This document shows, one piece after another, positions 1 to 64,000 of a stretch of DNA of 64,000 bases. This DNA is from Alphaproteobacteria bacterium (lineage in GTDB: Bacteria > Pseudomonadota > Alphaproteobacteria > JANQMY01), in assembly GCA_028289425.1 (NCBI GenBank), contig JANQPL010000018.1, positions 310,001-374,000 of the forward strand. The letters are read 5' to 3'. The translations under genes and the position numbers were made by a program. Numbering within the stretch: position 1 is the stretch's first letter; the number at the start of each line of letters is the position of its first letter. The notes under the pieces were generated by a model. That model was not told the origin of the DNA, did no database searches, and worked only from the letters and a program-made list of their open reading frames with translations.

Positions 1-201
1 TTCCCAGCTGTAGCCCATTTCGGTGACAATCGGGCCGATGCTGGAGACATCGAGATTTGACAGCAGAGTGGTTGGATTTCTAACCGATTGGGCGTGAGAC
101 CCCGCGCCGGTCTGGCCCGCGCCATCGTCAGGGACGCTAAGGGCCCATGCGCTACATATGCCCAAGAACACCGCAACGGAAACGGATACTAACAACTTCA
201 T
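1..201 (-). CDS. Secreted YbjN-like protein, 5' part only (C-terminus cut by window edge)
   Basis: The first 67 codons are visible and run off the left edge. The protein begins with a clear signal peptide: MKLLVSVS, a hydrophobic core, and a likely cleavage after ICSAWA. Further on, the stretch around LDVSSIGPIVTEMG resembles the start of the YbjN domain in the two paralogues at 12.6 and 13.5 kb (YSVTSVGRILTDM and YTTENIGAVLSGL), so this is probably a third member. An SD-like GGGGTGAAGG lies just before the ATG. YbjN domains have a type-III-chaperone-like fold; the function of exported versions is not established. The first part is seen directly; family membership is inferred from a short match. 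Confidence 0.6.
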   Translation of the reverse strand, partial: MKLLVSVSVAVFLGICSAWALSVPDDGAGQTGAGSHAQSVRNPTTLLSNLDVSSIGPIVTEMGYSWE

Positions 202-532
202 TTGGCCTTCACCCCTGTTATGCTTCCCATGACGCACGGACGACCGCGAGCCTTCGTCCAAAACGCATCCGGCTGATCGGGACCTCCGACAATAGCATTC
301 AACCAAAATCGGCTTCTCTGCAATTTTGCATCAAGAGAGCGTGCCGCTCTCACCCCCGAAGGCCAATCAGGCTGGATTTACGCAGCAAAACATAGTTTGC
401 CACCGCGCGAAAGCTTAGAATTGTCGTCGCAAAGCCCGTTTCGGATTTCGAAGCGGTTTCAAAGCCCTAAGATGCAGTTTTGAGCGCAATTGAACCGAAA
501 TCAACCGCCTTTGGCACCAGTGGAGGAGAGAT
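202..532. other. Divergent intergenic region, no gene recognised
   Basis: About 330 bases separate the divergent YbjN-like and AhpD-like genes and should hold promoters for both. Short open frames here are overlapped by shadows and have no convincing start. I see no convincing -35/-10 pair, repeat or hairpin. A strong GGAGGAG precedes the AhpD-like start. Confidence 0.5.
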
Positions 533-1123
533 ATGAGCCGGTTAGAACAGATTGCCCCGAAGGATTGGGATCCGCGATTGAAATCCGCCATCAAGCCCGA
601 AAATCTGACCGATCTGGAGCAGGGCCTGACGCGCTTTTTTGCCCATTGTCCGGACCAAGCGCTGGGGATGATGTCCTTCGCCGGCGCGCTCAAAGTCAAT
701 CGCACGCTTCCGGAGCGGCTTGTTGAATTGGTGCGTTTGCGGGTTGCTTTCTTCAATCAATGCCGAAGTTGCATGGCCATTCGCTACACCGATGCGGTTG
801 AAGATGGCGTAACCGAAGGGTTGGTATGCTCTTTAGAGAAACCGCAAGAAGCTGACGACCTCACACCCGCGGAGAAAGCCGCCATCCGTTACGGAGAATT
901 GATGGCCACAGACCATTTAGCCATTGACGACAACATGTATGAAGAGCTGCGCAAACACTTCAATGAAAGCCAGATCGTCGAACTCGGCATGACGGTCGCT
1001 TTCTTTGTGGGCTTTGGACGCCTCGCGGCAACCTACCACATGGTTGAAGAGCTGCCGGAAAGTTTCAAAACCGAACCCGGCACTATTAGTCCGTGGGGAA
1101 ACGAAGCGATCCAGGTGCGGTGA
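533..1123 (+). CDS. AhpD-like / carboxymuconolactone decarboxylase family protein
   Basis: A 196-residue protein of the AhpD fold, whose members include thiol peroxidase partners and decarboxylases. The signature is C77-R-S-C80 with a glutamate at position 65, twelve residues before the first Cys, as in AhpD. The residue expected to be the proton-relay histidine of CxxCxxxH is Arg84, so the classical AhpD relay is altered. TPAEKAAIRYGE and the late helices MTVAFFVGFGRLAATYH are typical of the family. The ATG follows GGAGGAGAGAT. The VOC-fold gene starts six bases downstream, so the two are probably one operon. The family is well supported; the substrate is unknown. Confidence 0.85.
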   Translation: MSRLEQIAPKDWDPRLKSAIKPENLTDLEQGLTRFFAHCPDQALGMMSFAGALKVNRTLPERLVELVRLRVAFFNQCRSCMAIRYTDAVEDGVTEGLVCSLEKPQEADDLTPAEKAAIRYGELMATDHLAIDDNMYEELRKHFNESQIVELGMTVAFFVGFGRLAATYHMVEELPESFKTEPGTISPWGNEAIQVR

Positions 1124-1128
1124 CCGCT

Positions 1129-1650
1129 ATGTTGATGGGCAAATACCCGATCTTTCAATACGCATTCTTCGTCAACAATCTGGACGACGGCATCGAAAAA
1201 TGGAGCAAGTTTCTGGGTGCCGGCCCCTTCTTTGTGGCACGTCACCACAAGACCGATGAATTCTCCTACCGCGGACAGAATATCGAGGCGGATGTATCTT
1301 ATGCATTCGCCTATTGCGGCGAAACGCAAGTGCAGCTCATCGAGCAGCATGACGACTCACCGTCCATCTACCGCGACATGTACGGTCCCGGCGAAGAAGG
1401 GTTCCACCACATCGGTGTGCTGGTGTCTGACTTCCAAGCGGAACAGCAGCGCTTGCTGGACCTTGGCTTTGAGATCGGGACCGCCCTTTACGCCGACGGT
1501 GTCAACGCCACCTATTTCGATACGCGCGCTTGGAACGGCTGTTTTACGGAGATTCACGGCGACCCGCCGCACATCCTTGAGACCTTTGCCGGCTGGAAAA
1601 AGGCGCACGAAAAATGGCAGCCGGGCGATCAGGTCATCGCCAATCCCTGA
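1129..1650 (+). CDS. VOC (glyoxalase/dioxygenase) superfamily protein
   Basis: The 173-residue product has a two-module vicinal-oxygen-chelate pattern: an opening strand IFQYAFFVNN, a central GFHHIGVLVSDF (a typical metal-site histidine strand), and an ending TEIHGDP with a conserved Glu on the last strand. Related proteins include lactoylglutathione lyase-like isomerases and methylmalonyl-CoA epimerase-like enzymes. The frame is open to 1093, inside the AhpD-like gene, but the ATG at 1129 leaves the normal N-terminal strand intact and is preferred; 1135 is possible. It is probably co-transcribed with the AhpD-like gene. The reaction cannot be named from sequence alone. Confidence 0.8.
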   Translation: MLMGKYPIFQYAFFVNNLDDGIEKWSKFLGAGPFFVARHHKTDEFSYRGQNIEADVSYAFAYCGETQVQLIEQHDDSPSIYRDMYGPGEEGFHHIGVLVSDFQAEQQRLLDLGFEIGTALYADGVNATYFDTRAWNGCFTEIHGDPPHILETFAGWKKAHEKWQPGDQVIANP

Positions 1651-1743
1651 GAGAGGCCCGCGCCGTTAACCAATCTCCGCGCCTTGCGGGGTGATTGCAC
1701 GCCTTCTATAGTCCCGCTGAATCGACGAGGACCTATTGGAGTC

Positions 1744-2742
1744 ATGCCACAATCGAGTCTTCAGAAGCGGCGGGATCGGCCCTGTCATCTGGCCATTGTT
1801 GTTCCCTGCTTTAACGAAGAAGACGTGCTGCCGCTCAGCATTGCTACTTTGCTCCAACAGCTCCGGGAAATGATCGATGCTGATCAGTGTACGAAGGACA
1901 GCTATGTGGTCCTGGTGGATGATGGATCATCCGACAGCACATGGGACGTTATCGAAGAAGCCGTGAACGACCATGTGGGGTCTTTCCGCGGTTTGCGTCT
2001 TGCCCGCAATGTGGGACACCAAGCAGCCCTGCTGGCGGGACTTGATTATGCCAATGGGCGCTGTGATGCGGCCATCAGCATAGATGCCGACCTTCAGGAC
2101 GATATCGACGCCATGCCGCGCATGATCGACGCCTATCGAACGGGCGCGGAACTGGTTTTGGGCGTGCGTAAATCGCGAGATGTGGATACTTGGTTCAAGC
2201 GAAATAGTGCCGTGGGGTTTTATCGCGTGCTGCGCTGGATGGGCGTGGACCTTGTTGAAAATCACGCGGATTTCAGGCTGATGTCGGCCGCCGCCCTCCG
2301 GCATTTGAGCGAGTTTTCCGAGTACAATTTGTTTCTGCGCGGTTTGGTGCCGATGCTTCACAGTCGCATTGAGACCGTGACCTATGACCGCTCCGAACGC
2401 GCCGCCGGCGAAACCAAATATCCCACGCGCAAAATGCTGTCCCTTGCGTGGAACGGCATCACGTCGTTTTCCGTCCAACCGTTGCGATTTATTTCGGCGA
2501 TGGGCTTTCTTGTGTTTTTCATCACCCTTGCCCTGTTGGCCTACGCAATGGTTGGCGTTTTTTCCGGCCAAGTTATTCCCGGCTGGGCATCGGTCGTCAT
2601 TCCGCTTTACCTGCTTGGGGGTCTACTGATGATCTCTTTGGGCATGGTCGGCGAATACATCGCCAAGCTGTTCTTGGAAGCCAAGCAACGCCCACGCTTC
2701 TTTGTCGATACGATTGTGGGGGACCCGACCCGCAATGAGTAA
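1744..2742 (+). CDS. Membrane-bound GT2 glycosyltransferase (GtrB/DPM1-like)
   Basis: A family-2 glycosyltransferase expected to move a sugar from a nucleotide donor to a polyprenyl phosphate at the cytoplasmic membrane. Visible motifs are AIVVPCFNEED near residue 20, VLVDDGSSDST near 60, and a DAD triplet at about 114-116 followed by LQDD, the metal/donor site. Two hydrophobic segments sit near the C-terminus (FLVFFITLALLAYA and VVIPLYLLGGLLMISLG), the usual layout of the GtrB/undecaprenyl-phosphate group. The frame opens at 1684, but the ATG at 1744 follows GAGGA and GGAG. The next gene starts inside its stop region, so the three genes appear translationally coupled. With the GtrA-like protein downstream, the pair likely glycosylates a surface polymer or lipid. 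Confidence 0.9.
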   Translation: MPQSSLQKRRDRPCHLAIVVPCFNEEDVLPLSIATLLQQLREMIDADQCTKDSYVVLVDDGSSDSTWDVIEEAVNDHVGSFRGLRLARNVGHQAALLAGLDYANGRCDAAISIDADLQDDIDAMPRMIDAYRTGAELVLGVRKSRDVDTWFKRNSAVGFYRVLRWMGVDLVENHADFRLMSAAALRHLSEFSEYNLFLRGLVPMLHSRIETVTYDRSERAAGETKYPTRKMLSLAWNGITSFSVQPLRFISAMGFLVFFITLALLAYAMVGVFSGQVIPGWASVVIPLYLLGGLLMISLGMVGEYIAKLFLEAKQRPRFFVDTIVGDPTRNE

Positions 2743-3421
2743 GTCGCAACAGCGTGTCGATTTTGATGAGTATGCGGACGAATATGAAGGCTTGCTCCAA
2801 GAGCAACTGGCCTTTTTCAGTAGCGACAGGGGATACTTTTCAGAATACAAGGCGGCGCTTACAGCGCGATTGATCCAAACACCGCCGAAAAAGATCCTCG
2901 ATTTCGGATGCGGCATCGGACTTACCCTGCCCTATTTGACGTCATACTTTCCCGCGGCGGAGATCTCTGCAACAGACCTGTCCAACAAAAGTCTGGATCA
3001 TGTCGCGCGCGCCTATCCGCAGGTGCAGGTGCTGCGCGATGATGTGCTAAACGAAAAACGCTTTGATCTTATTTTCGTTGCCGGTGTTTTTCATCACATT
3101 CCGCCGGGCGAGCGGCCCGCGGTCGTCAAGCGCCTCTCAAATCTTTTAGAACCTGGTGGCACGGTGTGCGTTTTCGATCACAATCCCTACAATCCCGTGA
3201 CCCAACGGATGGTCTCCACCTGTCCCTTTGACACTGATGCGGTGTTGTTAACGCGACGGGAGATGTCCGCCCTTCTGAGCCAAGCAAAAGATATTGCTGT
3301 TCAGGAACAACATTACTGCCTGTTCTTCCCCGAAGCGCTCAGGGGCTTGCAGTCCGTCGAACGGTGGCTTGGGTGGCTGCCATTAGGGGGGCAATACGTT
3401 GTCGTCGCCCGAAAACGGTAA
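2735..3421 (+). CDS. Class I SAM-dependent methyltransferase
   Basis: A 228-residue protein with a Rossmann SAM-binding motif ILDFGCGIG at residues 54-62, an acidic end of strand 2 (ISATDLS), and a post-motif FIFVAGVFHHIP-like strand (motif IV region DLIFVAGVFHH). It starts at an ATG overlapping the end of the glycosyltransferase gene (AATGAGTAA), and its end overlaps the GtrA-like gene. Such methyltransferases in GtrA/GtrB clusters may methylate the sugar or the lipid carrier; that role is inference from context only. The longer frame from 2702 lies inside the upstream gene and is rejected. Confidence 0.85.
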   Translation: MSKSQQRVDFDEYADEYEGLLQEQLAFFSSDRGYFSEYKAALTARLIQTPPKKILDFGCGIGLTLPYLTSYFPAAEISATDLSNKSLDHVARAYPQVQVLRDDVLNEKRFDLIFVAGVFHHIPPGERPAVVKRLSNLLEPGGTVCVFDHNPYNPVTQRMVSTCPFDTDAVLLTRREMSALLSQAKDIAVQEQHYCLFFPEALRGLQSVERWLGWLPLGGQYVVVARKR

Positions 3422-3797
3422 TGTCACGCAGCAAGTCGGGCGTTATGGCATTGCCGGTGCGCTGAACTCGGTGGTCGGCTTCTCCGTCATTTTTGGGCTT
3501 CAAGCGCTGGGTGTGCTGCCTTGGATTGCGAACGCCATCGGGTACGCCATAGGCTTTGTCATTGCCTTCACGCTGCAGAAGGTTTTTGTTTTTGAATCTG
3601 CGGAACGCATGTCGTCAGAGCTTAAACGTTTCGTCGTGGCGTTCGTGCTCGCGTTCAGCGCCAATCAGCTCACGCTCTATGCCCTGTTGTCATTGGGTGT
3701 GAACCCCTATCTTGCGCAACTGACGGCGATTGGCGTTTACATCGTTTCGATGTTTTTTCTGTCGCGCAATTGGGTGTTCCGCGCCAGCAGCCGTTAG
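3399..3797 (+). CDS. GtrA-like small four-helix membrane protein
   Basis: The 132-residue product has four predicted transmembrane helices and the GtrA family pattern: VGRYGIAGALNSVVGF at the start, GYAIGFVIAFTLQKVFVF in the middle, a charged stretch SSELKRF, and a final FFLSRNWVF. GtrA-like proteins are thought to flip polyprenyl-phosphate sugars made by their GtrB partner, here the GT2 two genes upstream. The start is a TTG inside the methyltransferase gene, with AGGGGGG about eight bases ahead; no ATG is available early enough to keep helix 1. Confidence 0.85.
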   Translation: MSSPENGNVTQQVGRYGIAGALNSVVGFSVIFGLQALGVLPWIANAIGYAIGFVIAFTLQKVFVFESAERMSSELKRFVVAFVLAFSANQLTLYALLSLGVNPYLAQLTAIGVYIVSMFFLSRNWVFRASSR

Positions 3798-3813
3798 GCC
3801 AATACCACCAATG

Positions 3814-5202
3814 CTAGATGATCAGCGCCGAGCGTTCCGCTTGGATCACGGGCCTTAGTTCATCAAGCGTGTCGTCGAACGCGGATATTGCTGTATCGAC
3901 GTGCTGGTCTTCCAGCACCGTCGATGTGCAGAACATCAAGCGCGGTGCTGCGAAAACGCCCCGGCGCAGCAGCCCCAAATGGATCAGTTTGGTGATGTGA
4001 CCCGCTTCCAGAATGCCTTCAAACGTATCTCGGGCATGGTTCAAGGGCCGATCGGTCAGGTGCAGATTGGTCAGCGACCCCAGCCCGATCGCCTGACCTT
4101 TGATGCCCTTTGCTTCGAACACATTGTTGAAGCCGTCGCGCAGCCGTTCCCCGAGGCGGTTAATCCGTGCACAATCGTCTGAGCCGAAATTGGACATGGC
4201 CGCATGGCCCGCCGCCATGGTGAGCGGATTGCCGCTGAAGGTGCTGGCATGCATCACCGGCTGTTTCGTACGTGGATCGAAATGAGCCATCAGATCCTCG
4301 CGCCCGCCAAAGGCGCCAACGGGTAATCCGCCGCCGACAATTTTGCCCATGGCGGTAAGGTCCGGGGTGACGCCTTGCAGGCGTTGAGCGCCCCCTAGAT
4401 CAACCCGCAACGAGATCACCTCATCAAAAATGAGTAGGACGCCGAGCCGTTCGGTCTCTTCCCGAAGCGCGCCAAGATAATCGCGAGTGGCCGGGATCAT
4501 GCCCATGGAGCCCAAAATCGGCTCCAGGATCACGGCGGCCAAGTCATCGGCATGTTCGCGCAGCAGGGTGACCGTGTAGTCAATATGATTATAAGGGGCA
4601 ACGATCGTGTCATCGAGCACGCTTTGGGGAAAGCTCTTATCCACGCCGATGGACGTTGGCCGATTGAGCTGACCGCATTGTTGCGGGAACGGAACAAGGC
4701 TCACTTCCGCCAATTCGTAAGAGCCGTGATACCCGCCCTCGATCTTCATGATCTTGTCGCGGCCCGTATGCGCCCGCGCGCACCGCAAGGTCATGAGGGT
4801 GGCTTCGCTTCCGGAAGAACAAAACCGCATGCGTTCGAGCGACGGCACCCGTTCCACCAGCAGATTCGCCAAAGAAACTTGATTACGGACAGGCGCTGCA
4901 TAGGCGCTGCCGTTTTGAATTTGATCCGTCACCGCGCGCACGATGGGTGGGAATGCGTGGCCGTGCAGCAGCGACGTAAAATTGTTCATAAAGTCGATCA
5001 GCGTATGCCCCTCCGCATCGAACAAGATTGGGCCGCGCCCGCGCTCGATGAAATTCGGAAAGGGCGCGTAATGAGCACTGGCCCGGGTATCGCCGCCCGG
5101 AAACACTTCCGCCGCTTCTTCGTAAAGCGCCGCGGACCGACCGGCCCACTCCCGATAATACGCTTCAGCTTGTTGCCCCGTCAGTTCCGTCTGTCGTGCC
5201 AT
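3814..5202 (-). CDS. Class III aminotransferase, glutamate-1-semialdehyde aminomutase-like
   Basis: A 462-residue PLP enzyme of fold type I. Landmarks are an N-terminal GGDTRAS, SGSEATLMTLRCARAHTGR (cofactor phosphate region), GGYHGS, LLIFDEVISLR with the Asp that holds the pyridine nitrogen, and MGKIVGGGLPVGAFGG with the Schiff-base lysine. The arrangement is closest to HemL-type aminomutases and their catabolic relatives. HemL itself is usually nearer 430 residues, and the genomic context is not heme synthesis, so a substrate other than glutamate semialdehyde is likely. It follows the alpha/beta hydrolase by ten bases on the same strand and is probably its operon partner. Confidence 0.85.
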   Translation of the reverse strand: MARQTELTGQQAEAYYREWAGRSAALYEEAAEVFPGGDTRASAHYAPFPNFIERGRGPILFDAEGHTLIDFMNNFTSLLHGHAFPPIVRAVTDQIQNGSAYAAPVRNQVSLANLLVERVPSLERMRFCSSGSEATLMTLRCARAHTGRDKIMKIEGGYHGSYELAEVSLVPFPQQCGQLNRPTSIGVDKSFPQSVLDDTIVAPYNHIDYTVTLLREHADDLAAVILEPILGSMGMIPATRDYLGALREETERLGVLLIFDEVISLRVDLGGAQRLQGVTPDLTAMGKIVGGGLPVGAFGGREDLMAHFDPRTKQPVMHASTFSGNPLTMAAGHAAMSNFGSDDCARINRLGERLRDGFNNVFEAKGIKGQAIGLGSLTNLHLTDRPLNHARDTFEGILEAGHITKLIHLGLLRRGVFAAPRLMFCTSTVLEDQHVDTAISAFDDTLDELRPVIQAERSALII

Positions 5203-5212
5203 GTCCCGTCTT

Positions 5213-6148
5213 TCATCGGAGATTTGCGATCATAAAGTCGGTTATTTCGTCCGCATGGGAATAAGTTATGGAGTGGGTACCGCCGTCGATGATAAGTGTC
5301 TTGGCCTCTTCATTCCAGGCGGCCAAGCGATCGGCCCCTTCAATAGGTACGGTGGTATCTTCATCGCCCCAGACGGACAGAATGCGTAAACCGGCACTGC
5401 CAAAGGATCTGTGTTTCTGCTCACGTGACCCAAACGAATAGTTTCGCATGGTTGACAGCAACGCTTCGTAATAACCGCCATAAGCGGCCTGGTGCCGAAA
5501 CCGGCGGACAAAATCATCCGGGTCCGCCGCCGCCTCCAGGCCATCCTCCAAACGAGGCAATATGACCTGAGGTCCCAAGACCCGAAACACCCAATCGCCG
5601 ACACCCGGCCACAGCAAATATCCGGGCACGCCGTCCACGTCCGAGAAACCGACGGCCGCTAAGAACGTGACACTGGCTGCATCTTCGGGATAGCGCGCCG
5701 CGTAATCCGCAACAATCCCGCCGCCCATGGAATAGCCCACCAGGTGAAACGGCGTTTGAACCTCCAGCGTCTCTTTCAGGCTCTTTATCTGCACAAGAAA
5801 CAGATCTTCGTCATAAGTGGTGGCTGGCCGGTCCGAGTAACCGCGCCCAATAGTGTCGAAGGCAATCACCCGATAGCCGGCGCTGGTGAGTTTCTGAAAG
5901 TAATCCTGATAGACGATGGACGGCGTCGAGAAGCCATGCACCAGCAGAATAGTTGGTGCCGCTTTCGCACCTTCATCCCGGTAATGCACCATGCCCACTT
6001 CGGTTGATATGAACGCATGGGCTGTGCCGTCGGACTGAAGCGCTGCCCGTTCTGCGTCATTAAGGGCTGGCCTTGTAATGCCCATGCCCAAATAGCTCAC
6101 GGTCAGCCCGAGCACGATCAAACCGACAATCATCACGAGAAGGCGCAT
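5213..6148 (-). CDS. Membrane-anchored or exported alpha/beta hydrolase
   Basis: An alpha/beta-hydrolase-fold protein of about 311 residues, opening with a hydrophobic segment (RLLVMIVGLIVLGLTVSYLG) that is a signal anchor or signal peptide. Landmarks: ILLVHGFSTPS (oxyanion loop), GYSMGGG as nucleophile elbow with the catalytic Ser, an acid near VWGDEDTTVP, and a C-terminal GGTHSIT with the catalytic His. The frame begins at a GTG four codons upstream; the ATG is preferred. It is divergent from the TetR gene, and inverted repeats sit between them. Its substrate is unknown; esterase or lactonase are the usual guesses for this family. Confidence 0.85.
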   Translation of the reverse strand: MRLLVMIVGLIVLGLTVSYLGMGITRPALNDAERAALQSDGTAHAFISTEVGMVHYRDEGAKAAPTILLVHGFSTPSIVYQDYFQKLTSAGYRVIAFDTIGRGYSDRPATTYDEDLFLVQIKSLKETLEVQTPFHLVGYSMGGGIVADYAARYPEDAASVTFLAAVGFSDVDGVPGYLLWPGVGDWVFRVLGPQVILPRLEDGLEAAADPDDFVRRFRHQAAYGGYYEALLSTMRNYSFGSREQKHRSFGSAGLRILSVWGDEDTTVPIEGADRLAAWNEEAKTLIIDGGTHSITYSHADEITDFMIANLR

Positions 6149-6229
6149 GGCGACCCCCACCTTGGCTGAAGCCGTATTTTATCCGGTTTCGGGCCCGCCC
6201 GCCTGGGAAAACTGCCCGGGTCAAGGCAC

Positions 6230-6248
6230 ACGTCAATGAAGTTGACGT
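6230..6248. promoter_or_regulatory. Inverted repeat ACGTCAA-5-TTGACGT, candidate operator
   Basis: Seven-base perfect arms flank a five-base spacer in the divergent hydrolase/tetR promoter region. The TTGAC could also serve as a -35 element for rightward transcription. TetR-family proteins commonly bind such palindromes next to their own gene; binding here is inferred. Confidence 0.5.
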
Positions 6249-6251
6249 ATT

Positions 6252-6284
6252 TTTTATCATTGATTAAATTTTATCATTGATAAA
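6252..6284. promoter_or_regulatory. Tandem TTTATCATTGAT repeats, candidate TetR-family operator
   Basis: TTTATCATTGAT occurs twice with a period of 17 bases. The second copy extends to a perfect palindrome TTTATCA-T-TGATAAA (6270-6284). The block ends 27 bases before the tetR ATG and is much AT-richer than its surroundings. Tandem or overlapping palindromes at this distance are typical autoregulatory sites, and a position between divergent units would let one protein control both. Confidence 0.55.
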
Positions 6285-6311
6285 ACAATTTTCGTATGCC
6301 ATTTTCAAATC

Positions 6312-6977
6312 ATGAACACACGCGCCATCAACATGCAGAAGCGGCGAGACCGCATCCTGACGGAAGCGCGGCGCGTGATCGCCGAAAAGGGGTTTGATGC
6401 CCTCAACACCCGGGACCTCGCCAAGGCCGCCGGCGTGACCGCCCCCACCCTTTACAACCTCATCGGCAATAAGGAGCAAATCCTCCACGGCCTTCTCATG
6501 GAAGCGGTGGAACGTATTGAAGAGCGCCTTGTGTCGTTTGACAATGCGCCGCCGCTCGAAATGGCCGAAGCGATCGTGCTTCAATCCACGGATTTGTATC
6601 GCGAGGACGAGAATTTCTACAGGGCTGCCGTCATCGCCAGCGACCGCGTGAGCGTAAGTTTCGGACAGTCCGGCGGCTCGTCTCTTATTAGCGAGCGCTC
6701 GGTTCAAATGGCGGCCCGCGCCTCCGCCGCCGCCATTTCTCAAGGTTTGCTGCGGGGCAATGTTTCGGCGCAGGCATTGGGGGAGCAAATGTTCATCTGT
6801 TACCGTTCGCCGTTTCGCGATTGGGCTTTTGGGCTAATCGACTTGGACGAATTCGCGCGTCAGGCGTTACGTGGGTTCTACATGTGCCTGGCGGCGGATG
6901 CGGTGGAAACCTTCCGCGCACAGCTTCTCAGGAAAATTCGTAAGCTGACAAAAGCACCACTTAGAAGGACCGGATAG
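6312..6977 (+). CDS. TetR/AcrR-family transcriptional regulator
   Basis: A 221-residue regulator. The N-terminal helix-turn-helix is clear: RILTEARRVIAEKGFDAL, then TRDLAKAAGVTAPTLYNL (recognition helix region) and GNKEQIL, ending around residue 60. The rest is a helical ligand-binding and dimer domain without a recognisable ligand signature. It heads a rightward group with the small membrane protein and the desaturase, and is divergent from the hydrolase/aminotransferase pair. The tandem palindromes just upstream suggest autoregulation and possible control of both arms, perhaps in response to a lipid or acyl ligand given the desaturase; the ligand is inference. Confidence 0.9.
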   Translation: MNTRAINMQKRRDRILTEARRVIAEKGFDALNTRDLAKAAGVTAPTLYNLIGNKEQILHGLLMEAVERIEERLVSFDNAPPLEMAEAIVLQSTDLYREDENFYRAAVIASDRVSVSFGQSGGSSLISERSVQMAARASAAAISQGLLRGNVSAQALGEQMFICYRSPFRDWAFGLIDLDEFARQALRGFYMCLAADAVETFRAQLLRKIRKLTKAPLRRTG

Positions 6978-6988
6978 AGGACAGTGAG

Positions 6989-7180
6989 ATGATCATCCTG
7001 AAATGGATTTTCTATTTTGGGCCGTTGTTGTTCGCATTCGGCTTTATCGCCCCGCTCGCCGCACAAATCATCGAGCGGGCCGGATGGACACCGCCCTTGG
7101 AACTGAGCCCGTTGGCGGTCGGACTTCTGCTGGCGGCCCTTTGGGGCACCGCCGCACAGGTTCGGGGGAGCTGGATATGA
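6989..7180 (+). CDS. Small two-helix membrane protein, hypothetical
   Basis: A 63-residue product with two hydrophobic stretches (WIFYFGPLLFAFGFIAPLAA and LAVGLLLAALWGTAA) separated by a short polar link containing ERAGWTPP. It begins eleven bases after the tetR stop, with a purine-rich GGACAGTGAG ahead of the ATG, and its stop overlaps the desaturase start (ATATGAGC), which argues for a real translationally coupled gene. The family is not recognised; a membrane partner of the desaturase is a reasonable guess only. Confidence 0.65.
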   Translation: MIILKWIFYFGPLLFAFGFIAPLAAQIIERAGWTPPLELSPLAVGLLLAALWGTAAQVRGSWI

Positions 7181-8082
7181 GCCTCGCCATGCACGCAAAC
7201 CACACCGATACCGTCAAAGCGGATCTGTCCAGCCTAACTGAGGCGGATCTTATGAGGCTGGAACGGGATGTCGCCAAAGAACATGTGGGAAAGACTCCGT
7301 GGCTCGCAATTTTCTGGGGCTTTTCCAACCTGACGGTCTGGCTTGCCCTGTGGCCGCTAGTGCTCACGGGTGTTCTTCCGCTTTGGGCGGGATTTGTCAT
7401 CGCGACACTGAACGTCACGCTCAGCTATCTGCCATCACACGAGGCGCAGCACGATATTGTCGCGCGTCCCGGCGAACCGCTAAGGTGGCTTAATGAACTC
7501 TTGGGTCATGTCTCGACCATTCCGCTGGTGTTCCCCTATCGCTTCTTGAAGCTGACCCATATGGAACATCACAAACACGCCAACGACCCGCAACTTGACC
7601 CGGATTACGGAACGCACGCGCCGGGGCCGTTGGCAGCTCTATGGCAAACCATCAAGATCAGACAGCCCCGGTCGAAAGGCTTTAACGACGCCTATGCCGG
7701 GGCTTTAAAACGCATCGGCCGGGAAGACGTGATCATGGACGCCATCGTTTACCAGCTTGTGTTCTACGGCATTCTGTTTGCGCTCGCCTGGTCCGGCTAT
7801 GCAATCGAGGCTGCATTATTGTGGTGGCTGCCGCGTCATCTGGGACTTACCTACATCCAATACTATCTCAGTTGGGCACCCCATCATCCGGGCAAGGAAA
7901 AGGGTCGCTACAAAGACACACGCAGTTTCAAAGCACTGTTCGGAAACATTGGGTCACTCGGCATGCAGTACCACATCATTCATCACCTGCATCCGCGGAT
8001 TCCGCTCTACCGCACGCCGCGGGCCTATTGGCAAATGCGGCCGATCCTAGAAGCGCGGGGCTGCAATGTTCACGAGCTTTGA
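7177..8082 (+). CDS. Membrane fatty acid desaturase / carotenoid hydroxylase superfamily enzyme
   Basis: A 301-residue integral membrane di-iron enzyme. The three histidine boxes are HEAQH (88-92), HMEHHKH (128-134) and HIIHHLH (266-272), with hydrophobic helices between them, the pattern of fatty acid desaturases and beta-carotene hydroxylases/ketolases. The C-terminal PRIPLYRTP is common in the superfamily. The start is the ATG overlapping the small membrane protein's stop; the longer frame back to 7003 is the shadow of that gene. Control by the adjacent TetR protein is likely. It cannot be assigned to a particular acyl or carotenoid substrate. Confidence 0.85.
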   Translation: MSLAMHANHTDTVKADLSSLTEADLMRLERDVAKEHVGKTPWLAIFWGFSNLTVWLALWPLVLTGVLPLWAGFVIATLNVTLSYLPSHEAQHDIVARPGEPLRWLNELLGHVSTIPLVFPYRFLKLTHMEHHKHANDPQLDPDYGTHAPGPLAALWQTIKIRQPRSKGFNDAYAGALKRIGREDVIMDAIVYQLVFYGILFALAWSGYAIEAALLWWLPRHLGLTYIQYYLSWAPHHPGKEKGRYKDTRSFKALFGNIGSLGMQYHIIHHLHPRIPLYRTPRAYWQMRPILEARGCNVHEL

Positions 8083-8177
8083 GCATTACATAACGGACGT
8101 TCCAGGGGTTTCTGGGAGCGGCGGCGGAGTTTAAGGTCTTGACCCAATAACAAGACATATAGACCGGAAACGCCCAA

Positions 8178-9386
8178 ATGGATTTCGCGCACTCGAAAGA
8201 AGACGATCTATTCCGTCAGGAAGTTCAAGACTTTCTGGCGAACAAACTGACCGACGATTTGAAACAGCGGGCCCGGGCCGCCGGATGGCGCACCTTCACC
8301 GATCACGGCTTGGCAATGGAGTGGCAATCGATCCTTCATGAGCAAGGGTGGGTGGCGCCGGCCTGGCCCAAGGAACATGGCGGCACGGGCTGGTCCGTGA
8401 TGCAGCGCTTCATCTATCAGCAGGAATGTGTGGCGGCCGGCACACCGCGCCTTTACCCGCAAGGCATCATGATGCTCGGTCCGACACTCATCGGTCATGG
8501 TACGGAAGAACAACAGAGCTACTACATGCCGCGCATCCTGTCGGGGGAAGATTTGTGGTGCCAGGGGTACTCCGAACCAGGATCCGGATCGGACCTCGCC
8601 TCCCTTCAGACAAAAGCCGTCAAAGACGGGGGTGATTACATCATCAACGGTACAAAAATTTGGACGTCTACCGCGCATCATGCCAACCGCATGTTCGCCC
8701 TGGTGCGCACCTCTGCCGAGGACAAGCCCCAGAAAGGCATCACTTTCCTGATGCTGGAAATGGACACGCCCGGCATTGAAGTAGAGCCCATCATCAACAT
8801 GGCGGGCGAGCATGAGTTCAACCAAGTGTTCTTTACCGATGTGCGCGTGCCCCAGTCGGGCCGTGTCGGCGAAGAAGGCCAGGGCTGGACGGTTGCCAAA
8901 TATCTTTTGGAATTCGAGCGCGGTTCCTTGTCCGCCGGTGCGTCGCTCGCCAATGCGTTGACGAAATTAAAATCGTTTGCCAGCGAGCGCGACTCCGAGA
9001 GCGGCCCCGCGCTCATCGATGAGGCAGGCTTCCGCACCCGCTTGCACGAACTGGAAGTGGCGGCGGATGCCATCGCCATGACCGAAAAGATTGTGCTGAG
9101 TTCCTTGTCCGCCAATCAGAACCCCGGATCGGCCGCCAATGTGAGCAAGATCCTGAGTTCGGAGACGCAGCAACAAATTCAGGAACTGGCCATGGAGGCC
9201 GCAGGCTATTACGGGGTGCCGAACCACATCGTGCTTGAGGAATTCGGTCCCAATTTCGGTCCGATCGGCCCAGATACCTCAAGGAACAATGTGGCGTCCT
9301 ACCTGACGGGGCGGATGAGCACCATTGCCGGCGGCACGGGCGAGGTTCAGCGAAACATTTTGGCAAAGTTAGAACTTGGACTTTGA
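8178..9386 (+). CDS. Acyl-CoA dehydrogenase
   Basis: The 402-residue flavoprotein matches the usual acyl-CoA dehydrogenase length. Landmarks: an N-terminal helical domain (EVQDFLANKL), WCQGYSEPGSGSDLASL (FAD/substrate loop), GTKIWTSTAHHAN, and the C-terminal TIAGGTGEVQRNILA that contacts FAD across the dimer. The enzyme oxidises acyl-CoA to the 2-enoyl thioester and passes electrons to ETF. Its insertion between a desaturase and a Rieske oxygenase fits a lipid, steroid or terpenoid catabolic function, but the chain type is not readable. A large GC-rich palindrome follows it. Confidence 0.9.
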   Translation: MDFAHSKEDDLFRQEVQDFLANKLTDDLKQRARAAGWRTFTDHGLAMEWQSILHEQGWVAPAWPKEHGGTGWSVMQRFIYQQECVAAGTPRLYPQGIMMLGPTLIGHGTEEQQSYYMPRILSGEDLWCQGYSEPGSGSDLASLQTKAVKDGGDYIINGTKIWTSTAHHANRMFALVRTSAEDKPQKGITFLMLEMDTPGIEVEPIINMAGEHEFNQVFFTDVRVPQSGRVGEEGQGWTVAKYLLEFERGSLSAGASLANALTKLKSFASERDSESGPALIDEAGFRTRLHELEVAADAIAMTEKIVLSSLSANQNPGSAANVSKILSSETQQQIQELAMEAAGYYGVPNHIVLEEFGPNFGPIGPDTSRNNVASYLTGRMSTIAGGTGEVQRNILAKLELGL

Positions 9387-9401
9387 TGAATGATTGCTAA
9401 G

Positions 9402-9512
9402 CCGTCCCACGCCCCCGTCCCGTGAACCATGTCCTCGGGCCGCGCAATGCGCGGATCCGGGGGCACCCGATAAGGATACCCTTGGGGTGGTTGGGACGGG
9501 GGCGTGGGACGG
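9402..9512. repeat. Long GC-rich palindromic repeat, copy A (111 bp)
   Basis: Perfect 20-base arms (9402-9421 and 9493-9512, beginning CCGTCCCACG on the left) enclose about 70 bases. The inner part holds a second hairpin, CCGCGC-AAT-GCGCGG. The rightmost 50 bases match, on the opposite strand, the left half of the palindrome at 19785-19857. It lies between two co-directional genes, just before the AAGGAG of the Rieske gene. It is a dispersed palindromic repeat; it may act on mRNA stability or termination. Confidence 0.85.
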
Positions 9513-9544
9513 TGAAGTACTAATACTCCGAAGGAGTTCAAAAA

Positions 9545-10780
9545 ATGAAACACGACCTTCAAGTATCGATCCTCAAAGAACTCATGCGCCAATTGGATGC
9601 GGGCAAGAACGTGGATTCGGGTGTGCAATACCGGAACCCGACGTCAGCCTATGTATGTCCGGACATTGCCAACAAGGAATGGGCCGCCTTTTTTCAAAAC
9701 CACCCGCAACTGATCGGCCTTTCCGGGGACCTGCCGCAGCCGGGCACCTACGTAACGAATGACGATTTCGGCACGCCTGTGCTTGCGACCCGCGACCTGG
9801 ACGGAAAGTTTCGTGCCTTTCTAAATGCGTGCCGCCACAGGGGCGCGCGCGTTGCCGAAGGCCGGGGCGATGCCAAACGGTTTAGCTGTCCCTTCCATGC
9901 CTGGACCTATTCCGCCGGCGGCGAATTGGTCTCCATTCCCCAAGAAGATCAGTTCGGTGCGATCGATAAATCATGCCACGGGCTCATCGAGCTTCCGGCA
10001 AAAGAAAGCAACGGCCTCCTTTGGGTTCATCCGCAGCCGGATGGAAAAATAGATCTGGAAGCTCAGTTAGGCCCTCTACTGGAGGAAATGAAAACGCTGA
10101 ACTGTCAGGACCTCACCTATGTGGGTGAGTCGGTCATCCACAAAAACCTGAACTGGAAGCTCGCCAACGACACGTTTGGCGAAACGTACCACTTCCAAAA
10201 GCTGCACCGGAACACGTTGGGTCAGATTTTCTACGGCGATAATCTGGCCTATGAAGAAATCGGACGGAATCACAGATTTGTTTTCGCCGCCAAGGCGATC
10301 GACCAGTTACGCGACATACCCGAGCAGGAATGGGAGCTGCGCGGTCATGCCAATTTGCTCTACTTCCTGTTTCCGAACATTCAATTCAATGTGGGCCGTG
10401 ACAGCATAGCCCTCATCAAGATCTACCCCGACCCCGATCACCCGGGCCGCTCGCTCACCCGGGTGGGACACTATTTTTCGGAAGAGGCCATCACCGCCGC
10501 CGCAAATGACGCCAATGCGGGCGAAACAGTCACCCGCGAAAACGTCTATGACGGCGAAGTGCGTGAGAATGCCATTCTTAGTCTTGAAGCCATTACGGAA
10601 GTCTTCGACAGCACGATCGAGCAAGAAGACTATGTGATGGGCGAGCATCAGCAGAAGGCCGCGGAGAATGGTCTGCTTGATCACGTGATCTTCGGGCGCA
10701 ACGAACCGGCGCTGCATCACTATCACAATACATTCCGGGATGCGTTGGGCATGCCGCCGCTGGAGAAGATCTCGCCATAG
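9545..10780 (+). CDS. Rieske non-heme iron oxygenase, alpha subunit
   Basis: A 411-residue oxygenase component. The Rieske [2Fe-2S] ligands are C96-R-H98 and C115-P-F-H118. The catalytic domain has NWKLANDTFGETYHFQKLH, with H216 and H221 as expected iron ligands and N208/D209 as the bridging acid region. Such enzymes hydroxylate or dihydroxylate aromatic, steroid or quaternary-amine substrates and need a reductase, which is not present nearby. The start is an ATG after CGAAGGAGTTC. The genes on each side are co-directional. Confidence 0.9.
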   Translation: MKHDLQVSILKELMRQLDAGKNVDSGVQYRNPTSAYVCPDIANKEWAAFFQNHPQLIGLSGDLPQPGTYVTNDDFGTPVLATRDLDGKFRAFLNACRHRGARVAEGRGDAKRFSCPFHAWTYSAGGELVSIPQEDQFGAIDKSCHGLIELPAKESNGLLWVHPQPDGKIDLEAQLGPLLEEMKTLNCQDLTYVGESVIHKNLNWKLANDTFGETYHFQKLHRNTLGQIFYGDNLAYEEIGRNHRFVFAAKAIDQLRDIPEQEWELRGHANLLYFLFPNIQFNVGRDSIALIKIYPDPDHPGRSLTRVGHYFSEEAITAAANDANAGETVTRENVYDGEVRENAILSLEAITEVFDSTIEQEDYVMGEHQQKAAENGLLDHVIFGRNEPALHHYHNTFRDALGMPPLEKISP

Positions 10781-10822
10781 ATGTTAGTATCCCCTCCCAG
10801 ATTCTATTCACGGAGAGGGATG

Positions 10823-11494
10823 ATGACGCGCGCAGCCAATAGCCTTTTCACACTTGCTTGCTTTGCCTTTGCTTGCCACGGCGCGGCGGCGCAGGCGTGC
10901 GAGGTTCCGCCAGGCTACATTGCGCCCCAAGCGCCCATCGTGGCACCGATGGAAGATCTGCTGTCGCGCGCTGAAACCGTGGATGTGCGCCTTGCGCTCC
11001 AGCCCGTGGTCAATGCGGTGGCCGCCTTGCCCATGGAAGATCAAGTCGATCCAAACAGCCCCCTGCCCCGCGTTGTCGGCACGGCGACGCTCACGCAAGG
11101 CGACTATGGCGAACCGGGATCGCGCCGGCTTGTGTGCCTGGATGACGGTTCAACGATGTTGCAGACCGTACTGGACGTAGAAAGTAGCGGCGACAGCCAT
11201 GTCATGCGGTACCAGCTGTGGGACTACACATCGGAACGGTCCCGCGCCATCGACTATTCCGTGGGGCAGTTTGTCTACACGATGATCGGCGATGACCGAA
11301 CGCAAGTCACTTGGACCCAAGGGTTCGCGCTTAAGCCGGACGAGATTCCCGGCGCACTTGGCGGCATCGGGCGCTGGCTCTTTCGCAAGAACTTCCTGGA
11401 GGAGGAGTACAAAACCCTCATGGAGGGAACGCTGGCCCATATGAAACAAACCATCGAAGCAGGTCCCGGCGCACAAGCGAACGCCGGCGAATAG
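10823..11494 (+). CDS. Secreted hypothetical protein, possible START/SRPBCC-like fold
   Basis: A protein of about 223 residues with an N-terminal signal peptide (TRAANSLFTLACFAFACHGAAAQA, cleavage probably after AAAQA). The remainder contains TATLTQGDYGEPGSRRLVCL, a sensitive YQLWDYTSERS strand and a helix-rich end (LEEEYKTLMEGTLAHMKQTIEAG), an alpha/beta pattern with a long final helix as in SRPBCC lipid-binding domains. The fold guess is weak. Two ATG codons are in tandem; the second has better spacing from GGAGAGGG. It may belong with the Rieske gene, 42 bases upstream. Confidence 0.6.
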   Translation: MTRAANSLFTLACFAFACHGAAAQACEVPPGYIAPQAPIVAPMEDLLSRAETVDVRLALQPVVNAVAALPMEDQVDPNSPLPRVVGTATLTQGDYGEPGSRRLVCLDDGSTMLQTVLDVESSGDSHVMRYQLWDYTSERSRAIDYSVGQFVYTMIGDDRTQVTWTQGFALKPDEIPGALGGIGRWLFRKNFLEEEYKTLMEGTLAHMKQTIEAGPGAQANAGE

Positions 11495-11528
11495 CCGATC
11501 GATAACGTTTCAGCGTCGGCCGTTCGGT

Positions 11529-12386
11529 CTAAAACGCCCGCGTCATTCCGTTGACGGAGTCCAGCGCTGCCGGATCGGCTTCCCCCCGAAAAGCGCGATC
11601 AATCGCATCGGCCCGTTTGCGCAGCACCTCTTGAAATTCCGGGTGGGTGCAAATGAAGAATTCATTGTCTTGAATGGATTGTAGTACGTGCCGCCCCAGA
11701 TCGATGGGGTCGGTGCCGGCCGCTATGCTCTCCGACGCGGCGTCAGCGACCGTTCCCTCATTTGGATCGTCTTTCAACTTGTCGGGCCGGTTGCGCGAGC
11801 TGGTGCCGAGATTTGACCGCACCACACCGGGGCACAATACGGACACGCCGACGCCGGACTCCAAAAGATCCGCACGCAACGCTTCGGAAAAACCGACAAC
11901 GGCAAACTTGCTGGCATTGTAAATTGTCAGATTGGGCATACCGAGCAAGCCGCCAACGGAGGCGGTGTTCACAATATGCGCGTCTGCCCCATGACGCTTC
12001 AGTTCGGGCAAAAAGCACTTCACACCGTTGACGACGCCGTTGAGATTAACACTCATCACCCAGTCCCAGTCCTTGTAGGACATGTCTTCGAAGGGCCCCA
12101 TAGCGTTCACACCTGCATTGTTACACAGCAGGTGGACAGCACCGAAAGCACGGGTGCACTCTGCCGCGGCCTGAGCCATCGAGTCACGATCCGCCACGTC
12201 GGCTTGAACTGTTTCTACTTTCGCTCCCTTGCCACGCAATTCTTGCGCGGCGGCCGTAAGCGCAGTTTCCTCAATGTCCAGTAAGACCAAGTTCATTCCG
12301 GCCTCGGCAAAGACTTGCGCCATGCCAAAACCGATACCGCTTGCGCCGCCTGTTATGGCGGCCGTCTTGCCAGATACGTTTTTCAT
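11529..12386 (-). CDS. Short-chain dehydrogenase/reductase (SDR)
   Basis: A 285-residue classical SDR. It has TGGASGIGFG near the N-terminus for NAD(P) binding, LLDIEE after strand 2, CNNAGVNAMG, and the catalytic Ser of NTASVGG with YNASK (Tyr and Lys). The C-terminal 60 residues extend beyond the common 250, with ICTHPEFQEVLRKRADAIDRAF, as in a subgroup found with aromatic and steroid catabolism genes. Substrate unknown. It converges with the upstream secreted protein gene. Confidence 0.88.
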   Translation of the reverse strand: MKNVSGKTAAITGGASGIGFGMAQVFAEAGMNLVLLDIEETALTAAAQELRGKGAKVETVQADVADRDSMAQAAAECTRAFGAVHLLCNNAGVNAMGPFEDMSYKDWDWVMSVNLNGVVNGVKCFLPELKRHGADAHIVNTASVGGLLGMPNLTIYNASKFAVVGFSEALRADLLESGVGVSVLCPGVVRSNLGTSSRNRPDKLKDDPNEGTVADAASESIAAGTDPIDLGRHVLQSIQDNEFFICTHPEFQEVLRKRADAIDRAFRGEADPAALDSVNGMTRAF

Positions 12387-12611
12387 CTCCGCGCGTTTCC
12401 CATGCTGTTGTTGGTGACGTGGTGTCCCGTCACGATAGCGCGGATTTCCGAAGTTTGAGAAGCCTGCGGGCGAACTCTCTCACCCGCGCGCAAGTTGTTG
12501 CACTTTTGCTCAGAACGGTTCTGGGCGACATGCAAACCGGTTCGTTGTCCGGAAACGCGCAATACAATGACTCTGGAACCGTTTTATGACCCAATCAAAA
12601 CAACAACGGCT

Positions 12612-13349
12612 CTAGGGCGCAGGGATCTGATTGATCAGCCGGTCATTCCCCAACATTTGATCGAGCAGGCCATTCATGTCCGATTGATTGTCCACATGCC
12701 GTCCGCCAAACGATTGTTCCGTTTGAGCGACCGGATCGTCCGGAAGGCTTCCGGGCCGCAGGCTGACGGGCGGCAAAGCCGGGTCCGGCCCGATTGAGGA
12801 AATCGCCGGGAACTGTAGTCTAAATGCCTCGAAGAATTGCTGGGCGTAGACGCGGAAATTCAGAATGCCGCCCCGGATATTGGCGCGCGTCACCCCTTGC
12901 TCTTCGAAATCATAGCGCCGCAAGAAGAAGCCGTTTTCGCGGCCCAACCCGGCAAACGCAAAGGCATGGTCGGCGTTAAATCGCAACACGGTCACCGGCG
13001 ATAAAGTACGCCCTTCAAAGGCAGAGATCATACGCAGGTCCGTACATTGAGCCCCGTCTGCCTCTCCGCAGGTGCCCATCAGAAACAGAACCCGCACGCC
13101 ATAAACGTTTGCAAGGATGGCCTGCTGGCCGTTGTCGAGGGTTTCGACGCTCCATTGCAACTGCATGTCCGTTAGAATTCGGCCGACCGATGTCACGGAA
13201 TAGTCGGCCACCATTCCCCCGGGATTGCTGATCTCCGGAATCGTACTGGTTTGTGGCTCCTCTACCGTCAACGATTGGGCATGAACGAATTGGATTGCAC
13301 CCAACGTTAGAACGCCACAAACAATAGCCAGCCATTGAAAAATACGCAC
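12612..13349 (-). CDS. Exported YbjN-domain protein
   Basis: A 245-residue product with signal peptide (FQWLAIVCGVLTLGAIQFVHAQS). The YbjN-like domain covers roughly residues 45-175: YSVTSVGRILTDMQLQWSV, GQQAILANVYGVRVLFLMG, and FFLRRYDFEEQGV with a helical end. A Pro-rich tail follows. CGEADGAQC may form a disulfide, matched by CGQGAGGRC in the neighbour. The frame runs to 13406, but a GTG at 13349 preceded by GGGGGAA gives a normal signal peptide and is preferred. It is a paralogue of the next gene (122 bases upstream on the same strand) and of the gene at the left window edge. Function unknown. Confidence 0.75.
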   Translation of the reverse strand: MRIFQWLAIVCGVLTLGAIQFVHAQSLTVEEPQTSTIPEISNPGGMVADYSVTSVGRILTDMQLQWSVETLDNGQQAILANVYGVRVLFLMGTCGEADGAQCTDLRMISAFEGRTLSPVTVLRFNADHAFAFAGLGRENGFFLRRYDFEEQGVTRANIRGGILNFRVYAQQFFEAFRLQFPAISSIGPDPALPPVSLRPGSLPDDPVAQTEQSFGGRHVDNQSDMNGLLDQMLGNDRLINQIPAP

Positions 13350-13471
13350 GATACTTCCCCCGTAATCAGAAACCGTCGATTGACCTGCTTCCTCACATAC
13401 CATCAAAGCGAATGGCTGGCCATGAGTGATGGGGCCTTCCCAGCATACATGTGTGGTACGGCGAACCGGCC

Positions 13472-14170
13472 CTACCGCGTGTCATTTGACAGAATGCCGT
13501 TCTTCAAAATCTGTTCCACAAGACTCGTGATGCCGTCATCGGGAAGGCCGCCGACAAAGGGCCCGACTTGGTTCCGCAGTGCCATCAGGTCCACATCACC
13601 GAGCAAATCACTCGCCGCCACATCAGGCGTATCGCCAAGAATCTCTCCTGCATCCGATGTCAGACCAAAAGTGTTTACGACATCGTTCACATTGTTACGA
13701 AACGCCAGGATACTTGCTGCAAGATTCAGCACGGGAACGCCCGCATGTTCAAAGTCATACCGCTGAACAAAGACGGTGCCTTCATCCTCTGACACGTAAA
13801 CAAAACTGGTTTCTTCGTTGTACTCCAGAATTTGTCGAGCCGACGGTGCACGGCCTTGGAGCACCGATACCATATGCAGCTCCGTGCATCTTCCGCCGGC
13901 GCCCTGCCCGCAATCGCGCGGAAAAAATATGAGGAGATGCCCGCCCACAACGGCTGAAACGGCCTGAACGCCGCCTTCCATAGTGTCGACTCTCCACCGG
14001 ATTTGGAGCCCCGACAGAACCGCGCCGATATTCTCGGTGGTGTAGTCTCCCATCAATACCGTCCCCTGTTCGGACATACTGTCGCTAAGACGCCCCTGTG
14101 CCACAGCGACGTTGCCTGCCAAGACCGCGCAAACAACACCAACCCACAACGATTTGAAAACCGAAATCAT
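13472..14170 (-). CDS. Exported YbjN-domain protein, second paralogue
   Basis: The 232-residue product starts with a signal peptide (SLWVGVVCAVLAGNVAVAQG). Its body follows the neighbour closely: YTTENIGAVLSGLQIRWRVD, GGVQAVSAVVGGHLLIFFP, RCTELHMVSVLQGR and VFVQRYDFEHAGVP. The Cys pair of CGQGAGGRC is conserved, which fits a secreted domain with a disulfide. The C-terminal 50 residues are acidic and repetitive in Asp/Gly/Leu. The tandem arrangement points to local duplication. No function is established for exported YbjN proteins. Confidence 0.75.
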   Translation of the reverse strand: MISVFKSLWVGVVCAVLAGNVAVAQGRLSDSMSEQGTVLMGDYTTENIGAVLSGLQIRWRVDTMEGGVQAVSAVVGGHLLIFFPRDCGQGAGGRCTELHMVSVLQGRAPSARQILEYNEETSFVYVSEDEGTVFVQRYDFEHAGVPVLNLAASILAFRNNVNDVVNTFGLTSDAGEILGDTPDVAASDLLGDVDLMALRNQVGPFVGGLPDDGITSLVEQILKNGILSNDTR

Positions 14171-14287
14171 GAAATCCCCCCAAAAAGCAAGCCGTTAAGT
14201 GCGCCGACACTAACACCATTAACGGATCGGGTGCAAAACGACCTGTCTATGGAGGTGAGGTGCCCGCTGCGGAGTGCATGCCGGTAT

Positions 14288-14707
14288 TTATTCCCTCCAC
14301 GGATTGATTACATCGACGCCTGTTTCGTGAAAACTGCGGGCACTTCGGGCGGCCACTTGCGCATCATGGACACGGGCGATCGCGGCAATCATCAGGCTGG
14401 GTATTTCCCGCCGCCGGCCTGCGCTCTTGCGCGCAAACGCACAGACGGGATAGATGCGCGCAGCACGGTCGTCGAAGGGCAGAATGGGCAAGGACAGTTT
14501 GGAGGACACCAATTGGACGAGGCGGCCGCGGAATTCGTTGCGCCGCTCGCCTTCCGGAAGGCGGTAAACTTGGTATTCGATTTCCGCGATGGACACCGCC
14601 GTCGTGGCGATCTTGACGCGCTCAAGCGCCGCCAGCCAGCCGACCACCTGCACCGCCGGTTTTGGACGAATGAGTTCCGATAAAACGCTGGTGTCGAAGA
14701 TGATCAT
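14288..14707 (-). CDS. PIN-domain VapC/FitB-like toxin, probably inactive and without antitoxin
   Basis: A 139-residue PIN-domain protein of the VapC/FitB type: MIIFDTSVLSELIRPKP at the start, SIAEIEYQ in the middle, MIAAIARVH and VDVINPW at the end. D5 and E42 of the metal site are present. The third acidic residue, usually Asp three positions before the IAAIA helix, is Ser104, and the late TRNVRDF-type motif reads ARSARSF with Ser122 and Ser125. Two catalytic positions therefore look lost. A VapB-type antitoxin is expected directly upstream, but only about 180 bases separate it from the cytochrome gene, with no suitable frame. The start is the ATG before IIFD; the frame opens at a GTG at 14752. 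Confidence 0.75.
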   Translation of the reverse strand: MIIFDTSVLSELIRPKPAVQVVGWLAALERVKIATTAVSIAEIEYQVYRLPEGERRNEFRGRLVQLVSSKLSLPILPFDDRAARIYPVCAFARKSAGRRREIPSLMIAAIARVHDAQVAARSARSFHETGVDVINPWRE

Positions 14708-14890
14708 GACAAGTTGCCTCATCATGGGTTGGGCGCCTGCTCCGCCACGCACCGTATTGTATTGAACCTTTTGTTAAAAAGTTCACAACCCGTATTAACC
14801 AACTTTGACGCGCAAGGCAGAAAAGGCCGGCCCCGCCAGGTCCGGTATCAATAAAAACAAGTTGTCGACGCTATTAGGTCGCGGTACGGA

Positions 14891-15292
14891 TCACTTATCC
14901 GGCGCTCGTTGGAGCGTTTCAACGTGTTCGACAATTGCGCTTAAGGTGGATTGTGCCTCCGGATCGTCCATCTGAGTTCCCCAAAGCGGCATCTGACGCG
15001 TGCCGTGAGCGAAGATCTCCAATCGGCCGTCGATAACATGGGTGACAAATTTCCGCGGATAATCCCCTCCGTAACGGACGGTCAGCAAAGTGAGGTCAGG
15101 CCCACCCACTTGTTCCGTATCCGGGATGGCCTCCGTTCCCTTGCCGTCCATCCCGTGGCAGGACGCGCAATTATCGCGATAGGCCTCGGCGCCCAGTGCC
15201 AACGCTTCGGCCTTTTCGGCCTCGGCGGCATCGTCTCTGAAAACGGAACAGGAAGTGAGGACCAGTATCAGTCCAAGAGCAGCAACTCGCAT
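14891..15292 (-). CDS. Lipoprotein c-type cytochrome
   Basis: A 133-residue class I cytochrome c. A lipoprotein signal (LGLILVLTSC) ends in a lipobox with Cys15, so the mature protein should be anchored to the membrane facing the periplasm. The heme site is C42-A-S-C-H46, and RQMPLWG (Met101) is the likely second axial ligand. GKGTEAIPDTEQVGGPDLT lies between them as in small cytochromes that serve oxidases or dehydrogenases. The frame opens 14 codons earlier; the ATG after AAGGATTCCCCA restores a normal lipoprotein signal. No obvious redox partner lies next to it. Confidence 0.85.
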   Translation of the reverse strand: MRVAALGLILVLTSCSVFRDDAAEAEKAEALALGAEAYRDNCASCHGMDGKGTEAIPDTEQVGGPDLTLLTVRYGGDYPRKFVTHVIDGRLEIFAHGTRQMPLWGTQMDDPEAQSTLSAIVEHVETLQRAPDK

Positions 15293-15443
15293 TGGGGAAT
15301 CCTTATGACCGGATCGGACGCATAATGCATCCAATCAATCCCCAAATATCGGCCCCGGGTGGATGTTAGGGTGAAAGGTGTGCCCTTGCCAAGCGCAATC
15401 GTTACGCCGCTTTCTTGGGTTGCTATTCGAAAAGCGCAACCTC

Positions 15444-16193
15444 TCAAGACACTTTGCCGGCCCCTTCTTTCTTGAAGAAGGACAGGAACTCATTCTTCGG
15501 CAGGTCGTGAAATTTCTCTATGCACTCGAAGACGAAGCTTCGTGGCGCTAGAGCGATCTCATATTGACAAAAAGAGTCGCGAAGACCAAACAAACCGCTG
15601 GTTTCTTCGGTTCCTTCGAACCACAAAGAAGATTCATCTTCCTGTTCGGCAGTCATAACCTGAAGGAACTCTTCCCTCACCCTATAGAACCCAAACATTC
15701 CAGTTCCAGGTGGCTCCCGACCAGTTCTCCAGTATGCAGCGTACTCAGAAATTTTCCTCCTAGCAAAATCGAGTGCTTGTTCTTTGGTAACGGGCTCCGA
15801 ATGCAATCTTCCATTTTGATTTGTAGAGTAGGCCCAAAACAGTCCTGCCTTGCCGGACGCTTCTACCTCTGCTTCTCGAAGCTTGATGGCAATGGATTCA
15901 ATCCGGTTTCGCGTCAGAGTGAGAGCCAGGTAGCCAACAACTAGCGCTACCGCTTCCGGCCAACTGTTGATGTATAGATCGACGTAAGTTGCCTCATCAA
16001 GAAGGAAGCTTCCGACTATGCCGCCCAAGCGAGCAAAACAAAACAGATAGCAGATAAAACCAATGAAGGATCCGACCATCATCCAAATTGGGTAGTGCGG
16101 TTCGGTCAGAGAACGATATGCCCGCCAATCGTAGGCCACCATGCTAACAAGCGAGATCAAAAGACCGAATATCCACAAAAGTGGTTCAAACAT
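15444..16193 (-). CDS. Orphan membrane protein of unknown family, AT-richer than neighbours
   Basis: A 249-residue product with three N-terminal hydrophobic segments (LLWIFGLLISLVSMVA, IWMMVGSFIGFICYLFCF, AVALVVGYLALTL), then a soluble part of about 150 residues with helical IESIAIKLREAEVEA and a domain rich in aromatic and acidic residues (FGFYRVREEFLQVM). I recognise no family. Base composition and codon use are visibly AT-richer than the surrounding genes, hinting at recent acquisition. The ATG follows GGGGGACCT, part of which is paired in an upstream inverted repeat. Confidence 0.65.
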   Translation of the reverse strand: MFEPLLWIFGLLISLVSMVAYDWRAYRSLTEPHYPIWMMVGSFIGFICYLFCFARLGGIVGSFLLDEATYVDLYINSWPEAVALVVGYLALTLTRNRIESIAIKLREAEVEASGKAGLFWAYSTNQNGRLHSEPVTKEQALDFARRKISEYAAYWRTGREPPGTGMFGFYRVREEFLQVMTAEQEDESSLWFEGTEETSGLFGLRDSFCQYEIALAPRSFVFECIEKFHDLPKNEFLSFFKKEGAGKVS

Positions 16194-16198
16194 AGGTC

Positions 16199-16241
16199 CC
16201 CCAAATTTTGATGGGGCTAATGATAACGCTAAAATTTGGGG
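16199..16241. repeat. 11-bp inverted repeat CCCCAAATTTT / AAAATTTGGGG
   Basis: Perfect 11-base arms (16199-16209 and 16231-16241) with a 21-base loop lie between the mfd stop and the start of the membrane protein. Transcribed leftward, the second arm includes the G-run that would be the SD of the membrane protein, so the hairpin could terminate mfd transcription or hide that SD. Confidence 0.7.
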
Positions 16242-16252
16242 CTGGAAGTGAA

Positions 16253-19200
16253 CTAAGCCGCTTTCTTCGCCTGCTCCGCCAGGTCCACCAGACCCTTCAG
16301 CAGCTTTTGAGTACCCGCCAGCCGGTCGTCGGGCGTGGGCCAATCGCGCATATAGACCACGGTTTGGTCGGGGCGCAGTTTGACCGTTTTCTGATGGGTA
16401 CTGATGAATTCCACCAGGCCCGCCGGATTGGCAAAGTCGTTGTTGCGGAAACTCACCACCACGCCTTTCGGCCCCGCCTCCACCTTCTCCACATTGGCCT
16501 CGCGGCAGAGCTTCTTAATGGTGACGATTTTGAGCAGGTGCTCCACCTCTTCCGGCAGGGCGCCGAAGCGGTCGATCAGTTCCGCGGCGAAAGCATCGAT
16601 GTCTTGGGCGTCTTCTACTTCCGACAGGCGGCGGTAGAGCGACAGACGCACATTCAAATCCGGCACATAGTTTTCGGGGATAAGCACCGCCGTGCCGATA
16701 TTGATCTGTGGCGACCATTGGCCGTCTTCGCTCGCATCGTCGGCGCCGTCGCGCAGGGCGCTCACCGCTTCTTCGAGCATTTCCTGGTAAAGCTCCAGGC
16801 CCACCTCTTTGATGTGGCCCGATTGCTCCTCCCCCAGAAGGTTGCCGGCGCCGCGAATATCCAGATCGTGGCTCGCCAGGCTGAAGCCCGCCCCAAGATG
16901 GTCGAGCGACTGCAGCACTTCCAGCCGCCGCTCCGCATTGGCGGTGAGTTTCTTGTTGGGCGGTACCGTGAAATAGGCGTATGCCCGCGACTTGGCGCGC
17001 CCCACCCGGCCGCGTAACTGATAGAGCTGGGAAAGCCCAAACATGTCCGCCCGGTGGATGATCATGGTGTTGGCGGTCGGGATGTCGAGGCCCGATTCCA
17101 CAATGGTGGTGGACACCAGCACATCGAACTTGCCGTCGTAGAACGCGTTCATCACCTCGTCGAGCTCCGACGGCGGCATCTGCCCGTGAGCGGTGACGAA
17201 CTTCACCTCAGGCACATGTTCCCGCAGGAACTCGGCCGCGTCGGTGAGATCCGCAATGCGCGGGCAAACATAAAAGCTTTGGCCGCCCCGGTAATGTTCA
17301 CGCAGCAGCGCTTCCCGCACGATCATGGGATCGAAGGGGCTCACAAAGGTGCGCACGGCCAGCCGGTCCACCGGCGGCGTGGCGATCAGCGACATCTCGC
17401 GTACCCCCGATAGCGCCAATTGCAGGGTGCGCGGAATGGGCGTTGCCGTGAGGGTCAGCACATGCACATCGGCCCGGAGCTGCTTGAGCTTTTCTTTGTG
17501 GGCCACGCCGAAATGTTGTTCTTCATCGACGATCAGCAGGCCCAGATCTTTGAACTTAACGGTCTTGCCCAACAGAGCGTGGGTCCCAATGACGATATCT
17601 ATGTCGCCCGAGGCCATGCCCTCTTTGGTTTCAGCAATATCCTTCGCCGACACCAGGCGCGAGAGCTGCCGGATTTTGAGCGGCCAATCGGCAAAACGAT
17701 CCGTGAACGTCTGATAATGCTGGCGGCACAAGAGCGTGGTCGGCACCACCACGGCCACTTGATGGCCGGACATGGCCGCCACGAATGCCGATCGCAGCGC
17801 CACTTCGGTTTTGCCGAAGCCCACATCGCCGCAGACCAGCCGGTCCATGGGGCGCTGTTGGCCCAAATCTTCCAGCACGTCTTCGATGGCGTTTTCCTGA
17901 TCTTCCGTTTCCTCGAACGGGAAGCGGGCGCAAAATTCCGCATAGACCCCGTCCGGCGTCGGGATCGATTGGGAGTGGCGTAATTCCCGCGCGGCGGCCA
18001 CTTTGATCAGCTGTTCCGCCATATCGCGGATGCGCTCTTTGAGCTTCGCCTTGCGCGCCTGCCAGGCGCCGCCGCCCAGCCGGTCCAGCTGAATGCCTTC
18101 GTCTTCCGACCCGTAGCGGCTCAAAAGCTCAATGTTTTCAACCGGCAAATAGAGCTTGTCGTCATTGTGGTAGAGGATGAGCAGGCAGTCATGGGGCGCG
18201 CCGGAGACTTCCAAGGTTTTGAGCCCGTCGTAGCGGCCAATGCCGTGGTCCACATGAACCACCAGGTCCCCCAGCTCCAAGGTGCCCGCATCTTGGATGA
18301 AGTCGGCGCCGCGTTTGGTTTTCTTCCGTGAACGGATGAGCCGGTCGCCCAGAATGTCCTGTTCGCTGATGACGGCGAGATCTTCCGTCTCAAAGCCGTT
18401 TTCAAGGCCGAGCACGGCCAAACCGATTTCATCGCCGCGGGTCGCTTGCGCCGAAGGCCAGTCCTTCACCAGCACCGTGTTTTCCACACCGTGATCGGCC
18501 AGCACGCCCTTCAACCGTTCGCGGGCACCGACGCTCCAGCTTGCGAGCAACACGCGTTTCTTGGCGGACCGCAGTGTTGCGATGTGTCCCGCCACAGCGT
18601 CAAACACATTGACGCCTTCCTGCGCCCGCTCGGCGGCGAAATTGCGCCCGCGCTTACCGGTGAGGTTGAGGATCTGTTCGCCTTCCGCGCCCTCGGGCCG
18701 TTGGAACGGCGTGAAGGCCCGCGCATTGAGCGCCGACAGCCGGTCGGTCCATTCCTCCTTGGACAGATAAAGCAGCGTTGGCGGCAATGGCTTGTAGACC
18801 ACGCCGCTCAAGGACAGCTTGTTCCTGGGCTGATCCATGGCCGCTTTACGGCTGTCATAATAATCGTTGATGATGTCGTAGCGGCTTGCTACCGCTTCTT
18901 CGTCCAGCGTGTCGAGAGACACGATGGCATTCGGCACATAGTCGAAAACGGTCACCAGCTCTTCGTGGAAGAGCGGCAGCCAATGTTCCATGCCGATATG
19001 CTTGCGGCCGGCGCTGACCGATTCATAAAGCTGGTCTTCATCGGTAACGCTGCCGAACTGCGCGCGGTAGCCGCGGCGGAAGCGGTTGATGGTGTCTTCG
19101 TCCAGCAGCACTTCACTCACCGGCACCAGGTCGATTTCGTTCACTTGGCCCGTGGTGGTCTGACTGTCCACATCGAAGGTGCGCAAGGCATCGAGCGTGT

Positions 19201-19765
19201 CGCCGAAGAAATCAAAGCGAAGCGGTGCTGCCGCGCCGGGCGGGAATACATCTACAATGCCGCCGCGCACCGCGTAGTCACCATATTCGGCAACCACGCT
19301 CGCCCGGTGATAGGCGTTGGTTTCCAGATAAGCGGTTAACTCATCGAGCGCGATACGGTTGCCCACATGGGCGTGGAACGTGGCGCCGGTGACGAAGTCC
19401 GCCGTCGGCACGCGCTGGATGGCGGCGTTGACCGTGGTGACGACAATGAGTGGCGGTGGGTTTTCGGACGCCCGGTGACGCTCAAGCGCGCTCAGCGCCG
19501 CCAGGCGTTCCGACGCGATCTCCGCTTTGGGCGACACCCGGTCATAAGGCAGACAGTCCCAGGCCGGGAAGAAAATGATCTCGTAATCGGGGGCGAAGAA
19601 GCGCACAGCTTCCGAAAACGCGGCGGCCCGCGCATCGTCGCGCGCAATGTGCAGCACCGGTGCCGAGCGGGCGCGCGCCAGATCGGCCACCACCAGGGCG
19701 TCGAACCCTTCGGGCACCCCGCCGACGGTCAGCCGGCCTTCCTGCGATGCGAGATCAAGAGTCAT
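16253..19765 (-). CDS. mfd: Transcription-repair coupling factor Mfd
   Basis: The 1170-residue DNA translocase removes stalled RNA polymerase from lesions and recruits UvrA. Order of regions: UvrB-like N-terminal module (FFPAWDCLPYDRVSPKAE), the RNA-polymerase interaction domain around residue 505 (VVHVDHGIGRYDGL), the RecG-like helicase core with Walker A GDVGFGKTEVALRSA near 650, DEEQHFGV near 748, VESGLDIP, QLRGRVGR, and the C-terminal TRCF domain. Length matches the family. It lies 131 bases after sdhE on the same strand, with a long palindrome in the gap. Clustering with sdhE and recG is common in alphaproteobacteria. Confidence 0.98.
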   Translation of the reverse strand: MTLDLASQEGRLTVGGVPEGFDALVVADLARARSAPVLHIARDDARAAAFSEAVRFFAPDYEIIFFPAWDCLPYDRVSPKAEIASERLAALSALERHRASENPPPLIVVTTVNAAIQRVPTADFVTGATFHAHVGNRIALDELTAYLETNAYHRASVVAEYGDYAVRGGIVDVFPPGAAAPLRFDFFGDTLDALRTFDVDSQTTTGQVNEIDLVPVSEVLLDEDTINRFRRGYRAQFGSVTDEDQLYESVSAGRKHIGMEHWLPLFHEELVTVFDYVPNAIVSLDTLDEEAVASRYDIINDYYDSRKAAMDQPRNKLSLSGVVYKPLPPTLLYLSKEEWTDRLSALNARAFTPFQRPEGAEGEQILNLTGKRGRNFAAERAQEGVNVFDAVAGHIATLRSAKKRVLLASWSVGARERLKGVLADHGVENTVLVKDWPSAQATRGDEIGLAVLGLENGFETEDLAVISEQDILGDRLIRSRKKTKRGADFIQDAGTLELGDLVVHVDHGIGRYDGLKTLEVSGAPHDCLLILYHNDDKLYLPVENIELLSRYGSEDEGIQLDRLGGGAWQARKAKLKERIRDMAEQLIKVAAARELRHSQSIPTPDGVYAEFCARFPFEETEDQENAIEDVLEDLGQQRPMDRLVCGDVGFGKTEVALRSAFVAAMSGHQVAVVVPTTLLCRQHYQTFTDRFADWPLKIRQLSRLVSAKDIAETKEGMASGDIDIVIGTHALLGKTVKFKDLGLLIVDEEQHFGVAHKEKLKQLRADVHVLTLTATPIPRTLQLALSGVREMSLIATPPVDRLAVRTFVSPFDPMIVREALLREHYRGGQSFYVCPRIADLTDAAEFLREHVPEVKFVTAHGQMPPSELDEVMNAFYDGKFDVLVSTTIVESGLDIPTANTMIIHRADMFGLSQLYQLRGRVGRAKSRAYAYFTVPPNKKLTANAERRLEVLQSLDHLGAGFSLASHDLDIRGAGNLLGEEQSGHIKEVGLELYQEMLEEAVSALRDGADDASEDGQWSPQINIGTAVLIPENYVPDLNVRLSLYRRLSEVEDAQDIDAFAAELIDRFGALPEEVEHLLKIVTIKKLCREANVEKVEAGPKGVVVSFRNNDFANPAGLVEFISTHQKTVKLRPDQTVVYMRDWPTPDDRLAGTQKLLKGLVDLAEQAKKAA

Positions 19766-19784
19766 GTATCAGAATTGGCCCAGG

Positions 19785-19857
19785 CCATCCCACTCCCCCG
19801 TCCCAACCACCCCAAGGGTACCCTGTATCGGGTGGTTGGGACGGGGGAGTGGGATGG
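19785..19857. repeat. Long GC-rich palindromic repeat, copy B (73 bp)
   Basis: Perfect 28-base arms (19785-19812 and 19830-19857; the left begins CCATCCCACTCCCCCG) with a 17-base loop containing GGGTACCC. It is a second copy of the element at 9402-9512 and sits between sdhE and mfd, 20 bases before the mfd start. As RNA it would form a very stable hairpin in the sdhE-mfd spacer. Confidence 0.9.
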
Positions 19858-19896
19858 CTTAGCCCTCATTAAAACAAAGAAATTAAGGGGAGCCTT

Positions 19897-20184
19897 TTAC
19901 GTCGAAACGCCGCTGCGGTCGAGATAATCGAGCCTACAAATAGCCTGCATGAGCGGGGTGTTATATTTGCGGGGAATTTCTTCCCGGCCCGAGATCCATT
20001 TGTAGAGTTGCGTGTCGGGCAAGGAAATCAGCGCCGTGTATTCATCCAGATCCGCATCGGACAGGCTGCTCAAGCGCGCATCGGCGAATTGCCCCAAAAT
20101 CAGGTCCATTTCGCGGGTCCCCCGATGCCAAGATTGATATTTTAAGCGCTTTAGGCGGCGTTCCCGATCACTCACCCCGTCCAT
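19897..20184 (-). CDS. sdhE: FAD assembly factor SdhE (succinate dehydrogenase assembly factor 2 family)
   Basis: A 95-residue protein with the family hallmark RGTREMD at residues 21-27, followed by a short helical bundle (LSDADLDEYTALI, WISGREEIP). The family promotes covalent FAD attachment to SdhA. The N-terminal DRERRLKRLKYQSWH is characteristic. It is divergent from recG and upstream of mfd on the same strand, a conserved neighbourhood in alphaproteobacteria. Confidence 0.93.
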   Translation of the reverse strand: MDGVSDRERRLKRLKYQSWHRGTREMDLILGQFADARLSSLSDADLDEYTALISLPDTQLYKWISGREEIPRKYNTPLMQAICRLDYLDRSGVST

Positions 20185-20293
20185 GCATCACTTTCCTTAG
20201 ATCCTTGCCTTGCTAGCGATATAATAGGCGCATCCCTTTTTGTCAGCCGCAAGACCTGCCTTGCCGCCAATTTCCGCGAAATCGTGCCCTTTT

Positions 20294-22381
20294 ATGGCTC
20301 AACGCCCCGACATTCTGTTTCCCCTGTTCGTCCAGATCCGAACCCTGAAAGGCGTGGGCCCGCGCATCGAAAAGCTGGTGGAGCGGGTGGCGGGGCCCAA
20401 AATTGTCGATCTGCTGTGGACCCTGCCCACGGGTGTGATCGATCGCAGTCATCGTCCTCAGATCACCGCCGCTCAAGACGGCGCGCTGGCGACCATCACC
20501 GTGCGGGTGGAGCAGCATCAGGTGCCGCGAAACCCGCGGGTGCCTTATCGGGTGCGCTGTTCGGACGAAACCGGCGTGATCGATCTGGTCTTCTTTCGGG
20601 GCGACAAGAAATACCTGCAAAGCGTTCTGCCCGTTGGGGAAACGCGGATTGTGAGCGGCAAGGTGGACTATTACCGGGGCGAGCCGCAAATGACACATCC
20701 CGACCATATTCTCACCGAAGAAGAATTCGCCGACCTGCCCCCTTACGAGCCGGTCTATCCGCTGACGGCGGGCCTCACCCAAAAGACCATGGCGAAAGCG
20801 GTTGGCCAGGCAGTGGACCGCGCGGCCGATCTGCCCGAATGGCAAGATGCATCCTGGCTTAAGCAACAGGATTGGCAGAATTGGCTTGCCGCCCTGCGCG
20901 AGGCACATCAGCCGGAGGCGCTCTCGAGCCTCGACCCCCTGACACCCGCCCGTCAGCGCCTGGCCTATGACGAGTTGCTTGCCAACCAGCTCGCGCTTGG
21001 CCTTGTCCGCGCGCGGATGAAGCGCCTGTCGGGCCGGCCGATCAAAGGCACGGGCGAGTTGCGGCGCAAAGTGATCGCCGCCCTGCCCTTTGAACTCACC
21101 GGGTCCCAGAAACAGGCCATGGAAGAGATCGATGCGGACATGGCATCCGATTTGCGCATGTTGCGCATGCTTCAGGGGGATGTGGGCTCGGGCAAAACGA
21201 TTGTGGCTTTGCTCGCCATGCTCAACGCGGTGGAAGCAGGCGCCCAGGCCGCCATCATGGCGCCTACGGAAATACTGGCGCGCCAGCATTATGAAACGGT
21301 GCAGCCTTTGGCGGAGGCCGCCGGCGTGGGCATCGCTCTGCTCACCGGCCGCGATAAGGGCAAGGTACGCGACGGCATTTTGACTCATGTAGCCGATGGC
21401 AGCCTGCCCATTCTGATCGGCACCCATGCCCTCTTCCAAGAAGATGTAGCGTTCAAAGATCTCGCCATCGCCGTGGTAGACGAACAGCACCGCTTCGGGG
21501 TGCATCAGCGGCTTGCGCTGTCGGGCAAAGGTCAGTTGACGGATGTGCTGGTGATGACGGCAACGCCGATCCCCCGCACCCTGACGCTCACCATTTATGG
21601 AGACATGGACAATTCCCAATTGCGCGACAAGCCGGCGGGGCGCAAGCCTATCGAAACCCGCGTCATGCCCAGCGACCGACTGGAAGATGTGATCGCGCAC
21701 TTGCAAAAGGCGCTGGATGCAGGTGCCCGCGCCTATTGGGTGTGCCCGCTGGTGGAAGATTCCGAGGCGCTGGACGTCACCGCCGCCGAAGAACGCTACC
21801 GGCATTTGTCGGCAACGCTTAAAGGCAAGGTGGGCCTCGTGCACGGGCGCATGAAAGGGCCGGAAAAAGATGAAGTCATGCATGACTTCCAGACGGGCCG
21901 CCTCAACGTGTTGGTGGCAACCACGGTGATTGAGGTGGGCGTCAACGTGCCCGAAGCGACGATCATGATTATCGAGGATGCGGAACGCTTTGGCCTCGCC
22001 CAACTCCACCAGCTACGTGGACGCGTGGGCCGCGGCGACAAACCCTCAAGCTGCTTGCTGCTTTATCAAGGCCCTTTGGGCGAAACCGCCAAAGCGCGGT
22101 TGAAGATCATGCGCGAGACCGAAGACGGCTTCAAAATCGCCGAGGAAGATTTGCGCTTGCGCGGCAGCGGCGAATTGCTGGGCACGCGGCAAAGCGGCAT
22201 GCCCGTGTTCCGTTTGGCGGACTTGTCCGTCCACGGAGAGCTGCTGGCCGCCGCCCGCGACGATGCGGTGATGATTTTGCAGAAAGATCCGGAGTTGGAG
22301 TCCGACCGTGGTGCGGCGCTACGCACCCTGCTCTATCTGTTCGAGCGCGACGAGGCGGTGAAGCGCCTGAGGTCGGGGTGA
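20294..22381 (+). CDS. recG: ATP-dependent DNA helicase RecG
   Basis: The 695-residue branch-migration helicase has the usual plan: an N-terminal wedge/OB region (LKGVGPRIEKLVERV and LVFFRGDKKYL), then the helicase core with Walker A GDVGSGKTIVALLAML near residue 297, DEQHRFGVHQR near 395, TATPIPRTL, VIEVGVNVP, and LRGRVGRG. The C-terminal domain contains LRLRGSGELLGTRQSG. It restarts stalled forks and processes Holliday junctions. The frame is open from 20240, but the ATG at 20294 gives the expected start; no strong SD is visible. It converges with the DUF502 gene, with a hairpin between. Confidence 0.97.
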   Translation: MAQRPDILFPLFVQIRTLKGVGPRIEKLVERVAGPKIVDLLWTLPTGVIDRSHRPQITAAQDGALATITVRVEQHQVPRNPRVPYRVRCSDETGVIDLVFFRGDKKYLQSVLPVGETRIVSGKVDYYRGEPQMTHPDHILTEEEFADLPPYEPVYPLTAGLTQKTMAKAVGQAVDRAADLPEWQDASWLKQQDWQNWLAALREAHQPEALSSLDPLTPARQRLAYDELLANQLALGLVRARMKRLSGRPIKGTGELRRKVIAALPFELTGSQKQAMEEIDADMASDLRMLRMLQGDVGSGKTIVALLAMLNAVEAGAQAAIMAPTEILARQHYETVQPLAEAAGVGIALLTGRDKGKVRDGILTHVADGSLPILIGTHALFQEDVAFKDLAIAVVDEQHRFGVHQRLALSGKGQLTDVLVMTATPIPRTLTLTIYGDMDNSQLRDKPAGRKPIETRVMPSDRLEDVIAHLQKALDAGARAYWVCPLVEDSEALDVTAAEERYRHLSATLKGKVGLVHGRMKGPEKDEVMHDFQTGRLNVLVATTVIEVGVNVPEATIMIIEDAERFGLAQLHQLRGRVGRGDKPSSCLLLYQGPLGETAKARLKIMRETEDGFKIAEEDLRLRGSGELLGTRQSGMPVFRLADLSVHGELLAAARDDAVMILQKDPELESDRGAALRTLLYLFERDEAVKRLRSG

Positions 22382-22397
22382 GGATGAACCTCCTCGG

Positions 22398-22426
22398 GTC
22401 ATTCGCCGACTTGGTTGGCGAATGAC
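22398..22426. terminator. Hairpin between convergent recG and DUF502 genes
   Basis: GTCATTCGCC (22398-22407) pairs perfectly with GGCGAATGAC (22417-22426) across a nine-base loop. There is no U-tract on either side, so it may be a factor-independent-like stem for both strands, or a 3' stabilising hairpin. Confidence 0.5.
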
Positions 22427-22450
22427 AGTAAGGGAGTAGGACGCCCTCGC

Positions 22451-23260
22451 CTACGCCACTTTCTCTTTGTCGTCGTCGGTGTTGGCGGCGTCTTTGGGCG
22501 CGGTTGCGTCCGCCCCCTCTTCATCCGCCATGCGCTCTTCGAGAATGCGGCGGGCGCCTTCGATGGTGGTGGAGTTGATGGAGGCGACGCCGTTGGGATG
22601 GTCGGGTTCCACAATGCCGGCGGAGATTATAAGCTTCGCCGCCTGCTCCACGGTCATATCCAAAATCACGATTTCGGATTTGGGTACGAACAGCAAAAAG
22701 CCCGATGTGGGGTTGGGTGTGGTGGGAAGAAACACGCTGACCATTTCGGGATCCGCATGGGCCGTGATCTCACCTTTGGTCTGTGTGGTGACGAACACCA
22801 CCGCCCAGATGTTCTCTCGCGGGTATTGGATGAGCCCCACTTGTTGGAAGCTTGACTGATGGTCGGCCGCCACCGTCTCGAAAATCTGTTTGAGCGCGCC
22901 GTAAATGCTGCGCACAACCGGCATGCGCGCAATGATCCGGTCGCCTAGATTGATGATCGACCGGCCGAACAGGTTCTTGGTGAAAATGCCCAGCATCAGC
23001 AGGGCGATGAACACGATCAGCAAGCCCAAGCCGGGGATCGTGAACGGCGGGCTGTATTGCTCCGGGATCAGCGGTGTTACCCGGTTGTCCACAAAGGCAA
23101 TAAAATTCCAGGTGAGGTAGATCGTAATGCCGATGGGGGCCGCGACAACCAGGCCGGTCAGAAAATTATTGCGCAAGCTGCCGAACGCCCGCGCCATGCG
23201 CGACGGTGGCGGTGGCGGCTCGTCACCGAATTCCCGTTTCTTACGTGCCATATCGTCCAT
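22451..23260 (-). CDS. DUF502 family membrane protein
   Basis: A protein of about 269 residues with a basic/Pro-rich N-terminus, two transmembrane helices (NFLTGLVVAAPIGITIYLTW and GLLIVFIALLMLGIF), and the conserved soluble part beginning FGRSIINLGDRIIARMPVVRSIYGA, the family signature. VVFVTTQTKGEI and FLPTTPNPTSGFLLFVPK follow. The function of the family is not established; it is widespread in proteobacteria. The frame opens at a TTG nine codons upstream; the ATG of MDDMARK is preferred. Confidence 0.88.
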   Translation of the reverse strand: MDDMARKKREFGDEPPPPPSRMARAFGSLRNNFLTGLVVAAPIGITIYLTWNFIAFVDNRVTPLIPEQYSPPFTIPGLGLLIVFIALLMLGIFTKNLFGRSIINLGDRIIARMPVVRSIYGALKQIFETVAADHQSSFQQVGLIQYPRENIWAVVFVTTQTKGEITAHADPEMVSVFLPTTPNPTSGFLLFVPKSEIVILDMTVEQAAKLIISAGIVEPDHPNGVASINSTTIEGARRILEERMADEEGADATAPKDAANTDDDKEKVA

Positions 23261-23484
23261 AGGTCGGGTCTTTTCACGATCTGTCAACTGGCCCCGCGAA
23301 ATTAGACCCCGAAAGCCGTTAGAAACTTCCTAAGCGGCACAGCTGCGCGTGTGCGCCGTTAAGAGTTACGCAATCTATGGCTCAGCATTGCCTGCGAATT
23401 AGGCAGAACATTGACGCCAAGTTAATTTAGTCATCGCAACGCGCTGGGTTAGGATGCGCCAACAACACCTTGTGAGGACACGCC

Positions 23485-24294
23485 ATGCCGCAGCTCAAGA
23501 CCGACATTCAAGACCATATCGCGCTTGTGACCATCACCAACCCGCCACGGGGCTACATGAACAATGAAACCGTTCAGGAATTGATCGCGGCACAGAAGGA
23601 ATTGGATGCCAATGACGACGTGCGGGTGGTGGTCTTCACCGGCGGCGTGCCGGGCGTCTTTATACGCCATTATGATGTGGGCGAAATTCTAGTCTACCAG
23701 GACATAGCGCGGAAGGCCGCTGCTGAGGGCAACACCGATCCGGCGCCCGAACCTGCCGTGCAGGCCTTCTACAATGTGATCGATTTTTGGCGGAAACCGA
23801 CGATTGCGGCGATCAACGGGTTTTGCCAAGGCGGCGGATTTGAGTTTGCGCTTTCCTGCGATATCCGCGTTGCTCAGGACGGCGACTATCGCATCGGCCT
23901 GCCGGAGTCCAACATCGGCATCTTTCCGGGCGCGGGCGGGACCCAGCGGCTGACGCGGCATATTGGCGTGTCGCGCGCCCTGGAGATGATCCTCCGGGGG
24001 CGGACGGTCGGTCCCCGCGAAGCGGCGGAAGTGGGCATGATCCACGAAGTCGCCCCGGGCAGCAATGTGCTCGACCACGCCTTGGTCATCGCCCGCGATC
24101 TGGCCTCCAAAACGCCGGCGTCTCTTACGATCATCAAAGAGCTCATTAAGCCGGCCCCCGACCGCACACTGGCCGAGGGGCTAAGGATGGAATATGAGGG
24201 GTTTGCGGCGCTCATCCGCGACGATGACGGCTCCAAACACCTGATGGAGGCCTTCCTCGCCCAGGGCGAGGACATCAATAAGGTAGGATCATAG
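23485..24294 (+). CDS. Enoyl-CoA hydratase/isomerase (crotonase) family protein
   Basis: The 269-residue protein has a crotonase core: IAAINGFCQGGGFEFALSCD with E120, and GLPESNIGIFPGAGGTQRL with E141, the two glutamates needed for hydration. The oxyanion-forming loop reads GVPGVFIRHYDVGEI, in which HYD replaces the common SAGAD, a variation found in related groups. It likely hydrates 2-enoyl-CoA, but crotonase members also catalyse isomerisation or cleavage. A GTGAGGACACGCC precedes the ATG. No beta-oxidation gene is adjacent; a GIY-YIG cassette follows. Confidence 0.88.
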   Translation: MPQLKTDIQDHIALVTITNPPRGYMNNETVQELIAAQKELDANDDVRVVVFTGGVPGVFIRHYDVGEILVYQDIARKAAAEGNTDPAPEPAVQAFYNVIDFWRKPTIAAINGFCQGGGFEFALSCDIRVAQDGDYRIGLPESNIGIFPGAGGTQRLTRHIGVSRALEMILRGRTVGPREAAEVGMIHEVAPGSNVLDHALVIARDLASKTPASLTIIKELIKPAPDRTLAEGLRMEYEGFAALIRDDDGSKHLMEAFLAQGEDINKVGS

Positions 24295-24320
24295 AATGAA
24301 ACTCGTTACTACCCCGGCCC

Positions 24321-24438
24321 CCCCCCGGTCCGCGCTTTGCGCGGCCGGAGGACAGGCTTCGCGAGCCTGTGCAATCCAATTGGAAATGAGAATGGTTCAT
24401 GGATTACCCGGACGCGCTTCGCTTGCCGGGTAATGACG
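24321..24438. repeat. Compound palindromic repeat upstream of the first GIY-YIG gene
   Basis: Three hairpins in a row: CCGGTCCGCGC-TTT-GCGCGGCCGG (24325-24348), CAGGCT-TCGCG-AGCCTG (24353-24369), and ATTACCCGG (24403-24411) with CCGGGTAAT (24426-24434). The last unit has the form TGGAT-stem-loop-stem-ATGACG. The first hairpin resembles the inside of copy A at 9.4 kb; the last has relatives at 24.75 and 35.9 kb. CAATCCA and TGGATT face each other across a spacer, giving a REP-doublet layout. Confidence 0.8.
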
Positions 24439-24453
24439 AACTGTTATTGGACG

Positions 24454-24735
24454 ATGCCTTCATACGTCTACATCCTTGCAAGCAAGTACAATGGCACGCT
24501 CTATGTCGGCGTAACGAGCGACTTGATCAGGCGTGTCTGGGAACATAAAGAAGGCATCGTTCCAGGATTCACGAAACGTTACGGTGTCAAGCAGCTTGTT
24601 TACTTCGAAGTCCATCAGGAGATCGGACACGCAATCCACAGGGAAAAACGGATGAAGAAGTGGTCACGCGCAATGAAAACCCGGCTGATTGAAAAAGAAA
24701 ATCCCAAGTGGATCGATCTTTACCAGACACTATAA
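24454..24735 (+). CDS. GIY-YIG domain nuclease, solitary, palindrome-flanked (copy 1)
   Basis: A 93-residue single-domain protein of the UPF0213/YhbQ-like GIY-YIG group. It has YVYILASKYNGTLYVGVT (the GIY and YIG strands as YVYI and YVGV), the Arg region LIRRVWEHK, GIVPGFTKRYGV, and the helix AIHREKRMKKW with the expected catalytic Glu. A homologue on the other strand at 37.3 kb shares most of these blocks. The gene is bracketed by inverted palindromes whose ATGACG/CGTCAT boxes face it, 15 bases before the ATG and 9 after the stop. The frame is open from 24337, but that extension is repeat sequence. Confidence 0.9.
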   Translation: MPSYVYILASKYNGTLYVGVTSDLIRRVWEHKEGIVPGFTKRYGVKQLVYFEVHQEIGHAIHREKRMKKWSRAMKTRLIEKENPKWIDLYQTL

Positions 24736-24743
24736 CCCCTTTT

Positions 24744-24866
24744 GCGTCATTGCCCGGCGCCAGTCCGGGCAATCCATTCGGGAGTGAGGATCGTTCATGG
24801 ATTACCCGATCGGAGATTATCCTTGTGCTAGCTAAAGGCCAGACACGAGGGCCGAGTAACGACGCG
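24744..24866. repeat. Compound palindromic repeat downstream of the first GIY-YIG gene
   Basis: Begins with GCGTCATTGCCCGG and a perfect TTGCCCGG / CCGGGCAA stem (24750-24757, 24765-24772) ending in ATCCA. After a spacer comes a decayed second half, TGGATTACCCGAT to GCCGAGTAACGACG. The spacer GTGAGGATCGTTCATGGATT is similar to that in the preceding repeat. The remaining 227 bases up to the glutaminase gene show no gene or clear motif other than a GAGGAG ribosome site. Confidence 0.75.
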
Positions 24867-25093
24867 CATTGTTGCGGCATGGGGCATCAATAAGGTTGAT
24901 CCGTAAACTCAACCTATCACCGCAAAATCGCAGGAATGCAGGGCATATTTGCCAAAAATCGCTGACCTTGCGTTTTCCACGTTTTCTCACACGCGCGCTC
25001 CAACGGTTGCTCTCACGCCCCTTGAACATATCAGGGTTACCTCAAACCTCTCCCTTAACAAGGAGAAAGCGTTTGCGCAGTAGAGGAGACTGG

Positions 25094-26638
25094 ATGATGA
25101 CCGCACACGCCCCACAATCCGTATTTCAAGCTCTCGACAAGACAGGGACCGGAGTCGTGCCGGTTCAAGATATTGTCGGGCGGCTCAATTTGGCCGGCTT
25201 TAAAAGCGACGATCCCCGGCTTGCAGGCACGCTTGATCAACTCTATGGGCTGGGCGATCTGGTCAATCCGGATGAGTTCGAAAACTTGACCTATCCGGGC
25301 CACTCGTTGATCGAACGGATCGTGAAAGAAGAATTGGTCATACCCCAATTTGGCGAGTTTACCGAAAGGTTTCAAGAGATCTACGACGTTACCGCCGCCA
25401 ATAAAGGGGGACGGGTGGCGTCCTACATACCGCAATTGGCGCGGGTCGACCCGGACCAATTCGGCGTCGCTGTCTGCACGATCGACGGACAACGGGCCGT
25501 CATCGGCGACACGGATATTCCGTTCACGTTTCAATCAAGTTCGAAGCCGTTCCTGTACAGCGCGGCGCTTGAGAATCTGGGTGAAGAACGTGTTCATCGC
25601 CATGTGGGCCGCGAGCCAAGCGGCCAGACTTTCAACGAGCTCACGCTCAACAAAATCGGCCTGCCCCACAATCCCATGATCAATGCGGGCGCGATTATGA
25701 GCGCGAGCTTGATCTTGCCCAACTTGCCCATGGCGGAGCGTTTCGAAGCGTTTACGAAATTGCTGACACGGATATCGGGCGGCCGTCGTCCCGGTTTTAA
25801 CAATGCGATCTACCATTCCGAACGGGAAACCGCAGATCGCAACTTCGCCTTGGCCCACTACATGCGGGAGGTTGGCGCGTTTCCGGAAGAAACCGACATC
25901 TTCAAAACGCTCGACTTTTACTTCGCCGTCTGTTCCATCGAAACCACGGCGCGGGACATGGCAACGGCTGCGGCCACCTTCGCCAATGGCGGCGTTGTCC
26001 CGCAAACCGGCACGCGGGTGTTCCGCAACGACACGGTCAAAAATTGCCTGTCGATGATGTATTCCTGCGGCATGTATGACTATTCGGGCGAATTCGCTTT
26101 CCGCGTCGGCATACCGGCAAAATCATCCGTATCCGGCGTGATCATGGCGGTCATTCCGAATGTCATGGGTATGGCCATCTGGTCGCCGCGGATCGACGAA
26201 ACGGGCAACAGCGTCCGCGCGGTCGAGTTCTTGGAGCGTGTGGTCGCCACGTTTAATTTCCATAACTACGACAGCCTTGTGGAAACGCGGAAGATCGATC
26301 CCCGGCGCCGGCGCCAGACCACGGACCTTAATGCCACCTTCAGCGCCATTCATGCGGCCAGCACGGGCGACATCGACTCGCTTCAGCGCTTGGTGGCGTA
26401 TGGGCATTCGCTGGACTGCGAAGATTATGACGGGCGAACCCCGCTACATCTCGCCGCCGCCGAAGGTCATGCGAATGTGGTGAAGTATTTGTGTAGTCAA
26501 GGCGTTGCCTACAAGCCGGAAGACCGATGGGGCAACACGCCGCTCGATGACGCCGTTCGTCACGAACACGCTTCAGTGATCGAACTGCTCTCCGGCGGTG
26601 AGGGATGCTCCGACCTGTGCTGTCAGGCTGCGGAATAA
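25094..26638 (+). CDS. glsA: Glutaminase with EF-hand-like N-terminus and C-terminal ankyrin repeats
   Basis: A 514-residue enzyme that hydrolyses glutamine to glutamate and ammonia. An N-terminal helical domain carries an EF-hand-like loop, DKTGTGVVPVQD (15-26). The glutaminase core spans about 80-425 with QSSSKPF holding the catalytic Ser/Lys (S148, K151), NPMINAGAI, ERETADRNFAL and GIPAKSSVSG. The end has two to three ankyrin repeats (DGRTPLHLAAAEGHANVVKYL, then RWGNTPLDDAVRHEHASVIELL). Common bacterial GlsA/YbaS enzymes are near 310 residues; this order is that of animal kidney-type glutaminase. The ATG follows AGAGGAGACTGG. The symbol denotes the enzyme class, not orthology to the short form. 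Confidence 0.93.
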   Translation: MMTAHAPQSVFQALDKTGTGVVPVQDIVGRLNLAGFKSDDPRLAGTLDQLYGLGDLVNPDEFENLTYPGHSLIERIVKEELVIPQFGEFTERFQEIYDVTAANKGGRVASYIPQLARVDPDQFGVAVCTIDGQRAVIGDTDIPFTFQSSSKPFLYSAALENLGEERVHRHVGREPSGQTFNELTLNKIGLPHNPMINAGAIMSASLILPNLPMAERFEAFTKLLTRISGGRRPGFNNAIYHSERETADRNFALAHYMREVGAFPEETDIFKTLDFYFAVCSIETTARDMATAAATFANGGVVPQTGTRVFRNDTVKNCLSMMYSCGMYDYSGEFAFRVGIPAKSSVSGVIMAVIPNVMGMAIWSPRIDETGNSVRAVEFLERVVATFNFHNYDSLVETRKIDPRRRRQTTDLNATFSAIHAASTGDIDSLQRLVAYGHSLDCEDYDGRTPLHLAAAEGHANVVKYLCSQGVAYKPEDRWGNTPLDDAVRHEHASVIELLSGGEGCSDLCCQAAE

Positions 26639-26775
26639 TCACGGTCCTCAAGCAAAATTTTCGGATACACGGTCGATGTCGCCCCACAGAGCGGGGCGAC
26701 ATTCTTGCGATTAAGGCGTATGCTGATTGGAACGCGCGGAAATGCCCACTGCGCTGCTGCACAAGGAGAACGCCT

Positions 26776-27276
26776 ATGCAAGAACTTGCCATTGTGCTGA
26801 CAATTGCCGTGCTCGCCCTTCTCCTTGCCGCCTTTACGACGATTGCCGCCGCCATCGCCGGCAATGCGGACCATCCGCTCGACGCACGTCAAGCCATTCG
26901 GCTGCGCAATGTGCTGATCACCAGTTTCGCCCTGCTCATCGCGGCGCTTATCCCCCTGCCTATTCTTCTTTTGGGACTGGCGGATGATTTGGCCTGGCGC
27001 ATCGCCGCGGGTCTGGCTGCCGTGGTTACCTTGGCATCGAATTTTGTCGGTCTCCAAACAGCGCGCACGGCCCGGTCCATCGAACAAACCAGCAAGACCG
27101 TCATTGCGGCATCTTTGATGTTGAGCGGCGCCACATTCGGCTGCTTCCTGCTGGGCGTGGTCGCCGATCACCCGCCGTTCTGGTTTGTGACGGCGCTGGT
27201 GCTGGTGGTTCTGGTCGCCCTGCTGAGCGCTGTGCGATTGTTGTTCTCTCTTACGCTGTTTGATGCGTTGACGTGA
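26776..27276 (+). CDS. Four-helix hypothetical membrane protein
   Basis: A 166-residue product with four hydrophobic segments: AIVLTIAVLALLLAAFTTI, LITSFALLIAALIPLPILLLG, a third near TVIAASLMLSGATFGCFLLG and a fourth WFVTALVLVVLVALLSAV. Short polar links contain ADHPLDARQAIR and QTARTARSIEQTSK. The ATG has an ideal AAGGAGAACGCCT before it; the longer frame from 26605 is not needed. Family not recognised. It is co-directional with the glutaminase gene, 137 bases downstream, but no functional link is visible. Confidence 0.7.
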   Translation: MQELAIVLTIAVLALLLAAFTTIAAAIAGNADHPLDARQAIRLRNVLITSFALLIAALIPLPILLLGLADDLAWRIAAGLAAVVTLASNFVGLQTARTARSIEQTSKTVIAASLMLSGATFGCFLLGVVADHPPFWFVTALVLVVLVALLSAVRLLFSLTLFDALT

Positions 27277-27325
27277 TAGGCCTAATGAATGAACAAGGGT
27301 TCTGACCAGTCGTGAGGCCAGGCTT

Positions 27326-27835
27326 TTGTTCAAGATTGAAATCCTGAGGTCGAAATGGGGTGGCTTCGACGAAGCGCGCCAATCTCTAGAACTCGACACA
27401 GCCATTGATGTCGCTTTGACCGGTGACATGCGGCTACGCATTGGTGGACGGCATGGGACCTTCGAAGATGTCTGGCTGCCCTGGATTTCTTCCAGTTTGT
27501 CTTCGGTCGTGCACGCTTTACAAAACCCAAATAACTCGCTCGCCTCTTGGGATGTGCTGATCCCGGATTACGATACGCATATCGGCCTGAAACGCGTTTC
27601 GGATAAGATCCAGGTCTCATGGCTGGTAGCTCGCAGACAACGGCTCACGGCAGTAACACTACCGGCAAAGGCGGTCATCGACGAAATTGATAAGTTTGAC
27701 AGGCACGTCTGCGCGAAAATTGCGGCCGCCGAACCAAAGCTCAGATGGCACATCCGCCGAAGACGTGCTCCTCAGTCGGTTGGAAACCACAAATTCACGG
27801 TGATACGCCGTCCCGGTGCGTGGTCAGAGGACTAG
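27326..27835 (+). CDS. Hypothetical protein (169 aa)
   Basis: A soluble mixed alpha/beta protein without signal peptide. It opens FKIEILRSKWGGFDEARQSLELD, has a central WLPWISSSLSSVVHAL and ends in a basic stretch (RWHIRRRRAPQSVGNHKF). The start is a TTG; no ATG lies early in the frame and GAGGCCAGG stands about eight bases ahead. Its stop overlaps that of the convergent large secreted-protein gene in a shared CTAG. I do not recognise the family, and the non-ATG start lowers certainty. Confidence 0.5.
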   Translation: MFKIEILRSKWGGFDEARQSLELDTAIDVALTGDMRLRIGGRHGTFEDVWLPWISSSLSSVVHALQNPNNSLASWDVLIPDYDTHIGLKRVSDKIQVSWLVARRQRLTAVTLPAKAVIDEIDKFDRHVCAKIAAAEPKLRWHIRRRRAPQSVGNHKFTVIRRPGAWSED

Positions 27836-29568
27836 CGCTGCGCGGTCCGCTCAAACTGGGGCGGCATGGGGCGCAGGGTGACCGACGCAACGAGCGCGCC
27901 AATGTCCGCAGGCGGACTTTGCTTTAAACCCTTGCGCGGGCCGGACAGGCCGATCATGGTCAACCCGTAGCCCGTATTGCGATCGTCCGTCACATCGATC
28001 ATCCGACGCATGAAGCGTTGGGCGCGATACCAATCGGCCTTCGCTTGATCCTTGATGCAGGCATGGCCTTCATCGAACGTCGCCTCGCCCCAGCGCATTT
28101 CCGGGCAATGATACGGATCGAACGACATATCGAACAGACGCCGGCCCATTTGCGACAGGGTGACCACCCGCTTGCGCCCGCTGGAAGTGCGGTAGTGAAG
28201 CGCACAAGCCGCGTTTTCATCGAGCATGATTTGCGCAAGATCGCGTTTCAAACTAATGCCGCTATAGGCCAGGGTTTCGTCCCAGCCGTAATACTGGTCG
28301 ACCATGGCCGACATGTCCCGGTGCAACGTCACATAGGCGCGCTTGATCTCAGCATCGAGCCTTGCCGTCGCATGTGTGGCCCAAACCTCGTCGTCTCCAT
28401 TGAAAATACTCTTGGGCAGCCTTTGCGGATGCTCCAGCCTATGAATGCGCGCCCTGCGGGTGGCTTCCACCAACGTCATACGCGATTGCAGTTGCGTGCA
28501 AATGTTTCGAAGCCCGGTGCGCAGCGTGACCAGCGGGTCGGGCACCGCTTGGCCGTCCAGGGCCATAGTATGGCGCACATATTCGTAGAAATTGTGGTCA
28601 AGACCGTCATGAACGAAACGGGCGGTCTGCCATGGCTCGGGCTTTGGTTGTTCTTGTTCTTTCTTACGCCGCCAGCGCTTGCGCTCTCTTTTAGGTTCTT
28701 CCTCCGCCTGTGGATGGGTGCCCACATATTGCTCGACGGAATAGTCTGCCAATGTCTCGTTTTGAGCGAGCTCAATCCAGCCGCCCACAAGAGAGCCATC
28801 GGCCTGGCGGCTCGCCCCCACCAATTGAATGGGGCGCCAGTTACGGAAGCCCGACCCCAAATCCGCCGCCGTGCGCGGTATGCCCCGGCCATAAGTGCCG
28901 CGGGCAACTGAATTGTCGGGGCTTGCGTCGACCCACAATATGCGGCCGTCGGGCTTCACCTCATAAACGATCACCACATGAGCGTTGATGTCGTAAATCA
29001 TGGTGCCCGGGCGAATGGCGCCGCGGCTGATCTTGATGGGATAGGTGTCGGTGTCCCGTCCGTCATTCAGTTCCGGGTGGGTTCTGAAGGTGGCGGAATA
29101 GACATAGTCGCGAATGCGCGTGCGCACCCAGCGGAAATCTTTCTCGGCGCCCAGATAAGGGGTGGTCACCTGGGTGCGGGAGACAACCACATTCCCCTTG
29201 GTGGAAAAGCGCGGGTCATCCCCCACTGCTACCGGTGCCATTGTATCGGCAAAGGCGAAAGGCAGCCCTTTCTTCCAGGCAAAATAAGCGCGCAGATAAT
29301 ACGGAAAATCGGCGCAGTCGCCGGTGAAGGTGAGGCCCGGCGGGTCGGACCGGCGATAGGGATTGGCCTGCGGGTCGGACATGCATTCCGTGACGGTGGC
29401 ACAATCGCTATTGCCCATGCTGATGACGAGCTGCTGGAACTCCAGCTCATCCTGTTGGGACCAGCTTTCCTTGGTGATTTTCCAGGCGAACGGATTTGCC
29501 CAAGCGGCGGTGGGGGCAGCCCCCATCAAGCCCAGCGAAACACAAACAACCCAAAAATATCGCAACAC
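27832..29568 (-). CDS. Large secreted protein with a papain/transglutaminase-like Cys-His-Asp signature
   Basis: A product of about 578 residues with an N-terminal signal peptide (a hydrophobic core, then PTAAWA). Near residue 85 FTGDCADFPYYLRAYFAWKK places a Cys at the start of a long helix; INAHVVIVYEV follows at H197 and WVDASPDN at D214. This C-H-D order and strand context fit a papain/transglutaminase-like fold. A basic linker (EEPKRERKRWRRKKEQ) separates it from a C-terminal helical region of about 250 residues with no recognised domain. The frame runs to a TTG at 29634; a GTG after GGGGTGAG is preferred. Substrate unknown; a cell-wall or protein-crosslink target is possible. Confidence 0.7.
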   Translation of the reverse strand: MLRYFWVVCVSLGLMGAAPTAAWANPFAWKITKESWSQQDELEFQQLVISMGNSDCATVTECMSDPQANPYRRSDPPGLTFTGDCADFPYYLRAYFAWKKGLPFAFADTMAPVAVGDDPRFSTKGNVVVSRTQVTTPYLGAEKDFRWVRTRIRDYVYSATFRTHPELNDGRDTDTYPIKISRGAIRPGTMIYDINAHVVIVYEVKPDGRILWVDASPDNSVARGTYGRGIPRTAADLGSGFRNWRPIQLVGASRQADGSLVGGWIELAQNETLADYSVEQYVGTHPQAEEEPKRERKRWRRKKEQEQPKPEPWQTARFVHDGLDHNFYEYVRHTMALDGQAVPDPLVTLRTGLRNICTQLQSRMTLVEATRRARIHRLEHPQRLPKSIFNGDDEVWATHATARLDAEIKRAYVTLHRDMSAMVDQYYGWDETLAYSGISLKRDLAQIMLDENAACALHYRTSSGRKRVVTLSQMGRRLFDMSFDPYHCPEMRWGEATFDEGHACIKDQAKADWYRAQRFMRRMIDVTDDRNTGYGLTMIGLSGPRKGLKQSPPADIGALVASVTLRPMPPQFERTAQR

Positions 29569-29772
29569 CTCACCCCATCCCTTTGACCGGGAACCCTCTT
29601 GGTTAAAGGTCCCCCGCGAGCCAAGATCTGTCAAGCTTTCCGCAAGCTTTCACGACGATTTGGCAAGGGTAAGCGGGGCCTCTTAAAAATGGGTGAGAGG
29701 CTGCTTGCGAGCGTGCAAACCCAAATGATAGCGTCACCGCAAAACGCCAATCGATCACAGCGAGGCCCCTTC

Positions 29773-30912
29773 ATGTCTTCCGAAATCCGCCCCTTTTCCC
29801 TGGAAATCCCGCAAAGCGAACTCGATGACCTGAAGCAGCGCCTAAAGAACACACGCTGGCCGGACAAGGAAACGCCAGACGATTGGAGCCAGGGGCTGCC
29901 CCTCGCCTATGCCCAGGAGCTGTGTGCCTATTGGGCGGACCAATATGATTGGCGCCGCTGTGAAGCCATGCTCAATCAGTACGACCAGTTCATCACCGAG
30001 ATCGACGGCCTGGACATTCACTTCCTGCACATCAAGTCCAAACACGAAGATGCGCTGCCTTTGGTCATCACCCATGGCTGGCCGGGTTCCGTCATCGAAT
30101 TCCATAAAGTGATCGGCCCCCTCACCGACCCGACGGCCCATGGCGGCAAGGAAGCGGATGCGTTCCACCTGGTGCTGCCGACCATTCCCGGCTACGGCTT
30201 TTCCGGCAAGCCCACCAAGCCGGGATGGAACATCGAAAAAATCGGCACCGCGTGGGCGCAGCTTATGGGGCGTCTCGGTTACGACCGGTACGGCGCGCAA
30301 GGGGGCGACTGGGGCTCTGCCATTACCTCCGCCATTGGTGCCAAGGATCCCGACCATTGCGCCGGCATCCACGTGAACATGGTGGCGGCCGCCCCTGATC
30401 CCGACACCATGAACGACCTAACCGATAAAGAGCAGGCCGCCCTTGCAAGCCTGCAGCATTATCAGGATTGGGATTCCGGTTATTCGAAACAACAGTCCAC
30501 GCGGCCGCAAACGCTTGGCTATGGCCTGGTGGATTCCCCCGCCGGCCAATGCGCCTGGATTGTGGAGAAATTCTGGTCCTGGATGGATTGCGACGGCCAC
30601 CCTGAAAACATTCTGACCAAAGACGAAATACTGGACAATGTGATGATGTATTGGCTGCCTGGCGCGGGCGCCTCATCGGGCCGGCTTTACTGGCAGAGCT
30701 TCAACAATTTCACCGCCGGCGTGATCAATGTGCCCACCGGGTGCAGCGTGTTCCCCAAGGAGATCATGCGCGCCTCCCAGCGCTGGGCCAAAAAGCGGTA
30801 CACGGACATTCAGTTCTGGAACGAGCACGACAAGGGCGGCCATTTCGCTGCCTTCGAACAGCCCGAGGCGTTCGTGGGCGACGTGCGCGCGTTTTTCGCG
30901 AAGGTGCGTTAG
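29773..30912 (+). CDS. Epoxide hydrolase (EHN-domain, alpha/beta fold)
   Basis: A 379-residue enzyme with an N-terminal EHN-type domain (RPFSLEIPQSELDDLKQRLKNTRWP) ahead of the alpha/beta hydrolase core. Landmarks are HGWPGS (101-106) for the oxyanion hole, GGDWGS with nucleophile D179, and GGHFAAFEQPE with catalytic H357. Tyrosines that polarise the epoxide are expected in the cap. This matches the microsomal-type/juvenile-hormone-type epoxide hydrolase group. The ATG has GAGG ahead; the long N-terminal frame from 29599 overlaps the divergent gene and is rejected. It converges with the MoaD-like gene, their stops overlapping. Confidence 0.92.
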   Translation: MSSEIRPFSLEIPQSELDDLKQRLKNTRWPDKETPDDWSQGLPLAYAQELCAYWADQYDWRRCEAMLNQYDQFITEIDGLDIHFLHIKSKHEDALPLVITHGWPGSVIEFHKVIGPLTDPTAHGGKEADAFHLVLPTIPGYGFSGKPTKPGWNIEKIGTAWAQLMGRLGYDRYGAQGGDWGSAITSAIGAKDPDHCAGIHVNMVAAAPDPDTMNDLTDKEQAALASLQHYQDWDSGYSKQQSTRPQTLGYGLVDSPAGQCAWIVEKFWSWMDCDGHPENILTKDEILDNVMMYWLPGAGASSGRLYWQSFNNFTAGVINVPTGCSVFPKEIMRASQRWAKKRYTDIQFWNEHDKGGHFAAFEQPEAFVGDVRAFFAKVR

Positions 30913-31181
30913 CCCCCCGAAACGGAATTGATCACGGTCACCCGGTCGCCGGGGGATAACGGCATGGCGAGCGGGTCGGCGGTGCGCCAGAATTCCTCAT
31001 TCTTGATGAAGCGGATGTGGCGGCGCACATTCCCTGCCTCATCGAAGAAGTGGGTCTTGAGGCCGGGCGCGCGCGCGATAATATCTTGCAAGACGTCGCC
31101 TAAGGTTGCACCCTCGCCTGTGGCCTCTGACACGCCCGTCAGGTTGGCGAGCACCCGCGGCAACTCCACCGTTACCGTCAA
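30909..31181 (-). CDS. MoaD/ThiS-family ubiquitin-like protein
   Basis: A 90-residue beta-grasp protein ending in Gly-Gly (NSVSGG), the mark of sulfur-carrier or ubiquitin-like proteins activated at the C-terminus. VTVELPRVLANLTG, TLGDVLQDIIARAPGL and LSPGDRVTVINSVSGG follow the MoaD pattern. The start is a TTG whose last bases are shared with the stop of the beta-propeller gene (TTGA), so translation is coupled. No molybdopterin or thiamine genes are nearby, so the role is not that of classical MoaD/ThiS by context. Pairing with the propeller gene is discussed in the findings. Confidence 0.88.
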   Translation of the reverse strand: MTVTVELPRVLANLTGVSEATGEGATLGDVLQDIIARAPGLKTHFFDEAGNVRRHIRFIKNEEFWRTADPLAMPLSPGDRVTVINSVSGG

Positions 31182-32290
31182 TGGAAGCTTTCCACGCACA
31201 GCACTTTGGGAAGGCCTTGAACGGCTTCCCGCCAAGTGTCGCCCCCATCGGTGCTGGCATAGACTTGCCCCGCCGACGTACCGAAATAGACGCCGAACGC
31301 CGGCCCCTGATCGATCGCCATCGCGCCCCTTAAGATGCTGGTGTAGAACTCGGTCGGCAGGCCGTTATCGAGCCGCTCCCAACTTTTTCCCTTGTTCCTT
31401 GTGCGGAACACGGCCAGCTCGCCGTCTTTTGGAAAACGAAAATTGTCCCCCGCCAGGGGAATGGCGAACACTGAATCGGTTTCCACATTCATCACCACCG
31501 GAAAGCCGAAAACGCATTTGTGCTTATCGGTGAGTTCCGCGATGGGTAGGCCATCTTCGATCAGCACCCAATGGTCGCCCCCATCGTCGGAGCGGTAGAA
31601 CCCCCGATGGTCCTGGCGATAGATCACGCCCGCGTTTTGCGGGTCGTGGGCCAGGCCATGCACGCAATACCCTTCGTCGGACGACACGCCCTCATTGGCC
31701 GACACCCATGATGTGCCGCCGTCATCGGTGCGGAAAACGCCGGCGGCGGAAATGCCCACCCACAGGCGGTCGGCATTCACGTCATCGGTGAGGATGCTGT
31801 GGCAGCACAGGCCGCCAAAGCCCGCGTTCCAATTATCCCGGGACGGATGATCGTTGAGGCCCTTTACCGGCTGCCAGCTTTGCCCCAAATCGTTGGACAC
31901 GAACAATCCCGCCTCCGACACGCCTGCATAAAGCCGCTTACTGTCGCTATGCAGCTTCCAAATCTGATCCACATAACGCTGCGTCGCCTGCTTCGCCCCC
32001 ATCGGGTCCATGGCGCCCATCAGCCGGTTATGCATGTCGTTGCCGCGCTCGCCCTCTTCGTAGCGCGGGCCGTTTTCGAGCGGGGTGTAGGTCTTGAAAT
32101 CGTCCGTCACCACCACGGTGCAGCCATACACATCGCTGGTGACGCCGATGTAATAGCGGCCATCGGGCCCTTGGGTGGCGGCGGTCACCAACCAGCCCTG
32201 AAGCTCAAGCCCGTCATGGGTCCAGCCGCGGCCATTGCGGCGGAGCGCCACGGCCCCCTTGCCCGTTCCCACAAAGACCACATCTGCCAT
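31178..32290 (-). CDS. Beta-propeller protein with Asp-box (BNR) repeats
   Basis: A 370-residue cytoplasmic-looking protein (no signal peptide) with five Asp-box motifs of the form SxDxGxxW: SNDLGQSW, TDDGGTSW, SDDGGDHW, RNKGKSW and STDGGDTW. This is the pattern of BNR/sialidase/sortilin-type propellers, without the sialidase FRIP arginine start or catalytic residues that I can see. The ATG follows GGGAGGTTCGGCC. The stop overlaps the start of the MoaD-like gene, so the two make a coupled pair. I do not know a characterised function. Confidence 0.85.
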   Translation of the reverse strand: MADVVFVGTGKGAVALRRNGRGWTHDGLELQGWLVTAATQGPDGRYYIGVTSDVYGCTVVVTDDFKTYTPLENGPRYEEGERGNDMHNRLMGAMDPMGAKQATQRYVDQIWKLHSDSKRLYAGVSEAGLFVSNDLGQSWQPVKGLNDHPSRDNWNAGFGGLCCHSILTDDVNADRLWVGISAAGVFRTDDGGTSWVSANEGVSSDEGYCVHGLAHDPQNAGVIYRQDHRGFYRSDDGGDHWVLIEDGLPIAELTDKHKCVFGFPVVMNVETDSVFAIPLAGDNFRFPKDGELAVFRTRNKGKSWERLDNGLPTEFYTSILRGAMAIDQGPAFGVYFGTSAGQVYASTDGGDTWREAVQGLPKVLCVESFH

Positions 32291-32427
32291 GGCCGAACCT
32301 CCCGTTGTCCCGGTGCGGAGCACTCTTTGCGAGTATAACGCCCTTCGTTGTTATTTTTCGCCCTTTTGGCGCTTTTCCTTGAACCCTACTGACCTTTCCC
32401 GCCAAATTACGCCCTTAGGAGATCTAT

Positions 32428-33072
32428 ATGGCCTTGAAGATTATCGGCGCGGGCTTCGGCCGCACCGGCACTTTGTCGTTGAAGATGGCATTGGAGCAGC
32501 TAGGGTTCGACCCCTGCTATCACATGCACGAAGTGTTCTCGAATGAGGGGTTTGTGAATTATTGGGCGGCCGCCGCGAAGGGGGAACCGGTTGATTGGGA
32601 CGAGGTGTTCGAGGGATACGAAGCCACCGTCGACTGGCCCGGCGCCACCTATTGGCGCGAACTTGCCGATCATTATCCTGAGGCAAAAGTCCTGTTGAGC
32701 GTGCGCGAGCCCGGCGGCTGGCACAAAAGTGTCCTGAACACGATTTTCGGGCAGGACAACCAGGAACGTTTCGCCAAACTGCCGGACGATCACCCGTCGA
32801 AGATCATGTACAACCGCCTCTTTGACACCACCTTCGACGGCAAACTATTAGATAAAGACTACGCTATGGGTGTGTTCAACCGGCACGCGGAAGAAGTGAA
32901 GGCAACCATCCCCGCCGACCGTCTGCTCGTCTATGAGGTGGGCAGCGGCTGGGAACCGATTTGCGACTTTCTCGGATTGCCGGTGCCGACGACGGACTAT
33001 CCGCACGCGAACTCTACCGAAGATTTCCGCAAGCATTTCCCAGTCAAACGAAATCATTCCAACAACCCTTAG
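32428..33072 (+). CDS. Sulfotransferase-family P-loop protein
   Basis: A 214-residue protein opening KIIGAGFGRTGTLSLKMALE, the modified P-loop (5'-phosphosulfate loop) of the sulfotransferase family with GRTGTLSL. SVREPGGWHKSVLNT is the 3'-phosphate-binding region, and the end has YEVGSGWEPICDFLGLPVP as in this bacterial/fungal subfamily. It is expected to bind PAPS and sulfate an alcohol or amine, although several family members have no known activity. A TTAGGAGATCTAT lies before the ATG. It precedes the P450 gene by eleven bases on the same strand, so a joint role on one small molecule is possible. Confidence 0.85.
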   Translation: MALKIIGAGFGRTGTLSLKMALEQLGFDPCYHMHEVFSNEGFVNYWAAAAKGEPVDWDEVFEGYEATVDWPGATYWRELADHYPEAKVLLSVREPGGWHKSVLNTIFGQDNQERFAKLPDDHPSKIMYNRLFDTTFDGKLLDKDYAMGVFNRHAEEVKATIPADRLLVYEVGSGWEPICDFLGLPVPTTDYPHANSTEDFRKHFPVKRNHSNNP

Positions 33073-33083
33073 GGCAAAACGCC

Positions 33084-34337
33084 ATGAGCCAAACAGCGCC
33101 GACACTTGATCAGATCAGCTTCCTCGATCCGGCTATTCAAAGCGATCCGTACCCGGCCTATCGCACTCTGCGCGACGAAGCGCCGGTGTTCCAAATGCCC
33201 GAGACCGGTTTCTATATGGTGACGCGCTATAATGACGTCCGCGACGTGCTGCGCGATACGGAAACGTTTTCCAACGACATACGGGTGATCGGCTCCTTCC
33301 AAGGGGAAGGCGGCAACATTCAGCAAGAAATGCTGAAGGAGCGCGGCTGGGAACATGTGCAAACCTTGCAGCGGGCCGACCCGCCCCATCACGGCCGCTA
33401 CCGCAAGCTGCTCAACCAGGTCTTCACAGGCCCGCGGGTGGCACAATTGGCGCCCCGCATCCAAGAGCTGGTGAACGAGCTTGTGGACAGCTTTATCGAC
33501 AAGGGGGAATGCGAATTCGTCAGCGAATTTGCCCTGCCCTTGCCCGGCATCATCATCGCCGAGCAAATCGGTCTCGACCCGAAAGAAATCCTTACCTTCA
33601 AGAAATGGGCGGACGCCATGCTGGCCACCGCCCAGCGCCCTCTCACCCAGGAAGAAGTCGCGGAGGTGACCGAGACTGAGTTGGAAGCGCAGCATTACCT
33701 GGCAAAGGTGTTCGAGGACCGCCGCAAGAACCCGCGCGACGACATTATGTCGGGCCTGGTGACTGCGGAAATAGAAGGCGAAGAGCCCTATTCCATGCAT
33801 GAGCTCCAGAACCTCATGCATCAGCTCATCACCGGCGGCTATGAAACCACAACCAGCGCTTTGTCACATGGCATGTGGCTGCTGGTGCAAAACCCGAAAC
33901 TGGTGGAAGAATTACGCAGCGACCTGTCGCTTGTGGATAAGTTCGTCGAGGAATCCTTGCGCTACAAAAGTCCGGTGCAGGGACTGTTCCGCCAAACCAC
34001 CCGCGACGCCAAGGTGGGCGACGTGACCATACCGGCGAACTCGGTCGTCATCGTGCGCTACGCCGCCGCCAATCGGGACGAAAGCAATTTCGACGATCCG
34101 GACACGCTGGACATACATCGGGACAAGCTGGGCACCCACGTGGCCTTCGGCGCCGGCGTGCATCGGTGCATCGGGGCCGTGCTGGCGCGCGAAGAACTTC
34201 AAAGCGCCTATCGTGTGCTGGTATCGCGCTTGGGCAACATCGAACTGGCTTCCCCCATGCCCGACCATCCGATCGAACCCAGCATCTTTCTCTTCGCTTT
34301 AAAAAAGCTTCACATTAAATTTGACAAACTTGCATGA
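33084..34337 (+). CDS. Cytochrome P450
   Basis: A 417-residue soluble bacterial P450. Landmarks: the I-helix GGYETTTSALSHG with the acid/threonine pair, the K-helix EESLR (E-x-x-R), and the heme loop FGAGVHRCIGAVLA with Cys362 as thiolate ligand. Length and absence of membrane anchor fit class I bacterial enzymes that need ferredoxin and ferredoxin reductase, neither of which is adjacent. The ATG follows TTAGGGCAAAACGCC. It may act with the sulfotransferase-like gene upstream. The hydroxylated substrate is not predictable. Confidence 0.95.
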   Translation: MSQTAPTLDQISFLDPAIQSDPYPAYRTLRDEAPVFQMPETGFYMVTRYNDVRDVLRDTETFSNDIRVIGSFQGEGGNIQQEMLKERGWEHVQTLQRADPPHHGRYRKLLNQVFTGPRVAQLAPRIQELVNELVDSFIDKGECEFVSEFALPLPGIIIAEQIGLDPKEILTFKKWADAMLATAQRPLTQEEVAEVTETELEAQHYLAKVFEDRRKNPRDDIMSGLVTAEIEGEEPYSMHELQNLMHQLITGGYETTTSALSHGMWLLVQNPKLVEELRSDLSLVDKFVEESLRYKSPVQGLFRQTTRDAKVGDVTIPANSVVIVRYAAANRDESNFDDPDTLDIHRDKLGTHVAFGAGVHRCIGAVLAREELQSAYRVLVSRLGNIELASPMPDHPIEPSIFLFALKKLHIKFDKLA

Positions 34338-34403
34338 GCCATCCGTTGCGTTCGCTTTTTTTGCCGCTACATTAGCCGCTGGGAACTCAGCCGAAGGACG
34401 AAG

Positions 34404-34838
34404 ATGATGCGGAGCGTAGGTTTAGCCTCGAGCGTCTTTGTGTGTGCGTTTGTCGGTTTCCTGGGCGTACCTTCAGGATTTCAGTCTTCAACTCAAGCCG
34501 CATGGATCGCGCCGCCGGATGTGCCCGAGGCGCCGGCATTTGCCGCGCGTGCCCAACATGGCCGGTTCGGCTTGCGCCTCGTGGATTTGACCGACGTTCA
34601 ACGCCGTCGGCTGGAACGCAATACGGGCGCGGTCGTCGTCAAGGTGTTTGACGACACGCCGGCGTTCTACGCCAACATTCTGGTTGACGATGTGATCATC
34701 GCCGTGAACGGCCAACCGGTGGGCACGGCGGCGGATGCAGTCGCGAAGCTGCGCGCCATCGATCAAAGCGCCGGCCCGGCGACCGTCACGGTTTTACGCC
34801 GGGGCCAAGAGAAAACGATCACCGTCACCTTCCGCTAA
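34404..34838 (+). CDS. Secreted PDZ-domain protein
   Basis: A 144-residue product with a signal peptide (SVGLASSVFVCAFVGFLGV). The C-terminal 90 residues form a PDZ domain: RFGLRLVDLTDVQRRRLE, GAVVVKVFDDTPAFYANI and VDDVIIAVNGQPVGTAADAVAKL, the PDZ carboxylate loop being altered from GLGF. There is no protease domain, unlike DegP/HtrA, whose tandem PDZ it resembles. Two consecutive ATGs exist after GAAGGACGAAG; the first is used. A role as adaptor or sensor in the periplasm is inference. Confidence 0.8.
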   Translation: MMRSVGLASSVFVCAFVGFLGVPSGFQSSTQAAWIAPPDVPEAPAFAARAQHGRFGLRLVDLTDVQRRRLERNTGAVVVKVFDDTPAFYANILVDDVIIAVNGQPVGTAADAVAKLRAIDQSAGPATVTVLRRGQEKTITVTFR

Positions 34839-34927
34839 GCGCTAGAGGTCGCCGCCCAGTCTTGCTTGCGGGCTGGTCCGGGGCTCAATATGCTGTTCGT
34901 CCCGTCTGCACATTTAAGGATAAGCTC

Positions 34928-35818
34928 ATGAAATTCGGCGCCGTGTTCCCCACCTGCGAAATCGGCAATGACCCGATGGCCGTGCGCGATTTTGCGCAAA
35001 CCGCCGAAGCCTTGGGCTATACGCACATCATTGCTTATGACCATGTTCTGGGCGCCGTTCATGAGGGCCGCGAGCCTCCCCTTGGTGGTCCGTATACGGA
35101 AAAAGACGATTATCACGAACCGCTCACCTTGTTCAGTTTTATGGCCGGGGTGACCAGCACCATCGAATTCATGACGGGCGTGCTCATCCTGCCCCAGCGG
35201 CAAACGGCGCTGGTGGCAAAGCAAGTGGCCGAAATCGATTATCTCTCCAGCGGGCGCTTGCGTGTCGGTGTGGGCACCGGCTGGAATTTTGTGGAGTACG
35301 ACTCCCTCGGCACCAATTATGCGGATCGCGGCAAGCGCCTGGACGAACAAGTGGACGTGTTGCGCGAGCTTTGGTCGGAGCCGGTGCTCGATTACACGGG
35401 CGACTATCACCGCATCGACCGGGCGGGCATCAAACCCCTGCCGAAGAACCGCATTCCGTTGTGGTTCGGTGGCTTCTCGCCGCCGGCGCTCAAACGTGCC
35501 GCCAAGAAAGGCGACGGATTTCTGTTCGGGTCCAGCGCCCCGATCATGCAAGGCCTTTGTCAGGAACTAACGGACCTATTGGATAAGGCCGGTCGCGACC
35601 GGGAGACGTTCGGCATCGATGCCTTGATGGGCTATGGCAATGGGCCCAATGACGGTTGGGCACAAACGATCGAAACCTGGGAGAAGCTTGGCGCGACCCA
35701 CTTTTCCATGCGCGCCATGTCCACAGGCGCAAAGTTCACCGGCGATGTGGACCCCGGCTTCACCACGCCGCAACAGCACATCGATGCGCTGGAAACGTTC
35801 ATGAAAGAGGTGGGGTAA
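34928..35818 (+). CDS. LLM-class F420-dependent oxidoreductase
   Basis: A 296-residue TIM-barrel luciferase-like monooxygenase. Landmarks: KFGAVFPTCEIGNDP at the start, AEALGYTHIIAYDHVLG, TGVLILPQRQTALVAKQVAEIDYLSSGRLRVGVGTGWN and LWFGGFSPPALKRAAKKGDG. This matches a subfamily annotated as F420-dependent (TIGR03619-like), though flavin use is possible. It acts on unknown aldehydes, sulfonates or alcohols. The ATG has TTAAGGATAAGCTC before it. It is followed by a palindromic repeat, then converging genes. Confidence 0.85.
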   Translation: MKFGAVFPTCEIGNDPMAVRDFAQTAEALGYTHIIAYDHVLGAVHEGREPPLGGPYTEKDDYHEPLTLFSFMAGVTSTIEFMTGVLILPQRQTALVAKQVAEIDYLSSGRLRVGVGTGWNFVEYDSLGTNYADRGKRLDEQVDVLRELWSEPVLDYTGDYHRIDRAGIKPLPKNRIPLWFGGFSPPALKRAAKKGDGFLFGSSAPIMQGLCQELTDLLDKAGRDRETFGIDALMGYGNGPNDGWAQTIETWEKLGATHFSMRAMSTGAKFTGDVDPGFTTPQQHIDALETFMKEVG

Positions 35819-35837
35819 GAACGCGTCTAGCCAAAGT

Positions 35838-35963
35838 ATTGCCCCGTGCCCGTGTCTGGCCTTCGGCCAGCACAAGCATAAACTCCAGTCCGGGCAATCC
35901 ACATAAATTGTTCTTCTTTGCATGGATTACCCGGGCGCGCTAACGCTTGCCGGGTAATGACGA
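35838..35963. repeat. Solitary compound palindromic repeat
   Basis: Two palindromes in opposite orientation around a spacer: TATTGCCC ... GTCCGGGCAATCCA, holding an inner CTGGCC-TTC-GGCCAG hairpin (35856-35870), then TGGATTACCCGG ... CCGGGTAATGACG (stem 35926-35934 / 35950-35958). The last unit is almost identical to that before the first GIY-YIG gene, but there is no nuclease gene here. Confidence 0.85.
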
Positions 35964-35964
35964 G

Positions 35965-36747
35965 TTAAGCATTCTTGATCGTCAGCCCCGCGTCCACCGG
36001 AATGACGGCGCCGTTGAGATAGCTCATGGCGGGCAGGCAGATGCTGAAGGTCATATGTGCCACTTCTTCCGGCTCCGCATAGCGCACAAGGGGAACCCGG
36101 CGGCGCACAAACTTTGTCTTGTGTTCTTCGGGAATGTCTTTGGTGATGCCGGTTCGTACGGCGCCAGGGCAGACACAATTGACGGTGATGTTCCCCTCTT
36201 TGCCCAGATCAACCGCAAGACCGCGGGTCAAACCCACCACGCCATGCTTCGCCACCGTGTATGGCGACCCGTAAGGCGTTGCGCCCAGCGCTTCCGTCGA
36301 CGCGATGTTGACCACGCGCGCCGCGTCCGACTCCCGCAGATGCGGCAGCGCGGCGCGAATGAGCAATACTTGACCCGTCAGCATCGCGTCGAGGGACTTT
36401 TTCCAGACAGCTTCGTAGTCGTCGCTATCCACCGGCCCACCGGCGCCGAAACCCGCATTGTTGATGAGGTAATCCAGTTTGCCGAAATGGCCGACCACAT
36501 CGCCCACCACTTGCTTGATGGCGGCACCGTCTGACACGTCCAAATTCCAGCCGCGCGCGTCGCCGCCCGCATCGGTGATCTCCTTAACGACTTGATCGAT
36601 GCCGGCTTGGTTGATGTCGGTGACGGCCACCTTGGCGCCTTCGTCCGCAAAGAGATGGGCTGTGGCCCGACCCATGCCGCTGCCGGCTCCGGTGATTAGA
36701 ACAACCCGGTCCTTCACGGACCGGCTCAGCTTCGACAGACGCGCCAT
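35965..36747 (-). CDS. Short-chain dehydrogenase/reductase
   Basis: A 260-residue classical SDR. Motifs are ITGAGSGMGRATAHLF (cofactor), TDINQAG after strand 2 with Asp (suggesting NAD preference), INNAGFGAGG, and ASTEALG with SPYTVAKHG (Ser, Tyr, Lys). The C-terminus YLNGAVIPVDAGLTIKNA is standard. The start is the ATG after GGGAGAAAACCAC. The DUF4345 gene lies 46 bases upstream on the same strand. Substrate unknown. Confidence 0.88.
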   Translation of the reverse strand: MARLSKLSRSVKDRVVLITGAGSGMGRATAHLFADEGAKVAVTDINQAGIDQVVKEITDAGGDARGWNLDVSDGAAIKQVVGDVVGHFGKLDYLINNAGFGAGGPVDSDDYEAVWKKSLDAMLTGQVLLIRAALPHLRESDAARVVNIASTEALGATPYGSPYTVAKHGVVGLTRGLAVDLGKEGNITVNCVCPGAVRTGITKDIPEEHKTKFVRRRVPLVRYAEPEEVAHMTFSICLPAMSYLNGAVIPVDAGLTIKNA

Positions 36748-36793
36748 GTGGTTTTCTCCCGATTGGTGTTGAATTGTTTCGGGCAGAGTATCG

Positions 36794-37168
36794 TCAAGCG
36801 CCGAGCAGCGCCACCGACCAAAAGAGCGCGCAAGCAAGCGCCAATTCGCCGGTCCCTGCCAACAAACCGAAGGTGGGCAGACGCCCTTCCAATGCCAGGG
36901 AGATGACGCGTCCCGCCGCCATGCCGATCAGCGCAATGCCCAGCGCCACCAGCATTCCGGTAGCGGCGGGTGAAGACAGAACCGCCCACCAAGCCATGCC
37001 TGCCATGGCGATGCCGAAACCGCCATAGACGGCCCGAATTTCATTAGGCCCGCGATCCACGTCCAGGGAGAAGCCCACAAGATCGGCGAGGCTGTCGGGC
37101 AAGAAAATCGCCCACAGCCCCATAACGAGGAAAAACAAAGCGACAAGACTGACAAGGAAAAAGGCCAT
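36794..37168 (-). CDS. DUF4345-like small membrane protein
   Basis: A 124-residue protein with four hydrophobic helices: VSLVALFFLVMGLWAIFLP, a VYGGFGIAMAGMAWWAVL block, GMLVALGIALIGMAAGRVIS and LLAGTGELALACALFWSVAL. Short loops hold DRGPNEIRAVYGG, the typical NE-R-YGG motif of this family. The family is of unknown function. The ATG has GAGGAAACTCCC ahead. It is followed by an SDR on the same strand, an arrangement that could mean co-transcription. Confidence 0.78.
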   Translation of the reverse strand: MAFFLVSLVALFFLVMGLWAIFLPDSLADLVGFSLDVDRGPNEIRAVYGGFGIAMAGMAWWAVLSSPAATGMLVALGIALIGMAAGRVISLALEGRLPTFGLLAGTGELALACALFWSVALLGA

Positions 37169-37289
37169 GGGAGTTTCCTCTTATGTTTTTGATGCCGCGG
37201 CAATTACCAAAGAAGTAGTAATGTGAAGGCCAATCACACCGCCTTACTTCGGAGTGGGCACTCAACAAACGTAGGCCCCTTAACCGCCG

Positions 37290-37330
37290 CTCTGGATCCA
37301 GGAACTCGCTATCGCTCGCCTGGGATGACG
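37290..37330. repeat. Palindromic repeat at the 3' side of the second GIY-YIG gene
   Basis: CTCTGGATCCAGG ... CCTGGGATGACG forms a hairpin (ATCCAGG with CCTGGGAT, one bulge). Its ATGACG box is ten bases from the stop codon of the GIY-YIG gene. It is an inverted copy of the repeat on the other side of that gene. Confidence 0.8.
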
Positions 37331-37340
37331 CAGAGAGGGT

Positions 37341-37631
37341 TCAAAAGACGCCCAGCTCTTCATACAGATCATTCCACGACGGATTTGCCTCTTCAATTTT
37401 GTTCAGTTTCCAGCGGCGGGGCCAAGATTTGATCAATTTTTCTTTTCTTATCGCGGCGGTTACGAGTTCATGTTGCTCAAACCAAACAAGCCGATTGACT
37501 CCGTATCGTTTGGTGAATCCGGGGACAATGCCTGACTTGTGTTCAAACACCCTTCGTCTTAGATCGTTTGTTACACCAACATACAAGGTACCGTTTCGTT
37601 TGTTTGCCAGGATGTAGACAAACCCAGTCAT
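37341..37631 (-). CDS. GIY-YIG domain nuclease, solitary, palindrome-flanked (copy 2)
   Basis: A 96-residue single-domain protein: FVYILANKRNGTLYVGVT (GIY/YIG strands), DLRRRVFEHKSG with the catalytic-region Arg, GIVPGFTKRYGVNRLVWFE, and AAIRKEKLIKSW with the expected Glu. Residues shared with copy 1 cover most of the length, and the two proteins are clearly related. The gene lies on the minus strand between inverted palindromes, with boundary boxes 20 bases before the ATG and ten after the stop. Solitary proteins of this type have uncertain function; involvement in moving the flanking repeats is an inference. Confidence 0.9.
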   Translation of the reverse strand: MTGFVYILANKRNGTLYVGVTNDLRRRVFEHKSGIVPGFTKRYGVNRLVWFEQHELVTAAIRKEKLIKSWPRRWKLNKIEEANPSWNDLYEELGVF

Positions 37632-37644
37632 TTCAAGACCAATC

Positions 37645-37684
37645 TCTCCTCCGTCATGCCAGGGCTTGTCCCTGGCATCCAGAG
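37645..37684. repeat. Palindromic repeat at the 5' side of the second GIY-YIG gene
   Basis: ATGCCAGGG (37656-37664) and CCCTGGCAT (37670-37678) form a perfect nine-base stem with loop CTTGT, flanked by CGTCAT on the gene side and ATCCAGAG on the outside. On the minus strand it reads CTCTGGAT-stem-ATGACG, the same arrangement as the repeat at the other end of the gene. Confidence 0.85.
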
Positions 37685-37760
37685 CGTTACAACGGGCCTC
37701 AACGATTACGTCCCCGTGTTAGATTTCACTCGTATCTCACTAATTGACGAACATTTTCCG

Positions 37761-38516
37761 TCACTTCGAGCCGCCGTCGATCTTGAGGATGGCACCGGTG
37801 GTGTAGCTCGCATGGTCCGACGCCAGATAGAGCGCGGCACCGACGATTTCTTCCGGCTCACCACCCCGGTGAAGCGCAATGTTGTCGCGGGCCCGGGCCG
37901 CGAAGGCGTCCATGTCCCACGCTTTCGAAATGTCCGTGAGGAAGGGGCCGGGCATAATGCAATTGACGCGCACCTTCGGCCCATAAGCATCGGCCAGCGC
38001 TTCGGTGAGCGCATTGACGCCCGCTTTGGCTGCCGAATAGGGCGCCACATCCTTCCGTGGACGGATCGCCGCCACACTAGACACATTGATGATCGCGCCG
38101 CCATCGCCGGCCGCCATGCGCTGTCCCACCAGGGCGCCCATTCGGAATGTGCCTTTCAAATTCACGTCCATCACCTTGTCCCACAAGGCTTCCGGAATAT
38201 CGGCAAGCGAGTCGTAGAGCGGCGACATGCCCGCATTGTTGATCAGCACATCGAGCTTGCCGAACTCCTTGTAAACCGCATCCACCAGCCCGTCGCATTG
38301 GTCCCAATAACCGACATGGCAGGCATAAGGAAAGGCTTTGCGGCCAAACGCCTCCACTTCCTTGGCTGTCTCTTCACAGCTTTCGATTTTGCGGCTGGTG
38401 ATCGCCACATCGGCACCGGCTTCGGCAAATCCCAGCGCCATGGACCGGCCAAGCCCCCGGCTGCCCCCCGTGATCAATACTTTCTTACCGGTCATGTCGA
38501 TGATGTTGCTTGCCAT
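37761..38516 (-). CDS. Short-chain dehydrogenase/reductase
   Basis: A 251-residue SDR. It has ITGGSRGLGRSMALGF for cofactor binding and SRKIE after strand 2 with Arg/Lys, suggesting NADP preference. INNAGMSPLYD, NVSSVAAIRP (Ser) and APYSAAKAG (Tyr, Lys) form the catalytic set. It ends TGAILKIDGGSK. The ATG follows AAGGAGAGAGGCCACC. It is divergent from the methyltransferase gene by 54 bases, so promoters may overlap. Substrate unknown. Confidence 0.88.
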   Translation of the reverse strand: MASNIIDMTGKKVLITGGSRGLGRSMALGFAEAGADVAITSRKIESCEETAKEVEAFGRKAFPYACHVGYWDQCDGLVDAVYKEFGKLDVLINNAGMSPLYDSLADIPEALWDKVMDVNLKGTFRMGALVGQRMAAGDGGAIINVSSVAAIRPRKDVAPYSAAKAGVNALTEALADAYGPKVRVNCIMPGPFLTDISKAWDMDAFAARARDNIALHRGGEPEEIVGAALYLASDHASYTTGAILKIDGGSK

Positions 38517-38570
38517 GGTGGCCTCTCTCCTTCAGCGTTGTGATGAATTTTTTGCAACCTTAATGCGCCG

Positions 38571-39479
38571 ATGACCCTTTCGCCACCCCAGCCACAGAGC
38601 CCGCCGCCCTGCCCAATCACAGGCGATATCGACGTCTCTTTGGTGGCCGAAATCCCAACAGAGGACATTCGGCGCATCTGGCACCGCGATTTGGGGATCG
38701 ACGTGACGCCGAACTTCCGCGGGGTGGGGCGTCTTCGCCTGTGGCATGCCCACGGGTCGGATTTACAATTCTTCGATCCGCCCTGCCCCGGCGGACGGCC
38801 GCTGTACGATGCCTTACGCGCAAAGAGTTGGTACACCCAGGATGACAAGTGGGAATTCTGGGAGACGGCAAAATGGGTCCCGCCGGGCGCGGACGTTCTC
38901 GAATTGGGCGCGGGCACGGGAGCCTTTCGGGAGTATATCCCGGAAGCCACTTATCACGGGGTCGATGCTTTCCCCATCGGCCGGCACATCAAATCGGCGA
39001 TTGCCGCGGAAGAACAGTTTCATGTGGTTTGCGCGTTTCAAGTCTTGGAGCATGTCCCTGACCCGAAGGGCTTTGTTGCGCGCGCGGCCGAATACCTGAA
39101 ACCGGGGGGCCAGATGTTTTTGGGCGTGCCGAACCGCAACAGTTACCTGGCCCTTTTTCCTACCTTCCCCCTGGAACTGCCGCCCCACCATGTAACGCGC
39201 TGGTCGGACGCAGCCCTGCGCTCCCTTGTGGAGACGATTGGGCTAAAAGTGGAACTCGTTCGTCAGGCTCCGCTCGAACCTTGGGAACGCGCCTTATTCC
39301 ATATGGCACGCCTTGAAAGCACCCTGGTCCGCCAATCCGGCCGCCTCCAGTGGCGTCACGGTTGGCCCCAGCAGCTTGGCCGGGTCGCATCCTATCTGGG
39401 CGGAAGCGCCCTTGGCCGCCTTGCCATACCGCCCGACGCAAGCGGCAGCACCTTGCTCATCCGTATGCGGAAGATATGA
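38571..39479 (+). CDS. Class I SAM-dependent methyltransferase
   Basis: A 302-residue methyltransferase. SAM motif I is VLELGAGTG at 109-117, then YHGVDAFPIG, and CAFQVLEHVPDPKGF gives the post-motif helix typical of sugar/lipid methyltransferases (family 11/23-like). LKPGGQMFLGVPNRNSY follows. An N-terminal extension of about 100 residues includes CPITGDIDV, a pattern seen in a group of methyltransferases near surface polysaccharide genes, where a Cys-rich zinc site is more usual; only one Cys pair remains here. The methyl acceptor is unknown. It precedes a second methyltransferase gene. Confidence 0.82.
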   Translation: MTLSPPQPQSPPPCPITGDIDVSLVAEIPTEDIRRIWHRDLGIDVTPNFRGVGRLRLWHAHGSDLQFFDPPCPGGRPLYDALRAKSWYTQDDKWEFWETAKWVPPGADVLELGAGTGAFREYIPEATYHGVDAFPIGRHIKSAIAAEEQFHVVCAFQVLEHVPDPKGFVARAAEYLKPGGQMFLGVPNRNSYLALFPTFPLELPPHHVTRWSDAALRSLVETIGLKVELVRQAPLEPWERALFHMARLESTLVRQSGRLQWRHGWPQQLGRVASYLGGSALGRLAIPPDASGSTLLIRMRKI

Positions 39480-39603
39480 ATAGCTCCAGGCCTGCCGTGG
39501 ACCGTTGCCTTACCTTGGCGTGGTGGACGCCGGTTGCGCTTAGACATAATGTGCCATTGGCGGAACGGGCAATTCATGAGAATGAACCCCCGATGGGCAA
39601 GAA

Positions 39604-40278
39604 GTGGGAGTTTTATCCTTGATTTCCGGAATGAGGAACAACAGGTGGATTGGCGGCGCCGGTCGATATTTGCTGTCCCTATCGCAGCCGCGACGCCGAT
39701 TGCCCGCGTATGATGAGCCAAGTTCCGCGCCAAACCGATGCCTAGAGCGTTTCGAAACGATCAAACCATACCTGAAACCCGATGGTGTGGGCGCCGAACT
39801 CGGCGTCTTTAAGGGCGCCTTCGTCGACTACCTTCTCTCGTCGCAACCCTCAAAACTGTATTTGGTCGATCCGTGGTACCGGCTGGCACCCGAATGGAGC
39901 TGGGCTGTTGGGAACGGCTCGACCGTCAAGGCCTACGAGCGGATCATCCATGAATTCCGCCCTGAAATTGAACGCGGCGTCATTGAACCCTGCGTTCAAT
40001 TCAGCACCGAGTTCCTAGAGTCAAAACCCGACGGCTATTTTGATTGGATTTACATAGATACCGACCACAAATATGAAAGCACACTGGCCGAACTGGAGCT
40101 TGCGGTCAGAAAGGTGAAAAGCTCGGGCTTTATCATCGGCGACGACTGGGCGGAAGACCCAAATCACCGGGACCATGGCACCTGCAAGGCGGTTAGAGAA
40201 TTCGAACAGGCCGGCCGCCTGTCGCTTCATCTCGCCGGGGAAACCCAGCAATTCGTCGCCTCTTCCGCATGCGGATGA
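39604..40278 (+). CDS. Class I SAM-dependent methyltransferase (Methyltransf_24-like)
   Basis: About 224 residues. GVGAELGVFKGAFVDYLL is SAM motif I, KLYLVDPWYR gives the acidic end of strand 2, and FDWIYIDTDHKYESTLAEL is the characteristic block of this group. GFIIGDDWAEDPNH and the ending HGTCKAVREFEQ agree. The start is uncertain: a GTG at 39604 is preferred because an ATG at 39631 has no SD-like sequence. Similar proteins occur in O-antigen, capsule and natural-product loci. It may share an acceptor with the preceding methyltransferase. Confidence 0.75.
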   Translation: MGVLSLISGMRNNRWIGGAGRYLLSLSQPRRRLPAYDEPSSAPNRCLERFETIKPYLKPDGVGAELGVFKGAFVDYLLSSQPSKLYLVDPWYRLAPEWSWAVGNGSTVKAYERIIHEFRPEIERGVIEPCVQFSTEFLESKPDGYFDWIYIDTDHKYESTLAELELAVRKVKSSGFIIGDDWAEDPNHRDHGTCKAVREFEQAGRLSLHLAGETQQFVASSACG

Positions 40279-40337
40279 TGTAGCAATCGCCCAGGAGATG
40301 GCGTATCCTTGTCTTGGAGGCGGCGCTCTTTGACATG

Positions 40338-40473
40338 GTTAATACGTTAACGAATTAGAGCCGCCGGATGCCGATTGGGGAATGCACAAACAAAAGTTGG
40401 ATGAACCCCATGCACCCATCTCGTCAAGAGAAAATCGCGTCTTAAATTCCTCAATACGTCCCTTTTCGGGACG
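40338..40473. promoter_or_regulatory. Palindromic elements upstream of the CoA-transferase operon
   Basis: Two short inverted repeats lie in the 243-base gap: GTTAA-TACG-TTAAC (40338-40351), a candidate operator, and CGTCCC-TTTTC-GGGACG (40457-40473), a hairpin near the operon start. I see no certain promoter. They could control the following catabolic genes. Confidence 0.35.
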
Positions 40474-40521
40474 GTCGCGGCAGCGTATAAAAAGAGACCC
40501 AACGCAAGAAACTGTCCCTTT

Positions 40522-41733
40522 ATGACCGGAATTCTTTCAGGCCTGACCATTGTTGAGGGGTCCGCCTTTGTGGCGGCACCGCTGGGCGGCATGACGCTTG
40601 CCCAATTGGGCGCCAATGTCATTCGGTTCGATATGATTGGCGGGGGCCTCGATTACCGCCGCTGGCCCGTCACCCAAGACGGCAACAGCCTCTATTGGCC
40701 AAGCCTCAACAAAGGCAAGAAGTCGATTGCCATCGACATTCGCAACGCTCGCGGACAGGAGCTCATACATGCCCTTGTTCAAACGGCGAAGAACTTCATT
40801 ACCAACTTCCCGGCGAAAGGCTGGCTCGACTACGAAAAGCTGAGTGCCTCGGCGCCGGATTTGGTGATGATCAATGTGCAAGGAAATCCGGACGGCTCGT
40901 CGGAGCTGGATTACACGGTGAATTGCGCGGCGGGCTTCCCCCATATTACGGGACCATCCGACACGGAGGACCCGGTCAATCATGTATTGCCGGCCTGGGA
41001 TGTCTCCACCGGCCTTTATGCCGCCATCTCGTTCCTGGCCGCCGACCGCCACCGCCTTCAAACAGGCAACGGTCAATTGGTGCAGGTGGCCTTGTCGGAT
41101 GTGGCCTTTGCCACAACCGGTAATCTCGGTTATTTCGCCGAGGCCGCGATCAACGGCGAGACAAGGCCCAGGATTGGCAACGATATGCTGGGGTCCTTCG
41201 GCCGCGATTTCCCAACCAAAGACGGCCGGCGGGTGATGATCGTGGCCATCACCATGCGCCAATGGACGGGCCTGCTGGAAGCGACCGGCACCCATGACGC
41301 GGTCTCGGCGGTGGAGAAGAGCCTCGGTTTGGACTTCTCAAAAGAAGGCGACCGATATCACGGCCGGGAGCAATTGTTCGAGATCATTGGCGCTTGGTGT
41401 GCCGCGCACACCCTGCCCGAGATCCGCAAGCTGTTCGATGCCAATGGGGTTTGCTGGGGCCCTTACCGCACCGTGCAAAACTTGCTGGCGGAAGATCCCC
41501 GTGCATCGGAAGCCAATCCGGTCTTCGCGCGCATCGACCAGCCGGGCGTCGGCACCTATTTGGCGCCCGGATCGCCCTTGCGGTTCAGCGCAATCGAAAA
41601 GGACGCGCCCATGACAGCGCCGCTTCTTGGTCAGCATACGGACGAGGTGCTGGCCGAGGTATTGGGCATGGCGTCGGGCGAAATCGGTAACCTTCATGAT
41701 GACGGCGTGATTGCCGGACCGGAGGGCACATGA
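40522..41733 (+). CDS. Class III CoA-transferase (CaiB/BaiF family)
   Basis: A 403-residue family III CoA-transferase. It has GMTLAQLGANVIRFDMIGGGLDYRRWP, NKGKKSIAIDIRNARGQEL and the catalytic Asp region LPAWDVSTGLYAA, where the Asp is expected to carry the acyl-anhydride intermediate. The C-terminal half (SLGLDFSKEGDRYHGREQLFEI, NGVCWGPYRTVQNLL) is standard. It transfers CoA between carboxylates without free intermediates; here probably to a dicarboxylic or branched acid. Its stop overlaps the start of the next gene in ATGA, so the two are coupled. Confidence 0.92.
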   Translation: MTGILSGLTIVEGSAFVAAPLGGMTLAQLGANVIRFDMIGGGLDYRRWPVTQDGNSLYWPSLNKGKKSIAIDIRNARGQELIHALVQTAKNFITNFPAKGWLDYEKLSASAPDLVMINVQGNPDGSSELDYTVNCAAGFPHITGPSDTEDPVNHVLPAWDVSTGLYAAISFLAADRHRLQTGNGQLVQVALSDVAFATTGNLGYFAEAAINGETRPRIGNDMLGSFGRDFPTKDGRRVMIVAITMRQWTGLLEATGTHDAVSAVEKSLGLDFSKEGDRYHGREQLFEIIGAWCAAHTLPEIRKLFDANGVCWGPYRTVQNLLAEDPRASEANPVFARIDQPGVGTYLAPGSPLRFSAIEKDAPMTAPLLGQHTDEVLAEVLGMASGEIGNLHDDGVIAGPEGT

Positions 41734-42593
41734 CACAGGATTTGGGCGACTATATCGGCCGCACGGAAGAAGCGAAGGACTATCTGGCACCGGCCCCCGC
41801 CAATGCCCTGCGCGGATTGATCGGCAGCCATTGGCCCGCCTTTCAAGACGGCGACCCGCTGCCGCCCCAATGGCATTGGCTGTATTTTCTGCCGGCCGCC
41901 CCTCAAAGCGAGATGGGACCCGACGGTCACCCAAAGCTCGGCGGATTTCTGCCTGATACGGGGCTTCCCCGCCGCATGTTCGCCGGCGCGCGGGTCACCT
42001 ACGAAACACCGCTGGTGCTGGGACAGACTGCCCACCGCCAATCGCAGATCATTTCCATCGACGAAAAAGACGGCAAGACCGGCAAGCTGGTCTTCATAAC
42101 GGTTGCACATGAATACGAGCAGTCGGGAAAACTTGCGCTGACAGAAGAACAAACCATCGTCTATCGCGAGGCGGCCACCGGCCCGGCGGAGGAAGCACCT
42201 ACCAAACGCGCCAAACCCCTTCCGAAACAGGATACAAAAGCGCAGGTCATGCCGGACAATGTGATGCTATTTCGCTATTCGGCGCTGACCTACAATGCCC
42301 ACCGCATCCACTACGACCGGGATTATGCGGTGAATGAAGAGTTTTACCCCGATCTGGTCGTGCACGGTCCATTGACCGCCATATTGCTGCTCGATTTGTT
42401 TCATAAAGAGAATCCCGAACAAACCGTCGAGTTTTATGAGTTTCGCGGGTCGGCCCCCTTCTTTGTTAACCGGTCGATGACCCTGGGCGTGACCCACGAT
42501 AGCGAGCACGCATTGAACTGGCAGCTAACGGCGTTCGACGACAAAGGGGTTGCCGGCCACAAAGCAACCGTTCGCGCCGCAAGCGGATCATGA
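41730..42593 (+). CDS. HTD2/mesaconyl-CoA hydratase-like hot-dog protein
   Basis: A 287-residue protein with two hot-dog modules: an N-terminal FAS1-like dehydratase half (GSHWPAFQDGDPLPPQWHWLYF, RRMFAGARVTYETPLVLG), a linker, and a MaoC-like half with FRYSALTYNAHRIHYDRDYA and VVHGPLTAILLLDLF. The YNAHRIHYD motif (His and Tyr/Asp) is the HTD2-like active site. Such proteins hydrate mesaconyl-C4-CoA, itaconyl-CoA or similar branched enoyl-CoAs. Coupling to a class III CoA-transferase supports activation then hydration of a dicarboxylic acid, as in itaconate or methylaspartate routes; the exact substrate is inferred. Confidence 0.85.
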   Translation: MTQDLGDYIGRTEEAKDYLAPAPANALRGLIGSHWPAFQDGDPLPPQWHWLYFLPAAPQSEMGPDGHPKLGGFLPDTGLPRRMFAGARVTYETPLVLGQTAHRQSQIISIDEKDGKTGKLVFITVAHEYEQSGKLALTEEQTIVYREAATGPAEEAPTKRAKPLPKQDTKAQVMPDNVMLFRYSALTYNAHRIHYDRDYAVNEEFYPDLVVHGPLTAILLLDLFHKENPEQTVEFYEFRGSAPFFVNRSMTLGVTHDSEHALNWQLTAFDDKGVAGHKATVRAASGS

Positions 42594-42598
42594 GGTAG

Positions 42599-44065
42599 AT
42601 GCCGAGTAGAGCGAATCCAAAGAACAGCATTTCGCGCCGCAATGTATTGGCGACGGGCGCGGTGGCCGCGGCCGCCTCGTTGGCGCCGCTTAAGGCCCAT
42701 GCGCAAACGGCCGTCGCTGCATACGACGTCGTCATTGTTGGAGCCGGGCTCGCAGGCCTGACGGCGGCCCGGGACCTCAAAAAGGCGGGGCTTAACTCCT
42801 TCATGGTGCTGGAAGCGCGCGACCGTGTGGGGGGCCGGACGCTCAATCAAGACCTGGGTCAGGGGACGACGGTTGATGGCGGCGGACAGTGGGTCGGCCC
42901 GACGCAACATGCGATTTTAGAGCTCGCGCAAGAGCTGGACGTTGAGACATTCCCAACCTTTAACGAAGGGAAATTGACGCTCCTCATGCAGCGAAGCGCC
43001 ACCACGGTGGAGGGGGGCCGAACCTTGGTGGCGGACGGCACATTCATCGAAAAGCTCGATGAATTGGCTGCGGACATATCGGTCGAAACCCCTTGGACGT
43101 CCCCGCGGGCGGCGGAATACGACTCCATGACGTTTCGGGAGTGGATCGCAGCACAGGCGCTCTCCGAAGAAGATCAATTGTCCGTCGACGCATCCACATA
43201 TTTGACCTTCGGCGCGCCGCCCGACGCAATCTCGTTCCTCTATGTGCTCTATTACATCAAATCCGCGGGCGGTTACGGCGTTCTCGAGTCGATTGAGGGT
43301 GGCGCCCAGCAAGACCGGTTTGTGGGCGGGTCACAAACCCTCAGCCTAAAGATGTTTGAGGAGCTGCGGGACCATGTCCAACTGGACACGGCCGTCAAGC
43401 GTATTATCAATTGGGAAACCGCATCTGAAGTCTGCCAAGTGATAACGGACGAAGAAATCATTCAGGCCAAGCAGGTGGTTTTGGCGTTGGCGCCATCCCT
43501 CTGTAACCAAATCGTCTTCGATTCACCTCTCCCGCCAAAGAGGGCTGATTTGCACCGCACCTGGCCCGTGGTGGGCACCGGCATTAAAGCACAGATGCGC
43601 TACAGCACACCGTTTTGGCGGGACAAAGGACTGAACGGCCAATCCTTTACCGATGCCGGGCCCTATGTGTGGTCTGTCGATAATTCCCCTGCGGACGGAT
43701 CATCTGGCGTTTTGCTCTGCTTTGTGGATACGGATGCGGCACCCCGTGATCCGGAAAGCCGGAAACTCCAAATCACCCAAGCACTTGCGGCATGTTTTGG
43801 CGAAGAGGCCGCAAAACCGTTGGCCTATGTGGAAAAGGACTGGAGTGACGAACCCTGGAGCAAGGGCTGCGTTTCGCCCTTGGCGCCGGGGCAGCTTTCA
43901 ACCCTCGGCGAAGCCTTGCGCCCGTCCCTCGGCCGGCTCCATTGGTCGGGCACCGAAACCTCGCTGTTGTGGACCGGCTACATGGATGGTGCCGTGCGGT
44001 CCGGTCACACCGCCGCCCTGAGTGCTTTGGGCGCGCTCACAGCACCGCCGCCGGTTCCGGGATAG
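42599..44065 (+). CDS. Flavin amine oxidase, Tat-exported
   Basis: A 488-residue monoamine-oxidase-like flavoenzyme. The N-terminus has a twin-arginine motif SISRRNVLATG and a hydrophobic, alanine-rich segment ending AHAQT, so it is probably exported folded with FAD. VVIVGAGLAGLTAARDL is the FAD-binding glycine motif (about 45-62), EARDRVGGRT follows, and the C-terminus WSGTETSLLWTGYMDGAV carries the usual FAD contacts. It oxidises primary or polyamines to aldehydes with peroxide release. It starts six bases after the hydratase stop, in the same run. An aldo-keto reductase downstream could reduce the aldehyde, although it would be in the cytoplasm. Confidence 0.9.
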   Translation: MPSRANPKNSISRRNVLATGAVAAAASLAPLKAHAQTAVAAYDVVIVGAGLAGLTAARDLKKAGLNSFMVLEARDRVGGRTLNQDLGQGTTVDGGGQWVGPTQHAILELAQELDVETFPTFNEGKLTLLMQRSATTVEGGRTLVADGTFIEKLDELAADISVETPWTSPRAAEYDSMTFREWIAAQALSEEDQLSVDASTYLTFGAPPDAISFLYVLYYIKSAGGYGVLESIEGGAQQDRFVGGSQTLSLKMFEELRDHVQLDTAVKRIINWETASEVCQVITDEEIIQAKQVVLALAPSLCNQIVFDSPLPPKRADLHRTWPVVGTGIKAQMRYSTPFWRDKGLNGQSFTDAGPYVWSVDNSPADGSSGVLLCFVDTDAAPRDPESRKLQITQALAACFGEEAAKPLAYVEKDWSDEPWSKGCVSPLAPGQLSTLGEALRPSLGRLHWSGTETSLLWTGYMDGAVRSGHTAALSALGALTAPPPVPG

Positions 44066-44080
44066 GATTGACGTCGCTTT

Positions 44081-45013
44081 ATGGACACGCCCATTGAGCT
44101 TTCCAAATCGCCAAGAAAACTTGGTCCGAGCAATTTTGAAGTGGGGCCCATCGCCTATGGATGCTGGCGTTTTGCCGGGACCGATGTGGCCACTGCCCAA
44201 GCCAAGATCGAGACAGCCTTGGCATGCGGCATGACCTTGATCGACACGGCCGACATTTACGGCGTGGACGGCGGCGGCCAGTTCGGCGATTCCGAAGAGC
44301 TGTTGGGTGATGTTTTTAAAACGGCGCCTGGTCTTCGCGAGAGAATGGTATTGGCCACCAAGGGCGGGATCGCGCTCGGCGTGCCCTATAACTCCACCAG
44401 AGCTTATCTGACATCGGCCGTCGATGCGTCGCTCAAGCGCCTGAAAATCGACACCATCGATCTTTATCAAATCCATCGACCGGACTTGCTAGCGCCCGTG
44501 GCAGAGGTGGCCGATGCGCTCACCTCGCTGCGCGCCTTAGGCAAAATCAAAGAGGTGGGACTGAGCAACCAGACCTGCTCTCAGTTCCGCGCGCTTCAGG
44601 CGCATTTGGATTTTCCGCTTGTCAGTCAGCAGCCGGAGTTCTCTGCGTGGCATCAAGAGCCGCTTTGGGACGGCACGCTGGATCTGTCTCAAGAATTGGG
44701 ATTGGCCACATTGGCCTGGTCGCCTTTGGGGCGGGGCATGCTGGCCGTCGGCAAACCGGATGACGGTCTGCAAGAAGTCCTGTGTTTTGAGAACGTCATG
44801 GGGGTATTGAAACGTCTCGCCGACCGGGAAGAGACGAGCACCGCCAATATCGCCCTTGCCTTTGTGCTGGCTCATCCGGCCAATGTCATTCCGATCATCG
44901 GTACACAGACTATTGAACGTATCCGGGAGAGCGCGCAGGCGCTTGATGTGCGCCTTACCCGCCGCGACTGGTACGACATCGTCGAAGCGCGTCAAGGCGC
45001 GCCCATGCCGTAG
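44081..45013 (+). CDS. Aldo/keto reductase
   Basis: A 310-residue TIM-barrel aldo/keto reductase. The catalytic set is in DTADIYGV (Asp and Tyr), LATKGGI (Lys) and YQIHRPD (His). ALGKIKEVGLSNQTCSQF and SPLGRGMLAVG, then FVLAHPANVIPIIGTQTIERI are the NADPH-binding end. It reduces aldehydes and ketones with NADPH. It begins 15 bases after the amine oxidase gene and precedes the LLM gene by eight bases, so it belongs to a tight operon. Substrate unknown. Confidence 0.9.
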   Translation: MDTPIELSKSPRKLGPSNFEVGPIAYGCWRFAGTDVATAQAKIETALACGMTLIDTADIYGVDGGGQFGDSEELLGDVFKTAPGLRERMVLATKGGIALGVPYNSTRAYLTSAVDASLKRLKIDTIDLYQIHRPDLLAPVAEVADALTSLRALGKIKEVGLSNQTCSQFRALQAHLDFPLVSQQPEFSAWHQEPLWDGTLDLSQELGLATLAWSPLGRGMLAVGKPDDGLQEVLCFENVMGVLKRLADREETSTANIALAFVLAHPANVIPIIGTQTIERIRESAQALDVRLTRRDWYDIVEARQGAPMP

Positions 45014-45021
45014 GCCCGCCC

Positions 45022-46092
45022 ATGACCAAGCCTTGCGAAGTCTCCTGGTTCTCGGCGCTCTGCGACGATGATTACGAGTTCCTGGGAAACCCCGACCCGC
45101 GCCTGCAAAGCTCCTTCGAACATTGCCGGAACATCATTTTAGGCGCCGAGAAAGGCGGTTTCGACAATATCCTTTTGCCTTCGGGTTTTGCCCTGGGCAT
45201 TGACGGCACCGCCATCGCTGGGGCGGTGGGTGCGCTGACATCCCAGATCCGCATGCTGCTCGCCGTGCGCTGCGGCGAGATGTGGCCGCCTCAACTGGCG
45301 CGCCAGCTTGCGACCTTGGATCAGATTTTGGATGGCCGATTGACCATCAACATCATTTCAAGTGACCTGCCGGGCGCACCGCTTGAGTCGGCACCGCGGT
45401 ATCGCCGAACGCTCGAAGTCATGGAGATTGTGCGCACGCTGATGAGCGGCCGGGATCTTTCCTTCGACGGTGAATTCTTCCAGCTTGATTTGGAGGCACC
45501 CCGCTTTTGCAAGGAACGGCGCCGCGCCCCGCCCTACTATTTCGGCGGCCTGTCCGACAATGCCCGTGATGTGGCAGCGAAAGCGGCGGACGTCTTCCTC
45601 ATGTGGCCCGACACGGTCGCAAATGTGAAAGAGATACTCGACGACATGCGGGCCCGCGCAGCGTCGTACAATCGGACATTAAAGTTTGGCTATCGGGTGC
45701 ATGTGATTGTCCGGGAAACGGAGACCGAAGCCCGCGCCTACGCCGCACGCCTTATGAGTAAGCTCGACGATGACGTTGGTACTGCGACGCGACAGAAATC
45801 TCTCGACCATGCCTCCGTCGGTGTCCAACGCCAAGCCCAAATGCGCGATGTCGCGGATGACGAAGGTTTTGCCGAAGATCATTTGTGGACAGGCATTGGC
45901 CGCGCCCGCTCCGGTTGCGGCGCCGCCATCGTCGGCGATCCGGATCAGGTGTTGGCGAAGATCAAATCCTATCAGGAGATGGGCTTTGAGGCCTTTATCT
46001 TTTCCGGTTACCCGCATGCCCAAGAGTGCGATTTGTTTTCGCGCTATGTGCTGCCGGAACTCAACCACGGTCCGCTTGAGATCAGCACATAA
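45022..46092 (+). CDS. LLM-class flavin-dependent monooxygenase (alkanesulfonate-type)
   Basis: A 356-residue luciferase-like TIM barrel close in layout to SsuD-type monooxygenases: CEVSWFSALCDDDYEFLGNP at the start, AEKGGFDNILLPSGFALGID, RCGEMWPPQLARQLATLDQILDGRLTINIISSDLPG, then FGGLSDNARDVAAKAADVFLMW. Such enzymes cleave C-S or hydroxylate with reduced flavin supplied by a reductase; none is adjacent. It ends the rightward operon; a hairpin between convergent genes follows at once. Confidence 0.87.
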   Translation: MTKPCEVSWFSALCDDDYEFLGNPDPRLQSSFEHCRNIILGAEKGGFDNILLPSGFALGIDGTAIAGAVGALTSQIRMLLAVRCGEMWPPQLARQLATLDQILDGRLTINIISSDLPGAPLESAPRYRRTLEVMEIVRTLMSGRDLSFDGEFFQLDLEAPRFCKERRRAPPYYFGGLSDNARDVAAKAADVFLMWPDTVANVKEILDDMRARAASYNRTLKFGYRVHVIVRETETEARAYAARLMSKLDDDVGTATRQKSLDHASVGVQRQAQMRDVADDEGFAEDHLWTGIGRARSGCGAAIVGDPDQVLAKIKSYQEMGFEAFIFSGYPHAQECDLFSRYVLPELNHGPLEIST

Positions 46093-46095
46093 AAA

Positions 46096-46117
46096 ACCGG
46101 GGGCCAAAGCCCCCGGT
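46096..46117 (-). terminator. Intrinsic terminator for the thiolase transcript
   Basis: ACCGGGGGC (46096-46104) and GCCCCCGGT (46109-46117) form a perfect nine-base stem with loop CAAA. On the minus strand it is followed by a run of T, so it fits leftward termination downstream of the thiolase gene; it may also block the convergent rightward transcript. Confidence 0.8.
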
Positions 46118-46140
46118 CTATCATTTAATCTGTGTACGTC

Positions 46141-47343
46141 TTAAACGCCCTGAGCACCGATGATGGCGACCGAACAGACATTCGACATGGGCGCGCCACC
46201 CAGATTGTGGGTCAGGCCGATCTTCGGATCTTTGAGCTGACGCTCGCCGGCGCGGCCTTGAAGCTGCAGATACATTTCATAAAGCATCCGCAAGCCACTG
46301 GCCCCGATCGGATGACCAAAGCACTTAAGACCGCCATCAATCTGGCAGGGCACTTGGCCGTCCGCATCGTAGAAGCCGTCCATGACGTCTTTCACCGCAC
46401 CGCCTTCTGGCGAGATGAATAGATCTTCCATGGTCACCATTTCAGTGATGGAGAAGCAGTCATGCACTTCCATCATGCTGACTTCTTCGCGCGGATTTTT
46501 GATGCCGGCTTCTTCATAAGCGCGCTTGGCGGCGATTCGCGCCGTGTGGAAGTAGCTGCCGTCCCAGGAATTGTGCTGGGACTCAAGACCGTTGGACAGC
46601 GCAAGCTGCAGCGCCTTCACGGTAATGAGATTGTCCTTGCCCATGGATTTGGCAATTTCAGGCGTGGTGACGATCGCCGCGGCCGCGCCGTCGGACACGC
46701 CACAGCAATCGAAGAGCCCAAGTGGCTCGGCGATCATAGGCGCATTCATTACCTGCTCTTCCGTCACCGGACGGCGCAGATGCGCTTTCGGGTTCTTGGC
46801 ACCGTTTTCGTGAGACTTCACGGAAACATGGGCAATGGCGCGCTTGAGGTCTTCTTTGGAAACGCCATGCTTGGCACGATAGGCGGAGGCCAACTGTGCG
46901 AAGTTGCCGGGCGCCGAGCCGTTGGCCGACCACAGTGGATTAAGCGTGCCTTGTTGGCCCGCCGGCAAACCGCCATAGCCCGTGTCTTTCAACTTCTCCA
47001 TGCCCAGCGCCAAGGCGATATCGCAGGCGCCGGCCGCGACCGCATAAACCGCGCCGCGGAACGCTTCGGACCCACTGGCGCAGAAATTCTCAACGCGGGT
47101 GACCGGAATGTTCGGCAGGCGCAGCGCCGTTGAAAGCGGTGTGCCACCCTTGCCCACGCCGATTTCGTCGATGTGCGTGGAAAACCAGGCAGCTTCCACT
47201 TGATTGGTTTCGATGCCGGCATCTTCCATGGCTTCGAGATAGGCCTCGACCATGAGCTCTTCGCCGCCGCAATCCCAGCGTTCGCCGAATTTGGAGCAGC
47301 CCATGCCCAGCACGGCCACTTTATCTTTGATGCCACTCGCCAT
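46141..47343 (-). CDS. SCP2-type thiolase
   Basis: A 400-residue thiolase-fold enzyme of the SCP2-type group. The nucleophile is Cys88 in ENFCASGSEAFR; EVHDCFSITEM and GGLKCFGHPIGASGLRM (with the His) form the second half, and LTHNLGGAPMSNVCSV is the closing Cys/His region. It would cleave a 3-oxoacyl-CoA. The HMG-CoA-synthase-like gene lies upstream on the same strand, 43 bases away, so they probably work together, as thiolase/HMG-CoA synthase-DUF35 partners do in other organisms. The ATG has a GAGAAAGTA ahead. Confidence 0.9.
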   Translation of the reverse strand: MASGIKDKVAVLGMGCSKFGERWDCGGEELMVEAYLEAMEDAGIETNQVEAAWFSTHIDEIGVGKGGTPLSTALRLPNIPVTRVENFCASGSEAFRGAVYAVAAGACDIALALGMEKLKDTGYGGLPAGQQGTLNPLWSANGSAPGNFAQLASAYRAKHGVSKEDLKRAIAHVSVKSHENGAKNPKAHLRRPVTEEQVMNAPMIAEPLGLFDCCGVSDGAAAAIVTTPEIAKSMGKDNLITVKALQLALSNGLESQHNSWDGSYFHTARIAAKRAYEEAGIKNPREEVSMMEVHDCFSITEMVTMEDLFISPEGGAVKDVMDGFYDADGQVPCQIDGGLKCFGHPIGASGLRMLYEMYLQLQGRAGERQLKDPKIGLTHNLGGAPMSNVCSVAIIGAQGV

Positions 47344-47386
47344 TACTTTCTCCTTTGTCGGGTTTTCCTCAATTCAAATTGGTCGA

Positions 47387-48835
47387 TCAGAGCTCCGGAA
47401 CAGCTTTCCAGAAATATCTCCGGAAGCCGCGGCGATCGTCAAAATCCTTGATCCGAAACACCATCCTAACATTCATTCCGGAATCGATGGTACCCGGCTC
47501 CACATCGGTGATATCGCACAGGAAGCGGCCCCCTTCCTCGAAAGTGATCATGCCGTAATGGGACGGCGGATCCATCGAATAGGCCAGATAGTCCGCCGAC
47601 CAGGAGAGGATTTGGCCCTTCTTGTCGGCAAAGCTATAGGGTTCCTGACTGTCGACCGCTTGACAGTTCGGATTGACACAAATCCGAGAGCGCGGGAATT
47701 GAGCCGTGCCGCATTTGGTGCAGCGCCCGCCCACCAGACCGAACAGCATGTCCCGCTTGCGGTATGTGGTGGTGAGCGCGGTCTTCTTGTCGACCTCGGC
47801 CCGCATGCCTTTTTCGAGCTCTACGAGCCCGTTAAAGGCCAAGTATTTCATGTAATTGGTCTCTTCCTTTCGGTTGGCGAGAGAACCCTTCACACCGTTG
47901 CGGCCGGACAAATCCTTGAGCGCCGGAGTGGTCTCGAAGACGAGCGCGTCGCAGCCCTGTCCAAAGCCGGCGACGACGATCTTTTGTCCGGGCTCCGCAT
48001 CCTGGAGAGCGTCCACCAACATGACGAGCGCGTGTGCCGTTCCCGTTTCGCCGCAGACCGCGCCGAGATTATCGCGCACTTTCTCAGGGTCAATCCCGCA
48101 TTGTTTGGCAATGGTTTGAGGTATGCGCGGGAACGTACATGGAAAGACAAAATGATCTATTTGGTCGCCACTTACGCCCGCTTTCTCAAGAGCCCCCTTA
48201 ACCGCTCGGGGAACGATCTTTATGAGGCCTTCATCCCTGATCCAGCGTTCTTCCCAGCCATAATCGAACTCTTCTTCTTCACCCCGGAAGTGATCGACAA
48301 AATCGACCGTTATCGAATGGCTCCCGAGGAATCTGGCAATGCCGTCATCTCCGGAAACTAGCAAAGCAGCGGCCCCGTCGCCGAACTGGAATTCCTGGTT
48401 GCTGGCCGAGCGGGCCTTGCGTTTGTCGCCAGCCGCAACCAGCTGGCACTTCCCTGCACCGCCATTCACGGCATTGAGCGCCGTCAGCAGCGCGGTGGTG
48501 CCCGCCCGCTGAGACGATGTCACGTCCGCGGCCGGGATGTCTTCGCTCAGCGTTAGCGCGGCGGAGAGTATCCCGGAATTTTGCCGGTCGGCGAAGGGCA
48601 TGGTGGTGGAGGCGAAATAGACCCCATCGATATCATCTCGCGTGGTGCCATTGAGGCAATCCCGCGCGGCCTCGACGGCCATGGTCACGCTGTCTTCATC
48701 CCAATTGGCGAGAGACCGTTCCCCCTTCGCCTGCCCCATCAATCCGGGGCTGAACCACGCATTGGCTTGCGCCATTGCTTTCCGGCTTAACCTCAACCGG
48801 GGGATATATCCTCCATATGCCTTGATGCCGACCAT
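47387..48835 (-). CDS. HMG-CoA-synthase-like protein fused to a Zn-ribbon/OB (DUF35) domain
   Basis: About 482 residues. The first 300 have the thiolase/HMG-CoA synthase fold (GIKAYGGYIPRLRL, ADVTSSQRAGTTALL), and from about 365 a DUF35-type Zn-ribbon with C372, C375, C386 and C391, followed by an OB-fold. The nucleophile Cys expected in the AGT motif is replaced by Gln109 (SSQRAGT), and the later His and Asn positions also appear changed (FPCTFPRI, GAVCGETGTA). It is therefore unlikely to make HMG-CoA. It could be a decarboxylase-like or structural partner of the SCP2-type thiolase. The frame opens at 48919; ATG before VGIKAYG is used. Confidence 0.82.
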   Translation of the reverse strand: MVGIKAYGGYIPRLRLSRKAMAQANAWFSPGLMGQAKGERSLANWDEDSVTMAVEAARDCLNGTTRDDIDGVYFASTTMPFADRQNSGILSAALTLSEDIPAADVTSSQRAGTTALLTALNAVNGGAGKCQLVAAGDKRKARSASNQEFQFGDGAAALLVSGDDGIARFLGSHSITVDFVDHFRGEEEEFDYGWEERWIRDEGLIKIVPRAVKGALEKAGVSGDQIDHFVFPCTFPRIPQTIAKQCGIDPEKVRDNLGAVCGETGTAHALVMLVDALQDAEPGQKIVVAGFGQGCDALVFETTPALKDLSGRNGVKGSLANRKEETNYMKYLAFNGLVELEKGMRAEVDKKTALTTTYRKRDMLFGLVGGRCTKCGTAQFPRSRICVNPNCQAVDSQEPYSFADKKGQILSWSADYLAYSMDPPSHYGMITFEEGGRFLCDITDVEPGTIDSGMNVRMVFRIKDFDDRRGFRRYFWKAVPEL

Positions 48836-48995
48836 CACCGCGTTCCTCTTCTTAGACCGAGTTCTTGACTTATGCGTTCGATTTGGCCGGGAGTTTACAG
48901 AATTGGACCTGCGTCTCAACCGAGAAGAGTGATTTTTACAGGCAACTTATTAGAAACGTCCGATAAGGCCGGGCCGCTCGTCGTGTTTTACCGGT

Positions 48996-50567
48996 CTAGC
49001 CCGCGTTTTTCCGCTGGATTACCAAGCAATCCAATTGCCGTTCCTTGAGCGCATTACAAAGATCGATGGAACGATCGAACGAGTCAAAAGGGCCAAGTCT
49101 AAGGCGGTAGTAGACCCCTTTATCCCCCAAATCCGCTTTGAGGATATCTGGGGCCAACGCCGACAACAGATCACTGTGCTGGCTTGCAAGCTTGTCGAAG
49201 CGCCGCAGCGCGTCGTCTTTTTCGCGGTAGGATGCGATCTGAACAAGAAACCGGCCGGTTTCCGGTTGCGCGGAGAATGCCGCCATTTTGGTTGTCGGAG
49301 CGGCCTGCGGCGGCTGCGGATCGGCTGCCGTTGCTACCGCAGTTTGCGTCTGACTTGGTGGCAGTGCGGCCGTAGCCTGTTCCCGCTGCTCTTCTCTTAA
49401 ATCGGTCGCCGAAACCTGACGGTCTTGAGCTGCAATCGCACCGGTCGGCTCATTGTCGGTTCGTGTCACCACATTCCGGACTTCCGCCGACCGTATTTCA
49501 TTCTGAGCGGTTGAGCTCGTATGTGGTGCGTCAGGTAACTCCGCGGCTCTAGCAACTTCATTTATATCCTTTGAGGCGGACGTCGACTTTGATGCCAAGT
49601 CGTTCGAGGGGGCGCCCTGCGGCCGATCAGGCTCTCCCGAGGCATGCACCGGGGCCGGCTCCGCCATAGCGACCTGCTGCGGTTCTGTGGGAATCGCCGG
49701 CGGCTCAACGGCCGCTGCCACTGCCGTTTCCGATTGGGTGTCAGACGCCAAAGGCGGCGTAGCATCGGCCATCGCTTCTTGAGAGGGCGGGCGCGGCGCA
49801 TCGGCCGCCGCCACCTCAACCTGCGCAGGTGGTCCGTCGTCGACTATGGCGGGCTTTGGCTCCGCGACCGCCGATGGTCCCGGGACCGTTGCGGTTGAGG
49901 CAAGCTGCACTTCAGGAGTCTGTGTCAATTGAGCGATGGCCGCATCGGTGTCCGGTTTTAACTCCGAGGCGCGCCGAAAGTCAGCCGCTGCCAACCGTTC
50001 ATTCCCCATCGCTTCATGGGTCAACCCCCGCCCAAAATAAGGGATATGCAGCTCCGGATTGAGCAGGCGGATGGATGTACTGTAATCCTGCAAAGCCAGC
50101 TTATAGATGCCTCGGTTCCGATAGGCATCACCCCGCTCGCTATAGGCCTGGGCAAAGGCGGGCTCCAATTGGATGGCGCGGTCAAAGTCGGTAATCGCCC
50201 GGCTGTATTGCTTGAGCAGAGAATATCCCTTGCCCCGCCGATAATGCGCGGTAGCAAGCTGCTTATTATCGAGATGCCCCAGCCAGATCGCTTGGGTAAA
50301 ATCCGCGATCGCGTGCCCGGTCATGCCAATTTCTTGCTCGGCAATTCCCCGCTGAAAGTAGGCAGCCCCTCTGTCTTCGGCGTTGGGCGTATCGCCATCG
50401 AGAATCTGCGTATAGAGTTCGATCGCCTCAGTGAACTGTTCCTGGGCGACCAAATTGGCCGCGCGCGTAAGATGCAGAGACGGCTCGTTGCCGGCCCACA
50501 CCCCTGCAGGTGTAGCAATGGCGAGCGTTGCAACCAGAGCGGAAATAGTTCTAATTCTGAAGGTCAT
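48996..50567 (-). CDS. Exported TPR and SPOR-domain protein
   Basis: A 523-residue protein. A signal peptide (IRTISALVATLAIATPAGVWA) is followed by about four TPR repeats between roughly 30 and 190 (LYTQILDGDTPNAEDRGAAY, AIADFTQAIWLG, AITDFDRAIQLEP, ALQDYSTSIRLL), then a long low-complexity Pro/Ala-rich stretch and a C-terminal SPOR domain (GRFLVQIASYREKDDALRRF). SPOR domains bind denuded peptidoglycan at the division site. It should sit in the periplasm. It is divergent from galU. The start is the ATG at 50567; the longer frame lacks a natural start for the signal. Confidence 0.85.
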   Translation of the reverse strand: MTFRIRTISALVATLAIATPAGVWAGNEPSLHLTRAANLVAQEQFTEAIELYTQILDGDTPNAEDRGAAYFQRGIAEQEIGMTGHAIADFTQAIWLGHLDNKQLATAHYRRGKGYSLLKQYSRAITDFDRAIQLEPAFAQAYSERGDAYRNRGIYKLALQDYSTSIRLLNPELHIPYFGRGLTHEAMGNERLAAADFRRASELKPDTDAAIAQLTQTPEVQLASTATVPGPSAVAEPKPAIVDDGPPAQVEVAAADAPRPPSQEAMADATPPLASDTQSETAVAAAVEPPAIPTEPQQVAMAEPAPVHASGEPDRPQGAPSNDLASKSTSASKDINEVARAAELPDAPHTSSTAQNEIRSAEVRNVVTRTDNEPTGAIAAQDRQVSATDLREEQREQATAALPPSQTQTAVATAADPQPPQAAPTTKMAAFSAQPETGRFLVQIASYREKDDALRRFDKLASQHSDLLSALAPDILKADLGDKGVYYRLRLGPFDSFDRSIDLCNALKERQLDCLVIQRKNAG

Positions 50568-50758
50568 ATTAACCAAAATTATAGACGATTCGAGACAGGC
50601 GAAATACAAGTCCGCACCCCCAAAGGTAAAACTTCACTGTTTTTTTGTTGTTTTGGAAAGTATTCGTTGGATCTCGCAAACGTCGTGAAGCTTTGCCTAA
50701 GCATAAGAACAATGCTGCCGACCAATGAATATGCCGACCGGCCAATGAAAGGAACCAG

Positions 50759-51634
50759 ATGGCGCGAAAAGTAAGGAAAGTTGTTTTGCCAGTTGCGGGG
50801 CTCGGCACGCGGTTTCTGCCGGCCACAAAGGCCGTTCCGAAGGAGTTACTGCCGGTGGTGGACCGTCCCCTGGTTCAATATGCGGTCGATGAAGCTGTCG
50901 AGGCCGGCATCGAACAGATCATATTTGTCACCGGCCGCGGCAAGGCCGCCATCGAGGACTATTTCGACAAAGCGTATGAACTTGAGGATCAGCTCCATAC
51001 TAAGAACAAGACGAGCGAAATAGAATCAATTGCGTCATCCCGGCACCTCGCAGGCAATGTCACCTTTACCCGGCAACAAGAACCGGCAGGTCTTGGTCAT
51101 GCGGTTTGGTGTGCCCGGCATCTGGTCGGCAATGAACCGTTCGCGGTCATGCTGCCGGACGAGTTGCTGCACGACACGCCCGGCTGCCTTGCCCAAATGG
51201 TGGATGCTTTTGAACGTACGAACGGCAACATCGTCGCCGTTCTGGATGTACCCCGCGAACACACAAATCGTTATGGCATATTGGATCCCGGCACACGGGA
51301 TGGCCAGCTGATCGAAACCAAGGGCATGATCGAGAAACCTCAGCCTGCCGAAGCACCGTCAACCCTTGCCCTTGTGGGCCGCTATGTCCTTCTGCCAGAG
51401 ATTTTCGGTTTGCTGGAAAACCAAACTCGGGGCGCGGGGAATGAAATCCAGCTTACCGACGCTATGGCCCGAATGATCGGCACGCATCCCTTCCACGGCT
51501 ATCATTTCGAAGGCATTCGCTATGATTGCGGTGACAAGGTCGGGTTTCTGGAAGCAAATGTTGCGTTTGCCCTTCGCAGAGACGACCTTAAAGACCGCTT
51601 CGGCGAGGTATTGGACAAGTACCTGGCTGACTAA
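50759..51634 (+). CDS. galU: UTP-glucose-1-phosphate uridylyltransferase
   Basis: A 291-residue enzyme that makes UDP-glucose from UTP and glucose-1-phosphate. The N-terminal nucleotide motif is LPVAGLGTRFLPATKAVPKE with the catalytic Lys, and PLVQYAVDEAVEAGIEQIIFVTG, QQEPAGLGHAVWCA, GMIEKPQPAEAP and ALVGRYVLLPEIF are family blocks. Length is typical of GalU. The ATG follows AAAGGAACCAG. It heads the rightward galU-ugd-decarboxylase run, so it should supply UDP-glucose to the exopolysaccharide pathway. Confidence 0.95.
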   Translation: MARKVRKVVLPVAGLGTRFLPATKAVPKELLPVVDRPLVQYAVDEAVEAGIEQIIFVTGRGKAAIEDYFDKAYELEDQLHTKNKTSEIESIASSRHLAGNVTFTRQQEPAGLGHAVWCARHLVGNEPFAVMLPDELLHDTPGCLAQMVDAFERTNGNIVAVLDVPREHTNRYGILDPGTRDGQLIETKGMIEKPQPAEAPSTLALVGRYVLLPEIFGLLENQTRGAGNEIQLTDAMARMIGTHPFHGYHFEGIRYDCGDKVGFLEANVAFALRRDDLKDRFGEVLDKYLAD

Positions 51635-51696
51635 GAATATTCTGTACCCCAATCAATGACAGGGGTAACCGGTAAATTGAATAGTGGAATTTCCAA

Positions 51697-53028
51697 ATGC
51701 GCGTAACAATGATTGGAACGGGGTATGTGGGCCTGGTCTCCGGCGCCTGTTTTTCGGATTTCGGACATGAGGTCACTTGCGTCGACCTGGACGCCAACAA
51801 AATAGATGGTCTCAATGGCGGCAAGATTCCGATTTTCGAGCCGGGCCTCGACTCGCTGGTGAGCGATAATGTCGCCGCCGGACGGCTGTTCTTCTCGACC
51901 GATCTTCCCAGTGCCGTGGCCAATGCAGACGCCGTCTTCATTGCCGTCGGCACACCCAGCCGACGCGGTGATGGGTATGCGGACTTATCTTACGTAGAAT
52001 CCGCCGCGAAAGACATCGCCAGGGCGCTCGACGGCTATACGGTTGTGGTCACGAAATCCACCGTGCCGGTGGGCACCAGCCGCAAAGTAGAAACCATCAT
52101 CAAAGATGTACGTCCGGACGCTGATTTTGATATGGCCTCCAATCCTGAATTCTTGCGCGAGGGGTCGGCCATCGAAGATTTCAAACGTCCCGACCGGGTT
52201 GTGGTGGGGGCAGATACGGAAAAAGCGCGCGACCTGATGCGCGCACTTTATCGGCCGCTTTACCTGAACGAGACCCCCGTTCTGTTCACCTCTAGGGAGA
52301 CGGCCGAACTGATCAAATATGCGGCCAACGCCTTTTTGGCGACAAAGATCACGTTCATCAATGAAATGGCGGACATCTGTGAGAGAGTCGGCGCCAATGT
52401 GCAGGAAGTATCCCGTGGCATTGGTCTCGACGGGCGGATCGGCGGCAAATTCCTGCATGCTGGCCCCGGCTACGGCGGTTCTTGTTTTCCGAAGGACACA
52501 CTCGCCCTTGTCCGCACCGCCGAGGAGGCCGGCGCCCCAACCCGGATTGTCGAAGCCGTTGTCGACGTGAACGATCAGCGCAAGAAGCGCATGGCAGAAA
52601 AGATATTCGAAGCGTGCCACGGAGATCTTGACGGCAAGACGATCGCCATTTTGGGGCTTACGTTTAAGCCGAACACGGACGATATGCGCGATTCACCAAG
52701 TTTAGACATCATCCCCCTGCTCCAAGCCAAAGGCGCCGCCGTTCGTGCCTTCGACCCGGAGGGCATGGAGGAAGCCCAAAACCTGATGTCGGGTGTCGGC
52801 TTTTGTGAAAATGCCTACGATGCAATGGAAGGGGCCGACGCCGTCGTCCTTCTGACAGAATGGAATGAGTTCCGTGCCCTCGATATGGAGCGCACACGAA
52901 AGCTTTTGAAAACACCTCTAGTCATCGATCTCCGCAACATCTATACCCCGCAAGAAATGGCAAGTGCCGGGTTTGAGTACCATTCCATTGGGCGGCAGCC
53001 TGTGACATCGGATCCGGCAACGCGGTAG
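51697..53028 (+). CDS. ugd: UDP-glucose 6-dehydrogenase
   Basis: A 443-residue NAD-dependent enzyme oxidising UDP-glucose to UDP-glucuronate. It has the Rossmann GTGYVGLVSG at about residue 6, VGTPSRRGDGYADLSYV, KSTVPVGTSRKV, NPEFLREGSAIEDF and the catalytic Cys in PGYGGSCFPKD. GLTFKPNTDDMRDSPSLDII is the C-terminal NAD/UDP domain. Length is normal. It lies 62 bases after galU and ten bases before the decarboxylase gene. Confidence 0.96.
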   Translation: MRVTMIGTGYVGLVSGACFSDFGHEVTCVDLDANKIDGLNGGKIPIFEPGLDSLVSDNVAAGRLFFSTDLPSAVANADAVFIAVGTPSRRGDGYADLSYVESAAKDIARALDGYTVVVTKSTVPVGTSRKVETIIKDVRPDADFDMASNPEFLREGSAIEDFKRPDRVVVGADTEKARDLMRALYRPLYLNETPVLFTSRETAELIKYAANAFLATKITFINEMADICERVGANVQEVSRGIGLDGRIGGKFLHAGPGYGGSCFPKDTLALVRTAEEAGAPTRIVEAVVDVNDQRKKRMAEKIFEACHGDLDGKTIAILGLTFKPNTDDMRDSPSLDIIPLLQAKGAAVRAFDPEGMEEAQNLMSGVGFCENAYDAMEGADAVVLLTEWNEFRALDMERTRKLLKTPLVIDLRNIYTPQEMASAGFEYHSIGRQPVTSDPATR

Positions 53029-53037
53029 GTCGCCCAC

Positions 53038-53997
53038 ATGCATGAAACAAAACGGGTCTTGGTCAGTGGCGGTGCCGGATTTATCGGTTCGTTCTTGTGC
53101 GAACGGCTGATCGAACAAGGGTGCGAAGTCATTTGCGTCGATAATTTCTTTACCGGTACCCGGCGCAATGTCCGCCATTTGCTGGATGACTATCGTTTCG
53201 AACTAATGCGCCATGATGTGACGTTCCCTCTTTATCTTGAGGTCGATCAGATCTTCAATCTGGCTTGCCCCGCCTCGCCTGTTCATTATCAACACGACCC
53301 CGTGCAGACGACGAAAACCAGCGTCCATGGCGCCATCAATATGTTGGGCCTGGCCAAGCGCTTGCGGGCGCGCATATTGCAGGCCTCAACCAGCGAAGTG
53401 TACGGCGATCCAAACGTCCATCCGCAGACGGAGGACTATTGGGGCAACGTCAACCCGATTGGTGTGAGGGCTTGCTATGATGAAGGCAAGCGTTGTGCCG
53501 AGACTTTGTTTTTCGACTATCACCGGCAGCACAAATTGAGCATTCGTGTCGCCCGTATATTCAACACCTATGGCCCCAGAATGCACCCCAATGACGGGCG
53601 GGTGGTTTCTAATTTTATCGTCCAAGCACTGCGCAACCAGCCCATCACCATCTTTGGCGACGGCAGCCAAACGCGATCGTTCTGCTTCGTGGACGATTTG
53701 GTGGATGGCTTGTTGGGATTGATGAACAAGAACGATCCGTATACGGGTCCGGTGAATCTGGGCAATCCGAAAGAGTTTACAATCCTCGACTTGGCTCAGA
53801 AGATTCTTGATCTGACCGGATCGAAGTCCTCGCTCGAATACAAACCGTTGCCGCAAGACGATCCTAAGCAACGCCAACCCGATATCGCGAAAGCCCAAGC
53901 CGACATTAGGTGGTCGCCGAAGGTGGAACTGGAAGAGGGATTGAAGAGAACCATCCCTTACTTCGACACGCTGCTCAGCGAAAACGCGCCATTGTAG
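53038..53997 (+). CDS. Probable UDP-glucuronate decarboxylase (UDP-xylose synthase type)
   Basis: A 319-residue extended [17 protein letters not shown] is the NAD motif; [21 protein letters not shown] with CYDEGKR gives Tyr and Lys; [13 protein letters not shown] and [14 protein letters not shown] agree with the bacterial UDP-glucuronate decarboxylase group. The position directly after ugd, which makes the substrate, supports this. Product would be UDP-xylose. The stop abuts that of the convergent epimerase with no spacer. Confidence 0.9.
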
Positions 53998-54978
53998 TTA
54001 CAGATCGGCGAATTGCCGATACCACTGCACAAACTTCGGCAGCCCTTCTTCGATGCTGACCTTCGGCTGAAATCCATAGTCAGCTTGGATCGCCGTCAGA
54101 TCGGCAAACGTCTCTTTGACGTCTCCCGGCTGCATCGGTTCCAGCTTCTGGACGGCAGTTCGGCGGGTTGCCTTCTCTAAGACCTCAACCATGTGCAGCA
54201 ACTCTTCCGGCCGGTTGTTCCCCATATTGTAGACCCGATGAGGATTTGCGCCCTTATCGTGCCGCACAGGCCCTTTTTCCAAGATCGTCAGAAGGCCTTC
54301 AATCACGTCGTCGATGAAGGTGAAATCCCGCCGCATGTCGCCGTTATTGAAGATGCGAATGGGGCGTCCTTCCAGAAGATTGCGGGTAAACATCCAGTAC
54401 GCCATGTCGGGCCGCCCCCAAGGGCCGTAAACGGTGAAGAACCGCACGCCCGTCTGCGCCAGGTCATAAAGGTGACCATAGGTGTGGCTCATTAGCTCGT
54501 CGGCCTTTTTCGTGGCGGCGTAAAGAGAAACGGGCCTGTCAACCGGGTCGTCTTCGGCAAACGGTATCTTCTGATTTCCGCCATAGACGGAACTAGATGA
54601 CGCATAAATAAGATGCATGAAGCCATCATGATGCCGGCAGATTTCCAGAATATTGGCATGGCCAACCAGATTCGATTGTATGTAAGCGGAGGGATTTTCA
54701 AGGGAATAGCGGACACCGGCCTGCGCCGCCAAGTGAAACATTTGCTTGAACTTGTAGGGCTGCAACGCCGCCGTCAGCGCATCCATATCGGCGATGTTCA
54801 CTTTCGCAAACGTAAAGTTGGTGTTTGTTTCAAGAATACTCAAGCGCGCCGTTTTAAGGCTGACATCGTAGTAGTCGTTGAGACTGTCCAAGCCCACCAC
54901 GTGATGGCCTTGGCGCAACAAAGCCCCGCACAAATGAAAGCCGATAAAGCCCGCAGCGCCTGTAACAACGATAGTCAT
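53998..54978 (-). CDS. Probable UDP-glucuronate 4-epimerase
   Basis: A 326-residue extended SDR. TGAAGFIGFHLCGALLRQGH and DSLNDYYDVSLKTARL at the start, SSSSVYGGNQKIPF, then SLYAATKKADELMSHTYGHLY with Tyr and Lys, and RFFTVYGPWGRPDMAYW are characteristic of UDP-glucuronate 4-epimerases. It converts UDP-glucuronate to UDP-galacturonate. It lies three bases from galE on the same strand, hence one transcript. Assignment by motifs only; a dTDP- or UDP-glucose epimerase is less likely. Confidence 0.88.
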   Translation of the reverse strand: MTIVVTGAAGFIGFHLCGALLRQGHHVVGLDSLNDYYDVSLKTARLSILETNTNFTFAKVNIADMDALTAALQPYKFKQMFHLAAQAGVRYSLENPSAYIQSNLVGHANILEICRHHDGFMHLIYASSSSVYGGNQKIPFAEDDPVDRPVSLYAATKKADELMSHTYGHLYDLAQTGVRFFTVYGPWGRPDMAYWMFTRNLLEGRPIRIFNNGDMRRDFTFIDDVIEGLLTILEKGPVRHDKGANPHRVYNMGNNRPEELLHMVEVLEKATRRTAVQKLEPMQPGDVKETFADLTAIQADYGFQPKVSIEEGLPKFVQWYRQFADL

Positions 54979-54981
54979 TGA

Positions 54982-55971
54982 TCAGTACCAGTTACGATCC
55001 GGCAGCGCACGCTCCCAATCGAGCGCCGTCTTGACCACAAATTCCAGGTCATCATGTTTTGGCTGCCAACCCAGAAGCGATTTTATCTTGTTTGCGTTTG
55101 CCACAAGAGACAATGCATCACCTGGACGCCGGCCAACAATCTCCACTGGTATTTCTCGGCCAATGACGTTGTTGAGCGCCCGTATGACTTCCAACACCGA
55201 ATAGCCGTGGCCGTATCCGCAATTTGCAGCAACGGACGCCCCACCGTTCCGGAGATACGTCAGACCGTCCATGTGAGCGCTGATAAGATCGGTCACGTGT
55301 ACATAGTCGCGAATGCATGTGCCGTCGGGTGTATCGTAGTCCGTGCCGAACACCTGCAGCTTTTCGCGCTCTCCCAGGGCAACCTGACTGGCGACCTTGA
55401 TCAGATGGGTGGCATTCTTCGACGACTGGCCCGAACGCCCCTGGGGATCCGCTCCGGCCACATTGAAATAGCGAATGGCGATGTAGCGGAAATCATGGGC
55501 CGCTGCTACATCCCTCAGCATCCATTCCGTCATAACCTTGGATGTGGCATACGGGTTAATGGGAAGCAGGGGCAGCTCTTCATCCAGCTGTCCCAGGTCG
55601 GGTTCGCCGTAGACGGTCGCCGTTGACGAGAAAATGAACTTGTCCACGCCGGCGTTAACACACGCCTCCATCAGGTTCCGGCTTTTAACCGTGTTATTCT
55701 CATAGTACTTCAGCGGGTCGCTCACCGATTCGGGCACGACGATCGAGCCGGCAAAGTGAATCACCGCGTCGATGTTCTCGCTGGGCAGAAGCTTGGAGAG
55801 CAGGTCCACATCCCCCACATCGCCCTGCACAAGCTTCACCGATGGCGGCACAAGCCCTTTGAATCCGGTTGAAAGATTGTCCAGCACGACAACCTCTTCG
55901 CCCTCATCCACCAATCGCCATGTCATGTGGCTGCCGATATACCCGGCCCCGCCCGTTACTAGGATCGCCAT
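54982..55971 (-). CDS. galE: UDP-glucose 4-epimerase
   Basis: A 329-residue extended SDR. LVTGGAGYIGSHMTWRLV, VVLDNLSTGFKGLVP and FSSTATVYGEP are GalE motifs; NPYATSKVMTEWML has the Tyr-x-x-x-Lys pair, and RYFNVAGADPQG and GTDYDTPDGTCIRDYVHVTDL are also typical. It interconverts UDP-glucose and UDP-galactose. The frame runs to 56085, but the ATG at 55971 gives the correct N-terminus. A 644-base gap separates it from the next divergent gene. Confidence 0.95.
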   Translation of the reverse strand: MAILVTGGAGYIGSHMTWRLVDEGEEVVVLDNLSTGFKGLVPPSVKLVQGDVGDVDLLSKLLPSENIDAVIHFAGSIVVPESVSDPLKYYENNTVKSRNLMEACVNAGVDKFIFSSTATVYGEPDLGQLDEELPLLPINPYATSKVMTEWMLRDVAAAHDFRYIAIRYFNVAGADPQGRSGQSSKNATHLIKVASQVALGEREKLQVFGTDYDTPDGTCIRDYVHVTDLISAHMDGLTYLRNGGASVAANCGYGHGYSVLEVIRALNNVIGREIPVEIVGRRPGDALSLVANANKIKSLLGWQPKHDDLEFVVKTALDWERALPDRNWY

Positions 55972-56615
55972 CCACAAATCCTCGACACACTTGTCATTGA
56001 AGCCCCGCCACAAACCCCGCGAGATGAAAATCTGCTGCTGCTGAGCCGACACCGTTGCAGTGAAGCAGAGACAGGACGCGCCCACCCGCTCGTTCTGCTG
56101 TATAATCCGACCACGTCAGATTGGCGCTGTCGCCATTTCGGAATCCTTACTTTCATAGGCGAATTGTGTGTCGATTCGATACGTTGGATACCCGCATGCG
56201 CCAATATGAAACACTGGCGTACCGGCAGCGATGGGGGCCATTTGCCATCGGTAACAGCCGCCATGCCGTTGCCACAAAATATGGTTAATTGACGTAGGGG
56301 GCGGAGACAAGTTTGCTATGAAAGTAAGAAATCGATTCTTTAGAACTCAAGAATAATCGGCATTGAATACTTAAAACGACAGAAATAATTGGCGCAGTTC
56401 CTGTATTTTTTTGGGACGTTAAGCAATACCTGTTGTAATAGCTGGGGCAAATGCTTTAGAAACAGGCAGTAATAAGCAAAAACCTTCTCAAATTAAGCAA
56501 AAGCGTTTCGGCGCGGTTTTTGCACCTGTCTGGGGAGTACTGCATTGGTGGATATGACTTTTAAAATCGCAGCCTGCTGACGGTCTAAAGCGACGCACCC
56601 AGGGGGAAGTACTGA
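55972..56615. other. 644-base intergenic region between galE and the glycosyl-phosphotransferase gene
   Basis: Divergent promoter region. It is AT-richer than the genes, with A/T-runs such as CTGTATTTTTTTGGGACG and AATTAAGCAAAAGCG. Short frames (56.0-56.3 kb) have no SD-like sequence and are not supported. I identify no RNA gene or perfect inverted repeat. GGGGGAAGTACTGA stands before the downstream ATG. Confidence 0.5.
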
Positions 56616-58082
56616 ATGACGGCGACAGACAACCCACAAGCGAATGCCGCGCGCCTAGGGGGCCATTCCAGCCCCATATTCTCTTCGCCTGAGATGGTCG
56701 GCGATGCCGTCATGGTTCTTGATATCGGCATCATCATCGCGACCTGCCTGATCGCTCACATCGGATACGAAGTCTCTTACCTTAAGGCACCGGCAGACCT
56801 TTTGCGCTTAGGAGCAGTCGGATTCTTCGCGGCCGGCATATTTGCGGCCATCTATCGGGGCATGAGCGGCTACGTGTTCGACCGACTGGTCGATCTGGGC
56901 AGCCAGCTTGGAAGGCTCGCTCTGAGCTGGACGGCCGCAATTCTCGGCCTGATCGCCATCGCCTTTGTTCTCAAGATCTCGGCAAGCTATTCGCGCGGCT
57001 GGCTCATTACCTGGTTTGCGCTGGCGCCGTTTGTGTTGCTCGTTGGCCGAACAATTATGGCGCGGACTATCGCGCAGATGATCCAAAGCGAGCGGATTTC
57101 CCGCCACGTAGCCATTGTAGGAATCGGCTCGCTCAGCCTCCGCCTCTTCGAACATTTGAAGGCACATCGCGATACGACCGGTATCAAAGTCATCGGCTTC
57201 TTTGATGACCGCGCCTCCCAGCGGGAGAGCAGTCCGAGCGTGGAACCCTTTTTGGGGACCATTGACGATTTGGTCCAATACGCCCGGAACAATCGCCTGG
57301 ATGAGATTTTCATCGCACTGCCTTGGTCTGCTGATGAGCGAATCGCAAAGCTAGAGCGCGCCTTATCTTCCCTGCCCTGCGACATCCGACTTGTCCCTGA
57401 CCTGGTTGGCATTAAGTACAAAAACCGACCGGTCAGCCGGATTGGCGGGATGGTCCTGATGGACCTCAACCAGAAGCCAATCCGCCAATGGTGGCTCATG
57501 GCGAAAGTTGTGCAGGACTATGTTCTGGCGACGCTTGCGCTGATAGCGACCGCGCCGCTGATGGGCCTCATTGCACTGGCCATCAAAATCGACACGCCCG
57601 GTCCGGTGTTCTTCACGCAACGCCGGCGTGGCTACAATGAGAACGTTATTCGCGTCCTAAAATTCCGTACGATGACCGTTACGGAAGACTGCGATCAAAA
57701 CATGGCTCAAGCCACGAAGAACGACAGCCGCATCACCCGGGTTGGACAGATTCTCCGTCAGACGAGTCTGGATGAGCTGCCCCAGCTGTTCAACGTGCTT
57801 CAAGGCAATATGTCGATCGTCGGCCCGCGCCCTCATGCCCTCGCGATGGACGAGGAGTTCGCCCGCGCCATCGAAGAGTACCAGTGGCGGCACCGGGTGA
57901 AACCCGGCATTACCGGCTGGGCACAGGTCAATGGCTATCGCGGTGAAACCAATACGCTGGAAAAATTGCAGGGCCGCATCGAGTGCGATATCTATTACAT
58001 CCAGAATTGGTCGATCTGGTTTGATTGGAAGATCATGGCTCTCACCCTGGTGAAGGGCTTCTTCCACAAGAACGCATACTGA
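56616..58082 (+). CDS. Undecaprenyl-phosphate glycosyl-phosphotransferase (WcaJ/PssY type)
   Basis: A 488-residue integral membrane enzyme. About four helices are in the first 150 residues, a CoA-binding-like central domain follows (HVAIVGIGSLSLRLFEHLK), and the bacterial sugar-transferase domain starts near 298: DYVLATLALIATAPLMGLIA, GPVFFTQRRRGYN, VLKFRTM, LRQTSLDELPQLFNVLQGNMSIVGPRPHA. It moves a hexose-1-phosphate from UDP-hexose to undecaprenyl phosphate, the first step of repeat-unit synthesis. The C-terminal KGFFHKNAY matches the glucose-transferring group. The galU, ugd and galE genes can supply the donor. Confidence 0.93.
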   Translation: MTATDNPQANAARLGGHSSPIFSSPEMVGDAVMVLDIGIIIATCLIAHIGYEVSYLKAPADLLRLGAVGFFAAGIFAAIYRGMSGYVFDRLVDLGSQLGRLALSWTAAILGLIAIAFVLKISASYSRGWLITWFALAPFVLLVGRTIMARTIAQMIQSERISRHVAIVGIGSLSLRLFEHLKAHRDTTGIKVIGFFDDRASQRESSPSVEPFLGTIDDLVQYARNNRLDEIFIALPWSADERIAKLERALSSLPCDIRLVPDLVGIKYKNRPVSRIGGMVLMDLNQKPIRQWWLMAKVVQDYVLATLALIATAPLMGLIALAIKIDTPGPVFFTQRRRGYNENVIRVLKFRTMTVTEDCDQNMAQATKNDSRITRVGQILRQTSLDELPQLFNVLQGNMSIVGPRPHALAMDEEFARAIEEYQWRHRVKPGITGWAQVNGYRGETNTLEKLQGRIECDIYYIQNWSIWFDWKIMALTLVKGFFHKNAY

Positions 58083-58152
58083 TCACCACCATATTTGAGT
58101 AAAGCGTCGGGGCCGGCTCCATAGCCAAGCCCTCCAGTACGATCCGCGTTTT

Positions 58153-58177
58153 TGCCGGTCAGTATTCCGGCATTTTT
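58153..58177 (+). terminator. Intrinsic terminator-like hairpin
   Basis: TGCCGG (58153-58158) and CCGGCA (58167-58172) form a stem with an eight-base loop, followed by TTTTT. It lies between the glycosyl-phosphotransferase and ligase genes, and supports a ligase start downstream of it. Confidence 0.55.
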
Positions 58178-58262
58178 CAGACATACTTTATTAACGGTTA
58201 AGGCTGCAGGGTCGGAATCAGTTATCATAAAGCTGACCAACAAGGCGGTTGCGGAGAGAGAA

Positions 58263-59888
58263 TTGGTTACCGAGTCGCTTGTGCCTGGATCGACCACCAG
58301 CGAAACTGTACATAGACCAGTCAGAGTTGGCGCGCTTTCCGAAGCCGCTCTGTTTTGGGGCTTGGTCGCTCTCATCGCATTTGCGCCCCTGCCGCTGGGT
58401 AGCAACCGGCCGGTTTGGTGGTCCTTCCTGGGCGTTTGGGTTGGCCTCTTGTTCTTGGTCTACGCATTTTTGCGTTGGCAAGCACGTTCCAACGAATTTG
58501 TGCCCGCAAGCAAAGTCCTCGCGATCGTCATTCCGTTCTTGCTGGCGATCGGTTGGGCACTTCTTCAGATTTTTCCCTGGATGCCGGACTCGGTGGCCCA
58601 CCCTTTGTGGATGGAAGCCGGCGATTTCCTGCAGGGGGATCTTTCTTCCACCATCTCGATCAATCCCTATGAGACAGGCACCGGCGTCATGCGCCTGCTC
58701 ACCTATGGCGCCATTTTTTGGATTGCCCTTCAATTGGGACGCGACAACGCGCTGGCTCAAAAAGGACTTCGGGCAATCATCGTCATTTCCCTTGTCTATG
58801 GCGCCTATGGCGTGATCGTTCATTTAGGCGGCTGGGAAAGGATCCTATGGTTTCACAAATGGGCTTATGAAGGATATCTGGCAAGCACATTTGTCAATCG
58901 AAACTCATACGCAACCTATGCCGGCATTGGCCTCATCTGCGTGGCCGGCCTGCTGCTCCATGATTTGGGGACGGTCCTACGGCTGAAAGCGGCAAGCCGG
59001 ACAAAAGTAGAATTGACACTGGAAATGCTGACGGGCAAATCCGCCTATTTGGTGGTCACAGCAGTGGTGTTGTGCACTGCCCTTCTCTTAAGCGGGTCGC
59101 GGGCCGGCGTCGCCAGCACGCTTTTGGGCGTGATTGTGTTAATCCTCTGTTGCGGCTACGCGAAGGTGATCCCCCGAAATCATACTTGGATGTTCGTCAC
59201 GGCAGCATTCGTAAGCGCCTTCCTCTTCCTGGCGGTGAGCGGTGGATCCATAATTGACCGCCTGTCCGAAACCGAAGCCTCCGGCGGCGGGCGTACCGAC
59301 ATTTACCGGCTCACCTGGGAAGCCATTAATGCCGCGCCGGTCACCGGATCGGGATTGGGCACGTTTACCGATGTCTATCCGATTTTTCGCGATTCACGGC
59401 TGCCGCCAGGGCCGCCTTGGCAGGATACGCACAATACTTATCTGGAGAATGCTCTAGAGCTCGGAATCCCGGCGACGTTGCTCCTGATCGTCTCCATCGC
59501 GTCTATGGGCGAGCTTTGCCTATTCGGTCTTATTCGCCGCCGCCGTGCCAAGATCTTTGCGGCGATCGGGCTATCGGTGCTGACACTCATCGCCTTCCAT
59601 GCGCTGGTGGATTTTAGCATGGAGATCCCGGCCGTGACCGCAACATTCGCCTTCGTGATGGGGATCGCCTGTGCGCAATCGTTTAGCTCGCGGCGACGGC
59701 GCAAGCACCGGACGCAACAGCAGGACGACGATTCGGATGCCAAGCTGGTGAGCGCCATGGACGCTCCGCCTGCACCGCTTCCAGAGCGTTCTATGCCCCA
59801 ACCGGACGAAGCCCCGCCGCCGACCGTTGGGAACGAAACGCCGGACCCCGATCCCGCGCCCCCTCCATCGCATCCAACGGCGCGTTAG
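58263..59888 (+). CDS. O-antigen ligase/polymerase-like membrane protein (Wzy_C)
   Basis: A protein of about 541 residues with roughly eleven hydrophobic segments. The Wzy_C/WaaL-like core has GWERILWFHKWAYEGYLASTF (large periplasmic loop), GSRAGVASTLLGVIVLI, and GSGLGTFTDVYPIF with the HNTYLENALELGIPA block, all common to O-antigen ligases and repeat-unit polymerases. The C-terminus is a Pro-rich, charged cytoplasmic tail. The start is a TTG after GGAGAGAGAA; the frame is open back to 58152 but that region contains a terminator-like hairpin. It could polymerise or transfer the exopolysaccharide repeat unit. Confidence 0.83.
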   Translation: MVTESLVPGSTTSETVHRPVRVGALSEAALFWGLVALIAFAPLPLGSNRPVWWSFLGVWVGLLFLVYAFLRWQARSNEFVPASKVLAIVIPFLLAIGWALLQIFPWMPDSVAHPLWMEAGDFLQGDLSSTISINPYETGTGVMRLLTYGAIFWIALQLGRDNALAQKGLRAIIVISLVYGAYGVIVHLGGWERILWFHKWAYEGYLASTFVNRNSYATYAGIGLICVAGLLLHDLGTVLRLKAASRTKVELTLEMLTGKSAYLVVTAVVLCTALLLSGSRAGVASTLLGVIVLILCCGYAKVIPRNHTWMFVTAAFVSAFLFLAVSGGSIIDRLSETEASGGGRTDIYRLTWEAINAAPVTGSGLGTFTDVYPIFRDSRLPPGPPWQDTHNTYLENALELGIPATLLLIVSIASMGELCLFGLIRRRRAKIFAAIGLSVLTLIAFHALVDFSMEIPAVTATFAFVMGIACAQSFSSRRRRKHRTQQQDDDSDAKLVSAMDAPPAPLPERSMPQPDEAPPPTVGNETPDPDPAPPPSHPTAR

Positions 59889-60063
59889 AACAGCGATGTC
59901 ATTGATGCTGTGAAATCTTGATTTCGGTTGTTTTTCGAATGTGACGCGGGCATTGCGGTTCAACGTTTGACGGCGCTTTACGCTGTTTGGCCCGATGGTA
60001 ATCAGGTCAACACTCCGTAGGCAGAACAATAACGCGACAGCGGAAGAAGACGCGGCAAAGCTC

Positions 60064-60903
60064 TCACCGCAATAGGCTTGCCCCGTCCTCAGATTTCCTT
60101 TCGGAGCGCTTCTGGCTTTTATTAGACCTAGAGCTGTTCGCGCAGGCCGCAGGGCTCATGAAATCTCGGTAGTACTCGTCAAGTTCTTCCGGTTCCAAAA
60201 TGCCTGCGATCGCATTTTGTACTATGAACGCCGCTTCGTGTTTGCAGGCTAAGAACATCAGATCGAGGCGAGCCTCCCAGTTGATCTGAAAGAAAAACTC
60301 GATTTCCTCGCTCAGGCTCTGCTTTAGATCAAAGTCCAAGTCTCGATAAATGCGGATCCCCAAATCCGTTCGGAAATAGGCCAGTTTTTCGATGAGTGGT
60401 CCTGTCCTGTAGGACCATCTGAGCGCCTCCAGTGCGTCCTGGGTGACTTTACCGTCCCGATAGATCAAAGCCGATGACAGCCGAACCCAAACGAAGCTGT
60501 TGGCAGGGTTCCGCCGTAAGCTCGCCTCGAGATTGCTGATCGCTTCGGAAAGGAGCGCCTGGCCTTCGCGGGTACTCACTCCGATAGCATCCAATTGGCG
60601 CAATTGGGCAAACGCGGCGTCGGCAAAAAGATCTGCATTTCCGTCGTGGATTTGAGCGGCCGCTTCCAATCCTTGAACCGCTGCCTGAAGTCTTTTTTGG
60701 TTGCTGGGGGACTCCAATTGTTCCACCGGCGTTTTTCGGATTCTCTCCAAGACGCTGTCCGCCGGAATTACCCGAACCTCGGTTATTAGTCTTGGTACGG
60801 CAAGCGTCACCAAGGCCACGCCGACCAAAAGTGGCATGATATAAGAGAAATGCCGGTCTATGGATTTGGAAAGACGCGGCGGCAACCCGAATCTTTTTAA
60901 CAT
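60064..60903 (-). CDS. Single-pass membrane protein with helical repeats, hypothetical
   Basis: A 279-residue protein. One hydrophobic helix (IMPLLVGVALVTLAVPRL, about 23-40) follows a short basic N-terminus, and the rest should be periplasmic. Helical repeats resembling TPRs are visible (ADLFADAAFAQLRQLDAIG, LSEAISNLEASLRRNPANSFVWVRLSSALIY). The C-terminus is basic and Ser-rich. It follows wzc on the same strand by 78 bases, so it is likely an accessory protein of the same polysaccharide export system; I do not recognise the family. Confidence 0.7.
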   Translation of the reverse strand: MLKRFGLPPRLSKSIDRHFSYIMPLLVGVALVTLAVPRLITEVRVIPADSVLERIRKTPVEQLESPSNQKRLQAAVQGLEAAAQIHDGNADLFADAAFAQLRQLDAIGVSTREGQALLSEAISNLEASLRRNPANSFVWVRLSSALIYRDGKVTQDALEALRWSYRTGPLIEKLAYFRTDLGIRIYRDLDFDLKQSLSEEIEFFFQINWEARLDLMFLACKHEAAFIVQNAIAGILEPEELDEYYRDFMSPAACANSSRSNKSQKRSERKSEDGASLLR

Positions 60904-60981
60904 TCAAAAAGGCCTCAAAGGCGACTCGTTCCCTACCCGTGAGTCTAGAGAACTTGGTCAGGCTCGCCAACCGCCGAGAGG

Positions 60982-63258
60982 TTAATCCAAATAGTAGTTG
61001 CTGTAGCGGCCGTAATAGTGGCCGGCATCCGTTTGGCCGTAGCGGGAATAGCGCTCGAAATCCACCTGCGATAGGCACGTTCCCAGTACGGAAATTCCGG
61101 CTTCGTCCAATGCTTCCATTGCCTTAATTGACGCAACGCGCGGGGTCCGTTCCCAACGGATCACGAAAACCACCGTATCCACATGACGAGACAGCAGTTT
61201 GGTATCGCCAACCGGTAGGACCGGCGGCGCGTCGACAATCACCATCTCGTAGCTCTCGCGCAATTCCGCAAGCAAATCGCGCATGGCGTTCGAGTTGAGC
61301 AGGTCAGGCGTGTCCGCACCGCCCTCTTTCGTGGTCAAGATATGGAGACCCGTGCGGTCGTCCCTCAGAATCGCTTGCTCGATCGAGCAGGTCCCGTTCA
61401 GAACTTCCAGAAGGCCGCGTTCATGGGCCGGCTCGTCCACGAATTCACGGACGCGAGGCCGCCTTAAGTCGGCATCCAGCAGAACCGTCTTGGTGCCAGA
61501 CCGAGCAAAAAGGCGGGCCAGTGAAATCGACAAGGTTGACTTACCTTCACTGGGCAGCGCCGATGTGGTCAGCATACATCGGATCGGTTTTTCCGAGTTC
61601 GACAGCAACACACTGTTCTGAATACTTCGTATGGCCTCGCTATAGGCCGACAGCGGCTTGTCCAGAATATATTCGTGGGGCTCGAGTTCCTTGTTGCCGC
61701 GCTTCACGGACGGGATCACGCTCAGATTTCTCACCCCTGTCGTGGATTCCAATTGTTCGACGGAACGGAAACCGTTGTCCAGGCGCTCGGCGATAAGAGC
61801 CAACATGATTCCCAACAGGGCCGAGGCCATGAACCCTCCTGCCACAAACAATCTCTTGTTCGGGAAGCTGGGCCCCTGGGGCACCGTTGCAACGGAAATA
61901 ATCCGCGCATCGGATTCCTGGATCGAATCCTGGTCGGTGGTTGCCTTGAACCGGCTAAGAAAGACTTCGTAGATTTGGCGATTGCCGTCCGCCTCAAGCT
62001 CCAGTTCGCGAAGCTGAATTTCTAGACGGTTCTGTTCCGCATTCCTAACTTGCTGCTTTGCAACGCTGCCCTCGAGGGATTTTTCCCGCGCCCGCGCCAC
62101 AGCAACGTCGTTCCGCAGCTCTTGAATATAGCGCTCCACTTCCTGGTTAATCTTGGAGCGGATCTGGCGGAGTTCATTTCGGATCTGAACCATCTGCGGG
62201 TGGCGGGCCTGATAGCGGGTCGCCAAGTTACTTTCGCGTTGGTAGAGATCTGCCTCCTGCTCGCGCAACTGATTGATCAAAGCGGAGTTGATCACTTTGG
62301 ACGCGCGCGTCACACCACCACCCGATTGATAGATTTCTTCAATCTGCTGAAGGCGAACTTCCGCTTCGGCGCGTGCTGTTCGCGCTTCCACAAGGGCGCG
62401 GTTGAATTCTTGGAGTTGCTCCGTGTTTAGCGTGTTGCCATCCTGGGTGCCGATCAGGCTGTGCTGTGCCTTGAAAGCTTCAACGGCCTCTTCCGACGCG
62501 CGAAGCTCTTCCCGCAACAGACGAAGCCGGTCATTCAACCAATTGGTCGCTCTGCGCGTTGCTTCGAATTTGGTTTCAAGCTGATCGACGATGTATGACT
62601 CGGCAATGACATTCGCGATGCGCGCGGCCTTGGTTGGGCTGACCGATTCAAATGTTATGTCGATCGCAAACGACGTGCCGATTCGGGTTACATCCAATCC
62701 GCTTACGACACCGCCAATGACGCTGTCTTCGACAATCGCTTCGCTTTGCTCTTGGGTCAGAAATGTTTCCGGTTCATCCCCGTCAACCGCATTACGCCAT
62801 GCCTCCGGCAACCAGTTGAGCGGATTGGCAAACGACAAGACGGCGGAAACGACCGAAGTCCGCTCTTCGGCCACATCAGGATTGAACTCGGGGTCCTCAT
62901 GCAACTGAAGATCCTGGACGACACGCTTGAGCAGCGAGCGGGACTTTAAAACCTGCACTTGGCTCTCGACAGTCGACGTATCGGGCGACAGACCGGAGAA
63001 GACCGATTGCAGGTCCAATATCTGATTTTCGCGCGGATCGATGAGGATCTGTGTCGTGGCGCTATAACGCGGGGTTAATTGCCAGGTGAGGAGAGCAACC
63101 AGGGTGGTCACCACGACCATGGTCCCGATCACGATTGCCTTACGTTCCCTGATGATCCTGATTAGCCGCATCAGGTCGGCGGTGAGATCGACCCCTTCCG
63201 TCGGCAGCGCAAAAGAGCGCGCCGTCGGTGTCTGCCCTGGAATATCACCCATCTTCAT
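60982..63258 (-). CDS. wzc: Wzc/ExoP-type polysaccharide co-polymerase with tyrosine kinase domain
   Basis: A 758-residue inner-membrane protein. First TM near 25-50 (VIGTMVVVTTLVALLTW) leads into a Wzz-type periplasmic domain rich in coiled coil; the second TM near 475 (VAGGFMASALLGIMLALIAE) precedes the BY-kinase. Walker A SALPSEGKSTLSISLA is near 565, A' VLLDADLRRP follows, then Walker B MVIVDAPPVLPV. The C-terminus is a tyrosine-rich tail with seven Tyr in about 24 residues, the autophosphorylation cluster. It controls chain length and export. The frame opens at a TTG; ATG at 63258 is preferred. The symbol reflects the family, not strict orthology. Confidence 0.92.
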   Translation of the reverse strand: MKMGDIPGQTPTARSFALPTEGVDLTADLMRLIRIIRERKAIVIGTMVVVTTLVALLTWQLTPRYSATTQILIDPRENQILDLQSVFSGLSPDTSTVESQVQVLKSRSLLKRVVQDLQLHEDPEFNPDVAEERTSVVSAVLSFANPLNWLPEAWRNAVDGDEPETFLTQEQSEAIVEDSVIGGVVSGLDVTRIGTSFAIDITFESVSPTKAARIANVIAESYIVDQLETKFEATRRATNWLNDRLRLLREELRASEEAVEAFKAQHSLIGTQDGNTLNTEQLQEFNRALVEARTARAEAEVRLQQIEEIYQSGGGVTRASKVINSALINQLREQEADLYQRESNLATRYQARHPQMVQIRNELRQIRSKINQEVERYIQELRNDVAVARAREKSLEGSVAKQQVRNAEQNRLEIQLRELELEADGNRQIYEVFLSRFKATTDQDSIQESDARIISVATVPQGPSFPNKRLFVAGGFMASALLGIMLALIAERLDNGFRSVEQLESTTGVRNLSVIPSVKRGNKELEPHEYILDKPLSAYSEAIRSIQNSVLLSNSEKPIRCMLTTSALPSEGKSTLSISLARLFARSGTKTVLLDADLRRPRVREFVDEPAHERGLLEVLNGTCSIEQAILRDDRTGLHILTTKEGGADTPDLLNSNAMRDLLAELRESYEMVIVDAPPVLPVGDTKLLSRHVDTVVFVIRWERTPRVASIKAMEALDEAGISVLGTCLSQVDFERYSRYGQTDAGHYYGRYSNYYLD

Positions 63259-63316
63259 GCTGCTTGTTCCCAAACTCTAAAATCTTCTCTGCGCCCCTGC
63301 ACTAGACCAGGCAGTC

Positions 63317-63358
63317 GTATAACGACCTCGACTTATGAGTAATAACGCGACGTTATAC
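63317..63358. promoter_or_regulatory. Inverted repeat GTATAACG / CGTTATAC upstream of wzc
   Basis: Eight-base perfect arms (63317-63324 and 63351-63358), separated by 26 bases containing a further TAATAACGCG, lie about 60 bases upstream of the wzc start. They could be a regulator site near the promoter. No regulator in the window is clearly linked. Confidence 0.35.
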
Positions 63359-63507
63359 CAGAACTATAAAGAATTTGCTTTGCCCCGGAGCAAAAAACCT
63401 TAAGAAATACCTAATTTTGCATCAATTGCCGCACCAATTCCCTGGGCCGGCGGACAATATAGACCAAAACGGCCAGTCCACCCGAATCGCGCATTAACCA
63501 AGAAAAA

Positions 63508-63540
63508 GGCCAGCTGACTGCGTTGAAGCAGCAGCTGGCC
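63508..63540 (-). terminator. Intrinsic terminator of the beta-barrel protein gene
   Basis: GGCCAGCTG (63508-63516) and CAGCTGGCC (63532-63540) form a perfect nine-base stem. On the minus strand it is followed by TTTTT, just after the stop of the partial outer-membrane protein gene. Confidence 0.8.
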
Positions 63541-63565
63541 CGTCTTGTGATTAGCCGGATCTGAC

Positions 63566-64000
63566 TTACAGCTGCACGCGAAGCGTCAGGCCGACGATAT
63601 TGCTTTCGAAGTCCTCCGTAGGCGTCGTCGAATCCCGCTGCTCGTAGCGATACTCAGCCGCGATCGATAGGTTTCTGTTCAGCAGATAGATGGCCCGCAC
63701 GTCGGCTTCGTAGGTATCGTCTTCACGGACGATGCCTTCATATTCCCTTAGGTCATATCTAAAGCCGGCGCTCAAGATCACATTCCGCATGAGCTCGTGA
63801 TCAACCCCAACATCGATAACAGTATTGATGAATGCCGAGGCAACCGCGGGCGCTCCACCACCGTCAAATCCGGCAATGGTGGTTTCCTGAACGCGCCGTG
63901 ATGCGCCAAGCAAGATTGTGGTCAGCCGCGTGACATACCACTCAACATCCGCATTCGCGGATATACCGTCAACGGTCACCAGGGCCGGATCGTCGAAATC
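63566..64000 (-). CDS. Outer membrane beta-barrel protein, C-terminal part
   Basis: The frame is open to the right edge, so only the C-terminal 144 residues or so are visible. They show alternating amphipathic strands typical of a barrel: EWYVTRLTTILLGASRRV, INTVIDVGVDHELMRNV, ILSAGFRYDLREYEG, and SIAAEYRYEQRDS, then a last strand NIVGLTLRVQL. This pattern fits putative beta-barrel porins often encoded with polysaccharide export genes (PF10082-like). The N-terminus, with signal peptide, must lie beyond the window. The last residue is Leu, not the common aromatic. Confidence 0.72.
   Translation of the reverse strand, partial: DFDDPALVTVDGISANADVEWYVTRLTTILLGASRRVQETTIAGFDGGGAPAVASAFINTVIDVGVDHELMRNVILSAGFRYDLREYEGIVREDDTYEADVRAIYLLNRNLSIAAEYRYEQRDSTTPTEDFESNIVGLTLRVQL

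Follow-up and report, generated by a model that had tools for sequence, protein, structure and literature searches.

The window, a stretch of 64,000 nucleotides from an alphaproteobacterial contig, carries on its minus strand a beta-propeller gene followed by a gene for a small MoaD-like protein. The features of this pair, in window coordinates, are as follows.

31178-32290, minus strand: Asp-box beta-propeller gene, ATG to TGA, 370 aa, seven-bladed
30909-31181, minus strand: gene for a ThiS/MoaD-family beta-grasp protein, TTG to TAA, 90 aa, C-terminus SVSGG
31178-31181, minus strand: TTGA overlap of the propeller stop (TGA) with the MoaD-like start (TTG), read from the sequence
30912-30917, minus strand: codons for the two C-terminal glycines, directly 5' of the TAA stop

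The first-pass annotation had placed both genes at these positions and had described the TTGA overlap and the Gly-Gly end, all of which were recovered here; the overlap likely reflects translational coupling of the two genes. The same annotation held that no gene for cofactor synthesis, E1-type activation or sulfur transfer lies next to them. This was borne out among the flanking genes tested with Pfam and NCBIfam, which encode an epoxide hydrolase, a sulfotransferase, a P450, a PDZ protein and an LLM oxidoreductase and include no Moco, thiamine, E1 or sulfurtransferase gene. The epoxide hydrolase gene (29599-30912, plus strand) is convergent with the MoaD-like gene, and their 3' ends overlap by 4 bases (30909-30912).

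The small protein belongs to the ThiS family (Pfam PF02597, 35.6 bits against a cut-off of 22.5), and its nearest solved relatives are CysO of Mycobacterium tuberculosis (3dwg, E 1e-8) and the ThiS/MoaD family protein 4n6e. Neither the small protein nor the propeller reaches an NCBIfam cut-off. The closest NCBIfam model for the former is SAMP1, at 42.8 bits and under the cut-off of 60, a model that 33 of 38 MoaDs match at E<=0.001. The propeller is above the Pfam cut-offs for BNR/Asp-box, Sortilin-Vps10 and PSII_BNR and has no apparent signal peptide. Its AF2 model (pLDDT 90, pTM 0.90) has the same fold and family as 3b7f (Reut_B4987 of Ralstonia eutropha) in a full-length match that spans residues 1-370 (Z 44.2, 2.1 A, 337 residues aligned, 35% identity); at the sequence level the match covers residues 103-368 (E 6e-46), and the other fold matches listed for the model have Z values of at most 27. 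The propeller of a same-genus relative (L013:1501-2424) is without about 60 residues (250-308), removed in frame and amounting to approximately one blade, possibly an assembly artefact given that the assembly is fragmented.

A survey of co-occurrence, which the first-pass annotation had suggested, was run over 385 genomes of the window's class (Alphaproteobacteria, assigned from two of the loci, which match named loci of that class, one genus concerned being Aquibaculum), with score thresholds of at least 75 bits for the propeller and at least 45 bits for the MoaD subfamily; one propeller split at a contig end (G339) was counted by hand despite the 75-bit threshold. Strong propeller matches were found in 60 genomes and members of the MoaD subfamily in 52, with 51 genomes having both, far beyond chance (Fisher p ~5e-53, phylogeny not corrected for, and with a bias in that most sequences behind the MoaD profile were propeller-adjacent MoaDs). 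The propeller occurs without the MoaD in 9 of its 60 genomes, 3 of these 9 matches sitting at contig ends, and the MoaD without the propeller in 1 of 52. Profile scores for MoaD drop from 48.9 to 31.7 bits with none in between, which sets the more distant MoaDs apart as a group of their own. Within the 51 pair genomes the two genes are adjacent and on the same strand without exception, the MoaD lying upstream of the propeller in 27 and downstream in 24. Since 51 of the 52 genomes with the MoaD subfamily carry the propeller, always adjacent and on one strand, chance is excluded as an explanation of the adjacency, and the proposal of a coupled two-gene unit stands.

The pair is also found in other lineages. 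A GTDB species scan returned 557 propeller relatives, and the 80 named loci that were retained cover Acidobacteria, Chloroflexi, Planctomycetes, Gemmatimonadota, Armatimonadota, Sumerlaeota, Dormibacterota, Rokubacteria, Actinobacteria and Alphaproteobacteria. Together with 31 loci from genomes with G numbers, these make up a set of 111 loci. In 90 of them a MoaD gene lies no more than 2 kb from the propeller gene and on its strand, and these 90 hold 88 distinct MoaDs. The pair was present in Acidobacteria, Chloroflexi, Planctomycetes, Gemmatimonadota, Armatimonadota, Actinobacteria, Burkholderiales and Pseudomonas aeruginosa. A pair occurring by chance in a few genomes, an outcome that the first-pass annotation had named as adverse to its reading, is not what this spread across many phyla describes. 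Plasmid and chromid records gave a similar picture: 9 of the 14 examined hold the pair, including those of P. aeruginosa, Burkholderia, Mitsuaria, Cupriavidus metallidurans (whose propeller is a relative of 3b7f), Arthrobacter and Nonomuraea. In the other 5 (Marivivens, Fuscovulum, Rhodobacter, Streptomyces and Paraburkholderia phymatum) no MoaD lies beside the propeller, which in the P. phymatum record was matched as two separate frames. The P. aeruginosa propeller is PA1356, identified by its N-terminus. No stop-free frame spans both genes in any of the 111 loci, as a natural fusion of propeller and MoaD would; the nearest propeller frame is at most 24 nt from the MoaD in loci L045 and L084. 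In the second of these, from Chloroflexota, two tandem propellers precede a single MoaD (L084:9986-12474).

Phylogenetic trees of the two proteins tell of co-inheritance. Over 87 pairs, the propeller tree and the MoaD tree are correlated at r = 0.735, a value that none of 2000 permutations attained, and the MoaD tree reproduces five of the six major propeller clades exactly. The remaining clade, which spans several phyla and includes the propeller of the window, differs between the trees by two rows. Note that these are quick trees, in which 90-aa proteins leave some branches with weak support.

The small protein is divergent, and in one alignment of it the only invariant columns are R53, G89 and G90. 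One of the 88 distinct MoaDs is cut by a contig end. Among the 87 complete ones, Gly-Gly is terminal in 76, is followed by 1 to about 20 further residues in 9, and is lost in 2 (L067, which ends in SGD, and L113, in MIG); it is also lost in the Nonomuraea MoaD. The nine extended forms would need trimming before activation. The first-pass annotation had asked whether the Gly-Gly end is always kept and had counted its frequent loss as evidence against its reading. The end is not always kept, but retention in 85 of 87 proteins is the opposite of frequent loss.

A nearby MoaD was not found at 21 of the 111 propeller loci, in two of which (L036 and L078) the contig ends at or just past the propeller. 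In Elioraea an unlinked propeller (L057) coexists with an unlinked MoaD of the same subfamily (L159), and two Acidobacteria with an unlinked propeller likewise retain such a MoaD elsewhere (L162 and L163). Conversely, eight Rhodobacterales-like propeller genomes (G118, G222, G251, G388, G391, G396, G398 and G400) have no same-subfamily MoaD scoring above 29 bits, and several Chloroflexi have CysO-type clusters with JAB, MoeB and CysK genes in place of the pair's MoaD. Three MoaD-less propellers of the Rhodobacterales-like group (L019, L020 and L025) have in common an insertion of about 20-25 residues after the second blade of the alignment, and a MoaD-less propeller of Rhodobacter adjoins the ergothioneine genes egtB and egtD (L183:1-3795).

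The known roles of bacterial ThiS/MoaD-type proteins are chiefly in thiamine and Moco synthesis and, in some bacteria, in cysteine synthesis, siderophore synthesis or sulfur transfer to tRNA. The host genome encodes both of the principal systems away from the window pair. Its canonical MoaD adjoins MoaE (L001), and its ThiS is fused to ThiG in a single frame of 352 aa (L002:1432-2490), so that the ThiS glycines are internal. No MoaE lies beside the window pair, which sets its small protein apart from the MoaD of molybdopterin synthase. A role of the pair in Moco synthesis was considered and rejected: besides the separate MoaD of the host, MoaE is equally common with and without the pair, in 49 of 51 pair genomes and 56 of 58 others, the comparison genomes being non-random and many of them having weak paralogous matches. 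Adjacency in both gene orders, matching trees and the presence of MoaD/MoaE and ThiS-ThiG elsewhere in the host uphold that part of the original interpretation which placed the coupled unit outside cofactor synthesis, and functional coupling of the two genes in this sense is strongly supported.

A candidate activating enzyme is generally at hand. The host has a single ThiF/MoeB-like E1, encoded downstream of a cysteine-synthase-like gene and an Rrf2-like regulator (L128:355-2268), and a ThiF/MoeB match of full-length quality is present in 49 of 51 pair genomes; the remaining 2 gave weak E1 matches only, and one of them is 78% complete. The E1 gene is rarely adjacent to the pair (2 of 111 loci); in two Armatimonadota loci a MoeB-rhodanese gene is directly convergent with the MoaD. 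Other candidate components did not follow the pair. JAB genes at E<=1e-10 occur in 13 of 41 pair genomes and 17 of 39 others, a comparison that covered these subsets of the 51 pair genomes and the 58 others and revealed no enrichment, with the host itself encoding a JAB protein. Since neither MoaE nor JAB tracks the pair, a third component was not identified in this way. Clustering of neighbours at the 80 named loci likewise gave no third conserved gene near the frequency of the pair. When 100 of the 250 listed neighbouring genes were sorted by Pfam family, 3-dmu-9_3-mt and Glyoxalase came first, each with at most 8 of 100, and ThiF had 2 of 100; the set contained no recurrent cofactor partner and no recognisable E2-like or E3-like gene. 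A search for a defence role with PADLOC gave no match at E<=0.01.

The propeller offers a further clue. Across 88 paired propellers, eight residues reach 98-100% conservation: T9, K11, H164, S181, H211, Q226, H228 and R321. According to the strands of the AF2 model, H164, H211 and R321 lie at the starts of innermost strands, and K11, S181, Q226 and H228 in the B-C loops that come next. In the usual propeller topology such strand starts and loops make up one face around the axis. Judged from these strand positions, the conserved residues likely lie close together on one face near the axis, a likely ligand-binding or active site. Propellers that lack an adjacent MoaD, 8 from Rhodobacterales and 5 from Chloroflexi, keep the same site in full; therefore, it does not serve this carrier alone. 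That the invariant site persists without the dedicated MoaD speaks for an enzyme or receptor rather than a passive target. Databases label the propeller an exo-alpha-sialidase or a member of the sialidase family. The active site of sialidases contains an Arg triad, a Tyr/Glu pair and an Asp acid; with one invariant Arg (R321) and no invariant Tyr or Glu in the paired propellers, the label is unsupported. When the N-terminus of the P. aeruginosa homologue was tried as a Tat signal it failed (PMC6085387), and this outcome suits a cytosolic propeller. A passage of another article (PMC11538994) states that PA1356 promotes biofilm and gives the statement without a test of PA1356. An AF2 model of propeller and MoaD as one linked chain, the only form in which the MoaD was modelled, had a pTM of 0.78 and showed no defined interface or arrangement, with pLDDT above 90 in both domains and 71 in the last block of the tail. 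Consequently, it predicts no docking of the two and neither supports nor refutes an association.

The pairing, the kept Gly-Gly end, the E1, the invariant propeller site and the missing cofactor genes are observed features, and from them we infer activation by the host E1, binding of propeller and carrier, and sulfur-transfer chemistry. The small protein would be the third ThiS/MoaD-type carrier of the cell, apart from those of thiamine and molybdopterin synthesis. Its Gly-Gly end would be adenylated, and probably thiocarboxylated, by the single MoeB/ThiF-like E1 encoded elsewhere. The propeller would be a dedicated client whose conserved face receives the charged carrier; there the sulfur of the thiocarboxylate would most likely pass to a small-molecule substrate, as happens with MoaE/MoaD and ThiG/ThiS. 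In known systems, a sulfur carrier is often encoded next to the enzyme that uses up its sulfur (moaE, thiG, cysM). The pair has in common with MoaD/MoaE and ThiS/ThiG the ThiS family, the Gly-Gly end and an adjoining gene for a dedicated partner, and differs from them in that the partner is a beta-propeller. We hold this sulfur-transfer explanation tentatively, as somewhat less than evenly balanced. A broader statement, that a widespread and undescribed carrier or ubiquitin-like system has a cytosolic propeller as acceptor enzyme or receptor of a third ThiS/MoaD protein charged by a general E1, comes close to an even chance.

The small protein may instead be a modifier of the SAMP or TtuB kind, charged by E1 and conjugated to the propeller or other proteins, or switching them, with the propeller as target or receptor. 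SAMP1, an archaeal modifier, is the closest NCBIfam model, though the score is below its cut-off, and differs in that the protein of the pair is bacterial. The kept Gly-Gly end is in agreement with modification, the nine extended forms would need trimming as modifiers do, and one propeller lysine, K11, is 98% conserved. However, this lysine is equally conserved in MoaD-less propellers and hence probably not a dedicated site for this modifier, the neighbours scanned included no recognised E2-like or E3-like gene, and JAB genes of the deconjugase type are not enriched. On balance we consider such a modifier unlikely, while giving it real weight. A plain subunit or chaperone of the propeller, a beta-grasp protein that is never activated and whose glycines are structural or a relic, would fit the asymmetry by which the MoaD rarely stands alone (1 of 52 genomes) and the propeller does so more often (9 of 60), as well as the MoaDs in which Gly-Gly is lost or tailed; yet Gly-Gly clearly stands out as the best conserved stretch of a divergent protein, and we regard non-covalent association alone as decidedly unlikely.

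A CysO-like route, with the small protein supplying sulfur for cysteine synthesis and the propeller assisting, is improbable. It would draw on CysO being the best solved relative, with a beta-grasp fold and a C-terminal AGG/SGG like that of the pair's MoaD, on the cysteine-synthase-like gene that adjoins the host E1 gene, and on a CysK-like gene near L113. Against this, CysO and the CysO-type proteins encoded beside JAB, MoeB or CysK/CysM split off together as a separate branch (support 78) with neighbours other than those of the pair, and CysK occurs in 1 and JAB in 0 of the 111 pair loci. A reading in which the propeller, called a sialidase in databases, acts as a secreted glycosidase or sialidase and adjoins the MoaD without functional meaning is scarcely credible, since adjacency is far above chance, the invariant residues are not those of a sialidase, and the P. 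aeruginosa N-terminus failed as a Tat signal (PMC6085387).

Returning to the carrier and its client propeller, the component types are known and the pairing appears to be new. A search of the open-access full-text literature (PMC) found no paper on it. The words 'propeller', 'sialidase' and 'BNR' are absent from the 2006 catalogue of ThiS/MoaD neighbourhoods (PMC1779556) and from PMC2948915, and the passages retrieved for 'propeller' from PMC1949818 and PMC1796856 are unrelated to the pair. A 2009 survey of Asp-box proteins gives the function of 3b7f as 'Not known' and names no partner in the passages concerned (PMC2716378). A seven-bladed propeller with weak sequence and fold matches to that of the window is Ycf48, against whose NCBIfam equivalog cut-off of 326 bits the window propeller scores 30.5. 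In PMC10403576, Ycf48 is described as binding its partner through a conserved charged patch, the C-terminal tail of the partner wrapping around it; its conserved residues and its partner are different from those of the propeller studied here.

The recurrent pairing points to an uncharacterised system for sulfur transfer or protein tagging, whose distribution over many phyla includes P. aeruginosa and Cupriavidus. If the explanation is true, a third carrier tied to an enzyme-like propeller across phyla would add a sulfur-transfer or tagging pathway to those of bacteria, and a role would be gained for the 3b7f propeller, whose structure was released in 2007.
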